Below, in pieces: positions 1 through 64,000 of a stretch of 64,000 nt of DNA (positions are counted from its first letter, which is position 1; each line of letters opens with the position of its first letter). The DNA lies in the IMG/VR virus record IMGVR_UViG_3300034198_011471, positions 1 through 64,000 of that record; one strand, 5' to 3'. Source of the stretch: a virus. A program made the translations under genes and the position numbers. The notes below the pieces were generated by a model. It saw nothing but the letters and a program-made list of their open reading frames with translations, did no database searches and had not been told where the DNA came from.

Positions 1-65
1 CTAGCGCCCCATCGGCGCGTCGTATCAAAGTGCGTTGTTGTAACAGTCCATGCGTTTGCAGTCAT
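1..65 (-). CDS. partial hypothetical protein, N-terminus only
   Basis: An ATG at position 65 opens a frame of 21 codons that runs off the left edge without a stop, beginning MTANAWTVTTTHFDTTRRWG. It starts 3 nt after the TAA of the preceding minus-strand gene, the spacing usual in this cluster. No clear SD is visible. Too little is present to suggest a function. Confidence 0.45.
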   Translation of the reverse strand, partial: MTANAWTVTTTHFDTTRRWGA

Positions 66-68
66 TGC

Positions 69-242
69 TTATACTTTTTTACGTTTTTGTGAAGGTTTGA
101 CGGCTGCGTACATCTGATCGATCAGGTCGTGCACCATCGGATCGCAATCGACGTGGCGATACGGTACGTACCGCGTTTCTTTTAAGAACTTGCGCACAAG
201 CGCTTTTAGACTTTTCAGTTCTTCTACCAGCGGGCGGCTCAC
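69..242 (-). CDS. small basic hypothetical protein, GTG start, translationally coupled
   Basis: A 57-residue protein beginning VSRPLVEELKSL and ending in a lysine-rich tail (SQKRKKV). The frame is open upstream to position 299. I place the start at GTG 242 because it overlaps the TGA of the upstream 27-codon gene as GTGA, a typical coupled start. It has a short amphipathic helix and no recognisable domain, so function is unknown. The longer 76-residue reading from position 299 is possible but would overlap the upstream micro-gene by about 60 nt. Confidence 0.5.
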   Translation of the reverse strand: MSRPLVEELKSLKALVRKFLKETRYVPYRHVDCDPMVHDLIDQMYAAVKPSQKRKKV

Positions 243-322
243 CTGTCGTAACCCCTGAAGTAAAAATAGATAAACGCAATCGCGATAGCCGCACCGCAAA
301 TCTCAGATAGCCAGCTATACAT
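239..322 (-). CDS. 27-residue single-pass membrane micropeptide
   Basis: The frame reads MYSWLSEICGAAIAIAFIYF and ends YFRGYDR. One hydrophobic helix fills most of the peptide and a short positive tail follows. A good SD (GAAGGAGA) lies about 10 nt before the ATG, inside the last codons of the MazG-like gene, whose stop is 2 nt upstream. The TGA overlaps the GTG start of the next gene. The SD, the spacing and the composition support a real gene. Function is unknown; phage micropeptides of this shape are often membrane-acting, but nothing here shows that. Confidence 0.55.
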   Translation of the reverse strand: MYSWLSEICGAAIAIAFIYFYFRGYDR

Positions 323-324
323 AA

Positions 325-633
325 TCACGCCGTCTCCTTCACAAAAATCCCCTCGGGCGTCAACGTGCCTTTGCGGTCTTTGATCTGCTCGTACGCCATC
401 GCGAGGCAATATTCGGGTGTGATGCCGTGTAGCGCACAATACAAAATCAGCGTCACGAGCACGTCGCCAACGCCGTCTACAATCGCTATGGCGTCGCCCT
501 TGAGTGTCGCGTCAGCCAGCTCCCCCAGCTCCGACATTGTCTTCATCAGCTGCGCGGTCGGATTGCTGTTGGGGATGATCTGCCGATCCTTTGCCCACTG
601 AATCACCTTCTCTTCCAATTCCTGATACGTCAT
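325..633 (-). CDS. MazG-like nucleotide pyrophosphohydrolase
   Basis: A 102-residue all-alpha NTP-pyrophosphohydrolase candidate. Residues 28-60 carry the family signature: SELGELADATLKGD (the ExxE-type metal site), then a second acidic motif VDGVGDVLVTLI. The N-terminus (MTYQELEEKVIQWAKDR) is typical of short phage MazG-like proteins. Members hydrolyse (d)NTPs to monophosphates and PPi, either sanitising pools or, in phages, possibly lowering host alarmone signalling. The start at 633 is supported by AAGGA 7 nt upstream. That start lies 122 nt inside the upstream gene, which is unusually deep. The exact substrate cannot be told from sequence. Confidence 0.85.
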   Translation of the reverse strand: MTYQELEEKVIQWAKDRQIIPNSNPTAQLMKTMSELGELADATLKGDAIAIVDGVGDVLVTLILYCALHGITPEYCLAMAYEQIKDRKGTLTPEGIFVKETA

Positions 634-865
634 TACAGCGTCCTTGTTGTTTGAGGTAGGTCATTTGTGTTAACAACGCCTGATCATGCAGCGAGAGTAA
701 TTCAATCGAATACTCTCGTAGTTTATGTTTCAGCCGTTCATACTCGGGGCGTAGTAAATTAAGCAGGGCGAGGATATTTCGCATTTCTTGCGGAGTTAAC
801 TCGCCCATCGCCAACCGTATGGCCTGCCTGTCGCCGGCCCAGATAGCTTCAAGGTTGATTGGCAT
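512..865 (-). CDS. hypothetical helical protein with a long 3' overlap
   Basis: A 117-residue frame. The first ~75 residues look like a normal folded helical protein (ELTPQEMRNILALLNLLRPE, then a Lys/Arg/Leu-rich amphipathic segment). The last ~40 residues (Gly/Asp/Ser-rich) are encoded inside the MazG-like gene in another frame and look like overlap-derived sequence. The ATG is 3 nt after the stop of the upstream gene. No domain is recognised. A frameshift or miscalled base near 640 could also explain the long tail. Confidence 0.55.
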   Translation of the reverse strand: MPINLEAIWAGDRQAIRLAMGELTPQEMRNILALLNLLRPEYERLKHKLREYSIELLSLHDQALLTQMTYLKQQGRCNDVSGIGREGDSVGKGSADHPQQQSDRAADEDNVGAGGAG

Positions 866-868
866 GAC

Positions 869-1108
869 TCACCACGTTGGCGTCCACGTTGGCGTCCACG
901 GACCAGACGGCCAACCCGGCGTGTCTTGCTTTTGCGGGTGCGGATATGGATATGACAGCGGCAAACGCGTAACCGCAAGCTCGACGGCAGTCAGCCGCTG
1001 CTGCAGTGTTTCAATCTGCGCTCTCAGCTGCGCTATCTCCGCCGCTAGTTGAAGCATCGGCGACGGCTTGCGGATTTTCTTCTTTGTTTTCTTGGCTTTC
1101 TTCGCCAC
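869..1108 (-). CDS. small coiled-coil protein, GTG start
   Basis: A 79-residue protein with three parts: a lysine-rich N-terminus (VAKKAKKTKKKIRKPS), a heptad-type coiled coil (LAAEIAQLRAQIETLQQRLT) and a Pro/Trp-rich tail ending WTPTWTPTW, encoded by a 12-bp tandem repeat. The GTG at 1108 is preceded by AGGAG with 7-nt spacing, better supported than the frame's upstream codon at 1141. The gene starts about 98 nt inside the SEC-C gene. It probably oligomerises and binds nucleic acid or an acidic partner; function is unknown. Confidence 0.6.
   Translation of the reverse strand: MAKKAKKTKKKIRKPSPMLQLAAEIAQLRAQIETLQQRLTAVELAVTRLPLSYPYPHPQKQDTPGWPSGPWTPTWTPTW
872..895. repeat. 12-bp tandem repeat
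   Basis: Two exact copies of a 12-bp unit (ccacgttggcgt) plus a partial third in the 3' end of the coiled-coil gene, encoding WTPTWTPTW. A simple slippage product at the C-terminus. Confidence 0.7.
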
Positions 1109-1544
1109 TGATCTGCTCCTGCATCTTGTCAATTCGAGCACGCACTAACTCTATGGCTTGCTCGACACTTTCAACTTCAATAAACGGAAGCTTGGTTTGT
1201 AAGTGTTCCCACTTCGTCGGACCTACGCCGGCTACGTTGATCTCGCCGGGCTCTTGGCTGCCAAATTCGTCAAGCAGCGCCACGGCGGTTGCAGTCTCTC
1301 GCGACGGAAACACCAGAATCCTGTTGTCAACGTCGGAGAAGAACTTCACACCCGTCCGATCGCAAATAACATAGCGCACGGCTGACTCGCCAGTATCAAT
1401 GTAGCTCATGGCTTTGGCCGGGGCGGAATAACTCACCCGGTTCTGCGGCGCGTCGGGACTGTGGCAGGCTTTAAACTTTTTGCCGCTGCCGCACGGGCAC
1501 CGATCGTTACGTTTGATAATGCTATCTTTGCGAATTGTGCTCAC
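1011..1544 (-). CDS. SEC-C motif zinc-binding protein
   Basis: A 177-residue protein. Residues 10-30 hold a SEC-C motif (NDRCPCGSGKKFKACH), the zinc-binding CxC...CH element of the SecA C-terminus that is also found in many unrelated proteins as a protein or nucleic-acid contact. The middle (about 55-130) has a mixed alpha/beta pattern with no family I recognise, followed by a Glu/Ser/Ala-rich disordered tail. The start is GTG, supported by GGAGG 6 nt upstream, inside the end of the preceding gene. Role unknown. Confidence 0.7.
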   Translation of the reverse strand: MSTIRKDSIIKRNDRCPCGSGKKFKACHSPDAPQNRVSYSAPAKAMSYIDTGESAVRYVICDRTGVKFFSDVDNRILVFPSRETATAVALLDEFGSQEPGEINVAGVGPTKWEHLQTKLPFIEVESVEQAIELVRARIDKMQEQISGEESQENKEENPQAVADASTSGGDSAAESAD

Positions 1545-1830
1545 GAAAAACCTCCGTGTCGCCGTTGAGCTGGATTAACCTCCGGCCAGCCGGACCGGGT
1601 TGGGCCATTGTCTCTTTTTCTTTTGCTTGTGCAATACGTAGCCAGTTCAACCGAAACTCTTCAATCGTGACCCCTTCCCGCGGCAGCAGCAGGTCAATTG
1701 ACATGCGCGTCGGGCCGTAGCCGCCGTCCTGATTCATTGCAACGCCAATAACCTGCGCATTGAACAACAGGGCTATGCCTTCCTGAAGCTGCTCTAGCGG
1801 GTCGGAGTTCGATTCAAACGGCGCCCTCAT
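1522..1830 (-). CDS. hypothetical protein
   Basis: A 102-residue protein with an ATGA junction to the upstream gene. It begins MRAPFESNSDPLEQLQEGIA and contains a hydrophobic beta segment (NAQVIGVAMNQ) and an amphipathic helix (EEFRLNWLRIAQAKEKE). No known domain. Its 3' end overlaps the SEC-C gene start by 23 nt, implying coupled translation. Confidence 0.6.
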   Translation of the reverse strand: MRAPFESNSDPLEQLQEGIALLFNAQVIGVAMNQDGGYGPTRMSIDLLLPREGVTIEEFRLNWLRIAQAKEKETMAQPGPAGRRLIQLNGDTEVFREHNSQR

Positions 1831-2066
1831 GGTTCGACCGTTACCTGTGCCGTCGTCATGAGCAGGCCAGCACGCATGGTCGAGACGCCGTGAATGGTGA
1901 TGCGGTCGCCCACAACAATCGTGTCGCGATACTGGACGCTTAGCCGGTCAGGCGCGTTCGGATCCGGGTAGATCATTTTGGGCGCGCCCTCCGCAATCAC
2001 AGTCGGCCCGCTCGGGGGCGGCATCGGTTCCTCGCGCGGAATCGTCACTACGCCGGGTGTTGTCAT
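1827..2066 (-). CDS. hypothetical proline-rich small protein
   Basis: A 79-residue protein. The N-terminal third is Pro-rich (PREEPMPPPSGPTVIAEG) and is followed by a small beta-type domain (RDTIVVGDRITIHGVSTMR) resembling an OB/SH3-like barrel fragment. The start is supported by GAGG about 8 nt upstream. It overlaps the upstream gene by 119 nt. Function unknown. Confidence 0.6.
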   Translation of the reverse strand: MTTPGVVTIPREEPMPPPSGPTVIAEGAPKMIYPDPNAPDRLSVQYRDTIVVGDRITIHGVSTMRAGLLMTTAQVTVEP

Positions 2067-2211
2067 TGTCTAGACCTCGGTTAAAGAAAACGTGGAAGCA
2101 CAGCTTACCGGGGGCACCCTGCAAGCTGACGTTGCCGGGGAACGGTGAATCAGCGGACTGGTCTTTTGAAAACTGATGAATCGCGTGAAACGTGTTTGAG
2201 TCGTTGGACAT
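1948..2211 (-). CDS. hypothetical protein, first gene after an intergenic region
   Basis: An 87-residue frame beginning MSNDSNTFHAIHQFSKDQ. The first ~50 residues look protein-like (GAPGKLCFHVFFNRGL). The remaining Asp/Arg/Ala-rich part overlaps the next gene and may be overlap-derived. There is no strong SD. It would be the first gene of the leftward cluster that starts after the terminator near 2.5 kb. Moderate to low confidence. Confidence 0.4.
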   Translation of the reverse strand: MSNDSNTFHAIHQFSKDQSADSPFPGNVSLQGAPGKLCFHVFFNRGLDNDNTRRSDDSARGTDAAPERADCDCGGRAQNDLPGSERA

Positions 2212-2232
2212 GCTTTGCTCGCTTTGACGGCA

Positions 2233-2252
2233 GGATTATGTTGTCATAATCC
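2233..2252. promoter_or_regulatory. perfect inverted repeat upstream of leftward cluster
   Basis: An 8-bp perfect inverted repeat with a 4-nt centre, ggattatg-ttgt-cataatcc, lies 21 nt upstream of the first ATG of the left-hand cluster. AT-rich symmetry at this place suits an operator or a short leader hairpin. No promoter hexamers are convincing next to it. Confidence 0.45.
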
Positions 2253-2501
2253 GAGATTTGCTGTTTGTAGGGGGGTAAAATGGGTCAAAAATTGCCCGTA
2301 ACCTATTGGCGTTATTGGGTTTGCAACAACGCGTTCAAGCATTTTTTGTCCGAATTACGCGGACCTAGAGTAAGTCCTTCGGACTTACAAGGCCGGCATT
2401 TTTTCAGGAATGCCGGCAACTTTGAATGTCTACTGCATGATCGGGGGGTTGTTTATTACCGTTGGGGCAAATTGGGTAATTTGCGGACAACGTTTGGATA
2501 G
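2253..2501. other. structured intergenic region, no convincing gene
   Basis: About 250 nt between a leftward terminator and the next leftward cluster. It contains several hairpins: gtaagtcc-ttc-ggacttac (8 bp), gccggcatt with an 8-nt loop and aatgccggc (9 bp), and caaatt-gggt-aatttg (6 bp). One open frame on the plus strand (73 codons, ATG 2280, preceded by a G-run) crosses all these hairpins and looks unlike a protein. A small structured RNA or a long leader is possible. Confidence 0.35.
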
Positions 2502-2502
2502 C

Positions 2503-2556
2503 AAAAAAAGAGATTGCATAGGGGCGGGTTTTTGCCCGCCCCTATGCGTAATCTCA
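2503..2556 (-). terminator. intrinsic terminator, leftward
   Basis: Read leftward, the RNA forms gagatt/aatctc outside a 13-bp GC-rich stem (gcataggggcggg paired with its complement) around a ~6-nt A-rich loop, followed at once by seven U residues (aaaaaaa at 2503-2509 on the given strand). It begins a few nt after the stop of the ParB-like gene and is the clearest rho-independent terminator in the window. Confidence 0.85.
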
Positions 2557-2560
2557 TTGC

Positions 2561-3598
2561 TTACCGGGTGAACTTTTTCTGGTGACCGGGCCGCTGGGTC
2601 TTCTTGACCAGCAGCGCATGCTCATCCAGAAGGTAGTTTTCCATGTCTACCTTGGCGGCGTTGGTCCAGTTGCCAGTACGGCCACCGGGGGCAATAAACC
2701 GCTCTACGCAGCCAAGGATCTTGGCAAGGCGTTCCTGACGGTGACCTGCGCCGCCGCCGCCCTTTTTAGCCATGATCTTGGTGACCTCGTAGACCGCGTC
2801 ATGGGTCTTGCCGTTCTTGACGCCCTCGTCGTTCTGGTGCCGGCGGAAGAACTCAATGACGTCGTCAACGTTCTTGCCCAGCTCAGAGTACTTGAAGTGC
2901 GCCAGCAAGAACGCTGCCGTCGGCGGGCCGGAGAACCGGGCTTTGGTCGGCAGGATGCTATCTAGCGCGCGCAGCTGCTCCTGAAAGTACTCCACGCAGG
3001 TCGCCACGGATACCTGCCGAATATTCGGAGGTGCGTTGTCGATCTCGTAGAGGTGATGGATCTCGCACAGCGCCTCCTTCATCGCGGACACAATGCCCTT
3101 GCAGCCCGCGAAGAAAGAAGACTGATACGTGATGCCAAACTGCTTGAACGCGCTGTAAAGCTGGTCAGCCGCGTCTTTGGTCTGGCCGCTGCTGTCGTAG
3201 GTGTAGTACTCGTCAATGACTTCCTGTTCGTCTTTGACGTAAGTGATCTTCACCGTCACGTAGTCCGGCACGGCGTCAGTCAGGCCGTTCATCCAGCCAT
3301 AGGTACGCGTGTGCGCGTCCAGCTTATACTCCTTTCCGTCGTCCGTCACGGCCATGTGGACCGTGCGGTGCGCTTCACGAAGCGTGGACAAGTACTTCTT
3401 CGCCTTGTTCCAATGCTTCGGCGTGTCGCGCTGTACAGGGGCATCCTGTACCTCCGCCCACTGCTTCAACGTCATCTGCCGCGTCTCGGGACGGCCGAGA
3501 CGGCGAGCCGCGCTGCTCTTTTTTTGCGGCGCGATTGATGACTTGTGCGCCGCTCGCGACGCCATTCTCTTACTCTGCGGGTGCTCCTTGCGAGCCAT
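2561..3598 (-). CDS. ParB/Srx-like fold protein (putative)
   Basis: A 345-residue protein with a basic N-terminus (residues 1-40, Lys/Arg/Ser-rich). The region ~75-150 resembles a ParB N-terminal or sulfiredoxin-like domain: a beta strand ending in DGKEYKLDAHTRTYGW, then a strand TVKITYVKDEQEV, then EYYTYDS. The 'KLDxHTR' core matches the 'kLDGHTR' motif of phage and plasmid ParB-like proteins, with Gly replaced by Ala. The rest is helical and of unknown type. SD AAGGA sits 7 nt before the ATG. It is the last gene before a terminator. It may be a DNA-binding or CTPase-type protein; this is by motif only. Confidence 0.5.
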   Translation of the reverse strand: MARKEHPQSKRMASRAAHKSSIAPQKKSSAARRLGRPETRQMTLKQWAEVQDAPVQRDTPKHWNKAKKYLSTLREAHRTVHMAVTDDGKEYKLDAHTRTYGWMNGLTDAVPDYVTVKITYVKDEQEVIDEYYTYDSSGQTKDAADQLYSAFKQFGITYQSSFFAGCKGIVSAMKEALCEIHHLYEIDNAPPNIRQVSVATCVEYFQEQLRALDSILPTKARFSGPPTAAFLLAHFKYSELGKNVDDVIEFFRRHQNDEGVKNGKTHDAVYEVTKIMAKKGGGGAGHRQERLAKILGCVERFIAPGGRTGNWTNAAKVDMENYLLDEHALLVKKTQRPGHQKKFTR

Positions 3599-3613
3599 GT
3601 TATTTCCTTGTTA

Positions 3614-3952
3614 CTAGGTTGCAGCTACTTCTGGTTCGCTGCTTGGTTCGGCTTTAGCCGGAATTTCAGCTTCCGGCAGCATGTCGTACAGCCCCATTTC
3701 CATGTCAAGGATCATGGGGTTTGGCACGTCGGGACCGCCGTAGATTAAACAGCGCACGTGCGGATCAGCGGGCTTACCGGCGATGTGCTCATGCAGCATC
3801 GAGAACGTGATGATATAGAAACGTTCTTCGGGCAACCGGTCGATCAGTTCTTGCGGTAGCGAGCGATTGTATTTCATCACGTCGCGCGAAATGTGATTGA
3901 TGCGGTTGAGAAATTCTTTGTCTAGGTATTTGTATTTTGTGACTTCAGCCAT
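3614..3952 (-). CDS. hypothetical protein
   Basis: A 112-residue protein beginning MAEVTKYKYLDKEFLNRINH. It has a helical N-terminal half and a beta-containing middle (FYIITFSMLHEHIAG), and ends in an Ala/Glu/Pro-rich tail. I chose the internal ATG at 3952 because the upstream part of the frame overlaps the preceding gene and is compositionally odd. Function unknown. Confidence 0.6.
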   Translation of the reverse strand: MAEVTKYKYLDKEFLNRINHISRDVMKYNRSLPQELIDRLPEERFYIITFSMLHEHIAGKPADPHVRCLIYGGPDVPNPMILDMEMGLYDMLPEAEIPAKAEPSSEPEVAAT

Positions 3953-3959
3953 TGGATGT

Positions 3960-4214
3960 TTAGCGCTGGCGCGCTTTTTGTGCGTTGTGAAATTTGAGAA
4001 CGGCGTCGGCCGCCTGCTTTGATTCCGCGTCGCTATATCCTTCGAGCTTGAATCTGTTTTTGACGTAGTTATGTTCAGCTGATGACGAGTCTGGTTTGAA
4101 CGTTGCCTGTTGCGGCGGTACGGCTGCCGCGCCAAAAATAGACGCAATAATGCCGATAATAAGCGCTACGATAAGTACCGGCCATCCAAAGCCGCCGCTG
4201 TTGTTCTGATTCAT
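3960..4214 (-). CDS. small membrane-anchored protein
   Basis: An 84-residue protein with one N-terminal transmembrane helix (WPVLIVALIIGIIASIFGAA, residues 11-30) preceded by a short polar stretch, then a soluble charged helix at the C-terminus (SDAESKQAADAVLKFHNAQK). The topology suggests an inner-membrane anchor. It overlaps the upstream gene by ATGA. No family recognised. Confidence 0.65.
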   Translation of the reverse strand: MNQNNSGGFGWPVLIVALIIGIIASIFGAAAVPPQQATFKPDSSSAEHNYVKNRFKLEGYSDAESKQAADAVLKFHNAQKARQR

Positions 4215-4510
4215 GCGTTTGCCTTTCTGTGCGCTTTGTCTAGCGCGTTAATTGCCTTTGTTAGCTCGGGCATCCGTTCATCATCTTCAAACATGCCGTC
4301 GCCTTTTGTGTTGGCTTCGTACACAGTTTCGTCGCCGCAGTTGGGGTAGTCGGCGCGGAAGTAGCCGTGACGCAAACGCAAGTAGCCCGCTTGTTTGCCG
4401 TTATCGTCTAGCACGTCGTACTGTTCTGGGCACGCGACAGATGTTTGTTTAAGTGTGTAACCGCCGATGCAAAGATCGGGCTCGTCCCAATTGGGGTCAT
4501 TCTGCGCCAT
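4211..4510 (-). CDS. conserved hypothetical protein of accessory elements
   Basis: A 99-residue protein. The core (GGYTLKQTSVACPEQYDVLD, then GYLRLRHGYFRADYP and GDGMFEDDER) matches a conserved pattern I have seen in hypothetical proteins of phages and plasmids, with invariant-looking CPEQYDV and GYLRLRHG. The ATG at 4510 is supported by GGAG with 7-nt spacing. An upstream in-frame ATG at 4555 would overlap the previous gene by 59 nt. Function unknown; probably a small alpha/beta domain. Confidence 0.65.
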   Translation of the reverse strand: MAQNDPNWDEPDLCIGGYTLKQTSVACPEQYDVLDDNGKQAGYLRLRHGYFRADYPNCGDETVYEANTKGDGMFEDDERMPELTKAINALDKAHRKANA

Positions 4511-4760
4511 TTGGGGGCTCCATGCCGCTAGTGATGATGTTGGGAAATTGCTCACGAAATTGCTTCTTGGTCCAGAAGATATCTTTATGCCCTTCGGCGG
4601 CCAGTTCCATTTCGCACTCCATAGGGTAGTGACGAAGGACGCTCAATGCCCGCCGGCGAATTGCTTTCGGGACCTTTGGTGTTTTTTTTGGATCCAGTAA
4701 GTCGCGCATAAACTCGCGGGCGTATTGTACGGCTCTAAAGCGCTCGTCGGGCATTGTCAT
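4497..4760 (-). CDS. BPSL0761-family-like protein
   Basis: An 87-residue protein beginning MTMPDERFRAVQYAREFM and containing VPKAIRRRALSVLRHYP. This layout (MPdER...Ref, then a VP..iRr.A..LLRHYP helix) is that of the BPSL0761 family of small helical proteins common on genomic islands and plasmids. Biochemical role unknown. A C-terminal extension (about residues 55-87) is not part of the pattern I recall. Confidence 0.65.
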   Translation of the reverse strand: MTMPDERFRAVQYAREFMRDLLDPKKTPKVPKAIRRRALSVLRHYPMECEMELAAEGHKDIFWTKKQFREQFPNIITSGMEPPNGAE

Positions 4761-4763
4761 ACA

Positions 4764-4991
4764 TTACTCGCTTTGACTGTCTCTGTATTCGTCAAAATCA
4801 TAACCAACGGCGTCGCCTAGTTTTTTCATCTCTTCTCGAAAGGCTTCGTCATTGAGATCCATAGCGGTCAGAATTTTGTCTGTTGTTTTAAGGTAATACG
4901 TCGATGCTAAGCAGACAAACTCTAACGCCGTGACCAGCTCGCTTTCGATACTACTGAGCGGCTGGCGTGTTTTCTTTTTTTGTTTCGTCAT
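4764..4991 (-). CDS. hypothetical small acidic/helical protein
   Basis: A 75-residue protein with a lysine-rich start (MTKQKKKTRQPL), two helices (VTALEFVCLASTYYLKTTDK and EAFREEMKKLGDAVGY) and an acidic end. The internal ATG at 4991 is chosen because upstream sequence lies in the preceding gene and reads like a shadow. It overlaps that gene by 41 nt. Function unknown. Confidence 0.5.
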   Translation of the reverse strand: MTKQKKKTRQPLSSIESELVTALEFVCLASTYYLKTTDKILTAMDLNDEAFREEMKKLGDAVGYDFDEYRDSQSE

Positions 4992-5409
4992 TTTTTTCTT
5001 TGTCACTGCGGTATGGTGTGTATCCGTTCTTTTCAGCCTCTGCCGACGACAGCGTGCGAAGCCAGTACCCAGTCGAGCACAGCTGCCCGCGTTCGCCTGT
5101 GACTTCGCAAATCTTGTACGCCATAGCTTCTGCCATGCTGCACACGCCAAACGTAAACTCGTCTCCGCCGTAACTGTACAAACGCAACCCGCCAAATTTT
5201 TCTTTGATTTGGCTGAAACGAAAAGGCGGGCATTCCGGTTTGTATTTAATGTGATTCTGAATCACTTGACAGGCGGTGTAGATTAAATCAAACCAACCGT
5301 CAGAGCACTCGCACCCGAAGCACATGAGCGATTCTGTCGGCGGCTTGTCGTGATCTCTGAACAGCTCAGGAAATTCTGTAATAAGCCGCTGTTCAAGTTC
5401 GTCTCTCAT
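4951..5409 (-). CDS. phage/plasmid conserved protein with cysteine pairs
   Basis: A 152-residue protein. It contains CFGCECSDGWFDLIYTACQV, followed by the motif FSQIKEKFGGLRLYSYGG and then a second half with CSMAEAMAYKICEVTGERG and GYWLRTLS. The 'GWxxL...QvKEKFGGLRfY...C..CG..G...' arrangement is a recurrent conserved phage protein of unknown function. The paired cysteines could bind a metal, although the second pair is incomplete (C...C, then E..G). The lysine-rich tail overlaps the next gene. Confidence 0.65.
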   Translation of the reverse strand: MRDELEQRLITEFPELFRDHDKPPTESLMCFGCECSDGWFDLIYTACQVIQNHIKYKPECPPFRFSQIKEKFGGLRLYSYGGDEFTFGVCSMAEAMAYKICEVTGERGQLCSTGYWLRTLSSAEAEKNGYTPYRSDKEKNDETKKENTPAAQ

Positions 5410-5677
5410 TTTTTCCGTCCTTGGGTTTACGTTTCTTTATCGGTTTTTCTACCGTTCGTTCAAATTTTCGCAGCAGGTCAGTTATGGCGTCTTGTACGTC
5501 AAACGTTTTGCCTAGCTCGTCAAATGCAGATGGTTCGGGTAGGTACGGATCTTCTTTGCCTTCTTTAAGCGCGGCGTTGTACTCACGGATTAATTCAATT
5601 TTGCGCGAGCCGAGCGCAGTGTTAACAACCCGAAGGGCTTCGTAGACCAGCTGCGCTTCTTGCGCGGTGAGTTTCAT
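5393..5677 (-). CDS. hypothetical helical protein
   Basis: A 94-residue, mainly alpha-helical protein (MKLTAQEAQLVYEALRVVNT; DVQDAITDLLRKFERTVEKP) with a very basic C-terminus (KKRKPKDGKNERR). It could bind nucleic acid through the tail. It overlaps the next gene by 17 nt. No family recognised. Confidence 0.6.
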   Translation of the reverse strand: MKLTAQEAQLVYEALRVVNTALGSRKIELIREYNAALKEGKEDPYLPEPSAFDELGKTFDVQDAITDLLRKFERTVEKPIKKRKPKDGKNERRT

Positions 5678-5678
5678 G

Positions 5679-6221
5679 TCATTCCGCCATTGCTACAACG
5701 CGGCGTCGGTTTTTCTTTTCGGTCAACGTTGCCGGTTCAACGTGTTCGAGTTGTGACCCCGGAATTAGTGCGGCCATGTGGCGCAGAAACGTCTGCTCGA
5801 ACTCGTCTTTAGTCAGGTCAGAGTAGGTGCCCATGCTACCTTTGTGATACACCATCTCGCCTCGGTAGAGCAGCTTTCCTTCTTTGGTCATTCTGCATTT
5901 CCACGAGCACAAACAACCAGACCGCCGATTCCACACTTCAAGCCCGACTATGACGTCTTCTTTTCTGACGTATTTGCCGCACTTACCGACCGGGATTTCT
6001 AGCTCTTCGAGATCCTGATCGTAGTGCGGGACAATGATATCTTTGGCGCTGTCCCAAACCGCTGGGATACATGTGTCCATAAAAGCCGCGTGCTGCCGGG
6101 CGAGCTGGTCGTCTTTCTTTTTTTCTTTAGCTATCAGCTCATCGCAAATTTTTCTTTGCTGAGCCACGATCAAGCCTAAAAGCTCATGGTTTTGTTGTTC
6201 CACTTTTGTCCTCAATGACAT
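5679..6221 (-). CDS. hypothetical protein with helical N-terminus
   Basis: A 180-residue protein read from ATG 6221 (MSLRTKVEQQNHELLGLIVA); an alternative ATG at 6275 adds 18 residues but deepens the overlap with the upstream gene. A coiled-coil-like N-terminal helix (~15-55) precedes an alpha/beta part with CLCSWKCRMTKEGKLLYRGE, whose CxC...C could bind metal. Neither start has a clear SD. Function unknown. Confidence 0.55.
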   Translation of the reverse strand: MSLRTKVEQQNHELLGLIVAQQRKICDELIAKEKKKDDQLARQHAAFMDTCIPAVWDSAKDIIVPHYDQDLEELEIPVGKCGKYVRKEDVIVGLEVWNRRSGCLCSWKCRMTKEGKLLYRGEMVYHKGSMGTYSDLTKDEFEQTFLRHMAALIPGSQLEHVEPATLTEKKNRRRVVAMAE

Positions 6222-6453
6222 CCCAGCCAATGTGCCCGAATACTCTTTTGGTGGCGCGAAAATCGTCACCGTCATCGAGTCCCGGCACTATCAGTACAAG
6301 GGTTTTGTTTTTCTTATCAATACGAAACGTGGTGCCTGATCTAGGGATTCCCCACACCGCGTCTTGTGCCGCCGCGGCCACAAGACTGCGGCACCACATC
6401 AGCACTGACTCGGACGGATTATCTAGTTCAAAATTGTTATTGAGCGCTACCAT
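6184..6453 (-). CDS. hypothetical protein
   Basis: An 89-residue protein. A helix (SVLMWCRSLVAAAAQDAVWG) is followed by a beta-hairpin-rich segment (GTTFRIDKKNKTLVLIVPGL) and a final strand-helix (FGHIGWDVIEDK). It looks like a compact alpha+beta domain. It overlaps the flanking genes at both ends. No family recognised. Confidence 0.6.
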   Translation of the reverse strand: MVALNNNFELDNPSESVLMWCRSLVAAAAQDAVWGIPRSGTTFRIDKKNKTLVLIVPGLDDGDDFRATKRVFGHIGWDVIEDKSGTTKP

Positions 6454-6970
6454 CGGATTTCGTTTCTCCGGCGGTCAAGGGTTCAGTTTTAAAGTAATTG
6501 TTAGCCGCCGTGGCCCGAAGATAGTCGCCAACCAAAAGGTCGTGGCCCACTTCAAGTCGGGCAAAATCAACGAGCAAATTTGCCGGGTAGCGTGTTTCAA
6601 AATTTAAAACATCAGGCCAACCGGCAGCTTCCTCGGCGTACTTTCTATCGAACCCGGCGTCGGTGTAGGCGCGAATCATTGCCGTGTAGTAAAAATCTTC
6701 CGCACCAGAACCAGAGCCGCTTAGCCAAACCGGACCCGGCGGCGGTTCTTGGTCGTCTTCCAAGTCGTCACACACCTCTTGGTGCTTCAACTCAGCCAAG
6801 TTCACGAGCGCAGTTGCTAGAGCTGAAATTACAATCTCTGCTGTCGCGACATTGTCATCATCACAAAAGCTGGCGGCAAACGCACGCAGCGCCATTTCAC
6901 GCAGCGTTTCGTCCGACGCTAGCTCTTTGTTCGCCATGACGTAACGCAACCGCAAGTCGTTTTTGCTCAT
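6437..6970 (-). CDS. hypothetical helical protein
   Basis: A 177-residue, mostly helical acidic protein with an ATGA junction to the upstream gene. It has a central low-complexity linker (PGPVWLSGSGSGAEDF) and a second helical part (YTDAGFDRKYAEEAAGWPDV). No recognisable motif. Confidence 0.6.
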   Translation of the reverse strand: MSKNDLRLRYVMANKELASDETLREMALRAFAASFCDDDNVATAEIVISALATALVNLAELKHQEVCDDLEDDQEPPPGPVWLSGSGSGAEDFYYTAMIRAYTDAGFDRKYAEEAAGWPDVLNFETRYPANLLVDFARLEVGHDLLVGDYLRATAANNYFKTEPLTAGETKSDGSAQ

Positions 6971-7341
6971 ACAGAACTCGCTTCTGGTTTGGGGTCAAGG
7001 TGTTTGTGCAGCTCATCGCGCCATACGTACGCCTGCGAACCGCGCCCAAACTTTGTCGGGCAATTGATATCAAAATCGCGGATCATGCTAGAAAGCGCGT
7101 CTAGCCCGTAGATACCGCGCATCTGGTTGACTGGTTTACCGTCAGGGCCGGAGATGGTGTATTTCGGATTGCTGAAGTCACTTTCATAAATCGTGGTGCA
7201 GCGCTCGACCATTTCTTGCGGCACGCCGACATCCAAAAACGCCTGCGGCTCGAATATCGTGTGGCCGTCACATATGTCTGCGGCGGCGAGCACAATGTGT
7301 GCGGGAATGTCGGTCCATTTGATTGTGTGGTCTTTAGTCAT
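6967..7341 (-). CDS. hypothetical protein
   Basis: A 124-residue protein beginning MTKDHTIKWTDIPAHIVLAA. The start at 7341 is well supported by GAGGAG with 7-nt spacing. Contains ICDGHTIFEPQAFLDVGVPQ and a C-terminal part GRGSQAYVWRDELHKHL. Function unknown. It overlaps the zinc-ribbon gene by 8 nt and is probably coupled to it. Confidence 0.65.
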   Translation of the reverse strand: MTKDHTIKWTDIPAHIVLAAADICDGHTIFEPQAFLDVGVPQEMVERCTTIYESDFSNPKYTISGPDGKPVNQMRGIYGLDALSSMIRDFDINCPTKFGRGSQAYVWRDELHKHLDPKPEASSV

Positions 7342-7573
7342 CTGTTTGCTCCTCGCATACGCTGTCGTAGTTTTGCTCGTCGTCGCTGCTGAGTCCTTCG
7401 TATTCGGCAAGACAGCCGCTGCAAACGAGCCGATTGATCCATCGATGTGCGTCGTCTACCTCGATTTCTTCACCGCAGGCAGCGCACGGAATAATCGTTT
7501 CTTCTAGGTAGGCTAGCAAGTTTTTTTCGTCTTGCAACGCCGCGTCTTCGATCGTGTCGTGGATAGAGTGCAT
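7334..7573 (-). CDS. small zinc-ribbon protein
   Basis: A 79-residue acidic protein. Residues 30-54 hold two CxxC knuckles (IPCAACGEEI and LVCSGCLAEY), a zinc ribbon of the kind found in small DNA- or RNA-binding or adaptor proteins. A Glu/Asp-rich tail follows. SD GGGGA lies about 6 nt before the ATG. It is the first gene after a strong intergenic hairpin. Target unknown. Confidence 0.7.
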   Translation of the reverse strand: MHSIHDTIEDAALQDEKNLLAYLEETIIPCAACGEEIEVDDAHRWINRLVCSGCLAEYEGLSSDDEQNYDSVCEEQTDD

Positions 7574-7587
7574 GGTTGTTCCCCTAG

Positions 7588-7622
7588 TGCCCGGGCGGTA
7601 GTTTTTGGCTACCGCCCGGGCA
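7588..7622. terminator. 14-bp perfect GC-rich intergenic hairpin
   Basis: tgcccgggcggtag and ctaccgcccgggca pair perfectly around a 7-nt loop between the stop of one leftward gene and the SD of the next. There is no U-run after the stem in either direction, so it is not a classical intrinsic terminator. It may attenuate transcription, stabilise the upstream message or serve as a processing site. Confidence 0.5.
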
Positions 7623-7640
7623 GAGACGTCGGTTTAGATA

Positions 7641-8264
7641 TCAGTCCCAAACGCGGATGACGGTGTTGTCCCGTGCAACCGTACGCTGGTATGTGATCCT
7701 GTATGTGCCCGGCGGCAACAGCCAGTCGCCGTGTTCCGGGTGCGCGATCGTATTGGCTTTGGTCAGCCGGAGAATCGGGCCGGCAAACGCAAGCATGGCG
7801 ATGGCGTCTTGCGCCGTTACTCTGTTCGACGGCGCGTTGGGGTTGTCGCGCCGCTCAGCCCACTCGGCTTCTTGCAGACGCGGCCGCCAGTTCGGCTCCG
7901 CCACGGAGATCCCGCGCATCTCGGCAAGTTGCACAAACATCTCGCGCGAACCAGCCTCAACCGGGCTGTAAACAGTGACGCCGTCTCCGTGAGCCAGACA
8001 GTGTCGGCTACCCTTGGTGTTACCCTCGGCAAGCTGAAGCGGAAATACCGGCTGCAGCGTGCGGGTGTAGAGCAGCGGCGTCTCCGAAACGTCATCAATC
8101 TTTTGAATGTAAATATCGCCCTGTCGAACAGCATCGCCGACGCTGGCCGCTTCGGGAAACTGCTGCGGGGCGTCATTCTTAATCTGCTCAACAGCCGCGG
8201 CGGCGGCACGAAGCCGAGCCACCGTGGCATGCGAAACCGGCGCGTCAATAACAGCTGTACTCAT
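7641..8264 (-). CDS. conserved partner protein of the DUF6745-like gene
   Basis: A 207-residue protein read from ATG 8264 (SD AAGGAA, 7 nt). An Ala-rich helix (~10-35) is followed by a beta-rich domain starting VRQGDIYIQKID, with AEGNTKGSRHCLAHGDGVTV and ending HPEHGDWLLPPGTYRITYQR. The 'QGDv...GeatGH.H', 'HpeHG...LPPGtYri..QR' layout is a conserved family that I recall next to DUF6745 genes in diverse bacteria. It follows the DUF6745-like gene by 22 nt, supporting a functional pair. Activity unknown. Confidence 0.6.
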   Translation of the reverse strand: MSTAVIDAPVSHATVARLRAAAAAVEQIKNDAPQQFPEAASVGDAVRQGDIYIQKIDDVSETPLLYTRTLQPVFPLQLAEGNTKGSRHCLAHGDGVTVYSPVEAGSREMFVQLAEMRGISVAEPNWRPRLQEAEWAERRDNPNAPSNRVTAQDAIAMLAFAGPILRLTKANTIAHPEHGDWLLPPGTYRITYQRTVARDNTVIRVWD

Positions 8265-8286
8265 GAAAAATTCCTTTGTGTTTGAT

Positions 8287-9717
8287 TTACGATGCACCAA
8301 TGACTCGAACCGGACTGGCAGCATACGAAACACGCGAAGTGGTTCCTGCGTCTGCCATCCAACCCTGCGCTTCAACGCAGGTGCTAATATCTCGCGGCAC
8401 GCTGATGAAATACCGCCGCCCAGTAGAACGGCAGAACAACACCATCCGGTTTTGACCGGTTCTGTTTTCTTGTCCGCGCGGCGGACCAACCAGCATCTCG
8501 GTCGTGTTATCAATATCGTTAACACGGCTATCAAGAACTGGGCAGTCTGCCTCTGCAATAAAGCGATCCCAGCCGAAACGCTCGATGGCCAGCCGGCGTG
8601 TTTCCTCGTTACGAATGCGCATGATGTGCGCCGTCGACAGTTGCTCCGGTTTTGCGACAATCATCCGGCCGCCTTCGTTCATGAAGTGCCCGTCGTTGAA
8701 CCATAGCTTTACGCCATCGGCCCACTGCACTGCCGGTCCGGTCGTGCTGTGCAAGTTGTTCGACTCGTTTAGCGTGATGCGCGGACGATCGGCAAGAATG
8801 ATGCACGACGACTGGAACGCGGCAAACGCCGTGCAGTGGTGGAACACTTCGTGCTCCCACGTAGTCGCCGGGTCATCAATCTTTAGGATCTTGCACAGAA
8901 TTTCGGCGTCAAGCGCCTGCGGCACGCTGCCCAGAAACACGTTGTCATCCGCAATTAAATTAGTTGGGTTGGTTAATTCGTTTATGGACATGGCGCGATT
9001 CAGCTCGCCAATTGACCCCGCGGTCGAGCTGCTGTCAAAAATGATCTTGTTGCTGATTTCAGACAGTTTCTTTTCAGTTTTTAACACTTCATTGTTGCGC
9101 ATCGTCCCGTCCCAGCTACGAAAATTCTCTGTGATAGCTCCTAGGCCGACGGTGTCGTTGAGCATAGATCGAAAAAGATTGACTGTGGTGGTCAAGTTGT
9201 TTGTCTTGTACATGACAACATCTTCTACGCCTTCGCCGCGGCTGCGCCACCAACGACGATTTAACCCAAACGAAGTTGCTACGAGGCTTTCACTTGTCAT
9301 GTACTCTTCGCGAATTGCCCGCAACCACGTTCGAGTAAACTCGTTGTTTTGCATGTTGCTCCACCAACGCCGGCGATCGCTATTCCAGCCGAGCAACGAG
9401 TCTTTACGCAATGGGATAACAAACGCGCTGTCGATTTCAAGCTCGCGACACAGCTCTTTTGCGTATGTCTTTGTCATCCGTCCGCGCACCACCGCCATCG
9501 AAATCATGAACGTCACCGGCGACGAGGCGACGTGAAAAGTTACAGGGCTTTTCTTGTGGCGGTCCGAGCGAAAAGAACCCAAACCACCGGCATAACCGGC
9601 GCGAAGTATTTCCGCAGCTTTAGCTTGGCTGGGTTGACCGTTGTGAATAGTTTCAAGCCAGCGATTGATCGTGTTTTCAACAATGGTTCGAGTTGCTTTG
9701 GAGATCTTAGATTTCAT
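8287..9717 (-). CDS. DUF6745-like protein
   Basis: A 476-residue protein. Its C-terminal half fits DUF6745: LHSTTGPAVQWADGVKLWF, then a helix with RIRNEETRRLAIERFGWDRF, and a final strand region ending EAQGWMAD. The N-terminal half (about 1-230) has scattered Trp/Arg motifs (RRRWWSN, NRRWWRSRGE) and no recognised fold. The first ATG is at 9717; an upstream TTG is less likely. The family is widespread, sometimes next to leucine-rich-repeat proteins, and has no known activity. The downstream neighbour is its usual partner. Confidence 0.65.
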   Translation of the reverse strand: MKSKISKATRTIVENTINRWLETIHNGQPSQAKAAEILRAGYAGGLGSFRSDRHKKSPVTFHVASSPVTFMISMAVVRGRMTKTYAKELCRELEIDSAFVIPLRKDSLLGWNSDRRRWWSNMQNNEFTRTWLRAIREEYMTSESLVATSFGLNRRWWRSRGEGVEDVVMYKTNNLTTTVNLFRSMLNDTVGLGAITENFRSWDGTMRNNEVLKTEKKLSEISNKIIFDSSSTAGSIGELNRAMSINELTNPTNLIADDNVFLGSVPQALDAEILCKILKIDDPATTWEHEVFHHCTAFAAFQSSCIILADRPRITLNESNNLHSTTGPAVQWADGVKLWFNDGHFMNEGGRMIVAKPEQLSTAHIMRIRNEETRRLAIERFGWDRFIAEADCPVLDSRVNDIDNTTEMLVGPPRGQENRTGQNRMVLFCRSTGRRYFISVPRDISTCVEAQGWMADAGTTSRVSYAASPVRVIGAS

Positions 9718-9718
9718 G

Positions 9719-10174
9719 TTAGGTAGTGGTTGCCATGATTGGGTCAACAAACCCGCAGTTTAGCGTGCTGTCTGTCAGCACAATTTCAAGTGTTTCAAAG
9801 TGATCGCAGTTCTGTACCCAGCTGCGCGGAATGTTAATTACTTCCGCAAAATCATCGCCGCCAACTAGTTCGCGGCTATTGTCGTACCATTCGTCGTCGG
9901 TATTTGGGTTGCAGTGTTCGGCGTAAACAACGTGTGCGCCGCTAGCGACACCCTCGACATCTCGCGGAATACCGTTGCTCATGAGATATACGCCGCGATC
10001 GTGTACAAATACCAAGCCGGGGCCCGCGGGCGTTCGCGTTTCCGGCGGCTCTAACCCAAGCTCGCGAAACTGCTCGTCCGTCATGTTCTCGTGACCCATA
10101 TCAAACTGCGTCGAGGCGTATGCGTGCTCAAGGCACCTCTTTAACTCCGCAGCTTTAAACCGTAACACTGGCAT
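9719..10174 (-). CDS. DUF3085-like protein
   Basis: A 151-residue protein. It begins MPVLRFKAAELKRCLEHAYA; the middle has GPGLVFVHDRGVYLMSNGIP and VVYAEHCNPNTDDEWYDNSR, followed by ELVGGDDFAEVI. The 'dqGVYLmSN...vYA..cnP..D.w...r...GGDDf.E' pattern matches DUF3085, a small family found on plasmids and genomic islands. Function unknown. Confidence 0.6.
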   Translation of the reverse strand: MPVLRFKAAELKRCLEHAYASTQFDMGHENMTDEQFRELGLEPPETRTPAGPGLVFVHDRGVYLMSNGIPRDVEGVASGAHVVYAEHCNPNTDDEWYDNSRELVGGDDFAEVINIPRSWVQNCDHFETLEIVLTDSTLNCGFVDPIMATTT

Positions 10175-10529
10175 CGTGTAGCTCCTTCTCTAAGTTTTTA
10201 CCTCTCCCAAACATCCACGAGTCGCCCTCTTCTGGTTGAATGCGGCGCAGCCAATCGGCAACGCTGGGGATGCGACCAAGGTCTTCATTGACGTGCTGCT
10301 CGCCGATATACCGTACCGGCACAACCCGCCCGTCAGAATTCGTGATTACTTTTCCGAAGATTCGTTCTGATAAGAAAATACCTTCGGAGTGGTGCCGCAG
10401 CGCGCGGTGGCGAAAGTCTGCCATGTGCGCTTTGGATCCATCAAACCATTCGTGGATAGCGAGATAATCGTCAACCTCGCCGCCCCACTTGCGCACTGAC
10501 GACAGCGCGTGATGGTACGGATGTGCCAT
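10155..10529 (-). CDS. DUF6915-like protein
   Basis: A 124-residue protein, strongly patterned: HHALSSVRKWGGEVDDYLAI, then HEWFDGSKAHMADFRHRALR with HHSEGIF, then NSDGRVVPVRYIGEQHV, and DLGRIPSVADWLRRI. These blocks match DUF6915, a conserved His/Trp-rich family of phages and mobile elements. The clustered His residues suggest metal binding, but the role is unknown. Overlaps the next gene by 20 nt. Confidence 0.75.
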   Translation of the reverse strand: MAHPYHHALSSVRKWGGEVDDYLAIHEWFDGSKAHMADFRHRALRHHSEGIFLSERIFGKVITNSDGRVVPVRYIGEQHVNEDLGRIPSVADWLRRIQPEEGDSWMFGRGKNLEKELHDASVTV

Positions 10530-10738
10530 TAGTCTCCCGTGTACAAGTCGAGCACGGAGGTTAGATCGCTGTGCGTAGCTGACCAGTCCATTTTGTCTTC
10601 GGCTATTTCAGCCGAGCGTTCCCAGTCGGCGTCGTCGGGTCTGCCAAACATGTCAGCGCTCCACCAAGCCAGAATGATGCTTTTGACGCCGTTCTTTTTT
10701 GCTCGTTTCAAATTGTCGATCGCTTCGTCGATAGTCAT
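10529..10738 (-). CDS. small conserved hypothetical protein
   Basis: A 69-residue protein: MTIDEAIDNLKRAKKNGVKS, then IILAWWSADMFGRPDDADWE and a final acidic part. The 'dEAi..Lk..kk.GvksiIlAwW.aDmFgr.dd.dW' pattern is familiar from small phage proteins of unknown function. Junctions: ATGA with the upstream gene and a 1-nt overlap downstream. Confidence 0.65.
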   Translation of the reverse strand: MTIDEAIDNLKRAKKNGVKSIILAWWSADMFGRPDDADWERSAEIAEDKMDWSATHSDLTSVLDLYTGD

Positions 10739-11028
10739 GCTAGCGGTTTCACTGTTGGTTCGGTTGCGCCTTCTGCAAACTCTATGTCTGCTTCGCCGCG
10801 CATCACTTGTTTAATGATGTTGACGTCGTTGAGCGCCCGTTCAATCCACGGCTGCATGCGCAAGATAAGCGGATCGTCAGCCGGCCGCTTTGCCTTATAC
10901 ATCAGCATCATCGACATACCCACGACCACCATTTCGAGCGGCGGACAATCAGCGGCCCAGTCGGCGGTATACGTGATTGGCGCCATCACCTCTTTAACGT
11001 CTTCTTCTGTCCATTTGTCAGCGGTCAT
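10735..11028 (-). CDS. hypothetical protein
   Basis: A 97-residue protein with a Met-rich hydrophobic helix (PLEMVVVGMSMMLMYKAKRP) and a following amphipathic helix (ERALNDVNIIKQVMRGEADI). The hydrophobic segment is short and mixed, so membrane insertion is uncertain. No family recognised. Confidence 0.6.
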   Translation of the reverse strand: MTADKWTEEDVKEVMAPITYTADWAADCPPLEMVVVGMSMMLMYKAKRPADDPLILRMQPWIERALNDVNIIKQVMRGEADIEFAEGATEPTVKPLA

Positions 11029-11032
11029 TTAG

Positions 11033-11476
11033 TCACCACTCGTTTTGCGTCGTGTTTGTTTCCATGATGCGCTCGTTGTGCTGATGCTTGATCTTGCCTT
11101 TGAGCGTATCGATTTCAATTTCGCCAAAACTGCCTTCGTTAATCTCCCATCCGCCCGGAAGAAGATCCCAAAGCGTTTCAGAAAACTCCGCAAGCTTTTC
11201 GAGCGAAATAATGGGCTTGGCGTCAGTGCCGGTTGGCGTTGCGTACTGCCGCTTGAACTCTTCAAAATAAACTCTGCGGCCGTTTGTCGACGACTCCATA
11301 GCTTCGCTGTCGTGCTGCGCTACGGGGTCGCAGAACCAGAAACAGAGTTCTTGAAAGTCCCCGGAATCGCCGCTGCCGTCATACGAGGCAACTATCCCTG
11401 TAACGCCAAGCGCATTAAACAGCGGGCAGATTTCTTTAAGCGTTTCAATTGGCGTTTTGATTTTAGTTTTTGCCAT
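11033..11476 (-). CDS. DUF6878-like protein
   Basis: A 147-residue protein read from ATG 11476 (MAKTKIKTPIETLKEICPLF). It contains GVTGIVASYDGSGDSGDFQE and ends with LPGGWEINEGSFGEIEID followed by HQHNERI. The 'v.YdGsGDSG' block and the 'GWE.NeGsfGe...N.R' end are the hallmarks of DUF6878, found on plasmids and islands. Function unknown. The preceding gene's stop lies immediately upstream of the ATG. Confidence 0.65.
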   Translation of the reverse strand: MAKTKIKTPIETLKEICPLFNALGVTGIVASYDGSGDSGDFQELCFWFCDPVAQHDSEAMESSTNGRRVYFEEFKRQYATPTGTDAKPIISLEKLAEFSETLWDLLPGGWEINEGSFGEIEIDTLKGKIKHQHNERIMETNTTQNEW

Positions 11477-11477
11477 G

Positions 11478-11981
11478 TTAATAAGACGCGTATACCGTAC
11501 AAGGTTTACCGGTTTTCTTTTCTTTCTCTTCAGCAAGCGTGACAAAATTTTGAAACGACTCAACCACGCGGTCCGCAAGGTCTGACTGTTCGCCGTATAG
11601 ACGCGCTTGCCGTTCACGTACAGCCTCTTCGACCGTCATTGGTCTGGTTGTGTCGCTTCTGATGTTTCCGCCTTCCGCAACCTCGGCGCCAGTTGATTGC
11701 ACCATATCCAAAAACATTGCAGCGAGCTTGTGCCCGTCGCCGGTCATTGCTGGTTCTGTAACACGCGTTAGCCGTTCGCGCATAACAGCGGCAGGAATCT
11801 GCGCCCGGCAATCGTCAGCCTCGAACGCTTCGCGAACAAGGATTCGCGTGGCATACGGGCCGCCGTGGTACGCTTCGCGCAGATAACCGACGTGACCGGA
11901 CGTGGTAGAAAAACCAGTGGCCTGCGCGCTCTTTTCCTCTTCTTCCATCCCGTCCCATTCCAGATAGATATCAATACCCAT
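11478..11981 (-). CDS. conserved hypothetical protein of mobile elements
   Basis: A 167-residue protein beginning MGIDIYLEWDGMEEEEKSAQ, with the very conserved-looking segment GHVGYLREAYHGGPYATRIL. It ends in a helical part and GKPCTVYASY. I recall this family (MGIDIYl.WDG..e.e..aq.tGFs...GhvGYLREAYHG.PYAT) from plasmids, usually near the DUF6878-type gene as here. Role unknown. Confidence 0.65.
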   Translation of the reverse strand: MGIDIYLEWDGMEEEEKSAQATGFSTTSGHVGYLREAYHGGPYATRILVREAFEADDCRAQIPAAVMRERLTRVTEPAMTGDGHKLAAMFLDMVQSTGAEVAEGGNIRSDTTRPMTVEEAVRERQARLYGEQSDLADRVVESFQNFVTLAEEKEKKTGKPCTVYASY

Positions 11982-11987
11982 CGTTGT

Positions 11988-12206
11988 TCACTGCTCCTTT
12001 AAAGCTACGAGCATGTCATCTTTAGCCGCGGTTTGAGTTTCAACTGCGCGTGTAGTGGTTTTATTCGTGCGCACGAACTGTCTTGCGTTCGGTGGAAAAT
12101 CAGAATCCCACGTGACCGCTTTTTCTTCAGCTGCTTTTTCGTTGTCAGCCTCGATTACAAACGTTTCTGTTTGGGTGGTAGAAGTTTGAACGTGAAAATA
12201 GGGCAT
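11988..12206 (-). CDS. hypothetical small protein
   Basis: A 72-residue, Thr-rich protein (MPYFHVQTSTTQTETFVIEA) with one predicted beta-hairpin and a helix rich in Ala/Glu (DNEKAAEEKAVTWD). Last gene of the cluster reading from the promoter at 12.7 kb past the 12.24-kb hairpin. No family recognised. Confidence 0.55.
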   Translation of the reverse strand: MPYFHVQTSTTQTETFVIEADNEKAAEEKAVTWDSDFPPNARQFVRTNKTTTRAVETQTAAKDDMLVALKEQ

Positions 12207-12236
12207 TTTTATTCCGTTTAGAGGTGGTTAAATGAG

Positions 12237-12270
12237 GAGGGCGCCGGGGCCGAAACCCCGACGCCCTCCA
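12237..12270. terminator. strong intergenic hairpin after the secreted-protein gene
   Basis: ggagggcg pairs with cgccctcc, and inside it cgggg pairs with ccccg across one mismatch, with a 6-nt loop. Read leftward it follows the secreted-protein gene and is followed only by a weak U-tract (TCATTT). It is probably a terminator or a partial terminator for the short transcript that starts near 12.7 kb. Confidence 0.55.
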
Positions 12271-12303
12271 TGGCGTCAAAAGTAGTTACCTAGATACGAT
12301 AGT

Positions 12304-12636
12304 TCAGCGGCAGCCGCAGCTGCTGCAACCACCGCGACAGGCGCGGCCGGCCCGAACAACGCGCACCGGAGCGGCGACGACCGCCACCGGAACCTCGACG
12401 ACGGCGCGGGTTACCGTGCGGGTCTTCTCGATCGTCCGGCCGAACAGACCGGCGCGGCACGAACCGCGGCACGAGCTTTCCGTGCGACAGGTACCGTTAG
12501 CACACGCGGGAGTGGCGTCAGCCACAACCACCGGCGCAGCGGGCTGCACCAGCACGCTCTTCGGTTCACCGGCATCGCCAGCAAACGCAACGGACGAAAC
12601 AAACGCAAGGACCACAGCTGCAAAACAAGACTTCAT
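12304..12636 (-). CDS. exported cysteine-rich small protein
   Basis: A 110-residue protein with a clear signal peptide (MKSCFAAVVLAFVSSVAFAG, cleavage near residue 19-20). The mature part has cysteines in short clusters (ACANGTC, SSCRGSCR, CRGGCSSCGCR) around a hydrophobic Val/Arg segment (TRAVVEVPVAVVAAPVRVVR). Probably secreted and disulphide-bonded or metal-binding. The composition reminds me of small Cys/Arg/Val-rich exported proteins of planctomycetes, which bears on host (inference). SD AAGGAG lies 6 nt before the ATG and the gene has its own promoter candidate. Confidence 0.7.
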   Translation of the reverse strand: MKSCFAAVVLAFVSSVAFAGDAGEPKSVLVQPAAPVVVADATPACANGTCRTESSCRGSCRAGLFGRTIEKTRTVTRAVVEVPVAVVAAPVRVVRAGRACRGGCSSCGCR

Positions 12637-12705
12637 GTCAATCTCCTTGAACTACCGAACAAATACTACCGCACGCGCGGCAATAACCTGCTCAGCAATA
12701 CTCTT

Positions 12706-12733
12706 TGTATAGCGGAGCAGGATTTTGTTGCAA
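12706..12733 (-). promoter_or_regulatory. sigma-70-like promoter candidate
   Basis: On the leftward strand, TTGCAA and TATACA are separated by 16 nt, about 70 nt upstream of the ATG of the secreted-protein gene. The ~145-nt gap has no gene, which makes a promoter likely. The match is by eye. Confidence 0.55.
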
Positions 12734-12780
12734 CCCCAAAATCAAAAACAGATTCTGGGGAATCTTGTCAAAATGCGTAA

Positions 12781-13050
12781 TTATTCACGCACTACGTGAA
12801 CGTTGTACCAGCGCATTTTATCGTTGAGCCACTTGGCCTCGGCGGCGAGTGCGTCTGCGCGCGACTCAAAGTTACGCAAAGACGGCCCGCCGACTGGCGA
12901 TAAATCAGCAACCCACTCTCCCGGAATTGTCGGGTCAGGCTCAACGTGACTGGCACGTTTGATATCAAGCTCTCCCAGCGCTTTTAGGTTGATCTCTTCG
13001 CCATAGAGACATTGCGCTGAGCCGTTGGGGCGAATGTATAGCTGCATCAT
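12781..13050 (-). CDS. conserved hypothetical protein
   Basis: An 89-residue protein beginning MMQLYIRPNGSAQCLYGEEI, with IKRASHVEPDPTIPGEWVAD and LSPVGGPSLRNFESRADALA. This 'lYirpnG...lYgE.id...lG.l.i.RaSHVEpd..g.W.aDlspvgGP' family occurs on plasmids and in planctomycetes and proteobacteria. Function unknown. Confidence 0.65.
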   Translation of the reverse strand: MMQLYIRPNGSAQCLYGEEINLKALGELDIKRASHVEPDPTIPGEWVADLSPVGGPSLRNFESRADALAAEAKWLNDKMRWYNVHVVRE

Positions 13051-13051
13051 G

Positions 13052-14053
13052 CTACATCGACATCAGACGTCGAGAGGGTATTAGCTCGTTCATGTTAACC
13101 GCTCGCGGCAACTGCGCCACGGCTGCAGGCGTATACAGGTTTTGTCGTCGCCGCTCAGACCTTGACACGTTGTACACATTAAATTGCGTAATATTGTCAA
13201 TGATTGCTCCCGCAAACAACGCGTCGTCGTGCACGTCTTCGCGTGGGTAGGTTTGCGACTGGCCATCATACGTGGGGCGGAAAATGATATGACCGCCGGC
13301 TGCAACAGCATGGCCGCGAAACGCTAACAGGGCGTTGATTTGTTCGACGTTTGCAATGATGGCGTAGTCAACAACTTTTAAACGCGACCGTTCAAACGTC
13401 GGGTCGTTCTGCTCACGCGAGTAGATCGTGACTTGCATCAGTTTGCTGCCTACGACCTGCGCTTTCCCGGCAATAGTGACAAAGCCGCGAAGCACAGAAC
13501 TGCTGATTTGCGCCTCGCCGCCGACGTATGCCTGACCTTCGAGTGACGTTTGAATTGCAATCGCTTTTCCCGAAATACCGCAGTTCCCGCGTAACGTGCA
13601 ACTGATAACGCGGGCGCTGTCTCTGATAAACGCGTTTTCGTACGCAGTTGTCGAGCCAGAAACAATACCGCCGTATACGCGAGCTTCGTTTGAGAACTGA
13701 CAGTCGTCCATTACTCGGGCCCGGCCGCTGACGCTCGCAAACTGGCTCAGTTTTACGTTTCCGCTGACGTGCGCGTACCCGCAGATCTGGGCCCGATTAT
13801 GCACGCGTACGTTGCCCTCGACACGGGCGTTGTGATACACCTGCGCCAGCTTGTAAACAAAAACCGAATCGGCCACTTTTGCGGTATCTGCTACCCAGCC
13901 CTCGCCGTTAACGTGTCGATGTGCAAACACGCGGCCGTTACCGTCTTTGAAATCATGCTTTGATGCCCGCTTCTTTTTTGGTTTGACCGCGGTCATCACC
14001 GCTGCCGCCGCATCTAGCACGGCGACAGCGCTGTCTTTTTGTTCCTCCATCAC
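13052..14053 (-). CDS. left-handed beta-helix (hexapeptide-repeat-like) protein
   Basis: A 333-residue protein. After a disordered Ala/Lys N-terminus (1-45), residues ~50-230 form many short repeats of the type A-x-V-x-(G/N)-x-A-x-V (for example VYHNARVEGNVRVHNRAQIC and AHVSGNVKLSQFASVSGRAR), characteristic of a left-handed parallel beta-helix. The C-terminal ~100 residues are not repetitive (NAVxRGHAV-like, then a short domain). Such proteins appear in phages and bacteria as trimeric scaffolds or binding modules. No acyltransferase signature is visible. The start overlaps the upstream stop (ATGA). Confidence 0.7.
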   Translation of the reverse strand: MMEEQKDSAVAVLDAAAAVMTAVKPKKKRASKHDFKDGNGRVFAHRHVNGEGWVADTAKVADSVFVYKLAQVYHNARVEGNVRVHNRAQICGYAHVSGNVKLSQFASVSGRARVMDDCQFSNEARVYGGIVSGSTTAYENAFIRDSARVISCTLRGNCGISGKAIAIQTSLEGQAYVGGEAQISSSVLRGFVTIAGKAQVVGSKLMQVTIYSREQNDPTFERSRLKVVDYAIIANVEQINALLAFRGHAVAAGGHIIFRPTYDGQSQTYPREDVHDDALFAGAIIDNITQFNVYNVSRSERRRQNLYTPAAVAQLPRAVNMNELIPSRRLMSM

Positions 14054-14997
14054 GACTCCATCGGAAGGACACGCCGTCTGGGCGCGTTTGTGATCAGACT
14101 GTCGAGCGCGGTTTTAACCTCGCCCATCTGCTGGGTCAGGTTCTGCCGCAAGTTGTTGTTCTTGCGCAGGTCCTTCACGTCGACACCTGAAACAATGTCA
14201 GTAGCGCGCTGGATTAAAGTATCAAGCTGCGCATTTGAGCGAATATTCATTTGCCGGAAGTTGTCATAGAACTCTTTGAAGTTTTCGATCGCAGAGTTTT
14301 GAAATTTCTTTTTCGTACCGTCAGGCTCGTCGGTCAGCCGCTCGATCAGGTGCGCGATCATGTCCTGCAGCTGCTCGGCAAACGCGTTTTCAGCCATGAC
14401 TACCGCCGTCTCAAACCGGTGCTGGACGCGTTGCTGCTCCTGCTGGTACAGCTCGGGATTGAACGTCATGAGATAGTTCGGCGGATCAACCGGCGGGTAC
14501 TCCCACCGAAGGTCAAACACGCCTTCCAGCGACGGCGGATAGTCGTTGGGGTTGTACAGCTCGCCCAGCTTTTCGCGGGCGGCAACCTTGAGAGTTTCGT
14601 ACTCTAGCTGCAGGTTTGCGGCAGCCACTACCAGCTGTTCTTTGTATTCGCGCATCCTGTCTTCAAACGCGCCGATGTCGGCTTGTTTGATGAGGCGCAC
14701 ACCTTCCTGCGGATACGGTAGCGTCATAGAGCGCCAGTACGCCGACGCCTGACTCTTGAGCGTGGTTAGCACGCGATATGTTGTGTTCTTTGTATCGATA
14801 AGGCGCTTGGACGCTGTGACCAGATCGGTGGCGGCATGAAACGTATCAGCGGCTTGCTTGGTCTGCGCATCAGATAGCTTGCGCTGCGTCCCTAACCACG
14901 AGAACGACAGCTTGACGGCGCCCATCGTCTGGCGCAAGTCGCTAGCTGTCTGCTCGACTGTCGTGTTTTCTTCGGTCGTTGTGTCGGTTGTGGACAT
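14050..14997 (-). CDS. large helical protein, unknown
   Basis: A 315-residue protein, almost entirely alpha-helical, with a Thr/Glu-rich N-terminus. It has a conserved-looking core (VKLSFSWLGTQRKLSDAQTK; STASKRLI-type helix; LTTLKSQASAYWRSMTLPYP) and a C-terminal basic end (NAPRRRVLPMES). The segment FDLRWEYPPVDPPNY is unusual and may be a conserved turn. It lies next to the AAA+ and Api92-like genes and may work with the AAA+ ATPase, in the manner of helical partners of MoxR-type ATPases, but no such family is recognised. Confidence 0.6.
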   Translation of the reverse strand: MSTTDTTTEENTTVEQTASDLRQTMGAVKLSFSWLGTQRKLSDAQTKQAADTFHAATDLVTASKRLIDTKNTTYRVLTTLKSQASAYWRSMTLPYPQEGVRLIKQADIGAFEDRMREYKEQLVVAAANLQLEYETLKVAAREKLGELYNPNDYPPSLEGVFDLRWEYPPVDPPNYLMTFNPELYQQEQQRVQHRFETAVVMAENAFAEQLQDMIAHLIERLTDEPDGTKKKFQNSAIENFKEFYDNFRQMNIRSNAQLDTLIQRATDIVSGVDVKDLRKNNNLRQNLTQQMGEVKTALDSLITNAPRRRVLPMES

Positions 14998-15597
14998 TCA
15001 GTCTCCTTCTTCGTCTGTGTCAAGTTCTTCTTCAATTGTTTGCTCCACCCACTCGTCGATTGCAAACGCTTGTACAAGTCTCTTTGGTAATTTTTCTAGT
15101 TCGGCCAGATTGTCGGGTACGCTAAACTCTTGAATGTCACCATTGCGGTAAATGCCGCAAAAACCTACGCCCGGCTCAAAGCAATAGGCTGTGATATCAA
15201 AACCTGCAACAACGCGCAGGTGGTCAAAGAACTGAATTGGCGGTGACCAAGCTGAATCGAAAACGAGTGTGATGTGTTTGGATTTTGACGGCACGCGCTT
15301 TGGCGTTTGATCTGTTTCGCGCCCTACGTCCCACTTTGTTCCCCAATGACCAACCTGCCACTCGTACCAGTTTTTTGCTCCGTACAGCTCAACGTTTTGG
15401 CGTTCTTGCGCTTCTAACGCCAATTGTGCGGCTGACCCATCTGAGCCAGCGCAACCAGCGACAGTCGCTTTCAATTCTTCTGGGCACGGCAGAAATGTGC
15501 TCATGAGACAACCACTGTTCCATGCGCGCACCAACTTGTGCAACTGCTCCGGGTCGTTGTGTTTAAACGTAACTTTGTTGGCGCACCAGTTAGGCAT
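14998..15597 (-). CDS. Api92/YubB-like protein (DUF1281 type)
   Basis: A 199-residue protein beginning MPNWCANKVTFKHNDPEQLH. Contains the family blocks CLMSTFLPCPEELK, NWYEWQVGHWGTKWDV and FDSAWSPPIQFFDHL. These match the ferredoxin-like Api92/DUF1281 family that occurs on conjugative plasmids (YubB) and phages. Function unknown. An acidic tail (EEELDTDEEGD) follows. ATG at 15597 was chosen over an upstream TTG at 15612. Confidence 0.75.
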   Translation of the reverse strand: MPNWCANKVTFKHNDPEQLHKLVRAWNSGCLMSTFLPCPEELKATVAGCAGSDGSAAQLALEAQERQNVELYGAKNWYEWQVGHWGTKWDVGRETDQTPKRVPSKSKHITLVFDSAWSPPIQFFDHLRVVAGFDITAYCFEPGVGFCGIYRNGDIQEFSVPDNLAELEKLPKRLVQAFAIDEWVEQTIEEELDTDEEGD

Positions 15598-15608
15598 TGC
15601 GTTGGCTT

Positions 15609-15655
15609 GCAATCCGCAGCTGCGGGGCAGTGATGCCCCGCAGCCGCAGTATTGC
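15609..15655. terminator. perfect 11-bp intergenic hairpin with outer stem
   Basis: gctgcggggca and tgccccgcagc pair around a 4-nt loop (gtga), and flanking gcaat/attgc add an outer 5-bp stem. It occupies the short gap after the AAA+ gene stop at 15662. No U-tract follows, so it may be a processing or attenuation element. Confidence 0.5.
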
Positions 15656-15661
15656 TAGCAC

Positions 15662-17146
15662 TTAGCCCTTGGCGGGCGCCGCGACACGGCGCGGTCGCTG
15701 CGTTGTAACAGCCGGCTTACCAACACGCGTGTAAATACCGCGGTTGTCAGCCGACAGGCAGCGACCTTCAGCCCAGCCGCGCAGCCGCTCAATCTGCTCA
15801 GCCGACGTCACGGAGATCGGTACCACGTTCTGCGCCGCTTCAACAAGCGGGATATCAAGCAGCGCCGCGAGACGGCAGCACGACTTGATCTCGGCGCCCG
15901 TCCAGTTGGCGTCGTCCGGCTTTTCCTGCGACTCATCTACGCCGAAATGCTTCAGGTAGATATCCCAGATCGCCGCGCGCTGGTCAGCGCCGGGCAGATC
16001 CACGAAGAAGATACCGTCGAAGCGCTCGGCGCGGGCAAACGGCGCCGGCAGCTGGCTGGCGTCGTTGCAGGTACCGATGAAGAACACATCGGACGTGTGG
16101 TCGTTGAGCCACGTCAGCAGCGTGCCGAACAGGCGAGCTGAGACACCGGAATCGGTCTGACCAGAGCTTCCGACGCCGGCAAGACCCTTCTCGATCTCGT
16201 CGACGAACAGAACGCACGGGGCCATGGCGTCGACCTGCTTGAGCGCACGCCGCATGTTACCCTCGGACTCGCCCACGAACTTACCCATGAGCGAACCGAA
16301 ATCCAGCATTACGGTCGGACGACCGACCTCGTTGCCAAGTGCTTTGGCAAACTGCGACTTGCCGCAGCCCGGAGGCGACAGCAGTAGCACGCCCTTGGGG
16401 CGTTTTTCTACGTTGGTTTCGCCCTGACGCCGCATGGCGCGCAGGCAGAAACTCTTTAGGTTTTCGAGACCACCAAGGTTCTCGAAGTTTGCGTCACCGC
16501 GATACAGCGTCATCGTCCCGCTCTTTTCGAGCGTCTGGGCTTTGATACCCCAGATCGTATCAGGCGACAGCTTATTATTGCGCACCAGCGACAGCGCGAA
16601 GGCGTTCTCGGCCTCCTGCCGCGTCAGGCCACGTGAGGCGTCGACGACAGCAGCTACGTCCTGCTCGGCCGGCTTGGCGAACGGAGAGCCGTCCGGGAAC
16701 AGCTCGTTGCAGACCGTGGTCAGCTGCGGGAGATCCGGCAGCTCGTGATGCACTACCGTGAACAGCTTCTCAACCTCGGGTTGCAGCTGCAGCACCGGCG
16801 CCACGATAATGATATGTTTACCTTCGCCCTTACCCTGCACCACACGGTTAGCCAGAGCCTGCAGCACCTCGGGGTTACCAAGGAAGCGATGAAAATTCTT
16901 CAGAACGAGCAGCATCGGCTGCTTGGGCTGCGGCTGGTCGAGAAACCGCAACGCCTGAAGCGGGCCGGGAGCCGGAGCGGCACCCGAATACAGCTGGCGG
17001 TCGATGTCCCACACATCAAAACCCCAGTCCTTTTCTTCAGTTACGCGGCGAATCGACGCAATCGCGTCATCGCACTCCTGTGATTCAATCCAGATGCCGG
17101 AGAAGCCGGCGCAAACCAGCTCCTTAATTTCTTTTTCGAGCGACAC
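15662..17146 (-). CDS. AAA+ ATPase, Ycf46-like
   Basis: A 494-residue protein with a GTG start (AAAGG 6 nt upstream). The N-terminal ~200 residues match the Ycf46-type pre-domain (SGIWIESQECDDAIASIRRV; QPMLLVLKNFHRFL). A complete AAA+ core follows: Walker A SPPGCGKS (257-264), Walker B LFVDEIE (313-319), sensor 1 GTCND (358-362) and an arginine-rich segment with FARAERFDG (370-378) as probable finger. Usually an ATP-driven remodeller. It sits with DUF2997 and DUF1257 genes as in cyanobacteria, plastids and plasmids, where the three recur as a unit of unknown function. Confidence 0.85.
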   Translation of the reverse strand: MSLEKEIKELVCAGFSGIWIESQECDDAIASIRRVTEEKDWGFDVWDIDRQLYSGAAPAPGPLQALRFLDQPQPKQPMLLVLKNFHRFLGNPEVLQALANRVVQGKGEGKHIIIVAPVLQLQPEVEKLFTVVHHELPDLPQLTTVCNELFPDGSPFAKPAEQDVAAVVDASRGLTRQEAENAFALSLVRNNKLSPDTIWGIKAQTLEKSGTMTLYRGDANFENLGGLENLKSFCLRAMRRQGETNVEKRPKGVLLLSPPGCGKSQFAKALGNEVGRPTVMLDFGSLMGKFVGESEGNMRRALKQVDAMAPCVLFVDEIEKGLAGVGSSGQTDSGVSARLFGTLLTWLNDHTSDVFFIGTCNDASQLPAPFARAERFDGIFFVDLPGADQRAAIWDIYLKHFGVDESQEKPDDANWTGAEIKSCCRLAALLDIPLVEAAQNVVPISVTSAEQIERLRGWAEGRCLSADNRGIYTRVGKPAVTTQRPRRVAAPAKG

Positions 17147-17185
17147 GTGTGACCTTTGTTTTTGTTTTGTAAGAACTTGCTATTG

Positions 17186-17377
17186 TCAGTTGCTTTCCGT
17201 AATCTGCTCGTCATTACTGGCAATGTAAAAATCGCCGGTAAGCTGCTCGTCCACCTTTGCGCCCAACGCCTGTTCCAGCGCTCGCGTCGCGTCCTGACAA
17301 GAGCTGCCGGTAAAACCGAAAGTTTCGATCTTGGTGCCGCCCTTCGGGTCGACAACGATATGAATGGTCTTCGACAT
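17186..17377 (-). CDS. DUF2997-like protein
   Basis: A 63-residue protein: MSKTIHIVVDPKGGTKIETF, then GFTGSSCQDATRALEQALGA. The short strand-GG-strand, 'GF.G.sC...t..le.alG' layout is DUF2997. Members travel with DUF1257 and a Ycf46-type ATPase, as here (39 nt before the ATPase). It is probably a small binding partner of that module. Role unknown. Confidence 0.75.
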   Translation of the reverse strand: MSKTIHIVVDPKGGTKIETFGFTGSSCQDATRALEQALGAKVDEQLTGDFYIASNDEQITESN

Positions 17378-17379
17378 GT

Positions 17380-17745
17380 TTAGAAACCTCCCGTCAGGCT
17401 GAGTTTGACCGAACCGTCCGGCAGCATCTCCTCGAACACCGAGTAGCCGCCCTTCTGAGCTTCGTAGATCGCCTTTTCGACCGCGTACGCCTGCAGGAAC
17501 CTGTCCAACTCTTCCTGCCTACCCCACGCGCCGTTGTAGTTATCGTACGCCGCGGCGCCGGTTTCCGTATTGAACACGGCCGGGTACTGCCAGCCCGGGA
17601 GCTTCACAGCCAGTCCATCGGCACTCTGGCCGGCGAACAGCACATGATGCCCGGCCTTTGGGGCCTCAAACCCGAGACGCTTGCAGGCCGCTTCAACCGC
17701 GGCAGCGTCTTTTACTTCCGTCTTGATCTGAACAATGTGAGACAT
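17380..17745 (-). CDS. DUF1257 (Ycf35-like) protein
   Basis: A 121-residue protein beginning MSHIVQIKTEVKDAAAVEAA, with CKRLGF, LPGWQYPAVFNTETG, DNYNGAWG and a C-terminal helix-strand (KAIYEAQKGGYSVFEEMLPD). The 'MSHi..i.Tevkda.al..A...Lg' start is diagnostic of DUF1257/Ycf35. First gene of the DUF1257, DUF2997, AAA+ trio. Known from plastids, cyanobacteria and various plasmids and phages; function not established. Confidence 0.8.
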   Translation of the reverse strand: MSHIVQIKTEVKDAAAVEAACKRLGFEAPKAGHHVLFAGQSADGLAVKLPGWQYPAVFNTETGAAAYDNYNGAWGRQEELDRFLQAYAVEKAIYEAQKGGYSVFEEMLPDGSVKLSLTGGF

Positions 17746-17769
17746 GCTTAGCCTCTTCTGTCCTTTGCT

Positions 17770-18069
17770 TTAAGGTAGTTCTTGAAGTGCACACACAACT
17801 GTGTTTTCAAATTGTTCCGGCGAGATGTAATCATTGCCGGCAAAATATTCCAATACAGCAACCGCAATTTTGCGATTGTAAACGTATTTAAACTGTAGCG
17901 GACCGCGCGGCGTATCTAAGCGATATTCCGTGATATCGTGTAACGACACGACTTCTGGAATTGCGATAACGTCGCTGTATTTTTTTCGTAACTCATTAAG
18001 CTCGTCGAGCGCCGTCAGAATGCGTTCGCGATCTTCGTCAAAACAATCTTCATTGTCGTAGGGCGTCAT
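17770..18069 (-). CDS. hypothetical protein
   Basis: A 99-residue protein, ATGA-coupled to the upstream gene. It has an acidic helical N-terminus (DRERILTALDELNELRKKYS) and a beta segment (TPRGPLQFKYVYNRKIAVAV). No family recognised. Confidence 0.6.
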   Translation of the reverse strand: MTPYDNEDCFDEDRERILTALDELNELRKKYSDVIAIPEVVSLHDITEYRLDTPRGPLQFKYVYNRKIAVAVLEYFAGNDYISPEQFENTVVCALQELP

Positions 18070-18374
18070 CGGTACGCGATGATCTCTGCTTTAGTCTCTA
18101 TCCAAACATGCGCGCCGCACGAGAGTGGCGCGTCTGGGGAGTACACAACCTGCGATTCGCCGCGGACGTCGACGTGTTTTGCCGCGTACGTTTTGTTGCG
18201 CCACTTGATCGTCAGTGGCGGCACGCGCAGGTTTTGTTTTTTGTTATCGCGGATAATGTGCTGGTTAACGTGTATACGTTTAATCGTCCCAGCGGGCATT
18301 GTCATTTCATCGGCGTCCCCCGGGAAACGCAGCGGAATACGGGGCTCCAACAGGCAGACGTCTTCTGTCGCCAT
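18066..18374 (-). CDS. hypothetical beta-rich protein
   Basis: A 102-residue protein rich in beta strands: CLLEPRIPLRFPGDADEMTM, a positively charged middle (NQHIIRDNKKQNLRVPPLTI) and a second strand pair (KTYAAKHVDVRGESQVVYSP). May be an OB- or SH3-like fold. Starts after an intergenic hairpin. Confidence 0.6.
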   Translation of the reverse strand: MATEDVCLLEPRIPLRFPGDADEMTMPAGTIKRIHVNQHIIRDNKKQNLRVPPLTIKWRNKTYAAKHVDVRGESQVVYSPDAPLSCGAHVWIETKAEIIAYR

Positions 18375-18390
18375 AGGTAAAGATATTTAT

Positions 18391-18430
18391 CGCGCGTCGG
18401 CATGGTCGTCCGTGACCATCGCCGGGCGCG
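18391..18430. terminator. imperfect intergenic hairpin
   Basis: cgcgcg.tcggcatggtc and gaccatcgccg.gcgcg pair with small bulges around a ~6-nt loop, between the stop at 18443 and the next start at 18374. Read leftward it is followed by an A/T-rich tract (ATAAATATCTTT). Terminator or attenuator candidate. Confidence 0.5.
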
Positions 18431-18442
18431 GATAAAAATAGC

Positions 18443-19294
18443 TTACGACGCAACTACCGAGCGCAACTTCTTGTGCTCAGCCAGAATGTTGCCGGCCATG
18501 TCGTAGCAACCGTCGCAAGCAGCCAGAAACGCCGTCGCAGCCTTGAGCTGATCCATCGGCAGCGTCGTCGAACCAGACGGCCCGCGCGCGACCGGCCGCT
18601 TCGGGGCGGCGCTCTTCGCCGGCTCTTCCTTCCGCTTGTGGCGCGCCGCGTCGCGGGTCCGCTCTTCGCCCGCAGCTACGGCCTCGCCGCGCTTTGCGGG
18701 AGCTACGCCTGCTTTCTTCAACAGCTGGCTCACTTGAGCCGGGCTGACTTCAACACGCTTCTTGGCGAGCGCCGCCACGATGTCAACACCGCGGAGCGAG
18801 TCACCAGACTCCTGCCGACGCTCGATCTCCTCGCGGATGTGATCGGCGCCGCTTTTCTTCTCGGCCATATCTTTCACCTTCCCTTTTCTGGTCTTGGTCG
18901 CATTGGGCGCCTCGACCGGGTCATCGTCTTCGTCGGCTTCCACAGTGGAGTCGACAGCTTCGTCCGAAACCTCGTCGCCGTCTTCCGGCTCATACTCGGT
19001 TTCGTCGTCTTCGTCGTCGGTCAGCTTCGCGGCCGTCGAGCGGACGTCTTCGCTGCCTTCGTCTTCGTAATCGGCTTCAGCGTATGCCGCTTCGTCGTCG
19101 ACTGTGTCTTCTTCAAGCTCGGCGTCGACATTTGCGTCAACGTCTTCGTCGTCGTAATCTTCTGGTGTCGCGAACCGCATCCCTGTGGTTCCTTTCTCCT
19201 TCTTGTCTTTCTCTGCGGGTGCCTTGCTGGTTGCGCCCGGAAGTGGCTTTCCCCACAGATTTGCCGGACTCACAAACTCGTCAGCCTTGGCCAT
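18443..19294 (-). CDS. acidic linker protein with putative winged-helix/HTH segment
   Basis: A 283-residue protein with ATG at 19294 (GGAGAGG 5 nt upstream). Residues ~30-125 are a long Asp/Glu/Val low-complexity tract. Then ADHIREEIERRQESGDSLRG and VDIVAALAKKRVEVSPAQVS-QLLKKAG (~145-185) read as a helix-turn-helix-like segment. A basic Ala/Lys/Arg linker follows, and a C-terminal helical domain (~235-283, AATAFLAACDGCYDMAGNIL). Probably a DNA-associated protein with an acidic disordered arm. Function unknown. Confidence 0.6.
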   Translation of the reverse strand: MAKADEFVSPANLWGKPLPGATSKAPAEKDKKEKGTTGMRFATPEDYDDEDVDANVDAELEEDTVDDEAAYAEADYEDEGSEDVRSTAAKLTDDEDDETEYEPEDGDEVSDEAVDSTVEADEDDDPVEAPNATKTRKGKVKDMAEKKSGADHIREEIERRQESGDSLRGVDIVAALAKKRVEVSPAQVSQLLKKAGVAPAKRGEAVAAGEERTRDAARHKRKEEPAKSAAPKRPVARGPSGSTTLPMDQLKAATAFLAACDGCYDMAGNILAEHKKLRSVVAS

Positions 19295-19318
19295 AGTGTC
19301 CTCTCCTAAAGCGCCGCC

Positions 19319-19336
19319 GGCCGAAACATTTCGGCC
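19319..19336 (-). promoter_or_regulatory. leader hairpin upstream of the acidic-protein gene
   Basis: ggccgaaa and tttcggcc are self-complementary around 2 nt, forming an 8-bp leader hairpin about 20-30 nt upstream of the SD of the acidic-protein gene. It could be a leader stabiliser or an operator. Confidence 0.4.
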
Positions 19337-19355
19337 TCGTTGTGCGGCTAAATGA

Positions 19356-19383
19356 AAAATACACCACCGGAAACAAAAATCAA
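19356..19383 (-). promoter_or_regulatory. promoter candidate
   Basis: On the leftward strand TTGATT and TATTTT are separated by 16 nt, in the ~108-nt gap between the DUF5664 gene and the acidic-protein gene. AT-rich and well placed, but only a moderate match. Confidence 0.4.
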
Positions 19384-19402
19384 CTATTGCAGAAAACAAC
19401 CG

Positions 19403-19765
19403 TTATTTGCTGCTTCTGTAGTTGTCCGGCACGTTGCCATCTTTAGTGCGAAGTGCGCCGGCATTTAGCTCGGGCCACTTCTCTAGCGAGTGGATGGCGC
19501 CGATGACATTCCATGCAGCGTGACCAAGATGGTCTTCACTGCGGTCGCCGTTCAAGAAATTGTAGATGTGCGCAATCGCGTGGTTTAGCAGGTCAGAGAC
19601 GGGCATGCCGTTTTCCCAGTTGTACGGGCCAAACTTTTCAGCCCCTTCGTGGTAAGTCTGCGCTAGCGCGCGTAGACCAATCGGCGAAATTAGATCGTAG
19701 CGCACGGCGTCGCAATCGGCGCTGCGTACGGCGCCAGTGTCGTACTCGTGGCGTTCGTTGCTCAT
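19403..19765 (-). CDS. DUF5664-like protein (dATP/dGTP diphosphohydrolase family)
   Basis: A 120-residue protein: RYDLISPIGLRALAQTYHEG, GAEKFGPYNWENGMPVSDLL, NHAIAHIYNFLNGDRSEDH and LGHAAWNVIGAIHSLEKWPE. These blocks match the DUF5664 family, whose members are annotated as dATP/dGTP diphosphohydrolase N-terminal-type proteins. The expected role is control of purine deoxynucleotide pools. In some phages related enzymes serve modified-base (2-aminoadenine) genomes; no PurZ is visible in this window, so that is not implied. Active-site assignment is not possible by eye. Confidence 0.75.
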   Translation of the reverse strand: MSNERHEYDTGAVRSADCDAVRYDLISPIGLRALAQTYHEGAEKFGPYNWENGMPVSDLLNHAIAHIYNFLNGDRSEDHLGHAAWNVIGAIHSLEKWPELNAGALRTKDGNVPDNYRSSK

Positions 19766-20073
19766 CAGAGATAACCTTCTTGTCGGAAAGCAAAGTAGAG
19801 CCGCGGTTCGTCGTTGAACGCGACTGTGCCGCGAACGCCGTCAGATTTTCGAATCACGTGCACGTAAGGCGGCTCAAAGTGCGACACCTCAAATGTGTCT
19901 AGCAATTGCTCGCTGTTCCAGACCTGCTCGCCATACTGCTCTTGCAGCACGGTACGAATCTCATCTGATCCGCGGCGGTCAAGCTGCTCTTTGATAACAT
20001 TACGCAACATCACGTGCCCGATATCGAGCGGTATCTGCGTTGCGAGTTCTTTAGCTTTGTGTGGTGTCGGCAT
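19765..20073 (-). CDS. hypothetical protein
   Basis: A 102-residue protein beginning MPTPHKAKELATQIPLDIGH, with LRNVIKEQLDRRGSDEIRT and a C-terminal strand pair (HVIRKSDGVRGTVAFNDEPR). ATG at 20073 chosen because upstream codons lie inside the preceding gene. 23-nt overlap. No family recognised. Confidence 0.6.
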   Translation of the reverse strand: MPTPHKAKELATQIPLDIGHVMLRNVIKEQLDRRGSDEIRTVLQEQYGEQVWNSEQLLDTFEVSHFEPPYVHVIRKSDGVRGTVAFNDEPRLYFAFRQEGYL

Positions 20074-20449
20074 TTGGTTGTGCAAGCTTGTCCAGTTCTT
20101 CTTTTTGTTGTTTGATTTGCTCTGCGACATGCGCCGCATACTGGTCAAGCATTCTAAGCTGGCCGACAAGATCTTTGTGCACGTCGACACTGAACAGCGA
20201 AAGCCGCCGCATGAGCATGAGCAAACTTGCGGTAAACGGTGGTTCTTTGCTGCGTAAGCTCAGCAGGCCGGGCGGAGCGTTTTCCGGCTGCGATGTCCAC
20301 AGGGGAACAAGCGCAAGTCCGTGTAGTTCTGGAACAGCGGCCATTACTTCGTTACAAAACTCTTCGCCGCGTCGCATAAATTCGACGTCAAACGGTAAGC
20401 GGCCAGATTGAATTTCAGATTGCTGATCAGGTTGCTGCGGCGTATCCAT
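20051..20449 (-). CDS. hypothetical helical protein
   Basis: A 132-residue protein. N-terminal region acidic/polar (PQQPDQQSEIQSGRLPFDVE), middle FCNEVMAAVPELHGLALVPL, and a long C-terminal amphipathic helix (HVAEQIKQQKEELDKLAQP), probably a coiled coil. No known domain. Confidence 0.6.
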   Translation of the reverse strand: MDTPQQPDQQSEIQSGRLPFDVEFMRRGEEFCNEVMAAVPELHGLALVPLWTSQPENAPPGLLSLRSKEPPFTASLLMLMRRLSLFSVDVHKDLVGQLRMLDQYAAHVAEQIKQQKEELDKLAQPNADTTQS

Positions 20450-20462
20450 TAAACATCCTTTG

Positions 20463-20810
20463 TTACTGCGCGTAGCGCGATTCTTTTGGTAGCATGCCGT
20501 CGATTACGTTACCGAGGCGTGTGGCTGCTAGGCTGTAGATCACTACTCGAACGGTAGTTTCGACCATACCGCCTATTCCTGTTCCTGCCAAGAGCAGCAA
20601 AAACAAATACAGTGGCGCGTGATATGACTTGCAAAACGGGCAGTTGATCAGCTCTAGCAGTTTGCCTTTTGCCGTGTTGTAGGGCGTCACATCTTGAAGC
20701 GCCTGCGCGTAAGCTCGCGCTGTTTCAAACAAAGAACCCTTGTGCCACACCTCGATGATCGCACCAGCTGCGAGGGTGACAGTCAAAAAATCTAAAGCGC
20801 TAATCGTCAT
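20463..20810 (-). CDS. small polytopic membrane protein with CPFC motif (DUF1360-like)
   Basis: A 115-residue protein beginning MTISALDFLTVTLAAGAIIE. It has two to three hydrophobic helices (e.g. YLFLLLLAGTGIGGMV) and the motif INCPFCKSYH at residue ~58, before a membrane segment. The CPxC next to a membrane helix resembles DUF1360-type proteins. The Cys pair could be redox-active or bind a metal. It is followed by another small membrane protein. Function unknown. Confidence 0.6.
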   Translation of the reverse strand: MTISALDFLTVTLAAGAIIEVWHKGSLFETARAYAQALQDVTPYNTAKGKLLELINCPFCKSYHAPLYLFLLLLAGTGIGGMVETTVRVVIYSLAATRLGNVIDGMLPKESRYAQ

Positions 20811-20989
20811 CTGCGTTTTCGTTTGTGGGTAGTGTCTGTGGCGCCGCGCATGAAGCACGCACCACTATAGATTGCTGCGCCAGCTACTACGAGACCGGCG
20901 ACGCCAATTTGCGGTATTGCGCAAATTCCGGCAAGAAGCATAAGCGTTGCGTACCCGGCGAAGGTAGCTTGCGGGTCTGGTTGTGACAT
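20807..20989 (-). CDS. 60-residue two-helix membrane protein
   Basis: Beginning MSQPDPQATFAGYATLMLLA, with two transmembrane segments (about 11-27 and 31-47) and a basic C-terminus (TDTTHKRKRR). ATG at 20989 overlaps the upstream stop as TAATG. Part of a run of three small membrane proteins. Function unknown; holin-like size and topology are compatible but not demonstrated. Confidence 0.6.
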   Translation of the reverse strand: MSQPDPQATFAGYATLMLLAGICAIPQIGVAGLVVAGAAIYSGACFMRGATDTTHKRKRR

Positions 20990-21213
20990 TACGGTGCCTG
21001 ACTGTCGCCGTGCGGCCACACCTGTGTTCGAGTTGTGTCCGGCGCGGCCGGGTTAAATTGATATTGCGGTAGCGGCAACGGCGCCTCAAGTTTAAGATGG
21101 TTTACGGCGTTATCAGGGAAATAGAGCTGCGGCCCGGGGCCGCGGCGAGTGCCCTCAACGTAGTGCTGTTTTCGTTCCTGATACAGTTTTGCAGAGCGTC
21201 CGACGTTTGCCAT
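20989..21213 (-). CDS. hypothetical small protein
   Basis: A 74-residue protein rich in Pro, Asn and Gln (MANVGRSAKLYQERKQHYVE, then GPGPQLYFPDNAVN and a Pro-rich tail). SD GGAGG lies 4 nt before the ATG. Possibly disordered. No family recognised. Confidence 0.55.
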   Translation of the reverse strand: MANVGRSAKLYQERKQHYVEGTRRGPGPQLYFPDNAVNHLKLEAPLPLPQYQFNPAAPDTTRTQVWPHGDSQAP

Positions 21214-21271
21214 ATAACCTCCAAAAAGTACGCGGCCGGGTCACCGTTTAGTATACCCGGACGCGCACCCA

Positions 21272-21436
21272 TCACTTGCGAGTCGTTTCTTTGGCGGCGG
21301 CAGCTGCAACCTGACACATGTAACCTAGTACATTTGCCAGCCCAGCAAGACCGTATATGAAAACATGCCCTGTGTATTTGAGGCTGTCTTCAACCCATTG
21401 AAATTCTGACTCGCTACCGTTGTTATTGTGGTTCAT
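21272..21436 (-). CDS. 54-residue membrane micropeptide, divergent to terminase
   Basis: The frame on the minus strand from ATG 21436 reads MNHNNNGSESEFQWVEDSLK, then a hydrophobic helix (YTGHVFIYGLAGLANVLGYM) and a basic end. It fills an otherwise empty stretch between the terminase and the next leftward gene, and its ATG overlaps the terminase ATG (CATG). Composition is protein-like. No strong SD is seen (weak AGG). Function unknown. Confidence 0.5.
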   Translation of the reverse strand: MNHNNNGSESEFQWVEDSLKYTGHVFIYGLAGLANVLGYMCQVAAAAAKETTRK

Positions 21437-23351
21437 GGATAAACCTAATCAAACAGTTACTGAAGCAGTTGACATGCCTTCCGTAGGCGTGCAATCACTT
21501 CTACAAGAATTAATCTCAATCGACGTGACGGATGTACATTCTGTTCACGCGCGAGCGGCTGTTTTGCAGCAGCTCGCCGGTCGGCATGCTTTCCCGTCAC
21601 TGGAACCGATTTTACCGCTAGTTCTGAATCTTAACGGGCGCCCGTACAGCATTCAGAATCATATGCCTTTTTCCCCACTTTTCCGGCTACTGACGCCGAA
21701 AAATCAAGTGTGGTGCACGGGGCGGCAGGTATCAAAATCGACCAGCCTAGCAGCGCACGGAGTTGTAGTTGCCAACTCTCTCCCGTTTTTTAAGACGTTA
21801 TTCATCACACCGCTGTACGAACAGATACGGCGGTTTTCGAATAACTATGTGCGTCCGTTTATCGACCAGTCTCCTGTGAAGTCGCAATGGAGCGGCACGA
21901 CGACCGAGAATTCAGTTCTGCAAAGATCTTTTAAGAACAATTCAATGATGTTGTTCAGCTTTGCGCTTTTAGATTCGGATCGTGTGCGCGGTGTTTCTGC
22001 AGACCGTGTGTGTATCGACGAAGTTCAGGACATGGATCCTGATCACGTGCCGATCATTCAAGAAACGATGTCTTACTCCAAATGGGGGACTAGTTATTAC
22101 ACAGGAACGCCGAAGACGCTAGATAATTTAATTTACGGATTGTATAAACGATCATCACAAGCCGAGTGGTTTATACCGTGTCATTCATGCAAGCACTGGA
22201 GCATCCCTTCGCTTGAATATGACTTGGACAAAATGATCGGCCCATACAGCGTGCATATCAGCGAGAAGTATCCGGGCACCGTCTGCGCTAAGTGTCAGAA
22301 ACCGATCAGCCCAAGGCATGGTCGGTGGGTGCACAGATATCCCGAACGCCGCTGGCAATTTGCCGGGTATCACGTACCACAGATGATACTACCGCTTCAT
22401 TTCTCCGACCCTGAAAAGTGGTCAACTCTATTGTTGAAAAGAGAAGGGTTTGGGAACATGACCCAAGCCCAGTTCTACAACGAAGTAATGGGAGAAAGCG
22501 TTGATACCGGTCAGAAGCTCATCAGCGAAACTGATTTGAAGGCTGCGTGCGTGCTAGACTGGGAAAACAAGAAAGAACCAGACCCTAAGTGCTTTGCAAA
22601 TCTCTCGAACTACAAACATCGCATCCTTGCGGTCGACTGGGGCGGCGGCGGAGAAGCAGGTATTAGTTTCACCGTGCTTGCTGTGCTGGGGTTCCGCCCG
22701 GACGGGACCGTCGACACGCTTTGGGCCAAGCGCCTGCTTATTGGCGGCGATCATTTGGCCGAAGCTGTTGAATGTATGCGCTGGTCTAACTTGTTTAATT
22801 GCGATTTTGTTGCTCACGATTACACGGGTGCCGGCACGGTCCGCGAAACGGTCATGGTGCAGGCAGGATTTAATCTAGAGCGAGTCTTGGCGATGCGGCT
22901 CGTTCGTTCCGCATCGCAAGATTTGATGGTGTTCAAACCACCGACAGAGATCAATCATCGGGCACACTATAGCCTCGACAAAACGCGGTCGTTGCTGTAC
23001 ACGTGTCAGGCGATCAAGCTGAAGCAAGTCCGTTTCTTCCAGTACGATTGGTCGTCACAGGATTCGCCGGGCTTGGTGTCGGACTTTCTTGCGTTGGTAG
23101 AAAGTAAAGCCGAGTCTAGACTAGGCGGCGATATTTATACCATTACAAGGAACACGTTGTTGACTGACGACTTCGCGCAAGCTGTTAACCTAGGCTGCGC
23201 CGCTCTTTGGCACGTGAATAACGCGTGGCCTAATTTCGCGGAGATCGCTGGCGTAGCGCGGTTAAGCGAGCGTGTTGTCAAAGCCGAGACGCCGATGGAT
23301 GACGACTGGGCGGATGACTCCATCGGGCGAAGCTACTTTGGCGGTTACTAG
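21435..23351 (+). CDS. terL: terminase large subunit
   Basis: A 638-residue protein read from ATG 21435 (the frame is open from TTG 21420). ATPase part: Walker A-like CTGRQVSKST (94-103, deviating from GKT/S but usual for TerL), Walker B VCIDE (192-196, D195/E196), coupling motif TGTPKT (223-228). Two CxxC pairs, C249/C252 and C284/C287, form a zinc insert. Nuclease part: AVDWGGGGE with catalytic D401, and HDYTGAG (D462), plus a late acidic segment DDFAQAV. It packages DNA into capsids as ATPase motor and endonuclease. Unusually it lies alone on the plus strand among minus-strand genes. Confidence 0.93.
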   Translation: MDKPNQTVTEAVDMPSVGVQSLLQELISIDVTDVHSVHARAAVLQQLAGRHAFPSLEPILPLVLNLNGRPYSIQNHMPFSPLFRLLTPKNQVWCTGRQVSKSTSLAAHGVVVANSLPFFKTLFITPLYEQIRRFSNNYVRPFIDQSPVKSQWSGTTTENSVLQRSFKNNSMMLFSFALLDSDRVRGVSADRVCIDEVQDMDPDHVPIIQETMSYSKWGTSYYTGTPKTLDNLIYGLYKRSSQAEWFIPCHSCKHWSIPSLEYDLDKMIGPYSVHISEKYPGTVCAKCQKPISPRHGRWVHRYPERRWQFAGYHVPQMILPLHFSDPEKWSTLLLKREGFGNMTQAQFYNEVMGESVDTGQKLISETDLKAACVLDWENKKEPDPKCFANLSNYKHRILAVDWGGGGEAGISFTVLAVLGFRPDGTVDTLWAKRLLIGGDHLAEAVECMRWSNLFNCDFVAHDYTGAGTVRETVMVQAGFNLERVLAMRLVRSASQDLMVFKPPTEINHRAHYSLDKTRSLLYTCQAIKLKQVRFFQYDWSSQDSPGLVSDFLALVESKAESRLGGDIYTITRNTLLTDDFAQAVNLGCAALWHVNNAWPNFAEIAGVARLSERVVKAETPMDDDWADDSIGRSYFGGY

Positions 23352-23674
23352 AAGATACGCCAGCAATAGTCTTCGATAAATTTTTGCATCGGGCGGTGAT
23401 CGCGAATCTTAGAGTTTTCGATAACGTCGATTACTTCGCGCGCCGCGTCAGCTAACGCCGCAGCAGCCGCCGTGCAATCCATAGACGAGTCGTACAACTC
23501 CCAACCGGCGCCTGATCGCGGAATCGCCGGCTCTTTGCCGTCAAACGCGTCCGCAATCAGCCGTTGAAATACGCCGTCTGGTTCGGTGTCGAGCGCGCCA
23601 AACTCTCGATACTTCGTTTGCATGCGCTCAAACCTACGAACCGCTTCGCGAAGTTTCTCCACCGTCAGCGTCAT
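23348..23674 (-). CDS. hypothetical protein, convergent to terminase
   Basis: A 108-residue helical protein beginning MTLTVEKLREAVRRFERMQT, with an Ala-rich helix (CTAAAAALADAAREVIDVIE) and a Trp-containing end (FIEDYCWRIF). ATG at 23674 chosen over an upstream TTG. Its TAG and the terminase TAG share the palindrome CTAG. No family recognised. Confidence 0.6.
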   Translation of the reverse strand: MTLTVEKLREAVRRFERMQTKYREFGALDTEPDGVFQRLIADAFDGKEPAIPRSGAGWELYDSSMDCTAAAAALADAAREVIDVIENSKIRDHRPMQKFIEDYCWRIF

Positions 23675-24116
23675 TGGAGTTGTTAATAGAGTTGACAAGC
23701 TCCATTCCTTTTTCGGTTATTGAGAAATTGAAATCGTTTTTATCGTAGTCGTATTCTGCGTCTAGAAAACCGCGCTGCACGCCGACACGCATAACGTTTG
23801 ATATAACGCGCGCACCGAGCGCACGAAACAGTCGAAGCATTTTTGTCTTGTACTCTTCGAACGAGTTGGCACCAATGCCGTACGCGCCGTCAGCCTGCAC
23901 GTCAGACAGTTCACGAACAATTTGTTCGACTTCCCAGACCTCCAAAAACTGTCGCTGATATTCAAGCGAGCATTCACTTTCGGTCGGTTCTTCGTTCTGC
24001 AGCTTGGCGATAAAACCGGCGAACATCACTAGTACATGATCGCGGAGATCTTCGATCGACCCGCAAATACGCCGCGCGGGCTGTTCTTCGTTTTCGTCTT
24101 CGTAGTCTTCGAACAT
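23634..24116 (-). CDS. hypothetical protein, possible winged-helix C-terminus
   Basis: A 160-residue acidic protein (MFEDYEDENEEQPARRICGS). The C-terminal part, VISNVMRVGVQRGFLDAEYD then NFSITEKGMELVNS, reads like a winged-helix segment (helix-strand-strand plus final helix), as in small regulators. Function unknown. Overlaps the next gene by 41 nt. Confidence 0.55.
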   Translation of the reverse strand: MFEDYEDENEEQPARRICGSIEDLRDHVLVMFAGFIAKLQNEEPTESECSLEYQRQFLEVWEVEQIVRELSDVQADGAYGIGANSFEEYKTKMLRLFRALGARVISNVMRVGVQRGFLDAEYDYDKNDFNFSITEKGMELVNSINNSNDADGGETSRSGS

Positions 24117-24123
24117 AACTACC

Positions 24124-24438
24124 TCAAGCCATCTCTGCGGCAAGACGAGCAGTGGCGAGCGCGGCGTCGTAATTGCCGCGCGCAATCATACGCGCGTGAG
24201 CGGCGTCACGGCACTGCCCCAGATAATCGGAGTAGTCGCTGTCGGTGTTGACGAGCGCTTCCGCCGAACTGAAGCTGTGCGGCTTGTTGGTCAGCGGGTT
24301 GTCGCCGCTTTTCATGATCCGCTCGACCGCAGCCATTTTGACAGAGATGCGGTTGTCTTCCAGCTCTGCCTCGCTGCGCACAGCGTCGGCAAGAACGGCG
24401 GCGGCGTGGGTAATGTTATCAGCAAAATTCTTGGCCAT
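24124..24438 (-). CDS. hypothetical helical protein
   Basis: A 104-residue helical protein (MAKNFADNITHAAAVLADAV) rich in Ala, with AAVERIMKSGDNPLTNKPHS and a C-terminal helix. ATG at 24438 has AGGAG 5 nt upstream. No recognised family. Confidence 0.6.
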   Translation of the reverse strand: MAKNFADNITHAAAVLADAVRSEAELEDNRISVKMAAVERIMKSGDNPLTNKPHSFSSAEALVNTDSDYSDYLGQCRDAAHARMIARGNYDAALATARLAAEMA

Positions 24439-24440
24439 GA

Positions 24441-24725
24441 TCACTCCTCAATTTTTTGCCAACCATCTATGGCGCGGCGAACAGTCAATATGTCGTCAAG
24501 CGCCCGGTCTAGCATGTGTACAGCCGATTCGAGATCGTCAGCGTCGGCTAATTCAAAGATAATAAACGCAAACAAGGTATCGCCGCATTCTCGAATACTC
24601 TGTTTGCCCACACGATTGATGTAATCGTGAAATGTTTCGTCGTTATTTGGCGGATCGACTGCGAGTAGGTCTGATCCCGGATATGAATCGTAAATTGCTT
24701 TCGGAACCAGTTGGCTATTCGTCAT
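24441..24725 (-). CDS. hypothetical protein
   Basis: A 94-residue protein beginning MTNSQLVPKAIYDSYPGSDL, with a helical, acidic C-terminus (ESAVHMLDRALDDILTVRRA). Internal ATG at 24725 chosen since upstream codons belong to the preceding gene. Function unknown. Confidence 0.55.
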   Translation of the reverse strand: MTNSQLVPKAIYDSYPGSDLLAVDPPNNDETFHDYINRVGKQSIRECGDTLFAFIIFELADADDLESAVHMLDRALDDILTVRRAIDGWQKIEE

Positions 24726-24969
24726 TTCTCCAGTTTTGTTTTTCTTGGCGCGTTGGCTGCCGTTTGGGATATTTCTCGGGATGACAAACCTGACAACGTG
24801 CGCGCGTGCAACCACAACTGCGCAACGTTTTACGATACCGCCCGGCTTCGCTCGCGGTTTGCGCCGCGTTTTCAACCCAACTACCAAACTCCAGCCACCC
24901 GGCATTAATTTGTCGGTGCTGCTTTACTCGGCGTTCGATGATGTGCTTTTCGCTGTGGTAACGTTTCAT
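24715..24969 (-). CDS. small conserved protein with Cys cluster
   Basis: An 84-residue basic protein: ERRVKQHRQINAGWLEFGSW, then RYRKTLRSCGCTRARCQVCH and EKYPKRQPTRQEKQNW. The 'CGCtRaRCqvCHgeKYPkR.ptr' element is a recurrent motif in small phage and plasmid proteins and probably binds zinc through CxC...CxxCH. May bind nucleic acid. Overlaps the next gene by 11 nt. Confidence 0.65.
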   Translation of the reverse strand: MKRYHSEKHIIERRVKQHRQINAGWLEFGSWVENAAQTASEAGRYRKTLRSCGCTRARCQVCHPEKYPKRQPTRQEKQNWRNDE

Positions 24970-24971
24970 TG

Positions 24972-25424
24972 TTATTTGCCGTCTGTTTCACAGTAGATGA
25001 CGATTTTGCAACCGCACTGTTCTGCTAGTTTGACAACGTCGGGCGCATACACCGCCACGATTTGGTCGCGTTTGATCGCGCCGGCGGTGATCAGGGACTG
25101 CAACCCAAGTTTAGCTATGCCGCGACGTCTATACGCAGGGTCGACGAAACACTCGACGGTTTGTGCGGTAATAGGCCGACCTTTGAATTTTTCTGGCCAC
25201 GGGCGCGAACCGACCCAGCCGGCTAGCGTGTCGTCTATCCACACGAGTGCCAGAGCCATTTCTGGATACGGCTGCTCATGGTTGACGTGCAGATAACGCT
25301 TGCTGAGTTCTTTTTGAATTGAACTGTCGCTACCCGAGTTTGGCCACGACAGTCTTGTCATGATGGCCGTGACATCGACCAGTCCAAGCTGGTTAATGTC
25401 TTTGATTTTGATAGTAATATTCAT
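24972..25424 (-). CDS. GNAT-family N-acetyltransferase
   Basis: A 150-residue protein beginning MNITIKIKDINQLGLVDVTA (ATG 25424, GGAGG about 8 nt upstream). Residues ~100-125 hold the acetyl-CoA pocket signature AYRRRGIAKLGLQSLI (the R/QxxGxG/A motif), preceded by the strand TVECFVDP. The rest fits a GNAT fold (WIDDTLAGWVGS). Substrate unknown: a small molecule or a host protein. A single GNAT near the tRNA gene has no clear partner. Confidence 0.8.
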   Translation of the reverse strand: MNITIKIKDINQLGLVDVTAIMTRLSWPNSGSDSSIQKELSKRYLHVNHEQPYPEMALALVWIDDTLAGWVGSRPWPEKFKGRPITAQTVECFVDPAYRRRGIAKLGLQSLITAGAIKRDQIVAVYAPDVVKLAEQCGCKIVIYCETDGK

Positions 25425-25459
25425 GCTGCGCCCTCCGCGACACAGCATGAAGTATACAA

Positions 25460-25532
25460 AGCCGGCGGTCGGATTCGAACCGACGACAGGCAGTTTACAA
25501 AACTGCTACTCTACCAACTGAGTTACGCCGGC
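25460..25532 (-). tRNA. tRNA-Thr: tRNA-Thr (UGU)
   Basis: A 73-nt cloverleaf on the minus strand: acceptor GCCGGCG/CGCCGGC, D-arm ACTC..GAGT, anticodon stem GCAGT/ACTGC with loop TTTGTAA giving anticodon TGT, variable CTGTC, T-arm GTCGG-TTCGAAT-CCGAC. CCA is not encoded and the discriminator is U. It reads ACA (and by wobble ACG) codons. Confidence 0.95.
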
Positions 25533-25537
25533 AAGCG

Positions 25538-26005
25538 TTAAACAGGTTCAGTGATTAAACCAGTTGGCCAGTAGTATGGCATGTCGATCGGCTCCTGCCA
25601 ACCAAACCGCGAGTAGTAGCGGAAATCTTTGCGGAGAAGATTGCTGCGATGACTGGCGTGAAATTGCTCGTCGCCAACCCACGGCGGGTACACGTTGCGC
25701 TCAATGGTGTTGCGCAGTGTTGTATAGCTGCCCATGAACTGCGGGCAGAGCGTGTCATTAAATCCGCGGCGTATCCACTCGCGGCACACGACTATGGCAT
25801 ACACTGCTAGCGCTGTTTCATATCCCGCCCACATACGGACGGCAGGATGATTGCGCCAGCTACTTGTTCCGGGCTCATGTTCGCCTACCGGAACGCCAAG
25901 ACAGAGTAAGATCTGTTTACATTCAACCCTTTGTTTGCCCAGCCTTTTGTTATCGAGGCAGGCGGCCGAGTGTTTAAATCTCGGCAGGGGTAAGAATGTC
26001 TGCAT
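25538..26005 (-). CDS. MSMEG_6728/pyrimidine-dimer glycosylase-like protein
   Basis: A 155-residue protein: MQTFLPLPRFKHSAACLDNK with RLGKQRVECKQILLCL, then SSWRNHPAVRMWAGYETALA, the helix CREWIRRGFNDT, and PPWVGDEQFHASHRSNLLRK. This matches the MSMEG_6728 family, remotely linked to T4 endonuclease V-like (pyrimidine dimer DNA glycosylase) proteins. It may cut or repair damaged DNA; the catalytic residue is not certain. It sits just upstream of the tRNA gene in the leftward direction. Confidence 0.7.
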   Translation of the reverse strand: MQTFLPLPRFKHSAACLDNKRLGKQRVECKQILLCLGVPVGEHEPGTSSWRNHPAVRMWAGYETALAVYAIVVCREWIRRGFNDTLCPQFMGSYTTLRNTIERNVYPPWVGDEQFHASHRSNLLRKDFRYYSRFGWQEPIDMPYYWPTGLITEPV

Positions 26006-26009
26006 TTAA

Positions 26010-26330
26010 TCAATTGTCAACTTCGTCGTCAAAATCTTCTTCGTATTCAGGGTCATTGTCTTCTTCGTCCTCGTACTCTTCGTCCCAGTCCTCGTCCTCA
26101 TCTGCGTCAACCCATTCTTCTTCGTCATCTTCTTCTTCGTCGTCGTCGATAAATACGTAGTTCGGTTTGGGTAACTCAATGTCGCTGTTATCGTCTTCGT
26201 CGTCTTCGTCTTCGTTGTCATCGACAAACTGCCACTCTTCTTCAATGAAATCACCATCGAGGCCGTCGTCGTGACGGGTGGCGCGTTCGTTTGGAATGTC
26301 GCGAAACAATGGAGATTTAAAGTAGCGCAT
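26010..26330 (-). CDS. extremely acidic small protein
   Basis: A 106-residue protein. After a short ordered start (MRYFKSPLFRDIPNERATRH) it is more than half Asp/Glu (e.g. DNEDEDDEDDNSD, WVDADEDEDWDEEYEDEED). Probably disordered: a DNA mimic, histone-like protein binder, or charge shield. Function unknown. It follows the primase-like gene directly. Confidence 0.6.
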   Translation of the reverse strand: MRYFKSPLFRDIPNERATRHDDGLDGDFIEEEWQFVDDNEDEDDEDDNSDIELPKPNYVFIDDDEEEDDEEEWVDADEDEDWDEEYEDEEDNDPEYEEDFDDEVDN

Positions 26331-26332
26331 AG

Positions 26333-28966
26333 TTATCCAGTTTCCCGGGCAAGGTCAGCTGCAGGTAACAAGTATTGATCGCACCAACTGCTGTCAACAA
26401 GAATGCCCGGCAGGTTGCGCACAGCTTCCTCTCCGCCGAAAACTCCGCGACGCGTCAATAGTTTAACAAGCCAAAGCCAGTTTGGGGCTAGCGCTTTTCT
26501 ATCATAAAAATAGCGATTGACGGCGCGCTGATTCAACCACCAATGTGTTTTTTTACGCACAATGTAGTTATTGGGTTGGCCGACTTTTCGCGCCCGGGGC
26601 AGAACCGCGAGCGCGCCGGTTTGAATGGCATTTGTTAACTCCGCAAAAAACGACAAATCGGCCTCGTTTTGCGTGGTTAATTGTTTGCGCGCATAGTCGA
26701 GCTGGAACGCGCTGCCGTACGTTTCTTGCAGCCAGTCGTGTAGGTCGGCAAGTACGGCCAAGGCAGTTACCGAGTCCGTTAGGCTAATCCGCATTCGTTG
26801 ACGCATTGCACGCTGAATGTAGCCCGGCAAGATATACGCCAGCGGGGTAAAGTCGGTTTTAGGGTCTGCGTAGCCGTTGATAGTCTGCCAACCGTACATC
26901 GGCGCGATGGCTGCGGCGGTGGGAGCCAAATGCAAAAGTACGGGGCGGTTATGACAACGCGGGATCGTCAGGCTCAGACTGGTCGCGTCGAACACGCTAG
27001 CAACAGTTGTTGGCCACGCCAACTCTGCCGTGCGTGAGTACACCGCAGAACTGGCGGATGCGCGGTGCAGGATATCAATACGCTGGTGCGGGCAGCCAAG
27101 GACTGGCGCAATTTGTTGTACCACGACAAAACTATCGCCGGTAAAACCAGTAGCAACTGGATCACGGCGCAGTATTGGGTCCACGAGATTGGCAATGACG
27201 GCGGCCGCAACGGTCCAGACAAAAGCATTTTCTTGACTGGGCGTTAAAAACTGCCGTATCGCCGGCGGGGCGACTGCAACAGGCTCTGGGAATACAGCGT
27301 GTTTGTTTTTTTCACTCGATTGATTTGGCGGTGACGGTGTGCCGTCTGCGGCTAGTTCGTAGTTTGCAAAACGAAACACGCTTGCGCGCTCGTCCCATCC
27401 TAGCCTGTTTGATACGCATACCAACTCTGGTTTGCTCAGGCCGATGGCCAGCAGGTGGCTTCTGCTATTCCACCGACTGTCGTACAGCATCACTTTTTTG
27501 TGGGACGCAACGACACTAGCCGCGAAGGCCAGCAGCCCGGCGCGTTCAATCTTGAAAGCGTTATCGGCAAAGTTAATTTCTTCGCCGTTGAGGTAGATCG
27601 TACCGGCATATGTTTTTTCGCCGTCGTCGGCTTGAGTGATTTTATTGATAACAATGTTGGCGTCACAAATGTGCTGATTTGTGACGCTCCACCAACCGTC
27701 TGCTTTTGGAATGACAGTATGGCGCCACGGCTGTGATGTCGTCGGGGTAATGTGCTTAGAAGTCTTGACATGCGTCAATACCCGATCTGAAAAACCGGGA
27801 GAAAAATTACTGCCAATTTTGTTCAAAAACGGCACTAACTTGTCTGGCGGTATCGTAAGTCGCGTCGCAAACGAATGCGCCGCAATTTCATTTATCTGCC
27901 CCAGCGTGCTGCTCAGCCGGCTTTGCCATGTTTCTGCGTTGCTGCGAATCGAAACTAGCCGCGTCATGGCGTCTGTGGCGAGCCTATTTTTTACTCGTTG
28001 ATTTTGCGTTACTATTGCCACGTAGCCGCGGGCATTAGCGACCCTGCTAATTAGTTCCGGCGAAATAATGTGGCTCTGGAAGATTCGCGGCACTGGCGCA
28101 AATGAACACCAGCTGCCGCCCCAGCTGTTTGCCTCGACGCCGGTGTAGCTCGCCATTACCGGCAGCAGCGACAACCCGTGGCGTAGCATTTCACACTGCA
28201 TACTCAACGCCCACATCGGATCGTCTACTACAAACTGTGTGCTTTTTAGCGGCGCGACAGCGGGAAGAAGCGCCGCGCGCAGTAGAAAGTAACCAGCTTC
28301 TGGTCGGCTGCGTTTGTACTGGTTGAGCGAGATAAAGTTTTGTTTGGCCGTAAATTGCTCGTCGTACTGCACAATTAAGACGCCGGTTATACGCCCGGGC
28401 AGATCGTAATACGGAAACACAAGGCTTGCGCCGTTTTCTCGTATGGGGCTAATCAGCGGCCGGCGCACGAATCGCTGGAGCGTATCTATTTGTTCTTTGT
28501 ACGCCACGCCGACCAATCCGGCCGCATCTATTTCTTGATGTACGCCCAACTCGCGTAGGCGGCAGGCAATAACATCGTCGTGGTGGCCCCAGATTTGCGC
28601 TTCGGCGTCAAACCAAAACTGCTCAAATTTTTCAAAGCGTTCAATAGCTCGGGCGTATTCGGCGACGGCATTGTCTTTTTCAGCTGGGTTTATGGCGTTT
28701 AACTCGATAAAACGGCTAATTGCCACATCGGGGCTTGTATTCCATAATGCCGCGCCAAACGTTATGATATCTCCATGGGCTGAGCACGAATTACAGTGTA
28801 GCCAGATACCGTTAGTGCTTGTGTCGTCGAATAGGTGTAGCGTATTTTTTTGACATAGCGGACAACTGACGACCGCCGGGAAAACCAACTGGTCCGGCGC
28901 AATGCCCAGCGCCGACAGGGCAATCGCGTGGTGTTGGCGGCCAATTAAACAGGTAGGAAATCCCAT
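26333..28966 (-). CDS. primase-like protein with CHC2-type zinc domain and degenerate helicase region
   Basis: An 877-residue protein. N-terminus: zinc motif C35-P-L-C38 with C58-N-S-C61 and H64, then a helix in GDIITFGAALWN, as in DnaG/primase-helicase CHC2 domains. Then a primase-core-like segment (ENGASLVFPYYDLPGRITGV; a TOPRIM-like FVVDDPMWALSMQCEMLR). The C-terminal half has a helicase-like arrangement, but at the expected P-loop it reads GFTGDSFVVVQQIAPVLG instead of G..GxGKS. Probably primes phage DNA synthesis, with a vestigial helicase. Its ATG overlaps the divergent plus-strand ATG (CATG). SD weak. Confidence 0.65.
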   Translation of the reverse strand: MGFPTCLIGRQHHAIALSALGIAPDQLVFPAVVSCPLCQKNTLHLFDDTSTNGIWLHCNSCSAHGDIITFGAALWNTSPDVAISRFIELNAINPAEKDNAVAEYARAIERFEKFEQFWFDAEAQIWGHHDDVIACRLRELGVHQEIDAAGLVGVAYKEQIDTLQRFVRRPLISPIRENGASLVFPYYDLPGRITGVLIVQYDEQFTAKQNFISLNQYKRSRPEAGYFLLRAALLPAVAPLKSTQFVVDDPMWALSMQCEMLRHGLSLLPVMASYTGVEANSWGGSWCSFAPVPRIFQSHIISPELISRVANARGYVAIVTQNQRVKNRLATDAMTRLVSIRSNAETWQSRLSSTLGQINEIAAHSFATRLTIPPDKLVPFLNKIGSNFSPGFSDRVLTHVKTSKHITPTTSQPWRHTVIPKADGWWSVTNQHICDANIVINKITQADDGEKTYAGTIYLNGEEINFADNAFKIERAGLLAFAASVVASHKKVMLYDSRWNSRSHLLAIGLSKPELVCVSNRLGWDERASVFRFANYELAADGTPSPPNQSSEKNKHAVFPEPVAVAPPAIRQFLTPSQENAFVWTVAAAVIANLVDPILRRDPVATGFTGDSFVVVQQIAPVLGCPHQRIDILHRASASSAVYSRTAELAWPTTVASVFDATSLSLTIPRCHNRPVLLHLAPTAAAIAPMYGWQTINGYADPKTDFTPLAYILPGYIQRAMRQRMRISLTDSVTALAVLADLHDWLQETYGSAFQLDYARKQLTTQNEADLSFFAELTNAIQTGALAVLPRARKVGQPNNYIVRKKTHWWLNQRAVNRYFYDRKALAPNWLWLVKLLTRRGVFGGEEAVRNLPGILVDSSWCDQYLLPAADLARETG

Positions 28967-30140
28967 GACAAATATCCCGCTCGATCAAGCGCATGACGTC
29001 AGCGGCCGCGAGACACACAGGCTGACGACTCTGTACCCGCAACCTGACTTTGTAAAAAATGCCGCGGATGAAAAATTAAGCGGCGCTGCGGATTTACCTC
29101 GTCATCTGTACGCTGATCAGCGCCATAAACTTTATCCGTGCCATACAGCCCCTGCAACATGGATGTCCGCGCTTTTCTTTGCTGACAAGCAAGCGCAGTT
29201 TGACGCCAAAGAGGCCGCGGCTATTCAATCTAGGATACACCAAACTGCCGAATATTTCGGTATTCGCGGGGCTGTGGCGGAACTGGAAGAAAAGATTGCG
29301 GCCAGCGCTACACAGGATATTAACAGCCTACCGGACTCTGAATTTGCTATCGTCTGGGTCAGCGATGTGGGCGGCAAGGAGCGCCACTGGCCGCTGCGCA
29401 ACGCCGGGGAGGTCAAATTTGCCGCCGCGCACTTTAAAACGTTCCGCGACAACTTCGTCTTCGAAGACCGCCACGTAATTGCCACAAAGATCCTCGAAAA
29501 GGCCGCGCAGTACAGCGCAGACGTTTCGGGGGCAGAGGGCTCGCTAGAGCTAGCGGCGGGGCTTGGCGCCTGCGCGGCTAAGGTAGCGAGCGACATGATC
29601 AAAGACCGCGTACGGCTTACCAGTCGGCAGCACACGCAGCTGGCGAGTGAGTTGTCAAAGTTAGCAGAAGCGGTTGACCAGAACCCCGAGAGGGCGCGTA
29701 CGGTCGACATGCGGCTAAAGTTGGCGAGCGCGGTCGATAATTTCGATAGGAGCACGCAGCTCTATCGACTCTACGACGCCGGCGGATTACCGCGGCCGGA
29801 AGAGGTCTTGTTTGCGATCACCGAAAAGGTGGCGCGGGACTTCATGGCGCAGAACGTCGAAACCACTACGGGCAACGTATACGCTCTCGACGACCTTGAG
29901 AAGCTAGCCGTTGACGATGTACGCGAGTGGCTTGGCGACGACTTTGCTGACGCGGTAAGCGCCGGCGGCGTGTACATGGACCGCAGCAAGCTGGCAGCGA
30001 TTGTTCCCACGCTCGACCGCGGTATGGCAACTATGCTGGACCGGCTCATGTCCGACAAGAGCGCCAGCGCTGTCGTGAAGTCAGCGTCAGCGGACAATCT
30101 GCTTTCGCTTGAGCGCCTTCGCGAGCTTGCGAGGGGCTGA
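28965..30140 (+). CDS. hypothetical protein, plus-strand island gene
   Basis: A 391-residue protein with ATG 28965 and AGGA about 7 nt upstream. Ala-rich and helical throughout (AAIQSRIHQTAEYFGIRGAV; TSRQHTQLASELSKLAEAVD; GVYMDRSKLAAIVPTLDRGM). Contains a segment reading EFAIVWVSDVGGKERHWPLR that suggests a small beta domain. No known family; size, helicity and gene position suggest a structural or scaffold-like role, but this is inference. 54-nt tail-to-tail overlap with the next minus-strand gene. Confidence 0.75.
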   Translation: MTNIPLDQAHDVSGRETHRLTTLYPQPDFVKNAADEKLSGAADLPRHLYADQRHKLYPCHTAPATWMSALFFADKQAQFDAKEAAAIQSRIHQTAEYFGIRGAVAELEEKIAASATQDINSLPDSEFAIVWVSDVGGKERHWPLRNAGEVKFAAAHFKTFRDNFVFEDRHVIATKILEKAAQYSADVSGAEGSLELAAGLGACAAKVASDMIKDRVRLTSRQHTQLASELSKLAEAVDQNPERARTVDMRLKLASAVDNFDRSTQLYRLYDAGGLPRPEEVLFAITEKVARDFMAQNVETTTGNVYALDDLEKLAVDDVREWLGDDFADAVSAGGVYMDRSKLAAIVPTLDRGMATMLDRLMSDKSASAVVKSASADNLLSLERLRELARG

Positions 30141-30572
30141 GGCTTTTTTCTTCTTACGCGGAGCCGGGCCGAACAACGACTTAATATGTCGGAGTACGGC
30201 CGCTTCGCGCGTACGTTTGTAGTTTACATTGTCCCACGCTTGGTCGGCGTGTTCGACACCGCGGCGCGCGGCCTCGACGTCGTGGATAAGGCTGTAGTCC
30301 GGGTTATACCACTTAAATCCGCGACCCTTGCCTTTGTTCCATCTAAAGTCTGCTACTGATATCTCGTAGACGGTGTGCGTTACGGTGTCGAGAATTATTT
30401 GCGCAGTGCATTTAAACTCTCGTGGTTTGTTCGGCAGCCGGATAGTCGCGTCAAGTATTTGCGCGTTGTTGCCGTAACAAGCCCAGCAGTACGCGGCGCT
30501 ATCGGTTATCAGAAAGCGACAAGCGTTAAAAAAGCGATTAACCCGCAACGCGCCACAGTGATCAAATGTCAT
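30087..30572 (-). CDS. hypothetical protein, convergent to plus-strand gene
   Basis: A 161-residue protein: ITDSAAYCWACYGNNAQILD (a Cys-x-x-Cys), ILDTVTHTVYEISVADFRWN, KGRGFKWYNPDYSLIHDVEA, and a lysine-rich C-terminus (RKKKKASAPRKLAKALKRK). Could bind nucleic acid. ATG overlaps the upstream stop (ATGA). Unknown family. Confidence 0.6.
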   Translation of the reverse strand: MTFDHCGALRVNRFFNACRFLITDSAAYCWACYGNNAQILDATIRLPNKPREFKCTAQIILDTVTHTVYEISVADFRWNKGKGRGFKWYNPDYSLIHDVEAARRGVEHADQAWDNVNYKRTREAAVLRHIKSLFGPAPRKKKKASAPRKLAKALKRKQIVR

Positions 30573-30811
30573 TTTGATATCAAGTCCTTCAGTTTGCGAA
30601 ATAGTTGCCGCACGGCTGGCATAAGCTGCCGCTTTCTTGACGGCTCAGCGCCCGGCTCAACGTTCTGAGAAGATAAGCCGCCAGACTGCTCTTCTAACTC
30701 GCTTCGGCAGTAGTCGAGGTAGAGTTGCCAGTTGTCATAGGCGTCTCTATCTTCTGCTCGTTCGTAGGGGATGTAGGGGGGCTCGTCGATGAGTCTGTCG
30801 TTCCAGCCCAT
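30569..30811 (-). CDS. small hypothetical protein
   Basis: An 80-residue protein: MGWNDRLIDEPPYIPYERAE, a helix with YDNWQLYLDYCRSELEEQSG, and a basic helix (MPAVRQLFRKLKDLISK). SD AAGGA about 9 nt before the ATG. 118-nt overlap with csrA. Unknown. Confidence 0.55.
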   Translation of the reverse strand: MGWNDRLIDEPPYIPYERAEDRDAYDNWQLYLDYCRSELEEQSGGLSSQNVEPGAEPSRKRQLMPAVRQLFRKLKDLISK

Positions 30812-30984
30812 TTCTTTTTGTCCTTCTGTTTGCTCCCGTCAACTAACTCGCCGCGCACGATCGATGTCGTTTGCGGCGCGGTAAGACCAATTTTGACGCG
30901 GTCGCCTGTGATGCTTAAAACTTTCACAACAATCCCGTCGCCAATTACGACTTCCTGTTCTTTCTTCCTTGAGAGTACCAGCAT
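30694..30984 (-). CDS. csrA: CsrA/RsmA-like carbon storage regulator
   Basis: A 96-residue protein. Residues 1-47 form the CsrA core: MLVLSRKKEQEVVIGDGIVV then KVLSITGDRVKIGLTAPQTT and SIVRGEL, with conserved L4, R6, the GDGI turn, the RVKIGL strand and the RNA-contacting R in VRGE (the usual His before it is Val). A Ser/Thr/Pro-rich extension of ~45 residues follows, longer than the ~61-residue norm. CsrA dimers bind ANGGA motifs in mRNA leaders. A phage copy could retune host metabolism or time phage translation. No strong SD. Confidence 0.85.
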   Translation of the reverse strand: MLVLSRKKEQEVVIGDGIVVKVLSITGDRVKIGLTAPQTTSIVRGELVDGSKQKDKKKWAGTTDSSTSPPTSPTNEQKIETPMTTGNSTSTTAEAS

Positions 30985-30994
30985 TGTGTCACCA

Positions 30995-31666
30995 TCATGA
31001 TGTGGCTGAACCTTGTAACATTTTTACGACATACTCCGTGTTGCCGTTTTTAAGGTCCAGTGCGGCCATTTGTTTAATAAGTAAACCAGTCTTCAATCGA
31101 ATCGACTGATTGATGTCTTCTGTCTTTCCCGTCTCAAAATCGTAGACCGCGTTAAACATCGTCGGGTCATCTGAGAAATCTGTAATGTTATGGCTGACCC
31201 GCGCGGCCCTCAACGCGATACGCAAAATGTCAGGGGCGTTAATGATTCCCTCGCTGTCCAGCACGGCGCCAATGTAACCGCGCACTTCGTCGGTGAACGG
31301 TTCTTTATCGTCGTCCTCTGGCGGGCTGATCAGCAGCGCTTCGGTAATACCCCACGCAACTTCTTCGGCGTCCGCGGGGTCCCACATATCTGGGCGGTAT
31401 GTGTCACCGCCCAGCACGTTGCAGAACGTCACAAAGTCCGGCAGGCTTTTGAAAAACTTGTCGGTCGTGAGGATCTGAATCGCGACTAGCAGCTTGTCGA
31501 GCGCCAGTTGGGGTAGCTCGACGTCAAACTCCTCTTCGATTTCGAGGGTGATCGTCGACGGGTCCCAATCCAGCGCCTCGATGCCGAACTTATCCAGAAA
31601 CAGGGTCAGTAGGACGCTCGCAAACGTCTCCCTGCTTTTCCACGCTTCCTGCGCTATTGTTGCCAT
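30995..31666 (-). CDS. hypothetical protein
   Basis: A 223-residue acidic helical protein (MATIAQEAWKSRETFASVLL). Contains WDPSTITLEIEEEFDVELPQ and FVTFCNVLGGDTYRPDMWDP, and a helical end with IRLKTGLLIKQMAALDLKNG. Overlaps the upstream gene by 77 nt. The size and repeated appearance beside a paired second protein suggest a morphogenesis or replication accessory role, but no family is recognised. Confidence 0.55.
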   Translation of the reverse strand: MATIAQEAWKSRETFASVLLTLFLDKFGIEALDWDPSTITLEIEEEFDVELPQLALDKLLVAIQILTTDKFFKSLPDFVTFCNVLGGDTYRPDMWDPADAEEVAWGITEALLISPPEDDDKEPFTDEVRGYIGAVLDSEGIINAPDILRIALRAARVSHNITDFSDDPTMFNAVYDFETGKTEDINQSIRLKTGLLIKQMAALDLKNGNTEYVVKMLQGSATS

Positions 31667-32150
31667 TGAGTCCGGCCCTGCTCTTGATGATCTGCACGCC
31701 CCGGCGGTACAGCTCACTCAGATTATACGCTATCGTCTCCAGCGGACGGCGCGGGAGAAAATCGCATTTCTCGCCGGACTCTAGCGAAATCCAGCCCATC
31801 GCGCCAGTCCATGTGACGTGCCGGCCGTCCGCAAACGCGAGCGTGGCGGAGCAGTCACCTTGGATATCTTCGATGGGCAGGTCCAGCTCTTGTCGAGTCT
31901 GGCGCAGCAGTTCTCCGATCATCAGCCGCTGTTCGCTCGACAAGAAATTTAGGTTCTCCAACATATCGGCAAGCAGCAAATAAAACACCGCTTCCGTATT
32001 GACAATCATTGCCGGGCTATACGTCCACTGGCGTCTTAAAACGTTCGTAAAAACGTTGCGAATTTGCAACTTGCTAAGTTTCATGACCTGCATTACCATA
32101 TCGAGCGTCAGGTCTACTTTTTCTTCGGAGGTATCTATGTCCGTTTCCAT
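31590..32150 (-). CDS. hypothetical protein
   Basis: A 186-residue protein beginning METDIDTSEEKVDLTLDMVM, with helical QVMKLSKLQIRNVFTNVLRR, WTYSPAMIVNTEAVFYLLLA and FLSSEQRLMIGELLRQTRQ. Then a beta region (FADGRHVTWTGAMGWISLES). SD AAAGG about 9 nt before the ATG at 32150. Overlaps the divergent plus-strand start by 14 nt. Function unknown. Confidence 0.6.
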   Translation of the reverse strand: METDIDTSEEKVDLTLDMVMQVMKLSKLQIRNVFTNVLRRQWTYSPAMIVNTEAVFYLLLADMLENLNFLSSEQRLMIGELLRQTRQELDLPIEDIQGDCSATLAFADGRHVTWTGAMGWISLESGEKCDFLPRRPLETIAYNLSELYRRGVQIIKSRAGLNGNNSAGSVEKQGDVCERPTDPVSG

Positions 32151-32415
32151 TATCGACAACCTTTCTAATATCACGCAGGGCCGAGCTGAGATTATCGTCA
32201 GTGCCGATGGTATCGAGGAACTGCTGTCGGCTGCAACTGCCAACGTCGTGCTGCAGAAGGCAGCGGAAGCCGGCCTGCACCGACCGGGCGTGTCCAGCGC
32301 GAGCGGGCCTTATCCGGTTGACGCCGACGGCAAGACCGACGACGAGCTGATGATGGGCAAGCGCGGGCCGGTTGTCGGCTACCGCCGAGATTTTGTTATC
32401 TTGGCGTCGCTCTGA
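32137..32415 (+). CDS. small plus-strand island gene
   Basis: A 92-residue protein: MSVSIIDNLSNITQGRAEII, VSADGIEELLSAATANVVLQ, KAAEAGLHRPGVSSASGPYP and a basic end (MGKRGPVVGYRRDF). ATG has GGAGG 5 nt upstream, one of the best SDs in the window. Divergent from, and overlapping by 14 nt, the next minus-strand gene. No family recognised. Confidence 0.65.
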   Translation: MSVSIIDNLSNITQGRAEIIVSADGIEELLSAATANVVLQKAAEAGLHRPGVSSASGPYPVDADGKTDDELMMGKRGPVVGYRRDFVILASL

Positions 32416-32733
32416 TCAGGCGTCGTCAGATCGGTCGACTACCGACATGCTTGCGGCCGTGCCGTTGATAAATTCGATAACGGCAAAGCACACAGGCGTG
32501 CGGCAATCTATATCAAGACGTTTCGCGGCGGCATACCCGGCGCGGAAGCTTGTTTTCTTTGCCGCGGCGATGGCGGCTGCTTTTGTGCGGAACAGGCCAA
32601 CGGGCACGTCGTCCATCGTGTGCCGCCATACAACAAGGTAACCGCACATCCGTGCGGCGGCATTGCTTAGCGTTTCTGGTTTGCTCTCACCCGAGGCGCG
32701 CGGAGCGCGCCTCTTCTTTTGCGTTTTTGACAT
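32416..32733 (-). CDS. hypothetical basic protein
   Basis: A 105-residue protein: basic N-terminus (MSKTQKKRRAPRASGESKPE), MCGYLVVWRHTMDDVPVGLF, then an Ala-rich helix (TKAAAIAAAKKTSFRAGYAA). SD GGAGG upstream. Its stop is fused back to back with the plus-strand gene stop (TGATCA). Unknown. Confidence 0.6.
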   Translation of the reverse strand: MSKTQKKRRAPRASGESKPETLSNAAARMCGYLVVWRHTMDDVPVGLFRTKAAAIAAAKKTSFRAGYAAAKRLDIDCRTPVCFAVIEFINGTAASMSVVDRSDDA

Positions 32734-32734
32734 T

Positions 32735-33214
32735 TCACTCCTCCATTCCGAACTTGTCGATGTGCGCCAGTCTGGCGCAGTAGAACTCAGCCACAGGCCC
32801 GGCTACAGCGCCGAACCGTTTGACCATGTCTGGAATCACCTGCTCGTTAAACACGCGCAGGATAACTTTCCGAAACTTGGCGACGGCTTCTTTTGTGTAA
32901 CCTTCTTCTCTCGCTTTCTCGGCGGCTTTACGGATGTCTGCATTGCCGTCAAATTGCATCTGAAGATAGGCCGGGTTTACAAACTCAATAATGTGCCCGT
33001 ATACCTGTCTGACCTCATATGAGCAGGGCACGTCAAATACACCGCGGCCGGGCCAGCGTTCGCCGTTCACTTCGTCGTCTGACAGGTATCGCAGCTTCCC
33101 CAGCGTCCAACCGAATGCCGCCGCGTCATCATTCGGTTCAGCCATGACAAAGGCTGGTTTTGGCGCTGGCGGTTGTTTGTCAAGTTTTGCTGCAGATTTA
33201 CTTTTACGCGCCAT
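32735..33214 (-). CDS. hypothetical protein
   Basis: A 159-residue protein: disordered Lys/Pro N-terminus (ARKSKSAAKLDKQPPAPKPA), then AFGWTLGKLRYLSDDEVNGE, VPCSYEVRQVYGHIIEFVNP and a helical end. Stop is 2 nt upstream of the next gene's ATG. Unknown family. Confidence 0.6.
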   Translation of the reverse strand: MARKSKSAAKLDKQPPAPKPAFVMAEPNDDAAAFGWTLGKLRYLSDDEVNGERWPGRGVFDVPCSYEVRQVYGHIIEFVNPAYLQMQFDGNADIRKAAEKAREEGYTKEAVAKFRKVILRVFNEQVIPDMVKRFGAVAGPVAEFYCARLAHIDKFGMEE

Positions 33215-33249
33215 AATTCACAATAGCTAAGGAAAATTGGGACAGTTTT

Positions 33250-33324
33250 GTTCTGACCGTGTAGCCGGGAGTCACATCAGCCGTCATAAGACGAATAGAT
33301 GTGTCCCGACTACACAGTCAGAAC
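33250..33324. promoter_or_regulatory. long imperfect inverted repeat in intergenic gap
   Basis: gttctgac.gtgtag.cggga..cacat at 33250-33277 pairs with atgtg.tcccg.ctacac.gtcagaac at 33299-33324, with few mismatches and a ~21-nt loop. The arms are ~27 nt. It lies in the ~120-nt gap between two leftward genes and could be a terminator, a two-part operator or a remnant of a mobile element. Confidence 0.5.
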
Positions 33325-33334
33325 ACGCCGAAGA

Positions 33335-33709
33335 TCAGTCTCCGGCGGTGCAAGCAATGTACGCATGGTACTGGGCTATAGCCTCAATGTTAGGATCAAT
33401 CTCTCTAAAGACTGGCTCATCATCCATAGTGGCCAGATCACCGCGAAAAAGCGCTGTCGTGTACTCGTGATACAGCCGAGCCATATCACCACGCAGGTTC
33501 TTCTTGGTGAATTTAAGCACGCGCTCCTTCAGAAAGGCGGCGCGTTCCCAGAAGTTCGGCATCAGGTCTAGCTGATCCCGAAACTTCTCTGCAGTCTTCT
33601 CGAAAAGCTTATGCGCCCTATCAGGAACAATCTGAAACTGGGGCGCGGCTTTTTTGCATCGAGCGGTGACTGCAAGGCGGATTTGCTCCGCCGGGGGAGA
33701 AAGAAGCAT
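33335..33709 (-). CDS. hypothetical protein
   Basis: A 124-residue helical protein: MLLSPPAEQIRLAVTARCKK, AHKLFEKTAEKFRDQLDLMP, NFWERAAFLKERVLKFTKKN, and IDPNIEAIAQYHAYIACTA. SD GGAG with 7-nt spacing supports ATG 33709. It is the first gene after the ~290-nt structured region. No family recognised. Confidence 0.65.
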   Translation of the reverse strand: MLLSPPAEQIRLAVTARCKKAAPQFQIVPDRAHKLFEKTAEKFRDQLDLMPNFWERAAFLKERVLKFTKKNLRGDMARLYHEYTTALFRGDLATMDDEPVFREIDPNIEAIAQYHAYIACTAGD

Positions 33710-33810
33710 GCGTTAACTCCGTTGTAACGCGGTAGAGAAGAGCCGCTAATACGATATAGCAGCGACAATAAATATGCCGCGATTTTGGCAAAAATTTAGC
33801 TGCCGTTCGG

Positions 33811-33822
33811 AATTCGCGAATT
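33811..33822. promoter_or_regulatory. 12-bp perfect palindrome
   Basis: aattcgcgaatt reads the same on both strands. It lies ~100 nt upstream of the next gene's ATG, suiting an operator for a dimeric regulator. No known consensus recognised. Confidence 0.4.
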
Positions 33823-33889
33823 GCAAAAGTGCCTGTCAGTACAGGACTTACGACGCGGTATAGCGTGTTCTGGAAAATGGAAAATGCAA

Positions 33890-33969
33890 CCGCCGCCCCG
33901 CGCTGCCTAAGAGCGTGAAGCCCGTGGGTTACGTGGCACGTAACCCGTCAGCAGACCGCAGGGCGGCGG
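33890..33969. ncRNA. putative structured RNA element
   Basis: ccgccgccc at 33890-33898 pairs with gggcggcgg at 33961-33969 (9 bp), enclosing a small 4-bp hairpin (cgct..agcg) and a strong one, gggttacgt-ggc-acgtaaccc (33926-33946, 9 bp). This is a three-way-like fold of 80 nt. It could be a terminator for the structural operon, an antisense RNA or a cis-regulator. Family not recognised. Confidence 0.45.
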
Positions 33970-33999
33970 AAGATCGCAACCTACACATGGCAGGTGCGG

Positions 34000-34302
34000 C
34001 TAGAAGGTCAACTGGACTACTTGCCCGCCAGCGTTGACGTAAACAACGCGGATCTTTTTAGTATCCAGCAGAGATTTGAGTTGCGTCTTTTTTTCGCTGC
34101 TAAGGCCGGCAAGACACGATTTAATTTGCGCCATAGCGCTTCGCCGTTTTTCTTGGCGTTTATGTGCGCAAGCGCCGCAACCGCTATTGTTTGTCCGAAA
34201 CAATTCGAGCTTGTTGTAAAAACATGGAATTGATTCAGAGTACGTTGGGTCGCTCAGTAAAGATATTATTGTGTTGTCTTCAAGCACTACTAGATCGCGC
34301 AT
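34000..34302 (-). CDS. small Cys-motif protein ending the structural operon
   Basis: A 100-residue protein: MRDLVVLEDNTIISLLSDPT, a Cys pair (NNSGCGACAHKRQEKR), and a C-terminal strand pair (TKKIRVVYVNAGGQVVQLTF). Last gene of the long leftward structural operon. Function unknown. ATG 34302 chosen over the upstream alternative. Confidence 0.6.
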   Translation of the reverse strand: MRDLVVLEDNTIISLLSDPTYSESIPCFYNKLELFRTNNSGCGACAHKRQEKRRSAMAQIKSCLAGLSSEKKTQLKSLLDTKKIRVVYVNAGGQVVQLTF

Positions 34303-34309
34303 AGTACTC

Positions 34310-34834
34310 TCACGGCGCTGGAGGTGGTGGCGGACCAATCCATGTTTCTCCGCCCGGCAATAGATTGTCAGCCACGTCGAGCGTGTTTTTAAGTCGCTGT
34401 ACGTCTTCCGCTACGTCTTCGATAAATGCTTTGACTTCTGCCCGCGAGCGCAGAAGCACGTCAACGTAGTTCAGTCGAAACCACGCCGGGCGGTAATTTG
34501 GGAGCGGGTCGTCTTCTGGGTATTCTTCCAGATCCGTGGGCGAGCATACGTGGTCAAAAGCTCCGACCCGCTCTTCTGCGCCCGGTTTGAGTGGTAGCAG
34601 CTGATAAGCGAATATTTTTGTCGGCATATTTACGGCGTCGCTGGCGGTAATGCGCACGCGAATGCCGTCTGTGGTTTCGTAGTTATATCGGCTGACCTGC
34701 CACGTTAATTTGACGCGTCGCGGATTGCCCGGCGGCGGAGGGGGCGGATCAAGGTCGGGGATATAGAAATTGAGCCCAAGTGTTTCCGGCAGCTCAATAA
34801 TGCCTTCGAGCGGATCTGGTTGGCAATTTGTCAT
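34310..34834 (-). CDS. hypothetical structural-operon protein
   Basis: A 174-residue protein with a Pro-rich segment (DLDPPPPPPGNPRRVKLTW), then beta-rich sequence (QVSRYNYETTDGIRVRITAS) and a C-terminal helix (AEVKAFIEDVAEDVQRLKNT), ending in a Pro-rich tail. It may be a minor fibre or adhesin accessory. No known family. Confidence 0.6.
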   Translation of the reverse strand: MTNCQPDPLEGIIELPETLGLNFYIPDLDPPPPPPGNPRRVKLTWQVSRYNYETTDGIRVRITASDAVNMPTKIFAYQLLPLKPGAEERVGAFDHVCSPTDLEEYPEDDPLPNYRPAWFRLNYVDVLLRSRAEVKAFIEDVAEDVQRLKNTLDVADNLLPGGETWIGPPPPPAP

Positions 34835-34841
34835 GTTATTT

Positions 34842-35114
34842 TTACTCCGGCAGAACGCGGGCTGTAATGTTAACTGGCCCCGGCGTCGTTGAGCGCACGT
34901 AGGCTAGCGCCAGTCCGTCGTCGTCCGTTGGTCCCGGTTGTGTGACTTGAGCGGTTGGTACGTCGGCCACTATTTCTGTTTGGCGGCCGACTACAGGGCG
35001 ATTCCAGTGATCACGTAAACGAATTTTTACAACCGCAGCCTTCACGCCGTCTGCTAGTACCTGCGGTTTTGAGCCGTACAAAATTTTGGAGTTCTGCGGG
35101 CTGACATAGCTCAT
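34842..35114 (-). CDS. standalone Ig-like (Big_1-type) domain protein
   Basis: A 90-residue protein that is almost entirely one Ig-like domain: KPQVLADGVKAAVVKIRLRD, HWNRPVVGRQTEIV, then TDDDGLALAYVRSTTPGPVN and ITARVLPE. The 'aDG.s.a.i.v.lrD..g.Pv.g..v...tdd.G.a...v.st.pG...i.a' order matches bacterial Ig-like domain 1 (invasin-type). In phages such domains bind carbohydrate or the cell surface from the virion. It lies with the fibre genes. Confidence 0.7.
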   Translation of the reverse strand: MSYVSPQNSKILYGSKPQVLADGVKAAVVKIRLRDHWNRPVVGRQTEIVADVPTAQVTQPGPTDDDGLALAYVRSTTPGPVNITARVLPE

Positions 35115-35479
35115 GGGTACGAATACCTCTGCGGCGCGTCACCGTTTGGCGGCGCGTAATATATTGTAACTCCTGTCGTCTCGATATTCGGTGTCTTGGC
35201 GACAAATTGAATGAATTGCCGCATGATCTCTTGATCGCCGTCTTTTGAGCTATTAAGCGTGTCGACAAACGCCTGCACACACGGCGAAAACACGTTACTA
35301 TCTGCGCGGCAACGGCATCCGCGTTCTTTTGCTGATTTTTCAAAAGCGTCGTTGCAGGCTTTAAATTGTTCTTTCAGCGGTGTCATGCCGGGCACTGCGC
35401 TAAAAAAATCGTCCTGCCGTCCAAACTGCATTATGTTATCTCGTCCAATCGAGATCATACGCGTAATGCGTTGCGTCAT
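35111..35479 (-). CDS. hypothetical structural-operon protein
   Basis: A 122-residue protein: ITRMISIGRDNIMQFGRQDD, a helix TPLKEQFKACNDAFEKSAKE, Cys-rich RGCRCRADSNVFSPCVQAFV and a final strand. Overlaps the Ig-like gene by ATGA. Unknown; may be a chaperone or minor component for the fibres. Confidence 0.55.
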   Translation of the reverse strand: MTQRITRMISIGRDNIMQFGRQDDFFSAVPGMTPLKEQFKACNDAFEKSAKERGCRCRADSNVFSPCVQAFVDTLNSSKDGDQEIMRQFIQFVAKTPNIETTGVTIYYAPPNGDAPQRYSYP

Positions 35480-35533
35480 AGCCGTGTCCTCACAGAGTTA
35501 TGGTCGCATTTTAATCGGCACAAAGAAATCGCG

Positions 35534-36757
35534 CTACGACTGCGCGGCGGCTTTAACGGCCGCTCTGAGTGTCGCGTTTGTTTGCAGTTCGGCGATAAGC
35601 TGACTAAGCGTTAATTCGCCGTGTGGCCCTGTCGGCCCTGTTGCGCCCATGTTGCCGCACGGCCCGGTAGCGCCGGTATGGCCGACGCCTGTCGCCCCAG
35701 TGGCCCCACGCGGCCCTGACGGCCCTGTTACGCCGCGAGGTCCTGTGGCGCCTTGAATACCGGTAGCCCCGGCGGCGCCGCGTGAGCCGCGTGCGCCGGC
35801 TGGGCCAGATTGACCCTGCGGCCCCTGAGCACCCTGCGGCCCGGCGTTACCTTGCGGACCCATCAAACCCTGTGGCCCAATTAATCCCTGCGGCCCTTGC
35901 GCGCCTTGCGGCCCGCGGTCACCCTTGGGCCCTGTCTGACCTTTAGGTCCGGTTGCTCCGGTCGCGCCGATACCCCCGGTGGCCCCTGTGGCGCCATCAA
36001 TGCCGTTTTTACCGGCCGGGCCTGTCGGGCCTGTCGGGCCTGTCGGGCCTTTTGGTCCGGTGGGCCCTGTAGATCCGCGCGGCCCGGTCGCGCCTGTTGC
36101 GCCTGTGGCCCCGCGCGGTCCCGTAGGTCCTGTTGCGCCCGTAAAACCTACTGCGCCCTGCGGACCAGTTGCGCCACGAGGACCCGTGGGGCCGATTTTT
36201 CCCGTCGGTCCAGTTGGACCCGTTGCGCCTTTTTCGCCTTTATCGCCTTTATCGCCTTTATTGCCTTGCGGGCCTCGCGGGCCTGTCATGCCAGTGGGGC
36301 CTTTATCTCCTTTATCGCCTTTTTCTCCTTTATCTCCTTTGTCGCCTTTTTCTCCTTTATCGCCTTGCGGGCCCGGCATGCCGATAGCGCCTACGGGTCC
36401 TTGAATACCCATGTCGCCTTTTTCGCCTTTTTCGCCTTTATCGCCTTTATTGCCTCTTTCTCCGCGATCACCTTTATTGCCTTGATCGCCTTTTTCGCCT
36501 TTTTCGCCTTTATCGCCTTTGTCGCCTTTGCTGCCTGTGTCGCCTTTGTCACCTTTGTCGCCGCTATCGCCCTTGTCGCCATCGTCTCCTTTATCGCCGC
36601 TATCGCCCTGCGGACCCGGCGAACCTTGCGGGCCCGGCGGTCCGGGTTCTCCCCGCGGCCCGGGCGGACCGGGCGTACAGCCGCTTGACGAGAGTTTTGG
36701 TCCCTCGTACGGAACAAACTCAATTTCGTTGTCGTTGCTATTAAAAGGCGCAGTCAT
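35534..36757 (-). CDS. collagen-like tail fibre/adhesin protein
   Basis: A 407-residue protein. Residues 1-25 are a short unique head ([20 protein letters not shown]), residues ~26-375 are Gly-X-Y triplets, first rich in GDKGDKG/GEKGEKG, later in GPTGPTG/GATGATG, then a GPCGNMG break and a ~35-residue C-terminal tail ending [11 protein letters not shown]. Collagen-like triplets trimerise into a stiff rod. The tail is a likely cap. It shares a 65-bp identical DNA stretch and the same tail type with the giant adhesin upstream. Surface binding is probable. Confidence 0.85.
35625..35689. repeat. 65-bp repeat, copy 1
   Basis: Identical over 65 bp to 36982-37046, encoding the [22 protein letters not shown] region of both collagen-like proteins. 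Synonymous-site identity implies recent duplication or gene conversion. Confidence 0.9.
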
Positions 36758-36758
36758 G

Positions 36759-39700
36759 TTATGTATTTAGTGCTGCACGCACGGCGGCGCGAAGATTTGT
36801 GTTAGTGTTTAATTGCGCAATAAATTCAGTTAAAAACGCCGGCGAGCGCACAATTTCTGCAATATTCAACGTGATATTTCCGTTAATATTTGTCGTATTT
36901 ACAGTGATTGTACCGCTGCCGATGTTTGTCGGCGTAAATGTAATTATACCGTTTGCCGGTATGACACCTGTTGCGCCCTGCGGCCCTGTCGGCCCTGTTG
37001 CGCCCATGTTGCCGCACGGCCCGGTAGCGCCGGTATGGCCGACGCCGCTAGCGCCTGTAGCGCCTGTTACACCGGTTGCGCCTCTTGGGCCGACAGGTCC
37101 GGTGGCTCCGCGAGGACCGGTGACGCCAGTCGCGCCTGTTTGGCCGCGCGGGCCTGTCGCACCCTGCGCGCCGTTTGTGCCGGATAAACCAGCTGGGCCA
37201 GTTGCACCAGTTGCGCCGACAGGCCCGGTAACGCCCGTCGCGCCTGTTGCGCCTGTGGCCCCGCGAGGGCCAGTGACGCCGGTTGCGCCAGTGATTCCGC
37301 GGGGTCCGACGGGACCGGTGGCACCCGTAGCGCCGACAGGCCCGGTAACGCCCGTCGCACCAGTTGGACCCGTTGCGCCGACGGGGCCCGTAGCTCCGCG
37401 GGGTCCGGTAGGTCCTGTCGGACCGCTTGGTCCTGTAACGCCGTTAATACCAGAGGCGCCGGTTGCGCCTGTTTGTCCAACTGGACCTGTTGCGCCGCGA
37501 GGTCCTGTGGCACCTGTTGCGCCTTTAGCGCCGGTCGGGCCAGTGGCTCCGCGAGGTCCTGTGGCGCCAGCCGGCCCGGTCGCGCCTGTGGCGCCTTTAT
37601 CGCCTTTGTCGCCCTTAACGCCTGTAGCGCCTGTTACGCCCTTAACGCCTGTGGCGCCAGCCGGCCCGGTCGCGCCTGTGGCGCCTTTATCGCCTTTGTC
37701 GCCCTCGTCTCCTTTATCGCCTTTCAACCCCATCGGACCGAATAATCCCATTGGTCCTTGCGGGCCAATTGGACCAGCGTTGCCTATGTCGCCTTTATCG
37801 CCTTTGTCGCCTTGATTGCCTTGATTTCCCTTGTCACCCTTGAGTCCCTGTGGACCAATAATTCCCGGGGCGCCTTGAACGCCGGGAATTCCTTGTATAC
37901 CTTGATTTCCTTTTTCACCTTTTTCGCCGCGGTCGCCTTTATCGCCTTTTTCGCCTTTGCTGCCTGTGTCGCCTTGCGGCCCCGGATCACCCTGCGAACC
38001 TTGAGGGCCGGCTGGGCCAGCCGGTCCCTGCGCGCAACTACCTCCGCTGCCACCAGAACCGCCGCTACCAGAGCCGCCGCTACCAGAGTCGCCGCTACCA
38101 GAGTCGCCAGTCGGGCATTCAGTGGTGTTTAATGTTATTGTAATGGCGATATTTTCGCCTGATATGTCGACCGTTCCGCAACCAATACCTTCCGGCAAAA
38201 TTGTGACCGAGCCAGTTGTGAGTTTGCATTGCGGAATCCATAAATACGGCGTGAGTTTAAATTTGCAGTCGCCAAGATCCTCGACCATGATCTCTGCGCG
38301 ACCCTCGGTCTCGCACGACACCAGCAGAACGCGGCCTTCGCCACCCTCGATTGACGGTTCGCAGTGCGGAACGCCTAAGTCAACATTGATAGTGTAGAAG
38401 CATTCGGACGGCTCGTCTGTTCCGGTGCCGCCACTAGTGCCGCCACTAGTTTGCGTTGGGGTGACAGAACCAGACCCGTACAACGTAGATGCTTTTTCTA
38501 CATTAACGACGATATCAATTTGCGGACAAGGCGCTGGCGCACACTTTGGAATCCAGATATACGGTGTGATTTTAAATTCACAGAGATCTATCTGTTCAAC
38601 AAAAATCTCGGCGCGCGCGTCAATTCCGCAGCCCGTAAGCGCCGTGCCGACGCCGCCAGTAATTTTTGGCATGCACGGCTTCGGTATGCCGATGTGGAGC
38701 GGCAGCGTGACGTCGCAAAAATCCCCGGGTTCAAATTCATTTATGGGCTGGCCGGCATACGCGTACGGTTCTTCTTGCGCGTCCAGTGTTTGCAGCTCAA
38801 CAACCATTGAAACGGTTGTGCACGGCGGTTTTGGAATTTTGATGTCGAGCGCAAAATCTATTTCAAAACAGCACACCGGCGGTTCGTTGGACCCGACGCG
38901 CTCGTCGTATTCAGAGCATTTTGTGATTTCAAAACGAAACTCTGGCTGGATGTCGTAGCCCACCTCGTGCTTGAGTTCTTTAATCCGTAATTCTGTACAA
39001 GGCGGGCGGGGCGTGGGAATGTCAACGTGAATATCAAACAGATAGTTACACGAGCCCGGGTCGTCGCATGTTGGCGGCGTCGGCATTGGGCGAATAACAA
39101 AAAAGCTGGGCGTATTATTTAAACGCCCGCCGGGCCCGTCTTTGTAGTGGCTGTTGACAGTTAAAAACTGCAACAACTCCGGGCAGCGTGGTTGCGGGAT
39201 CGGCACGACAATTTCAATTTCAATTTCAAAATCGCACCGCTCTGGTTGGTCGCAGCCGGATGCCGGCGTGACGGTTTTTGTAATTTCAAAGCGGGACTGA
39301 CCGCTAACGCAACTTGTGCCGGCAAAGCCTGTTTTGACGTCAAACAGTTTCTTGGTGATTTCAATGCAGGGCGGCGGCGGGATTGGTACGACAATTTCCA
39401 GCTCGATGTCAAAATCGCACTGATCTGGCGTATCGCAATCGCCCGGGGTGACGCGCGAGGTGACGTCAAAACGATTTGATTTATTCTGCACGCATGGCGA
39501 ATCATTAAAACCGGTTAAAACTTCAAACGTTTTAATGTTGATGTTAGGGCACGGCGGTTTTGGAATTGGAATATCGATTGTTAGTTCGATATCAAATTCA
39601 CACGTATCCGGCGTATTGCAATCGCCCGGCGTGACACGCGGAGTGATTTCAAATTTTGAATCGCTAGTCGAACATGTCAGGTCGTCGTAGTGCACCTTGA

Positions 39701-41327
39701 CGTCAAAGACAGGTGGATTAATTGACGGGCAGGGGGTGCGCGGAATGGGCACCAAAATTGAGAGGTCAATTTCAAATTCGCACTGGTCTGGTGTGTTGCA
39801 GTCACCGGGCGTGCGTTTTGATGTTATTTCAAATATCGAACCACCTTGCGCGCACGGCGAGTCGCTGAACCCGGTTGTAACCTCAAATTTTTTAGTGCTG
39901 ATTACTGGGCACGGTGTGCGCGGAATCGGTACGACAATCTCTAGCTCAATATCAAAGACGCATTGATCGGGGTTGTTGCAGTCTCCCGGAACGTGATTGG
40001 TGGTAATTTCAAATGTCGAACCACCTTGCGCGCACGAAGAGTCGCTAAACCCCGTCGTGACTTTGAGCACCGGCGAATTAATAATCGGACACGGCACGCG
40101 AGGAATTGGAATAACAATCTCTAGCTCGATATCAAATTCGCATTGACCGGAACTATTGCAGTCGCCGGGGGTGTGGTTGGTTTTGATCTCAAATTTATTG
40201 TCGCCCGGCAGACACCCGGAATCTCCATACCCGCTTGTAACAGTCAGCTTTGGTTGGTTGATAATTGGACACGGCGCGCGCGGAATAGGTATGACAATTT
40301 CAAGTTCAAAATTGAATTCGCACTGATCGGGGTTGTTGCAGTCTCCCGGAACATTGTTAGTCGTGATTTCAAAACGATTTGTACCAGTGAGGCAGCCGGT
40401 ATCGTCATAGCCAGACGACACAGATAATTTTGGCGCGTTAAGAGTTGGGCAGGGCGTACGCGGAATCGGTACAACAATTTCTAGCTCAACGTCAAACTCG
40501 CAGCGGTCGGCGGTATTGCAGTCGCCGGGAGTGTGCCGCGGAGTGATGCTGAAAAAGTTCTGCTTGTCGTCAAGGCATGACGAATCAGAAAACCCACTGT
40601 CAACAGAAAACTTTGTCAGGTTGATAGTCGGGCACGGCGGCCGCGGAATCGGTATTGCAATTTCTAACTCGACTTCGAAACGACACTGGTCGGCTGTGTC
40701 GCAATCGCCCGGCGTAATAATTTGCTCAATTGTTAATTTGTTTTGCTTGTCTAGCATGCACGGGGAATCTGAGTACCCCGAGTGCACGCCAAAATCAGTA
40801 ACGATGATTTGAGGACACGGCGGTTTTGGTACTGGTATCTTGAGATCAAGATCAATAACAAACTCGCACTGGTCGGGTGTGGTGCAATCGCCGGGTGTGA
40901 TGATCGGCGTAATCTTAATTTCGCTCAGCGGCGCAATACAATCCTGATAACCAACTTCTAATCCGAACTCGCCGGCTGTAAGCGTCGGGCAAGGTGTGCG
41001 CGGTACCGGCACATTGATATCTAAGGTGACGTCGTAACGGCACGGGTCGATATCTTGTCGCGTGATCTTCAGTTCGTTTTTAGGCGGCGGGCAGCCATCG
41101 TCGCCGGCGTCGCCGACAAAGCTGACGTCAATCGACGTCAAAGTCGAAAAATCAGGGCAGCGGTTGCCAACTTCTGTCGGTGGTTCGCGCGGAATGATCG
41201 GCGCCTGACAGCCGAAGATCGGCGGCGGAAGCGGTTCGATTTCGCAGACTGACGAAATGAAATCGAAATCTACCTTTGGGGTAGGATCGATCGGGCACTG
41301 CGAGTCTTTGAAAAGATTGTCAGGCAT
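36759..41327 (-). CDS. giant tandem-repeat plus collagen-like adhesin
   Basis: A 1522-residue protein from ATG 41327. Residues ~50-700 are about 11-12 tandem copies of a ~60-residue unit with consensus 'vPIPR(T/P)PCP..n..kF.V.sGf.DS.C...', then 'FeIT...[20 protein letters not shown]'. Further degenerate units run to about residue 1040. A Gly/Ser linker ([18 protein letters not shown]) leads to collagen Gly-X-Y triplets (about 1080-1440), the GPCGNMG break, a beta segment rich in Asn/Thr and a C-terminal cap ([11 protein letters not shown]). Likely a long fibre or surface adhesin; several Cys per repeat suggest disulphides or metal. No known family for the repeat. Confidence 0.8.
36982..37046. 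repeat. 65-bp repeat, copy 2
   Basis: Second copy of the 65-bp identical stretch at 35625-35689, here in the giant adhesin gene, again encoding the Cys-bearing collagen break. Confidence 0.9.
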
Positions 41328-41328
41328 G

Positions 41329-42561
41329 TTACGTGCAATTAATTTGTGCGTTGGGTTTCTTCTGTACCGTGATCGTTCCATCGTCGATCAGGATGTTGAT
41401 GCCCGCGCCGCCAATAATGTTGACATTAGAGCCGCCGACGCCATTGATGGCAGAAATAAGCTCACAACATGCTGGCCCGCCACTTAAAAATTTGTCAATT
41501 TGTTCAATCTCTGTCGGCATTTTTTCTGGAAAATCTTGCCAAGCCGATGCCGGCCAATTTGTGACACCCGCAGGCGGCGAACCATACCACATATAATTAA
41601 ACGTTGTGTGCGTTTCTACCCATGTCTTATTGTTCCATGTGTAGTAAATGACATTTTTATGCTGACAAAGTCGTGGAGGTAAAGGGCCGCAAGACGGATT
41701 GACCGGCGTAGGCTCTGACGCCCAGCCGTACGTGTCGCCGGGCATGGCGCGTCCGCAACCCGGCAGAGTAGAACTGTCAGGTGTCGCGACCACGTCTATG
41801 AACTGCGTTGCAATTAATTTTTTTGCCCCGGCGTCTTTTGCAAATAACGGAAGTTCACCGCTATTTGAACATAGCTCTGCGCTAGTTGATCCTGCGCCCG
41901 CGCCTTTAGCTGCGGTGACAGACAATTCGTTCGCGCGATCTGTTTGCGTAATTAGGCAGTTATAACCTTCCTTGAATCGAATGTCGCCCTTCATACAGCG
42001 CGAATTTAACACGATCGGTCGGTTGTCGTTTGTCCCTGTCTGGTCGCACGGCGGAACACGTACGCGGTCGTAGTTACCGACGCTGATTGACCGCAGATAC
42101 GCCTTGTTTAAGTTTTGAATGCGCCCCGGTTCAACCTGATAGTCGTTCGGCTGTAACGCCCATACACCGTTAACCGCAGCGTCATTAAACGCGGTTGTCA
42201 GCGCTTCCAACGGGCCAGTCACGAGAAAGCCAGACCAGATCGGCTCTTCGGCGCACGGGTTTTCCGTGTCGACTGCGGACTCACTGTGTTCAAGTGCCCA
42301 CTCCCCGGTATCGTGTCGAGTAAAAGAGACTGTAGCCGGCGACGCGTTTGTGCTAAACACAAACTCAAATAAGCTGCCTACTTTTTTTACCGCTGACAGC
42401 CAAATTGTATGTTCGCTCTCGTCATACCGGGCGTCGAGGCCCATAATGAACCCTGCGTCCAGTACCGCGCTTGTGGGTAGCGGCGGAAGGGTGGCTGGTT
42501 TGTTGTAGATAAACGGATACGCGCGGTATTCGTTATCGTTGTAAAATCCGGGACGAGGCAT
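41329..42561 (-). CDS. fibre-family protein with N-terminal 'YP' motif
   Basis: A 410-residue protein beginning [20 protein letters not shown]. The short motif AYPF near residue 14-17 matches RSYPL, RRYPL and SRYPF in the next three paralogues. The middle is beta-rich; [19 protein letters not shown] and a C-terminal Gly/Asn/Ile segment ([20 protein letters not shown]) suggest a fibre shaft or knob. Probably a tail-fibre subunit attached through the N-terminal motif. Confidence 0.6.
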
Positions 42562-43337
42562 TAGACAACACTCCTGCCAACAGTATCAACAACAATTGTC
42601 TCGCCGTCAGCGTAAATTCGCAACACAGCGTCGGCGACTGCTTGATTTGTTGCTGTAAACGTGAAATTACCAAAATCATCAGGACCGCAGCCGTTGATTG
42701 TTTTTAGATATCGCTTGTTCGGAAAATCGTCGCTTTGTGGTTCGCAGAGGAACCGGCGAAACAGCGGCACACCCACGATGTCGACACGAATAACGCCCGG
42801 CCCGTCTTGGCGCAGCACAACACCCTGATCGCCGACTAACCAGATATCGCCGGTCAGGAATTGTTTTGTCTCAGGCCGCGCGGCTCGAACGCCCGGCTCG
42901 TTTGCGGGGATAGAGACGCTGCTTACAAATTCTGTCTGATCGATTTCAAACGTATACGTGCCGGCACCCCAGCCAGAAAAGCGCGCAAGCCCCGTATTTG
43001 TCGAGAGCAGCATTCCGGCTGGGCGACCGTATTGATCCGCAAACAGCAGTACGCCGTCTGCCGGCGGACTCAGCGGATTGTACGATGCCGACACGCGTGT
43101 GCTCAGCTCTTCATCGCCTACGTTTATTGTGACGCTTTGTGGCGCTACGACGATCGAAGATATGTAAACGCGTTGATACCCACCAATAATGAAAAACGAC
43201 GCGTCAATAAACGTGTCTGGTGCGATTGAAATGTTTTCTGTAGTTTCGCTTTGCAGCCCGGCCGAGTCTGCAAACGGATACCGCGACGCTTCTTGCTCGT
43301 CGCGAAACTCTGGAAATAGAATTCGTGCGCCTGACAT
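42561..43337 (-). CDS. fibre-family protein with N-terminal 'YP' motif
   Basis: A 258-residue beta-rich protein beginning MSGARILFPEFRDEQEASRY with PFAD following. It contains DVGDEELSTRVSASY-type strands, FRRFLCEPQSDDFPNKRYLK, and the motif TINGCGPDDFGNFTF that recurs in sister proteins. 1-nt overlap with the previous gene (TAATG). Likely tail-fibre component. Confidence 0.6.
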   Translation of the reverse strand: MSGARILFPEFRDEQEASRYPFADSAGLQSETTENISIAPDTFIDASFFIIGGYQRVYISSIVVAPQSVTINVGDEELSTRVSASYNPLSPPADGVLLFADQYGRPAGMLLSTNTGLARFSGWGAGTYTFEIDQTEFVSSVSIPANEPGVRAARPETKQFLTGDIWLVGDQGVVLRQDGPGVIRVDIVGVPLFRRFLCEPQSDDFPNKRYLKTINGCGPDDFGNFTFTATNQAVADAVLRIYADGETIVVDTVGRSVV

Positions 43338-45067
43338 TATTGCACCACAAACTTGTTAAAAAACGTAGACGCTTGATTAGTAAATAAACCAATAGACCCG
43401 GTCACTTCGCCCGGGTTGTTGATACTGGTTGTGCCGCTCACCGGATGTGAGCCATTCAGCTCGGAGACGGAAAAAGAAACAGACAAGCTGCTGCCGTTCA
43501 ACGACAGGCTTGCGTACATCCGGTACCAAATGTTTACTTTTGCGCTGTAATTGACTGACAACTCGTCGACAAATATGTCACCGTTGTACCGCAGTACACG
43601 CACCTTGCCGCGCGTCCCGTCGACGATAACGACAACATATCTTGTTACAACTTGACCCAGTTCCAGCGTCTGCATGTAGTTCAACACAAGGCCGCCGTTT
43701 CTGGCTGCTCCGTTTGTGCCTAGTTTGAACTCGGTCATGATCGAGCGATTTAGCGCCCAGTCAGTTGCGCAGTTTTTAAGCACGGCGATATTCGTACCGC
43801 CGATGCCGATAGACAGATACGTGCCGTGATTTGTTAATGCCGCGCCAAGCTCCGGGTCAAACTCGCCCGGTGCGCAGTTTCCGCAAATCGGCGGGGCAAG
43901 TGTTTCTTGCGGCGAGAACGAACCCGCTTTAGTAACAAAATACGCGTTCGGCTGACACGAGCCAAAATCAACGCAAAGCGGCAGCGGCATGCACGCGTAG
44001 TCAGGCGGATCTAGCGTCTCGTCTACAACCAGATCAATTGCCGTTGTCGGATCTGGCCAGCAATATTCGTCAATTACGATATCTGTCTCGACGTAATTTG
44101 AGTCATCCCATCGATACACCTTATTGGTATCAAAAGCTAAATACAGTTTGTCTAGTTCACCGGCTGGCGGAAATGACGCGCGATTTGCATACACCGTGAT
44201 GTTTTCGCCGGTTGGCGCACAGCACAAGTCTTTAAATTCTTGCGGTGGTTTTGGTTTATTTGCGTCACATATAGCACCTAATCCAACATCCGTAACAATA
44301 TCGGCGCCGCCGCAGCCGGCAAAATTTACCGCTGTAAAACCATCAAACACAATGTCGATGTTTCCATCGCAATCAGGCGCGACGCCGTTGATTGTTTCAA
44401 TGGGCGTCTTTGGGCACGTGCCGCTTTCTGGACGCTGCGCGCACGGACCCAAAAATGTAGCCAGCGGGTTATAGTCGCCGGTCACAAGCGCGGTATCTAA
44501 GCGAAAGACAATCGCTGGGTACTCGACAGAGTCGTATTGAATCGTTTCGTACTTTGCCGTAACAGGCGAAGCGCCGATGACGTTTACTACTCCCTGCAGC
44601 GAAGTGCTCAAATTAATCTTGCCAATCGTGGGGATAGGTAGCGGGCGATACGGGCGCGCGTTTCTCGGTTGCACAAGTGTTTGTCGCGCTGCGCTGTATC
44701 GGCCGACAAATGGTGTATCTACACCGGGGCCGAACACCACCCACCCAGAGACGCCAGACGTCATAGCGGTCACAGGATAATTTACGTACGGCGCGACAGG
44801 TTGCGGAACTGACACGGCGCACACGGTCTGCCCGCTTGAATCAATCTCTGTCGCCGCGCCGAATAAGATTGTGACAATACCGGCGGATACCGTCATTCCC
44901 TGAACGTATAAATACTCGCCCAGCGTTGAAGAAAACCGAATATGGCAATCAACCAGAATGTCTTCGCGAATAAACGAACCTAGATCGTCGACACCCGTTG
45001 AAATATCGTCGAGCGGGTACCGGCGCGTGGACTGCAGGTTGTACCAATTTTGATTGCGAATAGGCAT
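43337..45067 (-). CDS. fibre-family protein with LamG-like C-terminus
   Basis: A 576-residue protein beginning MPIRNQNWYNLQSTRRYPLD. Has a conserved middle (ETINGVAPDCDGNIDIVFDG), the phage-fibre motif NRASFPPAGELDKLYLAFDT with NKVYRWDDSNYVE, and a C-terminal ~190-residue region (GTYLSIGIGGTNIAVL; IWYRMYASLSLNGSSLSVS; GSIGLFTNQASTFFNKFVV) that resembles a LamG/concanavalin-type carbohydrate-binding domain. Likely a receptor-binding fibre. Confidence 0.65.
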   Translation of the reverse strand: MPIRNQNWYNLQSTRRYPLDDISTGVDDLGSFIREDILVDCHIRFSSTLGEYLYVQGMTVSAGIVTILFGAATEIDSSGQTVCAVSVPQPVAPYVNYPVTAMTSGVSGWVVFGPGVDTPFVGRYSAARQTLVQPRNARPYRPLPIPTIGKINLSTSLQGVVNVIGASPVTAKYETIQYDSVEYPAIVFRLDTALVTGDYNPLATFLGPCAQRPESGTCPKTPIETINGVAPDCDGNIDIVFDGFTAVNFAGCGGADIVTDVGLGAICDANKPKPPQEFKDLCCAPTGENITVYANRASFPPAGELDKLYLAFDTNKVYRWDDSNYVETDIVIDEYCWPDPTTAIDLVVDETLDPPDYACMPLPLCVDFGSCQPNAYFVTKAGSFSPQETLAPPICGNCAPGEFDPELGAALTNHGTYLSIGIGGTNIAVLKNCATDWALNRSIMTEFKLGTNGAARNGGLVLNYMQTLELGQVVTRYVVVIVDGTRGKVRVLRYNGDIFVDELSVNYSAKVNIWYRMYASLSLNGSSLSVSFSVSELNGSHPVSGTTSINNPGEVTGSIGLFTNQASTFFNKFVVQ

Positions 45068-45070
45068 GGT

Positions 45071-47272
45071 TTAACACGGCGCCTCTGTTTTGCCTTCTGC
45101 GTTGCAATGCAGCGTTTGCGCAGTTTCAGCAAGAGCTGGTAGCGGCGGTAATCCGTCGTCTAGGTTGTTGCCGCAATTTGTCAAAATAGGTTGGGTGCTG
45201 CTCAGATATGTTCCTGTGAGTGTTCCGGTGATTACATACGGCCCGCGGGCACGCGTGTATTCTGGCTCTGGAGATGTCGGGTCATATTGGTTAAATTTGA
45301 CGCGGAATTGCACGTACGCCGAATCGCCGGGTTTGATTTGCGGAAACGCAGCAGAATACTGAAAACCGCCGCCGCTAACAGTTATGCCGACAGCGGCGCC
45401 ACGAATCCCCGGCGCATACATCGATGTGTGGCCGCATTCTAATTCTGGGCGAATGGCAACAGATGTCTGCGTCTCTGGGTTAGCTACGACTAGGTCACCG
45501 CTGACAGAAAGATTTACAGTCAACCGCGTCGGCTCCGTGCACTTGTCGCACGGGTTACACAGCATCATCACGATATCTAAATACGCGCAACGCTGCGGCA
45601 CCATGAACAACCGCAGCGGACGTTGCACGCTACACGATCGTTGATCGAGCCAACGCGCAATATTGTTTTCATGTTCAGTGCGCACGTTTTCTGCGCGCTG
45701 TCCGATTAATTTGTAGCGGTAACTTGTTTCGTTCATGTACTTGGCGGTATTTGCGTAATCGTCGCAACCGCAGCATGGAGCGCAATCTGCGCCAACTTGC
45801 TGGTGCGCAGTAGTAGATGGGTTTACGGGGTGCGGCGCAGCAACGCCGACTGTCACGGGCCGGCGGACCCATAGGCAGTCAGTCGCGCCAAGTCTGAAGT
45901 CACCGTTCTCGGCAGTGACGCCGTTAATTTTAGTAATTGGCACCGCAACACCGCCGGGGCAGTTGCCGTATCGGCCCAGCCCTGTACCGGCCACAGCGCT
46001 AAAATTGACGCTTGTGATATTACGAAAGTTTTTTACGGCAGCGGGCGTTGTCGTAATTTCGGTGTTGTATCCGTTTCCAAATGTGAACGCGCCAGAGTAT
46101 CGCGGCGATGTTGTCTGCCCGTTCCGCACGCGTAATGTCAGCAGTCTTTTTGGTATTTTATAGACAGCGCGTTCATCTAATATTGCGCGCGCTGGCGTTA
46201 AATAAAGATCGTAACTGCGCTCTGTGTCGTCGTCTGTTATCCCGTTGTCATCATCCGGCCATTTTTTATACGCAATCAAACTGCATACGGTATTTTTTCT
46301 TTGCCATCTAACGGCTGTGTACACATGGTTTGAGTCAATAACATGACAAATCGTCGACGAGTCTGCGCTTGTATCTAAAATTATGCGATCATTGGCGTCG
46401 ACAACAACAATATCGGCTTGATTTACAGGTTGCGGAAAATCTGCTGCGGGTTGGTTACTTTGACAACCAAAACCGTATAAGTGTTTTATGCGCAATGGAT
46501 GCTGCGCGGGCGGAACAGTGGCGTCGTATTCACCAGCGTCGTCGTAACTGAGATAAAAATCTGCAATTAAATACTTTATATCTTGAGATGGATAAACCAG
46601 CGGGTAATCTAATCCGCTTTGCGGTTGCACAACGCCAATACCACGGCGTGCGCGAGCGTCAAATGCAAAATTTTTATACGCCGCAATTGCGGCTTGCAAC
46701 GCGGCGGCGGTGCGGGCGACAGCGGCTATGCGCACCGGTAATAATGCGGTGTGCGTAGCAATATCGGCTTCGATGTAACTTTGTTCGTTTTGCATGGCCG
46801 TAATTTTTGCTTGCTGTGCGCTTATAGCGTCAAGCACCCACTGCGGCACCGGCTCTGCAGGATCTTTTTGTCCGAAACTTGTCGCAAGTTTGTTGAGCGC
46901 GATTAATTGGTCAATCAAAGCCATAATAAATGCAGCAATCAGTTGCGCTCTAATCCCCAACGCCTGCAAGGCTTTTTCGCTAATTTCTTTTTCGGCGACG
47001 GCAAACTCGTACTCAAGTTGCCGAATAGTTTTAATAACAATAAAGCGACGCAATTGTTTGCAATAACGCTCCATTGCGTATAGAAGCGGCGCGCCAAGAT
47101 CTAACGCAGCGAGTCGGTTATTTAACGCCGTAAGTTCTGCGTTTAAACTAGCGATCTCGGCAGCACGTAATTCGTTTGCCTGTTCGCGTGCGAGTATTTC
47201 TTGCTCTAATACCGCAACTTCAGCGTTACCGGCGAGATATTCGTTTGTGTATTGATAACTAAATGCGCTCAT
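45071..47272 (-). CDS. fibre-family protein with long coiled-coil N-terminus
   Basis: A 733-residue protein. Residues 1-215 are helical coiled coil (LEQEILAREQANELRAAEIA; LTALNNRLAALDLG). Then a beta-rich body with KINGVTAENGDFRLGATDCL, a Cys-rich patch (GADCAPCCGCDDY) and a C-terminal part with ELECGHTSMYAPGIRGAAVG. The N-terminal coiled coil makes it a trimeric shaft candidate. Lacks the N-terminal YP motif of its neighbours. Confidence 0.6.
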   Translation of the reverse strand: MSAFSYQYTNEYLAGNAEVAVLEQEILAREQANELRAAEIASLNAELTALNNRLAALDLGAPLLYAMERYCKQLRRFIVIKTIRQLEYEFAVAEKEISEKALQALGIRAQLIAAFIMALIDQLIALNKLATSFGQKDPAEPVPQWVLDAISAQQAKITAMQNEQSYIEADIATHTALLPVRIAAVARTAAALQAAIAAYKNFAFDARARRGIGVVQPQSGLDYPLVYPSQDIKYLIADFYLSYDDAGEYDATVPPAQHPLRIKHLYGFGCQSNQPAADFPQPVNQADIVVVDANDRIILDTSADSSTICHVIDSNHVYTAVRWQRKNTVCSLIAYKKWPDDDNGITDDDTERSYDLYLTPARAILDERAVYKIPKRLLTLRVRNGQTTSPRYSGAFTFGNGYNTEITTTPAAVKNFRNITSVNFSAVAGTGLGRYGNCPGGVAVPITKINGVTAENGDFRLGATDCLWVRRPVTVGVAAPHPVNPSTTAHQQVGADCAPCCGCDDYANTAKYMNETSYRYKLIGQRAENVRTEHENNIARWLDQRSCSVQRPLRLFMVPQRCAYLDIVMMLCNPCDKCTEPTRLTVNLSVSGDLVVANPETQTSVAIRPELECGHTSMYAPGIRGAAVGITVSGGGFQYSAAFPQIKPGDSAYVQFRVKFNQYDPTSPEPEYTRARGPYVITGTLTGTYLSSTQPILTNCGNNLDDGLPPLPALAETAQTLHCNAEGKTEAPC

Positions 47273-47309
47273 ACTGCGTCTATCCGTTGTTGTTCGCGCT
47301 GCTAATTAT

Positions 47310-48257
47310 TTAATTAGCATTACAACTGGAATCGCCCAATTTGCTGCCTAGTACGACAAGGCTCATCTGTGTAACTTCAGACCCGAGACGCGTGATGAAG
47401 TTCTGCAGCGTTGTCACGCCGTCACCGAACCGGTTGATTTGATTGACAATAGCGTCCAGTTCTGTGCAGCCGCAGCAGGGTTGCGCACACGTGTCGGCAA
47501 ATTTTAAACCATTACTCATTGGCGTAATTTGAATGCAGTCGTCTGGCGCAAGAATGAAATTACCGTCTGTGCTGCACACGCCATTGATACACCGAATGCA
47601 CGAACCTATTTCTGGTGTTTCGCAGTAACACTCTTCGTTTAAATTGGTCCCTGAAATCGCATCAAAAATGATTTCGGTTTCCGTAGCAAACGAGACTGCG
47701 GTAATACGTACGTTGTTTCCCGCAACAAGTGTTACGTCGCCGTAAATAGGCGCGCTCATTTCACCGTTGTTTGAAACGCGCAGCCGGGTAACCGCGCGCA
47801 GCATTGGGCGAATAGTATCAGGTTCTAACTCGCCGGCAGCAAACGTAAATTCGTACAACCCGACCGGCATTTGATCAATTTCGTCGAGCGTGCCGAGTAC
47901 AATCCGGCCGACGCAATCATCAAAGTTGTCTAGCCCGCCGAGCGCGTATGATCTATTTGGTTGGTAATTGCTGCGAACAATATTTGCTGCAGCAACATCA
48001 ACAATTGTTCCGTTGTTGTCATAACCAACGGTGATATTAAAACCCGTCGGCGCAACTAACAGGCTTTTGATAAAAAAACGATTTGGCGCAAAAGCCAGCC
48101 CGGAATGAATCGGCAGATATAGCGCGACAATAAAACTGTCGGGGATCGTGAACGTGCCGCCGGGGTCGTTTGATTTTTTTGTGGCGCGCTCGGTCAGCGG
48201 GTACGACCGCTGCGAGTTGTGGTTGAGCCACTGTAGATTCCAGTTTCCAATCGGCAT
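47310..48257 (-). CDS. fibre-family protein with N-terminal 'YP' motif
   Basis: A 315-residue protein beginning MPIGNWNLQWLNHNSQRSYP with L following, clearly paralogous at the N-terminus to the 43337-45067 protein. Middle RVSNNGEMSAPIYGDVTLVA, conserved CINGVCSTDGNFILAPDDC, CGCTELDAIVNQINRF coiled-coil-like end. Likely a baseplate-attached fibre. Confidence 0.65.
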   Translation of the reverse strand: MPIGNWNLQWLNHNSQRSYPLTERATKKSNDPGGTFTIPDSFIVALYLPIHSGLAFAPNRFFIKSLLVAPTGFNITVGYDNNGTIVDVAAANIVRSNYQPNRSYALGGLDNFDDCVGRIVLGTLDEIDQMPVGLYEFTFAAGELEPDTIRPMLRAVTRLRVSNNGEMSAPIYGDVTLVAGNNVRITAVSFATETEIIFDAISGTNLNEECYCETPEIGSCIRCINGVCSTDGNFILAPDDCIQITPMSNGLKFADTCAQPCCGCTELDAIVNQINRFGDGVTTLQNFITRLGSEVTQMSLVVLGSKLGDSSCNAN

Positions 48258-48270
48258 GGTGGCTCACCTA

Positions 48271-50178
48271 TTACGTTGCGCTATAGACGATACCCGTGAC
48301 GCGCAACACGCCGATTTCTCCGTAGACGTTATCTTCGGCGCGACCGATTGTGATTAGCGCGGTGTCTCCGTGCGCAACGCTAAAGGCAGCGCTATCACGC
48401 GTGATAGCGTGATCAATGAACAAATTTGCGCTTGAATTAAACGTGAGCGCGGCGTCGGTTGTTGCAAGACCTAACCCGTCGGTTAGCGTAGGGTCGGGCG
48501 ATGCCAGCGTTCGACGGGTCATATACAGCGACGGCATAACTTTTCTCTGCAGTTGCGTGCCGTCACGCCCGAACAACTGCACGCGAATTTTCATCATCAG
48601 GTTGTCGCCGAGATTGCTGCCCGGCACGTTAAAACGAAGGCGCAACAACGACGCCTGCCCGCCCGGAAAACCCAGATACGGAATGTCCATGTACAGCCGT
48701 TCGACCGTATCGCTGAGCCGGATAATCTGCGGCGAGATCTCTCGCTCCACCAGTTGATCCGTATAGTCGATCTTGAGAATGCCTTGATGCAGTGTTACCG
48801 GGCTTGATGTCGTGAGGTTAAACTGTTGTTTTTCCTGCGTGGTCAACACGCGCGGATTTGGACGCGAGCCGGTGATTGCAATTTGATTTGATAGCGTAAA
48901 CGCGCCTTCAGCCAGCCAACCGCGCTTTAATTGATGTCGATTGACGACTCCCTTTAGCGCTTGTCCGCCAGTCGCTTCGGCAGCGGCAATCTGCAGGTCT
49001 AGATTAAGCTGAAGATCCCCAGTCGACGCCGGATCATCCGCGCAATTTGAAATAGCAATCGGGCTTGTAACTGTTGTAGCAGTAGCGGTGGGCGTGGTCT
49101 CTGGTGCCGTACCGTCTACGTCTTTGACGACGCTAGTGACAACGTTACGATCATTACCGGAGAGCATGCGCAGATACACAACCGACACGCGCATGTTTTC
49201 GTAGCGAGGGCATTCGCCGGTGCCGACCGGATGCGTTGTCGGTGCCGTAAACGGGATATCGCCGGCGCAATTACTCATCCACCAAATGCCGTTGGTGTCG
49301 CAAATTGCCAAGCCGTTGCGGCCGAGCGGGATTTCGGTGGCGCCGACATGGTCAGCGCCCTTATCCCACAACATGGCCACCGACTGAAGCGGCAGCGGCG
49401 GCCAAACGTTAGCCAGCGACGAATGCTGACTCAGGTTGTAACCAAACAGAGCGCCGTTCGGGGCTTTGCCGTTAAAAATATCATGACTCGCGGGCAGCCA
49501 TCCGGGCAACTCTGGATTTGGATCGGTGATTACGCGATGACTTGCGCCGTTATGGACGATTGTCGCGGGCGTACCGGCGGGCTGCGCAACAAGATCAAAT
49601 CGGTAATGCGTGTGCTCGTCGATGAAGTCGCGAATGTGCGGCATGACCACAACGCGCGGCACCGTCGTGCAGCTGTCTTTCGGGCCCTGCACGTGGCAGA
49701 CACTAACCGTGACAGCCGGGCGCTGCTTTACGAGCTTGCCGGCCTCCGACGCCGACAGGTAGTAACGGCCCGGCGTGATTGCGCCGTCGATAGCGTTGGC
49801 TAGTTCGGGAATATCGACAATGCCGCGCAGTACGATATCGCCCAATGTTTCAGAACGTTTGCGTACGCAGATGCCGACGCAGTCTGACGACGGCTGTACG
49901 ACTAGTGTTTGCGTGTTGGCGTCTGGCTCAACGGCCGCCAGTGCGGGCTCGTAACGATGCTCGGTCCAGTTCCAGTAAACCGGCTGTCCGGGCAGTACGG
50001 AGCTGCAGATAGTCGCGTTGCTGTCGACTAGGACTTTACCAAGCTCGGCGGCGTCGAGCCGGTCTTTGAGGTAATCCGTGCGGTCTTCGAGCGTACGGTC
50101 TGGGCGTGAAACGACGCCAGCCTGTACAGGCTCGCCCGGATTGACGTGTTTAATATTGTGCAGCCAGTTCCCGGACAT
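48271..50178 (-). CDS. large beta-rich tail protein
   Basis: A 635-residue protein. N-terminus (MSGNWLHNIKHVNPGEPVQA, then RTLEDRTDYLKDRLDAAELG) resembles a baseplate-attachment segment, with a following beta domain (VLPGQPVYWNWTEHRYEPA). The C-terminal half (residues ~480-635) is a beta sandwich-like region with phage-like strands (RLYMDIPYLGFPGG; LRLRFNVPGSNLGDN). Probably a tail-fibre or short tail spike. No known family. Confidence 0.55.
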   Translation of the reverse strand: MSGNWLHNIKHVNPGEPVQAGVVSRPDRTLEDRTDYLKDRLDAAELGKVLVDSNATICSSVLPGQPVYWNWTEHRYEPALAAVEPDANTQTLVVQPSSDCVGICVRKRSETLGDIVLRGIVDIPELANAIDGAITPGRYYLSASEAGKLVKQRPAVTVSVCHVQGPKDSCTTVPRVVVMPHIRDFIDEHTHYRFDLVAQPAGTPATIVHNGASHRVITDPNPELPGWLPASHDIFNGKAPNGALFGYNLSQHSSLANVWPPLPLQSVAMLWDKGADHVGATEIPLGRNGLAICDTNGIWWMSNCAGDIPFTAPTTHPVGTGECPRYENMRVSVVYLRMLSGNDRNVVTSVVKDVDGTAPETTPTATATTVTSPIAISNCADDPASTGDLQLNLDLQIAAAEATGGQALKGVVNRHQLKRGWLAEGAFTLSNQIAITGSRPNPRVLTTQEKQQFNLTTSSPVTLHQGILKIDYTDQLVEREISPQIIRLSDTVERLYMDIPYLGFPGGQASLLRLRFNVPGSNLGDNLMMKIRVQLFGRDGTQLQRKVMPSLYMTRRTLASPDPTLTDGLGLATTDAALTFNSSANLFIDHAITRDSAAFSVAHGDTALITIGRAEDNVYGEIGVLRVTGIVYSAT

Positions 50179-50202
50179 CCTTGTCCTCCGGCAGTTAGTT
50201 GA

Positions 50203-50835
50203 TTACAAGAACGCGACATCCCACGTGATGCCGATTTGCGATGACGCTTCCTTGGTCACCTGATTTCCGCCGCTAAAAATTGTCCGCGCAAACACGACGT
50301 CTTTTGATCGGTCGCTTAATACCGGCGCGGCCACTAAAGCTGCCGCGTACACTCGACTGTTGTTTGCGCTGCTAAATTGCCGCGCCGCGCCCGCGTAGAC
50401 AACGCGAGCCTCTGAGGTCTGCGCAAAGAACGTAAGCTGATTGCCAGATTGATTGACTGGCAAGTTGGCGTCGTAGCCAGCTGATACGCTCAGCGCCGGT
50501 TCAATGCTCAGCGGGACGCGAATAAAATTGCGCGTCTGCGAATCGCTAAGCGAATTGTAGTACGTGATATCGACATTGCGACCAAAGCTGGGTGTCGATA
50601 CAGTCAGCGCGGGATCGATGTTTTCGTACTCGATGTACATCGCCGAAATGTGATAGTCCAGCCGATCAGGTTGCCGACGATAACCCAGTTGCTTGGCTGC
50701 GATAAATCCCCAGCCGTATTGGATCTGGTTTGCTTGCGCGAACAGCGGCAGCTTCAGGCCGTTCTTTTCGTCAATGCGCCACACCGACACGTGTCCGCGT
50801 ACGCCAAAAGCGGGGGTAATGTTATCGGTAGCCAT
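50203..50835 (-). CDS. tail/baseplate structural protein
   Basis: A 210-residue beta-rich protein beginning MATDNITPAFGVRGHVSVWR, with RRQPDRLDYHISAMYIEYEN, and a late Ser/Asn-rich part. It resembles small conserved tail proteins of large phages, located between the fibre genes and baseplate genes. No family named. Confidence 0.5.
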   Translation of the reverse strand: MATDNITPAFGVRGHVSVWRIDEKNGLKLPLFAQANQIQYGWGFIAAKQLGYRRQPDRLDYHISAMYIEYENIDPALTVSTPSFGRNVDITYYNSLSDSQTRNFIRVPLSIEPALSVSAGYDANLPVNQSGNQLTFFAQTSEARVVYAGAARQFSSANNSRVYAAALVAAPVLSDRSKDVVFARTIFSGGNQVTKEASSQIGITWDVAFL

Positions 50836-50844
50836 GTGTTGTCC

Positions 50845-52566
50845 TTATTGGCAGGTACCGGACACGAGTCTGGCGGTGGCGCCTAAATCGTGCACCAAAG
50901 ACACCGGTACGTCGTCGTTTGCGGGGTTCATTCCTGTAAAGCGCGTTACGGCCTCAAAAACGGCGTTCTCTGGCGTTATCTTATCTTTATCGACCGCCAG
51001 CTCGAAAATTACGATCATTGCCGTTTGCGGCGGTAATAACTGACGTAGATGCCTAATATTGTACAGTCCCAGATGATTTAGCCCTAGCGCGCTTACCGAG
51101 ATTCTTACCACAAATACGTTGTTGCGCAGCACGTTTTCAACTAGGAAACGTAACGGGTTAATTGTCTTCGGTAAATGCGCGGTGTTGGGTTCTGTGCCCG
51201 CGTTGACGCGTTTATCAAGTAACTGCGCCAGCGTGCCAATTTTGAGCCGTGGCGCACAATCTGGTTGCGCTTTGCGGAACTCGGCCGCCTGTACGCCGCG
51301 CTCGTGGATCTCGTCAAAGAACTGCTGCACGTCTGCCGGGTAGCCGCCTAAACGGAATTTTACGTATGTGTAGCCGGTGTGGTGTGCTGTGTTTACTTCG
51401 AGGGGCACGTTTTGGTTTTCAAAGACAAGGTCGCCGTAAAAGCACGACGAGAGAAATCCGCTGTCCAGTGCCAGCGCTGTAATAGCCCGACGAACTGGCT
51501 GACAAGAATCTGCATTTGGGTCAAGCAGCAGCTCGTCCTCTGTTTCGGTCGCTAGCGGTTCCCACGCGTTACTGGTCAAAATGTTATTCGGCGGGGGGCA
51601 ACAAATAATCTCTCCCGGTGTTTCTCGCGCATACGTGTTGCCAACAAAGAACTCATATACGTCAATACCGCGAACAAGCGGCGTACCGGCGTGAATAGTC
51701 TGTCCAACTTCAACGCGCGGCACAATGTTTTCTGTAAAACGATAAACTGCCTTGTCCGTCACGATCAGCAGACCGCGGGCATCGTCGTCAACAAGCTCGA
51801 CGGTTTCTATCGGCCCCATACTGACTGGTACGCCGCAGATAGCCGCGATTGCGGCGTCAAGCCCGGCCGCTGTGGCGCCGCCCTCGACAAGCCCGGAAAT
51901 AATGGCATTCGTTAAGTCTTTGTATGCCTGACTTGTGCGGAGTTTGATGCCAACCGCGTACGCAAACTGGTTGAACACCGTGTTGTAATCAAACTGCCCA
52001 CAAAACCCCCACAGCGCCAGCTCTTCGTCGTCTGCGTTGTCGGGCGACGGGCGCTTTGTAAACACAGGGTTTTCAAATGGGTCTTTGGCGAAAACGATGG
52101 CGTTGCGCGTCGTGTCAATCAGGAAGTCTGAGTTTTTGATCAGTACGCCGGTGGGATATGTAATGCGATTAAACAACTGCATCACGTCGGTCAAATTTGG
52201 CGGCAGCGGGAACGAAAAGAAGGTGGTTGTCGGCGGCACGTCAAACCGCAGGCCAGAATCAAACGTAGCCGAATTGCGGTCAAATTGTGTGATTGTTGTG
52301 CGCGCGCTGTTGCGCTCTGACTTTTTTAAGACGATTGGCGTCAGCGTCTCAGTGTGAAACAGCGGTACGTCAAAGCGGCTTAACGACTCAATCGTTTCAA
52401 TGAGGTTGTGATACGTTTGATTTACAACCTGTGCGGTCGCAATTGCGTACGAATGCACCTGATCTACGCCCGTGTATGTGCGCGCCCAGAAGCTACCCAA
52501 CGCCGCAATTAGGTTGCGGCTGCGGTCAAAGTCAGACCCGGGGTATACAAATTCTGGTTTGTTCAT
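50845..52566 (-). CDS. baseplate structural protein
   Basis: A 573-residue protein. N-terminal helical part (MNKPEFVYPGSDFDRSRNLI; NQTYHNLIETIESLSRFDVP), beta core, and C-terminal part with FVVRISVSALGLNHLGLYNI and RHLRQLLPPQTAMIVIFELA. It directly follows baseplate J in transcription order, the position of a wedge or baseplate protein in myophages. No motif allows a name. Confidence 0.55.
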   Translation of the reverse strand: MNKPEFVYPGSDFDRSRNLIAALGSFWARTYTGVDQVHSYAIATAQVVNQTYHNLIETIESLSRFDVPLFHTETLTPIVLKKSERNSARTTITQFDRNSATFDSGLRFDVPPTTTFFSFPLPPNLTDVMQLFNRITYPTGVLIKNSDFLIDTTRNAIVFAKDPFENPVFTKRPSPDNADDEELALWGFCGQFDYNTVFNQFAYAVGIKLRTSQAYKDLTNAIISGLVEGGATAAGLDAAIAAICGVPVSMGPIETVELVDDDARGLLIVTDKAVYRFTENIVPRVEVGQTIHAGTPLVRGIDVYEFFVGNTYARETPGEIICCPPPNNILTSNAWEPLATETEDELLLDPNADSCQPVRRAITALALDSGFLSSCFYGDLVFENQNVPLEVNTAHHTGYTYVKFRLGGYPADVQQFFDEIHERGVQAAEFRKAQPDCAPRLKIGTLAQLLDKRVNAGTEPNTAHLPKTINPLRFLVENVLRNNVFVVRISVSALGLNHLGLYNIRHLRQLLPPQTAMIVIFELAVDKDKITPENAVFEAVTRFTGMNPANDDVPVSLVHDLGATARLVSGTCQ

Positions 52567-52568
52567 GA

Positions 52569-54290
52569 TCAGTTAGCCCAGCCGGCGGAGACGACAGATA
52601 CCGACACGTCTTGCGGTCCGGTTAAAAACACAGTTGTACGGCCTGTAACAAGACGAGCTGCGTCGGTGGGTAGTTTCAAAATTGTGTTGTCGCGCACATA
52701 CGTAGTGCTGCCGTCGGGGCGGCGGATGCGGCCAAACATATCAATACCGCCAAGCGCTTGCTGGCTGGACAAGTGCTTGTGCGCAGCGTTACTAATAACT
52801 GACGCGTGCAGCTGCCCGGAGAACCCAACACCGGCGACCGCGGCGCTGACGCTCTTTTGAATCGCTTCAATATCGGGCGTAACGACGGCGGGGCTTTTAC
52901 GGATCTCAAACGAAATCTTTGTGAAACACGGCACCGCGGCTTTTACCAGCACGTCGGCAGCGCGTGGGCGGGTGTCGCGCCCGGCAAAATAATCTTGCAG
53001 CTCGCCAATCAGGGGCATTCCAGTCGTAGTGACAGCGTACCACTTTTTCGTCTGGTTTGGGATGAGCGCTCCCGCCGGTTGGATAGCGGTGTTCACAAAA
53101 CGGATAACAGCTGTCTGATATCGTGTATACGCGCTTTCGTGGAGATACAGCACGTCGGGCACGAAATCCAGCTCTAAGAAATCGGCCGTTCGTGTGTCTT
53201 GCAGCACGGAGTAATTTGCCTGCGGCACTCCAGCCAGCGCCGGATCCACGATGCGTGTGACTTCGTAAAACCCGGGAGCGGTGTTTCGACCGATTGAGAC
53301 CTGCCAGACAGTGCCGGTTGGTGTGCCGCCAACCAGAGCCTGTTCGTCGCAATTCCCGGTTGGATTCGTCGGGGGCGTGTAGGGGCCGACGTATGTTGCC
53401 TCTAGCAAGTGTTCAATTTCTTGCGCGTACGAATTGGTCTGCGCGTAGATGTCAACTTTTCCGCCGCCAGAGATCGGAAACAGGGAATGCTGGTCGCGCT
53501 GCTGTTCCGCGTCGCCACAACCTAATACAGACAGGTGCTCGGTGTTTTTGAAAGCCGGTTGCGCCATTACAGCCGCGGTGTAGCTGGCGCGGCTACCGAC
53601 TGTCTTCGCAGCCAGTCCGGTTGTCAGTCGCGCTAAATAGTCTTCGTTGGTGGCTGGGTCGCGGCCGGCAATAAAATCTGCCGCGGCGAAGGCGGCCGCC
53701 ACGTTGTTTAAAAGGTTGTCAGGAATCAGATTGACGCCGCGCTTAATGTTGCCCGCTGCGCCAATTGAGCGTGCCACTACATTAACCGTCGCCGCAAACG
53801 TACCGTCGCCAACCGGGATCATTTTGCGCTGATTCGCGTCAGTCAGTACGTCAGTCGTCGTAGGCGGTAATACGAGAAACGACCCGGTTGGTACGAAAAT
53901 GGTTTCGGCGTCTTCGGCTGTGAACCGCACCGTATCGGGAATCTCGGTGCGTACGTCTGCATTGAAAATGATCGTAATCGAACCTACAGCCGGAGTGCCG
54001 TTGTCGCGCTGCACGTTGAAATTAGACAATACTTGATCGACGATGTCCGGGTCGGCAAGCGTCGGGTCCTGTGTGATCTTTAATAAGCTGTTGCTCTGTT
54101 GGACGCGCGTGATGTTTTCCTGAATCGCGGCGTTTAGCAGGCCGTCAAAATACAGCACAAGATCGTGAAATACGCCGCGCGTTAGCTCGACCTCCGGGTG
54201 GCGTTCCGCCATAAGTTGCGACAACGTCGCAACCATTTCTTGCACCCTAGTCGGGTTAAGCTGCGTTAAACTGGTTATTTCAATCGACAT
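52569..54290 (-). CDS. baseplate J-like protein (T4 gp6-like wedge)
   Basis: A 573-residue protein with the features of baseplate assembly protein J: N-terminal helical part (RVQEMVATLSQLMAERHPEV), then VGSITIIFNADVRTEIPDTV and FTAEDAETIFVPTGSFLVLP, GDGTFAATVNVVARSIGAAG and the AGNIKRGVNLI turn; then ATNEDYLARLTTGLAAKTVG and SRASYTAAVMA, all in the expected order. A ~120-residue insert precedes the C-terminal domain. Forms the wedge ring of the contractile baseplate. Confidence 0.85.
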   Translation of the reverse strand: MSIEITSLTQLNPTRVQEMVATLSQLMAERHPEVELTRGVFHDLVLYFDGLLNAAIQENITRVQQSNSLLKITQDPTLADPDIVDQVLSNFNVQRDNGTPAVGSITIIFNADVRTEIPDTVRFTAEDAETIFVPTGSFLVLPPTTTDVLTDANQRKMIPVGDGTFAATVNVVARSIGAAGNIKRGVNLIPDNLLNNVAAAFAAADFIAGRDPATNEDYLARLTTGLAAKTVGSRASYTAAVMAQPAFKNTEHLSVLGCGDAEQQRDQHSLFPISGGGKVDIYAQTNSYAQEIEHLLEATYVGPYTPPTNPTGNCDEQALVGGTPTGTVWQVSIGRNTAPGFYEVTRIVDPALAGVPQANYSVLQDTRTADFLELDFVPDVLYLHESAYTRYQTAVIRFVNTAIQPAGALIPNQTKKWYAVTTTGMPLIGELQDYFAGRDTRPRAADVLVKAAVPCFTKISFEIRKSPAVVTPDIEAIQKSVSAAVAGVGFSGQLHASVISNAAHKHLSSQQALGGIDMFGRIRRPDGSTTYVRDNTILKLPTDAARLVTGRTTVFLTGPQDVSVSVVSAGWAN

Positions 54291-54291
54291 A

Positions 54292-54765
54292 TTACACCTG
54301 TGGCAGCGTGGCTACCGGTAAAATTACAACCCGCTCGTCGCCGGCGATGCTTGTAATCATAACACGCATGTTTAAATATCCCGGCAGGATTGCGACAGAT
54401 AGCAATTCTGCGTCGTCAAACCGCTCGTCGGCCGGCATTCCTTCGTATTCTTCGTTTTGGAGCGTGACGCGTAACCGAAGATTGGCGTCATAAAAGTTCT
54501 GCGTAACGTCAAGCTGGCTGCGCATCTGCCCCTGTCGGACCAGCTGCATAAAATCGGTGCCCCGCTCAGGGAGGCCGGGCATTGAACCGATTTCGGTCAG
54601 GAACTCTAGCGCCCAGCGTTGCGCCAGCTTTTGAATGCCGACGCAAATAAGCCCGCTATTGTCTTCGTCATATAAGACGAGACCGAGTTTATTATCGCGC
54701 GCAGTGTTGACGTTCTGCAGCGCGAGGTAGTCATATTTGCGGTTTGCAAAGTCAGCTAGACTCAT
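54292..54765 (-). CDS. gp25/W-like baseplate wedge protein (putative)
   Basis: A 157-residue protein: MSLADFANRKYDYLALQNVN, then CVGIQKLAQRWALEFLTEIG with SMPGLPERGTDFM, and a beta end. The 'GiqklaQrw..efLte.GS.pglPerGtdf' block matches the gp25 fold and it precedes baseplate J in the transcript, as in many myophages. Confidence 0.6.
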   Translation of the reverse strand: MSLADFANRKYDYLALQNVNTARDNKLGLVLYDEDNSGLICVGIQKLAQRWALEFLTEIGSMPGLPERGTDFMQLVRQGQMRSQLDVTQNFYDANLRLRVTLQNEEYEGMPADERFDDAELLSVAILPGYLNMRVMITSIAGDERVVILPVATLPQV

Positions 54766-54767
54766 GG

Positions 54768-55250
54768 TTAACCTCCGGCCGCGCCGGCATCAATGTGCGT
54801 TTGTACGTTGTCTTTGAAGAACGAAAACACGCCAACTTTTGTTTTCCCGTGACCTTGTAGACGCCCGTGCATGAACGACATGCAACGAGCGTAGCTTGCG
54901 TGGCGTGTCCGCCACGCGCGTTCTTCTACTGCCATAAAGTCTGCTTGCCATTTCATTGCTATTAAATCGCCCGTCGTGCCGCCTTGCTTCTCCGGCCCCG
55001 AAAGTACCGAGTCCGAATAGATCTGATTAATGTTGTTGCGGTCCCAGCTAGGAAAACTCATGCCGGGAACGTCGAGCAGTTCTTTTGTTTTGATTTCTTC
55101 TGGTGTGTGCCAAGGACGCCAGTCCGTCATGTAATTTTTAAAGACTTCGGCCATTTTCTTGGCGCGCTCTTCTAGCTGGTCGATACGGGCTTGGAACTTT
55201 CCGTCGACTTGCCCTTTTTTTGCGCCGAGGCCGGGTTTTTCTTCTGCCAT
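54768..55250 (-). CDS. hypothetical tail-operon protein
   Basis: A 160-residue protein beginning MAEEKPGLGAKKGQVDGKFQ, helical coiled coil next (ARIDQLEERAKKMAEVFKNY) and a C-terminal Trp/His-rich part (RHASYARCMSFMHGRLQGHG). Unknown; perhaps a baseplate-associated small protein. Confidence 0.55.
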   Translation of the reverse strand: MAEEKPGLGAKKGQVDGKFQARIDQLEERAKKMAEVFKNYMTDWRPWHTPEEIKTKELLDVPGMSFPSWDRNNINQIYSDSVLSGPEKQGGTTGDLIAMKWQADFMAVEERAWRTRHASYARCMSFMHGRLQGHGKTKVGVFSFFKDNVQTHIDAGAAGG

Positions 55251-55259
55251 GACCGCTCC

Positions 55260-56081
55260 TTAGAAATTGCCTTGAGTGTATTGTTTATCGAGCATCGCCT
55301 GAATCTTGGCGGCGCGTTGGCTTACCGCGCCGGGCGTGATGTTTAACCGCCGTGCGATTTCTTGCGTGCTGGTTTTTTTTCGCCCATTACGGCCGAGTGT
55401 CATATCCGCAATTAACTTGTCGATTGAGCCAAGATCTTCGTAGACAAAGTTAAACCACGCATCAGCGGATCGGTTACTGTTTGGAATCGTGCTTGCTACG
55501 TCGCCACCGTAGCTTTCTTCGTCAGTGACTTCGCGTGTCGTCATGCCTTCGGATACCGGCTGATTAAACGCGCGAATTTTTTGAATACGGCGTTTTGATA
55601 GCCCGGTGTGATCAGCCAGCTCGTCGTCAGTAGGATCGCGACCTAGCTGGTCATACAGCTCGGATTCGTTCTCCGTTAGCCGACCGTAATCGAGGCCGAC
55701 TTGCTCAGGAATCGAGATGATGTTTTGTGCCTGCGCAGACACTCGGCGCAGGCTCTGTAACTGCGACAGCAGATGAGTGCGCACGTTGCCGCGTTGCGGG
55801 TCGTAAGTATCCAGCGCCTTGAGCGCCATAAGCCGCGCTTTGGATTTAATTGTCGGGCTGGCGTTTTGACCGGCGTAACTCATCACAGCTGTGTCGATAA
55901 CCGGCTGAAGTGTTCCTAGCAGCGCTGTATTTGTTTCCGGCGTTTTAGCGTGCTGCCACTGCGTATAGGCGTTATCAAAGTCGGTGCTGACGCCCGTCGG
56001 CCTCCGCGCCGAGAACGGTGCAGGCACGTCGCCTAAGATAGACGGCATGCCGGCCGGCGTACTGGTTTTGTTATCAGCCAT
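55260..56081 (-). CDS. sigma-70-like RNA polymerase sigma factor
   Basis: A 273-residue protein read from ATG 56081. Region-2-like segment (KALDTYDPQRGNVRTHLLSQ), region 3 (LTENESELYDQLGRDPTDDE with LADHTGLSKRRIQKIRAFNQ) and region 4 (GRNGRKKTSTQEIARRLNIT with PGAVSQRAAKIQAM). Region 2 is short and degenerate, as in phage-type late sigma factors. It would direct host polymerase to phage late promoters. Located inside the baseplate operon, which is unusual. Confidence 0.8.
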   Translation of the reverse strand: MADNKTSTPAGMPSILGDVPAPFSARRPTGVSTDFDNAYTQWQHAKTPETNTALLGTLQPVIDTAVMSYAGQNASPTIKSKARLMALKALDTYDPQRGNVRTHLLSQLQSLRRVSAQAQNIISIPEQVGLDYGRLTENESELYDQLGRDPTDDELADHTGLSKRRIQKIRAFNQPVSEGMTTREVTDEESYGGDVASTIPNSNRSADAWFNFVYEDLGSIDKLIADMTLGRNGRKKTSTQEIARRLNITPGAVSQRAAKIQAMLDKQYTQGNF

Positions 56082-56083
56082 GA

Positions 56084-57694
56084 TTATGCCTTCTTGAGCG
56101 GGCCGCCGGGCCATTTAGTACTGTCTTTGTACAACGGAGCATATGTCTGTGAAATAAGTGTCGTGTCTTCGTCTTCTTCTTCTGTTCGAATATAGGCCAG
56201 CCCAAATGATGTACCCGCTAACGCGCGTTCCGCATTGATCGCGTACGACACCTGCGTGACGGACGCGATCATCGCACCGTCTGATTGAATTTCCGAGTTT
56301 GGCAGTTCAATTCTAACAATACTGCCCGGAGCAATATCGAACCGCAGTTTGCCCGATAATTCGCCGTAACGCTGGCTCAAAAACTCTGTTTTGTAGAAAT
56401 GTTCTGCAAAACGTTTACAAACACCGTCCGCCATTCCCTGCGCGACGTCCGCCGGCAGCAGCCACTCAGGCGGCGGCTCACCTTCACCATACCCCCCACC
56501 CGAAACACAATCTCCGGGGCACTTGCCTTTCACTGCGGTCGTTGCGCCCGTAAAAATTGGCCATGGCGCCATATTTGTTAGCCACGACGGCAAATCTTTA
56601 AATAGCTTTAACCCGGGACGTTCTTCCCCGGGTTTAAACGGATACTGACCCGCTGGTTGTGTGTACACATCCGCCATACGAACTTGCCCGCCCGTCGACA
56701 GCATCGGGTCCATTTGTTGCGGCCAAAATACGACCACGCTGTCAATGAGCTGACTCATAGACGCGTTAAAGTTGGCGTAGCTATATTCGTCGCCTTTGAT
56801 GACGTATTTTTTATTGCCATCATGCTTAAGCCCGCCAAAAAACGGAACCACGTATGCGTGTTCAATTGCCGGCGACACCGCAAAGAAAAACTGCGACGCG
56901 TATTCGCCGACAAGCTTTCCCCAAAACGATGTGTACGCAAATGATTCCAGCGCGTCCTTTGTCAACGCCGTACGCACCGACTGTTCAATGTTGTTGCCGT
57001 TTAAGCCGTCAAGGTTTAAAGCTAGCTTGGCGTTACCCGGCGCAACGGGCATGCGTTTTAACGCTTTTATTGCTGCTTCGTTTGGGCGTGATTGCGGTAA
57101 CTTATACTCAGCCATTTTGTTGAAGATCGGTTTGATAACCTCACCCCACAGGTCGCGCGAAATCTTGTCTTTGCGGATGAGATCGCCGTTGGCGTCAATA
57201 ATCGGAACGCTGGAGTGCGCGTTACCTTCCGTCTGCAACGCCACAAAGGCTGCGTTTGTGGCCATAAGGAACGGCGCGTTTTGAAACCATTTGCCGTTGA
57301 GGGCTGACGAGTTGTTCAAGTCGTCGAGCCAGTGGATGAGTTGCAGCACGTAGTTAGCGCTGTTGTGCGAGCGCTGATACCCAATGCCTGCAAGCATGCC
57401 TTCAAATATCACAAACCGGCCGTTCTCCATTTTGTCTTTCTGCCCGGCTTCGGGGATAATTCTGAGCCAGACAGTCACAGGATCGCGCGGTTTGATTTGT
57501 TTACGCAATTTATGGATCGTCGCTTCGCGTTTCTGACCCGATGCCGCGTCATATCCGACAGCCACGGTGAGCGACGCTGTCGGAATGCTGTTCAATCCAA
57601 ACGTCGCCGAAATAGCTACGATGTCATCAAACACGGTGTCTTTGATCTTGGCCGTGATTTCAAACTTGGAGTAGACGTACGGCTGTTTAGCCAT
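56084..57694 (-). CDS. baseplate hub-like protein
   Basis: A 536-residue protein. N-terminal beta domain (YSKFEITAKIKDTVFDDIVA; DPVTVWLRIIPEAGQKDK; FVIFEGMLAGIGYQRSHNSA) resembles the first domains of gpD/gp27-type hub proteins. A C-terminal region (GKLRFDIAPGSIVRIELPNS; IQSDGAMIASVTQVSYAINA) fits the late hub fold. Central ~300 residues are variable. The gene lies between the sigma factor and tail genes, as expected of hub proteins. Confidence 0.55.
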   Translation of the reverse strand: MAKQPYVYSKFEITAKIKDTVFDDIVAISATFGLNSIPTASLTVAVGYDAASGQKREATIHKLRKQIKPRDPVTVWLRIIPEAGQKDKMENGRFVIFEGMLAGIGYQRSHNSANYVLQLIHWLDDLNNSSALNGKWFQNAPFLMATNAAFVALQTEGNAHSSVPIIDANGDLIRKDKISRDLWGEVIKPIFNKMAEYKLPQSRPNEAAIKALKRMPVAPGNAKLALNLDGLNGNNIEQSVRTALTKDALESFAYTSFWGKLVGEYASQFFFAVSPAIEHAYVVPFFGGLKHDGNKKYVIKGDEYSYANFNASMSQLIDSVVVFWPQQMDPMLSTGGQVRMADVYTQPAGQYPFKPGEERPGLKLFKDLPSWLTNMAPWPIFTGATTAVKGKCPGDCVSGGGYGEGEPPPEWLLPADVAQGMADGVCKRFAEHFYKTEFLSQRYGELSGKLRFDIAPGSIVRIELPNSEIQSDGAMIASVTQVSYAINAERALAGTSFGLAYIRTEEEDEDTTLISQTYAPLYKDSTKWPGGPLKKA

Positions 57695-58580
57695 TTGTAT
57701 GCCTTCTTACGCTTTCCATACGGTAAATAAACGCCAGCACTAAACCGGCAAGGCGGTACGCCGGTAGCGGATGATCAAACCACAGATTTTTGAATGTTGC
57801 ATATGGTTGCGCGTCGTCAAGGCCAAACAGCTCAATAAATACTGGCTCGCCAATCAGCTCCAGTGTCGGAAACAATGTTGTAATAGCCGGCGCAGGATTT
57901 GCGTTTAGTGCGACATACCAACGACCGTTGAATGTCGTTGGATCTGTTGTTAACCGCTCTAGCCTCAATTTGATATCTGTTTCTGGTAGCGTAATGACCG
58001 GCAGATCGCCCGCCGACCGTTCTCGTGTACGTGGCGCCGGGTCGTATACAGTTTGCGTTGTTAAAAACACTTCGGCATCTGGGTCGAGTTCTGTGAGCAG
58101 CACGCCGCGATTGTCTTCAAGTGTTAAAAACTCATCTTCTTCGCTCCCCATCGGTTTGGGTGGCACAGGATACAACCCCATCGTGTACTGGCGGTTTGCG
58201 CGACCAGTGCTGTTGCTGGCAATAAACTCGCCGCCAATCGCGACATTCCTTGGCGCGCCCGCTATTTGTGTAACGCGCAACGACGGCTGATATTTAAACT
58301 CGTTTTCTGCGGGTTCCGGCCAGTACGTTATCCGTTGATCGAGTTTGTGCAGGTATTCAACCGCCGGTGTTTGATGGATGTAGCTAAGCAGCTCTCGCGC
58401 ACGAAGATTCAAAAATCGCTGATCAGGGCTGCTGCCAAACAATACGCGACGCACTGTGTTCAATACAGTCGGCAAAACTAGCGGCCGAAACTCTGGCGGA
58501 ATGTATTCATATCCCGCTTGTTGTTTCTGCGCGCTCTGCGCCCAGATATTTAACAGTAATGTTCGGCCGTGATTAATCAT
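57687..58580 (-). CDS. tail/baseplate structural protein
   Basis: A 297-residue protein beginning MINHGRTLLLNIWAQSAQKQ, with EYIPPEFRPLVLPTVLNTVR and a C-terminal part with HPLPAYRLAGLVLAFIYRME. The N-terminal pattern (NHGRtLLLN) is familiar from tail proteins of large phages. Role unassigned. ATG at 58580 chosen over an upstream alternative start. Confidence 0.6.
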   Translation of the reverse strand: MINHGRTLLLNIWAQSAQKQQAGYEYIPPEFRPLVLPTVLNTVRRVLFGSSPDQRFLNLRARELLSYIHQTPAVEYLHKLDQRITYWPEPAENEFKYQPSLRVTQIAGAPRNVAIGGEFIASNSTGRANRQYTMGLYPVPPKPMGSEEDEFLTLEDNRGVLLTELDPDAEVFLTTQTVYDPAPRTRERSAGDLPVITLPETDIKLRLERLTTDPTTFNGRWYVALNANPAPAITTLFPTLELIGEPVFIELFGLDDAQPYATFKNLWFDHPLPAYRLAGLVLAFIYRMESVRRHTNG

Positions 58581-58581
58581 G

Positions 58582-59046
58582 TTATTTTTTGGGCACGATG
58601 TTGAAACGAAGCGACCACTGCCCAACAAGTGTCTGCGGATCCTGCAACTCTAAACGCATGCCGGTTAAAAAGGCCCAAAACGTGGAGTTTGCGCAATCAC
58701 CGATTGTGACAGACATCTTGCCGTTTTCTTTAATGCGATTTTTTTGATAGAAGTCGTAGACGTTACAAATTTTTGCGCTGTCTGCGCCGGGGCAGGGTTT
58801 TACAAAACCAAAACCAGACACAGTTAATTCACCCACACGATCGCCAAACGCGTACACGTAAATAAAGTCATTTACGGTGTGAAGGAATTGATAGTTTCCG
58901 TTTAGTTCTAACGCAAAACCGCTAGTTGGCGCTGTCAGCTGCCCGCCTTTAACGCCACCAAACTTGATTTTGAAAATAGCGCCAGTGCAGTTTTTGGGCT
59001 TAATAATTGCCACAGCGCCGGCGCATGGAGTAAAGGCTACTGGCAT
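58582..59046 (-). CDS. tail structural protein
   Basis: A 154-residue beta-rich protein: MPVAFTPCAGAVAIIKPKNC, TGAIFKIKFGGVKGGQLTAP and GDCANSTFWAFLTGMRLELQ. It precedes the hub region and follows the tape-measure candidate, a position typical of small tail-tube or baseplate connectors. Confidence 0.6.
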   Translation of the reverse strand: MPVAFTPCAGAVAIIKPKNCTGAIFKIKFGGVKGGQLTAPTSGFALELNGNYQFLHTVNDFIYVYAFGDRVGELTVSGFGFVKPCPGADSAKICNVYDFYQKNRIKENGKMSVTIGDCANSTFWAFLTGMRLELQDPQTLVGQWSLRFNIVPKK

Positions 59047-59049
59047 GGG

Positions 59050-62000
59050 TTACTTTCCGTAGTTTGCGCCGGTGCCGCCAGCCATGTCGACTGGCGGTCC
59101 GTTATCTGGGGTATCTTCCATGCGATGACCTGTGGCCGCCAGCACGGCCTCTGAGAGTCCGTGCAGCGTCAACGTGCCGTTGACGTTCATATCGCCACCA
59201 CCGCCGCCGCCCATCCCGCCCGCCGGTCTTGCAGCGTCGTATTGCGAGATTGTGTCGCTGAGGTAGTTGTAACGGGCTTGGTCTTTTTCATCGTCAAAGT
59301 ATTCGCCACTCCACCAGCTCGTTTTCTTTTTCTTCTCAAGTTCGCCGAGCCGTTGCCGCGCGGATTGAATCGGGTCAGCCGACTGCATGTCAAGGAGCGC
59401 TTGTTCGGCTACCAATCGTGTATGCGGTTTTTCAACGACCTGCTGTACTGAGCCGTCCGCCCCTGTAACGTTTACTTTTTTGGCGCCACCACGTTGTTTA
59501 AATTCCGCTTTTTCTTTGGCGGTGCCGTAACGCTCCACGTCGGCAGCGGCTTGCTCTTCTGTATATTCTGGGTTGTACGGAACGAATACGCGCTCAGAAA
59601 CGTCTTGATGACCGCCAAAGACATGCCAATTGGATTCGCCACGAATTTCGCGCATCGATAGGGACGTGCCGGCCATTTGACCCATTCTGTTAAACGGGTC
59701 GTGCACTGTGAATTCTTGAATGTCGCCGGCGTTGCCTGCCGTTTTACCGCCCTGCGCCATCGACTGCCGGCGCTCCATTAAGTCGGTGCGCCGTTCTTTG
59801 TCTTCCGCGTTGTAGTCCAACCAGTTGTCTTTATTTCGTTCTTCGATAGCTGCCAGTTCTTTATCTATTTCTCCTATCGCGTCGGCGCGGCTTTGTGTGC
59901 GTGTACCGCCAGTCGGACCCGCCGGCGTCGGCGGGTGACTTGATTGATGCGACGCCGCCGAATGACCTGCGCGATTCAGCTGCTGCACCTGCCCGGGCGT
60001 GAGATTCTGCGATGATACGCCAGCGCCAGTCTTGCTTTCCGCGATAGCGCCGTGAATACGCTCCATGTTGGCGAGATCATCGTCGCTTAGGTTGTAGAAC
60101 ATTTTTGCCGCATCAGGCGCTTGCAGCGCGCGGCTGAAGTTCGTCATCGCATCTTGTTGCGCCGCTGGATCCAACTTGTTGAACAATTTAACCGCGTCGG
60201 CAGATGGCAACGTTAAAAGTTGTTGTCGCTTTTTCTGGTCTGTAAGCGCGTTTTTTAGCGCCGCGCCAGTCGGATCTTTACCGACCTCGTCGAGCACGGT
60301 TTGTTGGTCTGTAGTAACTTTTTCGGTGGCTGAAGCAACACCTTGTCCATGCGCGCGTTTAGCTTCTTCAGCTACACGTAGTGCGCTAGTAGTGCGACGT
60401 ACAATAGCTTCTTTGTCTTTACCCATGACCGCGGTTAATTGCTTGCGCGCTTCAGCGCGAGCGGCTTCTGGGTCCATTCCCTCCATAATGAACTGATCGG
60501 TTAGGTGTTGCGTCATGCGCCCCGTCATCGCCAACGCGCGCTCTTCATCAGATTTTCCGACCGTATCACCCATCTGATTTACAGCGACGTCTGACATAGC
60601 AATGCTAATTTGCCGCAGCCGCTTTTTGCGCTGCGTATCGAACTGCGAATCAGACATACCTTTCGGCCGTAATTTTTCATACTCGGCTTTGTCGTAGTTC
60701 TTTTCGAGCGAGTCGTAAATGCTTTTGCCGACGTCGGCGGAAATACGATTTGAAGTTGCAGTTCCCCGTTTTTGCGCTTTGGCGACATCAACCGGAGTTT
60801 GCTCCAATCCCGCACCGGCAAGTCCGCCAATATCGCGCGCAACGCGGAGCGCCTGCGCAACGCCGCGGGCCTGCTCTTTTTTCTCGTCCGATAATCCGCC
60901 CCACCCATCCCACGCGGCAGACATCTGTTTTTCAAAGTTGGTGCTGTCAGCGGCCAGCGCAGCAGAAGCAAACTTTTCGATTTGCGCGGTTGTCGCACCC
61001 GCGCCCAGCGTTTGCTGCGCCATAGCTTTGGCGGCCGCCTGCACGTCTTCGGCTTTGCCGGTATTAAAGCCGCGCATAATCAGATCTGCGCGGTTTCGCT
61101 GCTGTTCGTTTTTTGCCCGTTCTGCATCTGTGCTGCCGGCTGCTGTATCAGCAGACTTCATCTTGGCCGCGCCACGTAATTGACCCAGCTCGTCAGCTGT
61201 GAGCTTTTTACCGGGATCAACGCCGGCCATGATCTTGAGTTGCTTGGCTTCGGCGCCGTCTGGATTCTTTTGCGCGGCGTCGGCCATCGTGTCGATCTGT
61301 TTCTCGGTTACGCTTGCCTGCGTATACATACGCGCTGCCGCCACAAGTCCTTCTTGCATGTCTGGCGCGTAGCCCTGCAGCAGCGAATCTTCAGAGGCGA
61401 TATTGAAAATGCGTTTTAACGACTCAGTGCGCGTACCGGCGTTATCGCCGGCTAACCGTTCCAATTCGTCGCCAACGCGCTGCATAACGCCCGACTCTGT
61501 TCCGCGAGAAGCCAGCTTAAATCGATCGGCTCGCCGCTTGTTCATCTCTTCTTTAACTGTGGCTTCGTCGGTAGCGCCCTGATGGTGCATTTGTTTATGT
61601 GCTTCAATAGACACTCCAGTGCGCTGCTGCGAAATGGCGCTCGTCTCAGAGTACGTCGCCAAAAGCGTGTCGCGGCGGTCTGATTCATTCGCGCCGTAAA
61701 ACGCGCTGAAGTACTGCTCGGCCATACGCTCCGCCGCCGCGCCTTTGAGCCCGCCGCCAGCGCTACTCTTAAAGTACCGCACCAGTTCTTCTTTGCCGCG
61801 CTTTTCAAGTGTCTTTACGCGCTCTTCCGGCGTCATGTCGGCTGTTTCGTCCATCATGATGCCGGTCATTTTGGTAGCAAAACTTGTCGCAAGCGTGCTA
61901 TTACGTGAGTGAAAATCCTCCTCCGACATACCAGACGGTTTTAACTTTTTGAACTCGTCACTACCCATACGGTCGACAATTGCGCCGGCATGAGCACGCG

Positions 62001-63753
62001 ACAGATCGCGTTGCAGCTCAAAACGTTGCGTTTTGTATGCGTACCCAGATTTCATGTACTCCTCGGTCCCGATCTGGTCCGTCATGTAGGCGCGAAACAA
62101 TCGGTCATCTGCGCCGCTTTCGCGCGCCATGTTGTAAAGACCTTGCACACCCTGCTGGCCGGCCATTTCCGCTAGGTTGAAAGTCTTACCCTTGTATTCG
62201 TATTTGTCTTCTCCGCGCTTGTAAGCTTGCATTGCCGCAGCTAATTGCGTGTCTTTGTATTTATCTGGATTCTCAGACACGAGTCGATTCATGGATGCCA
62301 GCGCGCGTCCAACAGAAGATGCGTCGCCACGCGTAGACATTGCCGACATGCGCGCTTCAGCTTCGGCCCGGTTAAGCTTGCCAAAACCGGGCTTTTCAAA
62401 CACGCCGGCGTCAGCCATGGCTTGCCCGCGCAGCAGATCGCCCGCAAGACCTTTTTCGGCTGTGACTTCCTGCAGCCCCATTCCGCGGGCCATGGCTTTC
62501 TTTTCAGCCGCGATGGCGTTCAAATTTTGCAGATCTGTGTTTGTATCTCGGGCGGCTAACCTAATCTCGCGCACCATTGACTCAACTTTGCCGGCGCTCA
62601 TGTTGCCTTGCGCGCCGTTTGTTAAGTGCTGCAAGTTGGCAATGAGTTGCTGGATCGGCGCGTTTGGGTTTCCGTTGTCGCCGAAAATTTCTCTGATCGC
62701 AGCTATGGAGCCGTTGTACTCTTTCACTGCGCGCGACACGCTCTTGGCGTCTAACGCGTTAGCGGCCAAACCGACGCCTTCAAGTTGTTCAATTTCTTCA
62801 GCAGACTTAGCGCGCGGATCTTTTGACTGAAATTTGTCGACTTCTTTGAATGTGTCGTCTAACCTCTTCCGAAACGACGGTAACTTGTCTGACAGCATGA
62901 TCTTTTGCTCTTCTTCGCTGGCAGAGGCGTAAGCGGCGTCACGGGAAGACAGCTCTGAGTGACCAAACTGGCGGGCCAGCTCGTTCATAGTCTTGTCGTC
63001 TCGCTTGGTACTGCTGAGCGCTTTTACGCGGTCAGCAGCCGACATGGCGCCGAGGCTCTTGGGAAGGCGGCCTTGTTGAAACAACGTCTCCATCATCTCG
63101 CCGCTGGCCACTGCTCCAAACCCGTGCATCTCGTCGAGGTTGGCGTCTTCGCCGTACAAGTTTTGATATACATTTTGCGAAAACTGCTTTAACGAGTCCG
63201 ACGACATGCGCGGACCCTGCCCACCCGCGTCCGGTCGGAAAAAACCAATCCGGTTGGTAGCGGCGGCGATGGCCGTCGGATCGCCACGTCGACCGAACAT
63301 GATGCCTTCGAGATTTTCGGCGCCGATTTGAGACGCGGCAAACTGTTTAAATATCGGGTTGTTTAATACCCGCGCGCCGATATTTGCGTGTTCGCGGTCC
63401 AAATCGGTAACGGGTTGACCGTCATTAACAAAACGTTGCGCGCCAATTAACTTCTGAGCAACTTGTGAGTTGCCCGCCATGTTCGCCGCCTCGATAGCCG
63501 CGGCACCGTGACGCTGGTATCGCGCGGCCGTAAACTGATCGAGGCGGGCTTGCCCGGGCGCCTGATGCGCTAGAAACGCGTCTTGCCCGAACGCGCCCTG
63601 TACGAGCGCGGGGCCGTACATATTGGCCATGTAGCCAAACGCGTCGTCTACGTGGGCAGCGTTTTGAAACGGCGAATATACAGGTGGGGCGTACGGATTA
63701 CCTGTATAGTTCTGGGTAAAGCCGGCGGCGTTTTGTGTGTGATATTGAGCCAT
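59050..63753 (-). CDS. putative tail tape-measure protein
   Basis: A 1567-residue protein, largely alpha-helical and charged, rich in Gln, Ala and Lys, with no membrane segment obvious. A region at ~600-640 (KKLKPSGMSEEDFHSRN...) recurs at ~1025-1065 (YEKLRPKGMSDSQFDTQ), suggesting an internal duplication. The C-terminus is Gly-rich (GGMGGGGGGDMNVNGTLTLH). Length, helicity and position at the head of the tail operon suit a tape measure, which sets tail length; a baseplate or virion-associated large protein is an alternative. Confidence 0.6.
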   Translation of the reverse strand: MAQYHTQNAAGFTQNYTGNPYAPPVYSPFQNAAHVDDAFGYMANMYGPALVQGAFGQDAFLAHQAPGQARLDQFTAARYQRHGAAAIEAANMAGNSQVAQKLIGAQRFVNDGQPVTDLDREHANIGARVLNNPIFKQFAASQIGAENLEGIMFGRRGDPTAIAAATNRIGFFRPDAGGQGPRMSSDSLKQFSQNVYQNLYGEDANLDEMHGFGAVASGEMMETLFQQGRLPKSLGAMSAADRVKALSSTKRDDKTMNELARQFGHSELSSRDAAYASASEEEQKIMLSDKLPSFRKRLDDTFKEVDKFQSKDPRAKSAEEIEQLEGVGLAANALDAKSVSRAVKEYNGSIAAIREIFGDNGNPNAPIQQLIANLQHLTNGAQGNMSAGKVESMVREIRLAARDTNTDLQNLNAIAAEKKAMARGMGLQEVTAEKGLAGDLLRGQAMADAGVFEKPGFGKLNRAEAEARMSAMSTRGDASSVGRALASMNRLVSENPDKYKDTQLAAAMQAYKRGEDKYEYKGKTFNLAEMAGQQGVQGLYNMARESGADDRLFRAYMTDQIGTEEYMKSGYAYKTQRFELQRDLSRAHAGAIVDRMGSDEFKKLKPSGMSEEDFHSRNSTLATSFATKMTGIMMDETADMTPEERVKTLEKRGKEELVRYFKSSAGGGLKGAAAERMAEQYFSAFYGANESDRRDTLLATYSETSAISQQRTGVSIEAHKQMHHQGATDEATVKEEMNKRRADRFKLASRGTESGVMQRVGDELERLAGDNAGTRTESLKRIFNIASEDSLLQGYAPDMQEGLVAAARMYTQASVTEKQIDTMADAAQKNPDGAEAKQLKIMAGVDPGKKLTADELGQLRGAAKMKSADTAAGSTDAERAKNEQQRNRADLIMRGFNTGKAEDVQAAAKAMAQQTLGAGATTAQIEKFASAALAADSTNFEKQMSAAWDGWGGLSDEKKEQARGVAQALRVARDIGGLAGAGLEQTPVDVAKAQKRGTATSNRISADVGKSIYDSLEKNYDKAEYEKLRPKGMSDSQFDTQRKKRLRQISIAMSDVAVNQMGDTVGKSDEERALAMTGRMTQHLTDQFIMEGMDPEAARAEARKQLTAVMGKDKEAIVRRTTSALRVAEEAKRAHGQGVASATEKVTTDQQTVLDEVGKDPTGAALKNALTDQKKRQQLLTLPSADAVKLFNKLDPAAQQDAMTNFSRALQAPDAAKMFYNLSDDDLANMERIHGAIAESKTGAGVSSQNLTPGQVQQLNRAGHSAASHQSSHPPTPAGPTGGTRTQSRADAIGEIDKELAAIEERNKDNWLDYNAEDKERRTDLMERRQSMAQGGKTAGNAGDIQEFTVHDPFNRMGQMAGTSLSMREIRGESNWHVFGGHQDVSERVFVPYNPEYTEEQAAADVERYGTAKEKAEFKQRGGAKKVNVTGADGSVQQVVEKPHTRLVAEQALLDMQSADPIQSARQRLGELEKKKKTSWWSGEYFDDEKDQARYNYLSDTISQYDAARPAGGMGGGGGGDMNVNGTLTLHGLSEAVLAATGHRMEDTPDNGPPVDMAGGTGANYGK

Positions 63754-63762
63754 ACGCCACCG

Positions 63763-63963
63763 TCATTTTCCGACATTCAGTTCTTTGTAGCGTTCAATAA
63801 GTTCCTGCGCTGCTTTGTCAACTATTATAGCTTTTTTAGGGTCTGCTTTTGCTGCGTCTTTCTGCGCTTCTTTTACATTATCCCACGGAAAAAGTGTTGT
63901 TTGAATGTTTTCCAGCAATTCGATTGAGCGAGTTTTGGCGTTACCAAAACTTTCTTCGGTCAA
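63763..63963 (-). CDS. hypothetical protein, possibly partial
   Basis: The frame from TTG 63963 gives 66 residues (MTEESFGNAKTRSIELLENI, then a helical lysine-rich part and QELIERYKELNVGK), and it stays open to the right edge, so the true start may lie outside the window. Position directly upstream of the tape-measure candidate suggests a tail-assembly chaperone, but this is weak inference. Confidence 0.5.
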   Translation of the reverse strand: MTEESFGNAKTRSIELLENIQTTLFPWDNVKEAQKDAAKADPKKAIIVDKAAQELIERYKELNVGK

Positions 63964-64000
63964 ACTGCCGTGCGCTACAAGAGCAAGCCAGTGCCTGTGC

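Follow-up and report, generated by a model that had tools for sequence, protein, structure and literature searches.

A phage DUF1257–DUF2997–AAA+ trio as the probable core of a five-gene module shared with plasmids and planctomycetes

To our knowledge, no function has been established for Ycf46, Ycf35 (DUF1257), DUF2997 or DUF3150, though these families are spread from plastids to widespread plasmids. The closest described arrangement is the Ycf46/DUF2997/Ycf35 set of cyanobacteria and plastids, whose AAA+ protein belongs by profile to the same family as the phage ATPase described here (Planktothrix plasmid ATPase, E 1e-124) and likewise lies beside DUF2997 and DUF1257; in the one cyanobacterial locus read, however, neither a DUF3150-like gene nor p89, an 89-residue protein introduced below, was detected. 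In Synechocystis-type loci, passages of one report place a [4Fe-4S] ferredoxin gene next to the DUF2997–DUF1257 pair (PMC4284462). A second relative is the CobS–DUF3150–CobT(VWA) set of conjugative plasmids (IncC and others), which likewise has an AAA+ motor, together with a DUF3150-family protein that the helical proteins of the present module resemble at family level (hhalign 97.4; 12.8 with the window subfamily plus planctomycete rows alone); in the plasmids that were read, recombination genes are close by. Its AAA protein is of the MoxR/CobS type (AAA_5, CbbQ_C), whereas that of the present module is of the Cdc48 class, and a VWA protein stands where the module has DUF1257–DUF2997; no CobT_C (PF11775) match appeared in any of 45 viral records, possibly fragments, that carry the module or parts of it, and 2 of 14 control genomes had one. 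IetAS and SgiAT contain an AAA+ protein of the same broad clade, according to passages of PMC10954446, but no subtilisin partner was seen here and the other partners differ; no S8 peptidase (IetS-type subtilisin) was among the best 25 Pfam families of 134 neighbouring proteins. MoxR–VWA ternary systems also pair an AAA+ motor with dedicated partners, one subsystem being accompanied by ubiquitin-like conjugation genes (PMC7159879, in part), whereas the present module has neither a VWA nor a MoxR protein; the main text of that paper names none of Ycf46, DUF1257 and DUF3150. In the literature searched, no mention of DUF3150 by name was found, and the papers on DUF1257 or DUF2997 carried no phage in their titles.

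The window (the whole stretch of 64,000 nucleotides analysed) is part of a 76.6-kb IMG/VR virus record. A large terminase gene (21420-23351) and tail genes agree with the original prediction, which had placed an AAA+/DUF2997/DUF1257 trio on a phage. Contigs of 198-205 kb are among the close relatives of the window in IMG/VR, which makes it probable that this is a jumbo phage whose genome the record covers only in part. Open reading frames were called mechanically. All three trio genes lie on the minus strand where they had been predicted, transcribed in the order DUF1257, DUF2997, AAA+ ATPase, and the Api92-like, helical (14050) and beta-helix (13052) genes reported near them are likewise present; downstream of the trio come the Api92-like gene, the helical gene, the beta-solenoid gene (the beta-helix gene of that prediction) and p89 (Table 1).

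Table 1. Genes of the trio and its downstream neighbours in the window
Feature	Position	Strand	Evidence
DUF1257-family protein, 121 aa, transcribed first in the module	17380..17745	-	PF06868 sub-threshold, plus hhalign to a Pfam-positive DUF1257 protein; N-terminal Ser-His invariant
DUF2997 protein, 63 aa	17186..17377	-	PF11211 54.6 bits (cut-off 24.1; E 1e-14); near-invariant Cys
AAA+ ATPase, 494 aa, Cdc48/VCP class, AAA domain at 253-383 (the single AAA domain found by Pfam)	15662..17146	-	PF00004 E 1.7e-27; conserved motifs
Api92-like protein, 204 aa, inserted locally between the ATPase and helical genes, outside the conserved module	14998..15612	-	PF18406 sub-threshold, E 0.0039; in 10/55 p89-baited groups
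Helical partner, 315 aa, DUF3150-like	14050..14997	-	Co-occurrence; DUF3150 on distant relatives; hhalign 97.4; model pLDDT 91.4
Beta-solenoid (YdcK/hexapeptide-like) protein, 333 aa, lineage-specific, outside the conserved module	13052..14053	-	In 23/55 p89-baited groups; 0/16 cellular
p89, 89 aa	12781..13050	-	Co-localisation with the module; no Pfam, PHROGs or NCBIfam match

The ATPase, a putative Ycf46-like protein, matches the Cdc48/VCP class. CDC48 was its best NCBIfam model, with a score far below the cut-off, and no Ycf46 model appeared in its Pfam, PHROGs or NCBIfam output. Across 129 aligned ATPase rows, the Walker A Lys263 and the sensor 1 Asn361 are invariant (129/129 each), and the arginine fingers Arg372 and Arg375 are kept in 124 and 129 rows, respectively. 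The Walker B acidic pair is recovered by pattern in 96 of the 129 rows and is present in 30 of the 30 listed among the other 33, while pore-loop position 290 is occupied by Leu (69), Phe (39), Tyr (7) or Ile (7). These motifs fit the remodelling machine that had been proposed, a role that beyond them we infer. In the ATPase tree, constructed with a quick method and containing some long branches, the window protein nests in a 31-row clade (SH-aLRT 99) made up of itself, 8 viral rows and 22 cellular rows, the latter mostly planctomycete; its near neighbours include loci L126 and L088 (support 92). In two deep clades, nearly every row is viral. Such a topology is consistent with exchange between this phage lineage and planctomycetes, with no direction implied. 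The suggestion that the genes are host-derived is accordingly plausible for this lineage, given its position among planctomycete rows; over the whole family, whose deeper clades are mostly viral, transfer may have run either way.

Viral loci were gathered with four kinds of bait and cellular loci with one, and named phages and plasmids were added; for the named phages, the ATPase served as the query because a DUF1257 tblastn search of INPHARED phages returned no match. Profiles of seven proteins of the window were iterated and run against all open reading frames of the 280 loci. The loci were collapsed into 167 groups by shared 41-mers, not by phylogeny, one locus being counted per group, and bait counts were restricted to groups with at least 5 kb of flank on both sides of the bait. 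Since the profiles were iterated on the same loci as those counted, profiles built from close relatives only served as a control; with these, the helical gene still scored in 11 distant loci and p89 in 8.

All five genes, namely those for DUF1257, DUF2997, the ATPase, the helical protein and p89, were present in 85 of the 167 deduplicated groups, on a single strand in 85/85, over a median span of 4.3 kb (3.2-6.3) and in nine gene orders. When the ATPases were clustered at 50% identity, 19 of the 42 clusters had a five-gene member. With p89 as bait, 55 viral groups (13 more were set aside for short flanks) contained the ATPase in 53 cases, DUF1257 in 54, DUF2997 in 55, the helical gene in 51 and all five in 48. 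The close DUF1257 bait recovered all five in 15/15 groups (17 others too short), and the wide one, applied to 21 groups (9 too short), recovered the ATPase in 21, DUF2997 in 21, p89 in 19, the helical gene in 15 and the full set in 15. Baiting with the ATPase gave 33 viral groups (15 too short), with DUF1257 in 29, DUF2997 in 28, the helical gene in 29, p89 in 26 and all five in 23. Among 16 cellular groups obtained with DUF1257 (35 too short), the ATPase and DUF2997 were each found in 16, the helical gene in 13, and p89 and the complete set in 12 each.

We consider it highly probable that the trio is the core of a five-gene module comprising DUF1257, DUF2997, a Cdc48-class AAA+ ATPase, a DUF3150-like protein and p89. 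In the loci surveyed, widely diverged phages, some plasmids and planctomycete chromosomes all keep these five genes as a same-strand cluster although their order is reshuffled, and the retention of membership under shuffled order argues for selection on the set. Four families and an unnamed fifth are thereby tied into a single unit, which makes for a testable complex. The original proposal was to be given up if no conserved neighbourhood existed beyond the trio, but one was found: the helical gene, seen in 51/55 p89-baited and 29/33 ATPase-baited viral groups with sufficient flanks, and p89 are as constant as the trio itself. The beta-helix gene, the other candidate partner, did not hold up, being confined to close relatives (23/55 p89-baited viral groups; 0/16 well-flanked cellular groups), and is ruled out as a module member; the same applies to the Api92 gene (10/55 p89-baited groups).

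Distance matrices of the five genes correlate at r 0.67-0.93 over 84 loci (permutation maximum 0.28), the correlation dropping to 0.23-0.81 among divergent pairs, and co-descent alone could yield such values. The cluster might accordingly be a collection of passengers without a common function, linked by shared descent and by clustering in early regions. We regard this as very improbable, as membership and strand are kept through nine gene orders, natural DUF1257–DUF2997 fusion proteins occur (loci L040, L041, L043, L252 and L261), and unrelated phages, plasmids and chromosomes all contain the set. A conflict system of the IetAS/SgiAT kind, in which the AAA+ protein would control a toxic effector for defence or counter-defence, is suggested by the match of PADLOC IetA models to the ATPase (E 7.3e-16). 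The best of these matches covers only the AAA core (250-425), however, which any AAA+ protein of the clade could give; with no PADLOC match for the other module genes and no constant effector-like gene across the survey, this explanation appears improbable.

A planctomycete is named in the record title of 47 of the 52 cellular loci, the exceptions being L129, L133, L137, L140 and L157. Among 149 planctomycete genomes, the set being identical for every search, DUF2997 was found in 25 (30 places), p89 in 9 (17 places), all of them within those 25, and the helical family in 8 (22 places). Thirteen of the 17 p89 places lie no more than 6 kb from DUF2997 and two more adjoin a helical gene, while 12 of the 22 helical places are no more than 1 kb from p89. 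When 20 planctomycete DUF2997 loci were read over 3.1 kb, the ATPase was present in 18 and DUF1257 in 18. Two genomes gave helical matches without DUF2997 matches (G300, 8 places; G368, 1 place), but two of three G300 stretches do carry the ATPase together with weak DUF1257/DUF2997 matches. On a plasmid of Ca. Manganitrophus, AAA, DUF1257 and DUF2997 genes stand beside a gene named DUF3150 in a PGAP-style annotation, followed by p89.

The helical protein of the window has no Pfam match, the DUF3150 cut-off not being reached. Distant relatives exceed the PF11348 (DUF3150) cut-off (L092, 1.3e-20; L100, 3e-17; L093, 2.2e-13; L096, 1.7e-9); L092, L093 and L100 were reached only through the iterated profile, yet match PF11348 on their own. 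The profile of the whole helical family aligns with seven canonical DUF3150 proteins (hhalign 97.4, E 9e-12, 230 columns), whereas the window subfamily with planctomycete rows alone aligns weakly (12.8). We use the label DUF3150-like because the window protein itself lacks a Pfam match and its own subfamily match is weak. PF11348 was found in 0/7 genomes behind the cellular loci and in 0/14 controls; the Pfam model misses this subfamily. The predicted structure (pLDDT 91.4, pTM 0.82) found no clear match in the PDB, with a best Foldseek E of 0.55 and VIA-align rows corresponding to generic helical bundles, and a PDB sequence search with the DUF3150-like profile returned nothing significant. 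By hhalign, no candidate DUF3150-like partner in Rhizobium, Rhodobacter and Mycobacterium phages or in a Thermovibrio plasmid rose above unrelated controls.

In one proteobacterial class, 5 of 274 genomes carry canonical DUF3150, with a CobT/VWA gene adjacent or near in 5/5 loci and a CobS-like AAA_5 gene detected nearby in 4/5, and the family matches 1199 PLSDB records. In INPHARED, tblastn with canonical DUF3150 retrieved one record, and with the L100 and L092 proteins none. Since canonical DUF3150 adjoins CobT/VWA genes, mostly together with a CobS-type AAA gene, DUF3150 appears to be a part common to two AAA+ engines, and as such a common partner it would link the two AAA+ systems. In six loci (L094, L096, L101, L102, L199 and L201), the parts detected were the ATPase and the helical gene only; of the groups obtained with DUF3150-type bait, two were usable (two too short), and in both the ATPase was present whereas the three small genes were all missing. 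In an IncC plasmid, the order is CobS-like, hypothetical, ssb, bet, YqaJ, DUF3150, VWA; in a Vibrio plasmid, it is AAA, DUF3150, VWA, lambda-exonuclease.

Replication and recombination genes also make up much of the neighbour set of the phage module. The neighbour set comprised 134 proteins, 131 of them hand-chosen from 270 listed (distant phage loci; at most three per sequence cluster) and three from L314 and L316, so that its counts are low by design and give no base rate. Its leading PHROGs were helicase, primase, RecE-like exonuclease, sliding clamp, RecT-like and Erf-like annealing proteins and DNA methylases, and its leading Pfam families included helicase domains, YqaJ, PDDEXK_1, DNA_pol3_beta and ERF. 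ERF occurs in 10 viral loci, as does a DUF3799/PDDEXK (PD-(D/E)XK) nuclease, and a PD-(D/E)XK nuclease lies beside planctomycete modules L117, L120, L126 and L137. Against a DNA role, it has to be said that replication and recombination genes abound in the early regions of phages in general, and that none was recognised beside the module in the window.

The window DUF1257 protein scores below the Pfam cut-off (PF06868, 17.7 against 22.2 bits), and its family profile aligns with a Planktothrix (cyanobacterial) DUF1257 protein at an hhalign probability of 96.9, the latter having its own PF06868 match (E 1.7e-16). The L040 fusion protein was modelled with high confidence (pLDDT 92.2, pTM 0.84). 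Its best structural match in Foldseek was the TATA-binding protein (TBP; E 1.3e-3, at a low TM of 0.28), and VIA-align also ranked TBP first (Z 9.8, rmsd 2.2, 81 residues), ahead of a spermine synthase domain (Z 9.5) and KA1-type domains (Z 8.6). Because the aligned range, 1-159 against a single TBP repeat, spans the fusion, both halves seem to contribute to one TBP-like lobe in the model. The predicted resemblance to TBP is one of fold class rather than homology, as close scores come from folds of the same shape, and a TBP-like fold as modelled shows no function. Searching BFVD with the fusion model gave an unnamed entry as the best match (E 4e-3), and a PDB sequence search with the DUF1257 profile gave nothing significant.

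Gene context, fold class and the parallel with plasmid CobS–DUF3150–CobT lead us to a tentative reading, with a probability of roughly 0.4, in which the module would use ATP to remodel complexes of DNA replication or recombination. The ATPase would act as a hexamer, pulling on a target complex or remodelling it, DUF1257 and DUF2997 would together form one composite TBP-like adaptor, and the DUF3150-like protein would serve as the platform coupling motor to target, as DUF3150 probably also does for CobS/CobT-type motors on plasmids; p89 would be a small accessory. Less surely, the target might be a protein–DNA complex of replication or recombination, from or onto which annealing proteins, nucleases, helicases or clamps might be stripped, loaded or recycled, and the machine might serve the phage in its own DNA metabolism. 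Through a small, phage-sized system of this kind, the role of the plastid genes becomes approachable.

The main rival to this DNA-remodelling reading is metal or cofactor insertion, in which DUF1257–DUF2997 would hold a metal or sulfur site and the ATPase would drive insertion into a client enzyme, as in CobS/CobT cobaltochelatase or NorQ/NorD; in a phage, the client could be ribonucleotide reductase or an iron-sulfur nuclease. At the N-terminus of DUF1257, a Ser (145/145) and a His (144/145) are invariant or nearly so, as is one Cys of DUF2997 (146/147), a combination more in keeping with metal or thiol chemistry than with binding of DNA. In passages of the respective reports, the cyanobacterial cluster duf2997-ycf35-fed7 is linked to iron starvation (PMC4284462), the presence patterns of ycf35 and ycf46 in red algal plastids are related by the authors to iron-limited habitats (PMC5940233), and viral versions of the CobS/CobT-type genes with which DUF3150 is shared are proposed as chelatase subunits (PMC8651126). 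Nevertheless, only a single Cys is conserved, no ferredoxin is among the best 25 families of the 134 neighbours, and CobS–DUF3150–CobT lies near recombination rather than cobalamin genes in the two plasmids read. On balance, we consider metal insertion unlikely, though it deserves to be kept in mind.

Some planctomycete modules point in yet another direction. A set of Ubl (ThiS-like), E2-like, Prok-JAB and ThiF genes follows the module in L119, L125, L138 and L142, where "E2-like" is a label only, that protein having no Pfam match; Ubl, Prok-JAB and ThiF genes likewise lie after the module in a further genome, L319, and in viral locus L238. This Ubl subtype was found in 2 of 149 planctomycete genomes, in both no more than 2 kb from p89. 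Together with the Cdc48 class of the ATPase, this would suit a planctomycete quality-control machine or segregase for which the adjacent Ubl-JAB-E1 system tags the proteins to be extracted or unfolded, phages using the same core for takeover or counter-defence. However, the full Ubl, E2-like, JAB and E1 set is present in only 4 of 52 cellular DUF1257 loci, many of them short stretches, and L238 is the sole viral locus with such genes; on balance, this role appears improbable.

Returning to the remodelling of DNA complexes, a more far-reaching version can be formulated, which we offer as speculation that is probably wrong in at least some part. The module would be an AAA+ machine, hitherto undescribed, that phages and planctomycetes use in DNA transactions; its TBP-like DUF1257–DUF2997 saddle would recognise nucleic acid or a nucleic-acid-bound protein and would be linked through a DUF3150-family platform to a Cdc48-like motor. 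The same platform would serve a second, exchangeable CobS/CobT motor on conjugative plasmids, and in some planctomycetes the machine would be wired to ubiquitin-like tagging. As a separate observation, p89 is a module member that had been overlooked when the locus was read as a trio.

Two of the small proteins of the module, which comprises DUF1257, DUF2997, a Cdc48-class AAA+ ATPase, a DUF3150-like helical protein and the 89-residue protein p89, carry strongly conserved residues. The N-terminal Ser-His of DUF1257 is invariant, or for His very nearly so, in a set of 151 deduplicated groups (loci collapsed by shared sequence), and a single Cys of DUF2997 is near-invariant across 147. Conservation of p89 extends from phages to planctomycetes, and the window copy has no match in Pfam, PHROGs or NCBIfam.

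The ATPase gene is split by an insert of approximately 0.8–1.0 kb in seven surveyed loci (L075, L078, L079, L080, L017, L196 and L178), representing six deduplicated groups, two very divergent phages among them. The insertion point lies between the codons for the Walker B Asp and Glu. Rfam assigned the insert to group I introns in all of these loci except L178, for which no group I intron match was obtained. An HNH-like ORF was read by eye within the L075 insert.

DUF3150-like and DUF3150 genes were noted at several further loci. In Tunturiibacter phage Tunturi_3 (L107, PP885686), gp96 was deposited as an "HNH endonuclease"; it belongs to the DUF3150-like family of the module (profile E-value 3.7e-58; hhalign 100). 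The planctomycete genome G300 contains DUF3150-like genes at eight places, and at L316 and L317 they adjoin a divergent ATPase-DUF1257-DUF2997 set. L316 also contains genes that, as assigned by reading, appear PD-(D/E)XK-like and RadC-like. On the IncC plasmid CP114368 (L311) and on Vibrio gangliei pVgang (L312), ssb, bet and exonuclease genes are flanked or adjoined by genes for a CobS-like AAA protein, DUF3150 and a VWA protein. In some planctomycete chromosomes, ubiquitin-like, JAB and ThiF genes lie downstream of the module.

Features of the window and of the surveyed loci
Feature	Location	Coordinates
p89 gene (minus strand)	window	12781-13050
tRNA-Thr (tgt) gene	window	25460-25532
Collagen-like tail fibre proteins	window	35534-41381
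ATPase gene with insert	L075	8949-9757
Ubiquitin-like/JAB/ThiF set after the module	L119, L125, L138, L142, L238, L319	

Within the collagen-like tail fibre region, the 36–38 kb segment of the window combines high GC content with a strong local AT skew.

Follow-up and report, generated by a model that had tools for sequence, protein, structure and literature searches.

What keeps two genes that run in opposite directions joined at their very first nucleotides? We address this question for a locus within a window of 64,000 nucleotides, taken from a 76,643-base virus record (IMGVR_UViG_3300034198_011471), where a primase gene on the minus strand and a gene for a 391-residue protein on the plus strand start inside one and the same palindrome, CATG. 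Divergent start overlaps are the rarest class of gene overlap, which is thought to be due to promoters and ribosome-binding sites having to fit inside the partner gene. Here, we propose that the two genes are an ancient head-to-head pair, in which the plus-strand gene forms a transcription unit of its own within a minus-strand array and the seam is locked by mutually embedded signals. This reading, which we consider likely, is built on the observed layout, its conservation among relatives, the codon constraint, and the position of a terminator.

The start-to-start seam and its two genes

The seam occupies positions 28964-28967 and gives the two genes a coding overlap of 2 nt (AT). The primase starts at the ATG at 28966-28964, and a search of its reading frame in the window for an in-frame alternative start upstream found none. 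The plus-strand reading frame runs from the ATG at 28965 to its end at 30140; a further in-frame ATG, upstream at 28902, is found in the closest relatives only, and for this reason we take 28965 as the conserved start. The sequence agrees with the original prediction of a CATG start overlap between these two genes, of a 54-nt convergent overlap after the plus-strand gene (30087-30140), and of another CATG seam in the same genome (21434-21437, between terL and a minus-strand open reading frame of 54 residues). As a base rate for divergent seams we use a published prokaryote figure, which is not phage-specific: among 14,958 overlaps from 58 prokaryote genomes, 331 are divergent, and only 57 of these are shorter than 5 nt (PMC2174442).

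The minus-strand gene (26333-28966) encodes a protein of 877 residues with a zinc ribbon (CPLC...CNSC), whose cysteines are invariant, together with DnaG-like and helicase-like folds. Foldseek searches with a model of the protein matched 1dd9 (1.8e-4), 5w33 (1.8e-5), and 8dvf_H from the T4 primosome (1.6e-6), with further matches to 8tch and 5dgk; the model resembles the DnaG catalytic core, the T4 primosome, and the SaPI Rep and SCC Cch replication helicases. The label “primase-like” that the gene had been given from sequence is right at the level of the fold. Although the zinc ribbon and fold are common to the DnaG-type and T4 primases and the SaPI Rep and SCC Cch helicases, the window's protein is too distant for matches above the cut-off in Pfam or PHROG. 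In its C-terminal helicase-like part, a recognisable Walker A lysine is absent by eye (ATGFTGDSF), which suggests a degenerate ATPase. In a 144-kb contig the primase is split (L005, 7373-10002), with a first frame of 317 residues and the rest in another frame; this is a frameshift or an assembly error.

The plus-strand gene (28965-30140) encodes a protein with a weak DUF6582-like region at residues 48-100. Against DUF6582 the window's protein scores 14.4 bits, below the Pfam cut-off of 27.3, and weak matches are found in 23 of 38 family members (best E-value 1.2e-5). Comparison with the PDB by sequence and fold gave no convincing match, and the only fold matches are to the uncharacterised protein A0A1B1IUL4, at 44% identity, and, weakly, to one protein of a phage. 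A search for relatives in 50,697 phage records and in GTDB genome contigs found none.

Related contigs reach about 205-226 kb, and the window covers part of a genome from a phage lineage of about 200 kb, which belongs to a large, uncultured family of giant phages. In a 205-kb relative (G001), about 222 of the 226 genes called by our simple script lie on one strand, with the 391-residue gene inverted. The inverted genes common to the window, G001, and another relative (G002) are terL, the 391-residue gene, and a gene of 92 residues, out of about 226 genes. In a distant relative with 69% GC (G003), one strand carries 55 of the 58 homologues, and terL and the 391-residue gene are inverted again; the orientation there rests on homology because self-trained gene calls are unreliable in that genome. 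Gene packing is tight, with about 90% of the sequence coding and many -4 and -1 junctions.

Conservation of the seam and signals inside the partner gene

All 81 contigs that encode the plus-strand protein, at 34-97% identity, carry its gene head to head with the primase, and the opposite arrangement was not found among the contigs examined. Tallied by hand, the gap is -2 (CATG) in 60 contigs, +1 in 15, +2 in three, and other in three, which puts 78 of the 81 in the range from -2 to +2 nt; these counts overstate independent events since the loci are related by descent. In the first 40 distinct loci, except those of the type of L051 and L052, the seam is CATG with both frames starting there, and it persists despite varying N-terminal lengths. 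The +1 type is CAC-N-ATG, with a GTG start for the primase, and it is the form used by distant groups in a contig set at 34-43% identity. Profile comparison identifies the minus-strand partner as a true homologue of the primase both in L053 and in L051 (E-values of 1.7e-28 and 1e-17). The other arrangements are those of L139, L152, and L162; a flush seam is not essential, since the gap is 28 nt in L139 and 19 nt in L152.

Each gene's start region also carries a match to a ribosome-binding site for its partner. The Shine-Dalgarno sequence of the plus-strand gene, AGGTAGGA (28951-28958, plus strand), lies inside primase codons 3-6; a match of at least 4 nt is present in 37 of 39 seams, with a spacing that fits the plus-strand start. 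Synonymous constraint, measured as codon identity beyond amino-acid expectation and tested against the 95% permutation maximum, is highest in primase codons 1-11 (an excess of 0.33 against a maximum of 0.185), directly over this site, and the proline codon there is CCT in 31 of 31 cases. For the primase, a weak Shine-Dalgarno-like GCGGGA (28975-28980, minus strand) lies inside codons 4-6 of the plus-strand gene, and a weak match of at least 3 nt is present in 36 of 39 seams (random 27%). No stretch of the plus-strand gene showed synonymous constraint beyond chance, and hence nothing points to a primase promoter within it.

A second block of the primase, codons 61-71, likewise exceeds the 95% permutation maximum. 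The block is sharply bounded: codons 66-68 read TATGAT on the plus strand, the isoleucine codons ATC and ATA are each kept in 34 of 36 cases, and the adjoining threonine codon is variable. On the strength of this constraint, we regard GTTATGATATCTCC (28761-28774, plus strand, inside primase codons 65-69) as holding a candidate -10 element of the plus-strand gene, TATGAT at 28763-28768. Of 43 core loci, 41 carry the hexamer, in each case some 185-215 nt upstream, and one core locus without it has GATAAAAT in its place; it is absent from distant groups, and a consensus -35 for it was not found. Two other possibilities were set aside, a promoter-like TTGCCA-17-CATAAT at 28720-28748, whose -10 is unconserved among relatives, and a general role for TATGAT as a promoter motif of the phage, since its extended form occurs in a single copy in the window.

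The convergent overlap and the other inverted genes

At its 3' end, the plus-strand gene overlaps by 54 nt (30087-30140) a minus-strand gene of 161 residues (30087-30572) that is well conserved only near the window. A predicted intrinsic terminator of the plus-strand gene (30107-30151, plus strand; -23.7 kcal/mol, with a TTTTTTCT tail) lies across this overlap; the hairpin spans the stop codon, and the T tract runs on beyond both the stop and the overlap. In the 161-residue gene, which ends inside the plus-strand gene, this T tract encodes a lysine-rich stretch of the protein. Of 38 core loci, 13, the window among them, have a plus-strand hairpin with T tail after the plus-strand gene (random control 10.5%), and no more than about 10 of the 38 have a strong one, while a minus-strand terminator at the same junction is found in none of the 38 (random control 2.6%). 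In the distant set, terminators follow the plus-strand gene on the plus strand in 3 of 27 loci and on the minus strand in none of 27. A genome-wide terminator scan to separate the strands proved too noisy and was dropped.

Overlaps of 54-66 nt with the 161-residue gene occur in close relatives of the window only; elsewhere in the family, the 3' neighbour of the plus-strand gene differs or a gap is present. Given this restricted occurrence, the start overlap and the convergent overlap are unrelated in age and cause, and the 54-nt overlap is, as judged from the family comparison, a separate, lineage-specific trait. In one relative (L003, 7049-8632), a minus-strand gene of 375 residues lies between the plus-strand gene and the 161-residue homologue, with a short C-terminal stretch common to both, and looks as if inserted at the overlap.

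The terminase large subunit gene, terL (21435-23351, plus strand; phrog_675, 2.5e-54; PF05876, 3.5e-13), stands head to head with the 54-residue minus-strand reading frame (21272-21436). In each of the 31 resolvable loci this seam is flush, as CATG in 13 and CATATG in 18, two states between which only the gain (by duplication) or loss of AT is needed. The state changes about five times on the tree, or perhaps fewer, given weakly supported branches. terL is flush at both ends, its stop codon and that of the next minus-strand gene falling in a common palindrome, CTAG (23348-23351). About 180-200 nt upstream of terL lies an intergenic element (21231-21262) with a near-invariant CACCGTTTAGTATAC in pairing flanks that seem to covary among relatives; in other relatives the element is a palindrome, GTATACTG..CAGTATAC, which is possibly a bidirectional promoter.

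The third conserved inverted gene (92 residues; 32137-32415, plus strand) has a strong Shine-Dalgarno sequence, GGAGGT. In the window it has no CATG, the nearest well-conserved minus-strand ATG being 37 nt away; in about half of the relatives, its start is a CATG in frame with the homologue of the minus-strand gene at 31590-32243. It abuts the next minus-strand gene stop to stop as TGATCA. Further along, two neighbouring collagen-repeat proteins resembling tail fibres (407 and 1540 residues) occupy 35534-41381. A fixed genome-wide rule of CATG seams was rejected, given the CATATG form at terL and the third inverted gene of the window.

Explanations for the flush seam and known systems

In light of these observations, how might the seam be kept? 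In the ancient pair that we propose, the promoter of the plus-strand gene would lie inside the primase coding region, its ribosome-binding site in primase codons 3-6 and its start in the common CATG, and its transcription would end at its own terminator just past the stop codon. The primase would be transcribed by minus-strand read-through, antisense across the plus-strand gene. The near-zero gap is probably retained because each gene embeds control signals in the other: substitutions in the A or T would destroy both starts, and insertions would upset the spacing of both ribosome-binding sites. Compactness would also be greatest with a flush seam. The convergent overlap would be younger, the adjoining minus-strand gene having come, near the window, to end inside the plus-strand gene and across its terminator.

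The presence of two CATG seams in one genome had originally been taken to suggest a mechanism or selection rather than chance. Such a mechanism would make CATG the scar or site of a recombination that flips single genes, a notion to which two palindromic seams in one genome lend some appeal but which we find hardly credible: inverted repeats flanking 28965-30140 were searched for and not found, the orientation is identical in every contig, terL seams also read CATATG, the third inverted gene of the window does without CATG, and distant groups have CAC-N-ATG. Selection fares better, as far as the flush start-to-start seam is concerned, for this seam holds over 34-97% protein identity and the plus-strand ribosome-binding site falls where codon constraint in the primase is strongest. 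Sequence comparison thus supports selection for a flush seam and leaves a CATG-specific inversion mechanism unsupported. It is also very unlikely that either start has been wrongly assigned and the palindrome is a coincidence; a C precedes an ATG by chance about 1 time in 4 and the primase Shine-Dalgarno match is weak, but most members lack an upstream start for the primase, the seam is retained in both frames over 60 contigs, and the Shine-Dalgarno spacing fits the plus-strand start.

Pure compaction or inertia would have the pair inherited flush and left unchanged, the embedded signals following from the lack of a spacer and antisense transcription having no regulatory role. The tight packing of the genes and the ease of passing from CATG to CATATG at terL agree with such an account; nevertheless, we think it unlikely, as the seam remained flush even where N-terminal lengths changed and identity fell to 34-37%, in contrast to a freely changing 3' junction, and the conserved -10-like element is more than inertia would leave. 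We are also doubtful of an excludon, in which a plus-strand 5' leader of about 190 nt would be antisense to the primase start, primase read-through would be antisense to the whole plus-strand gene, and late plus-strand transcription would shut off the early primase. If both genes are transcribed as we infer, the geometry requires complementary RNAs over both gene starts, yet on sequence evidence an excludon is indistinguishable from a plain overlap. More improbable is a conserved early-late switch, with a late plus-strand RNA from inside the primase gene blocking primase translation, a read-through primase RNA antisense to the late gene, and a start overlap that would place both ribosome-binding sites in one duplex, only one being usable at a time.

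We therefore return to an ancient pair locked by its mutually embedded signals, whose seam is an extreme case of a known compact gene arrangement and not a new inversion mechanism. The pair offers a clean test, set by nature, of the extent to which opposed genes can have signals in common, with comparative codon use locating an embedded ribosome-binding site and a likely promoter. A rare class of overlap has here endured in a lineage whose proteins have diverged to about 35% identity, which also gives gene callers grounds for accepting start-to-start overlaps in phages.

In the noncontiguous operon, known from bacteria and phages, a single gene is transcribed against its surrounding operon and overlapping RNAs are expected (PMC7154746). 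The geometry of the window is the same, with the 391-residue gene opposed within a co-directional array, but here the start codons overlap and the layout is kept lineage-wide, with transcription across the plus-strand gene that would follow from read-through. Excludons are opposed neighbour genes with transcripts that overlap in antisense (PMC7154746), as those of the present pair would. A further likeness in layout is to the short divergent overlaps of prokaryotes, which are head to head with a start-to-start overlap of less than 5 nt (PMC2174442). Whereas those are rare, with 57 in 58 genomes, the seam described here is nearly fixed over deep divergence, and its embedded signals are located by codon constraint.
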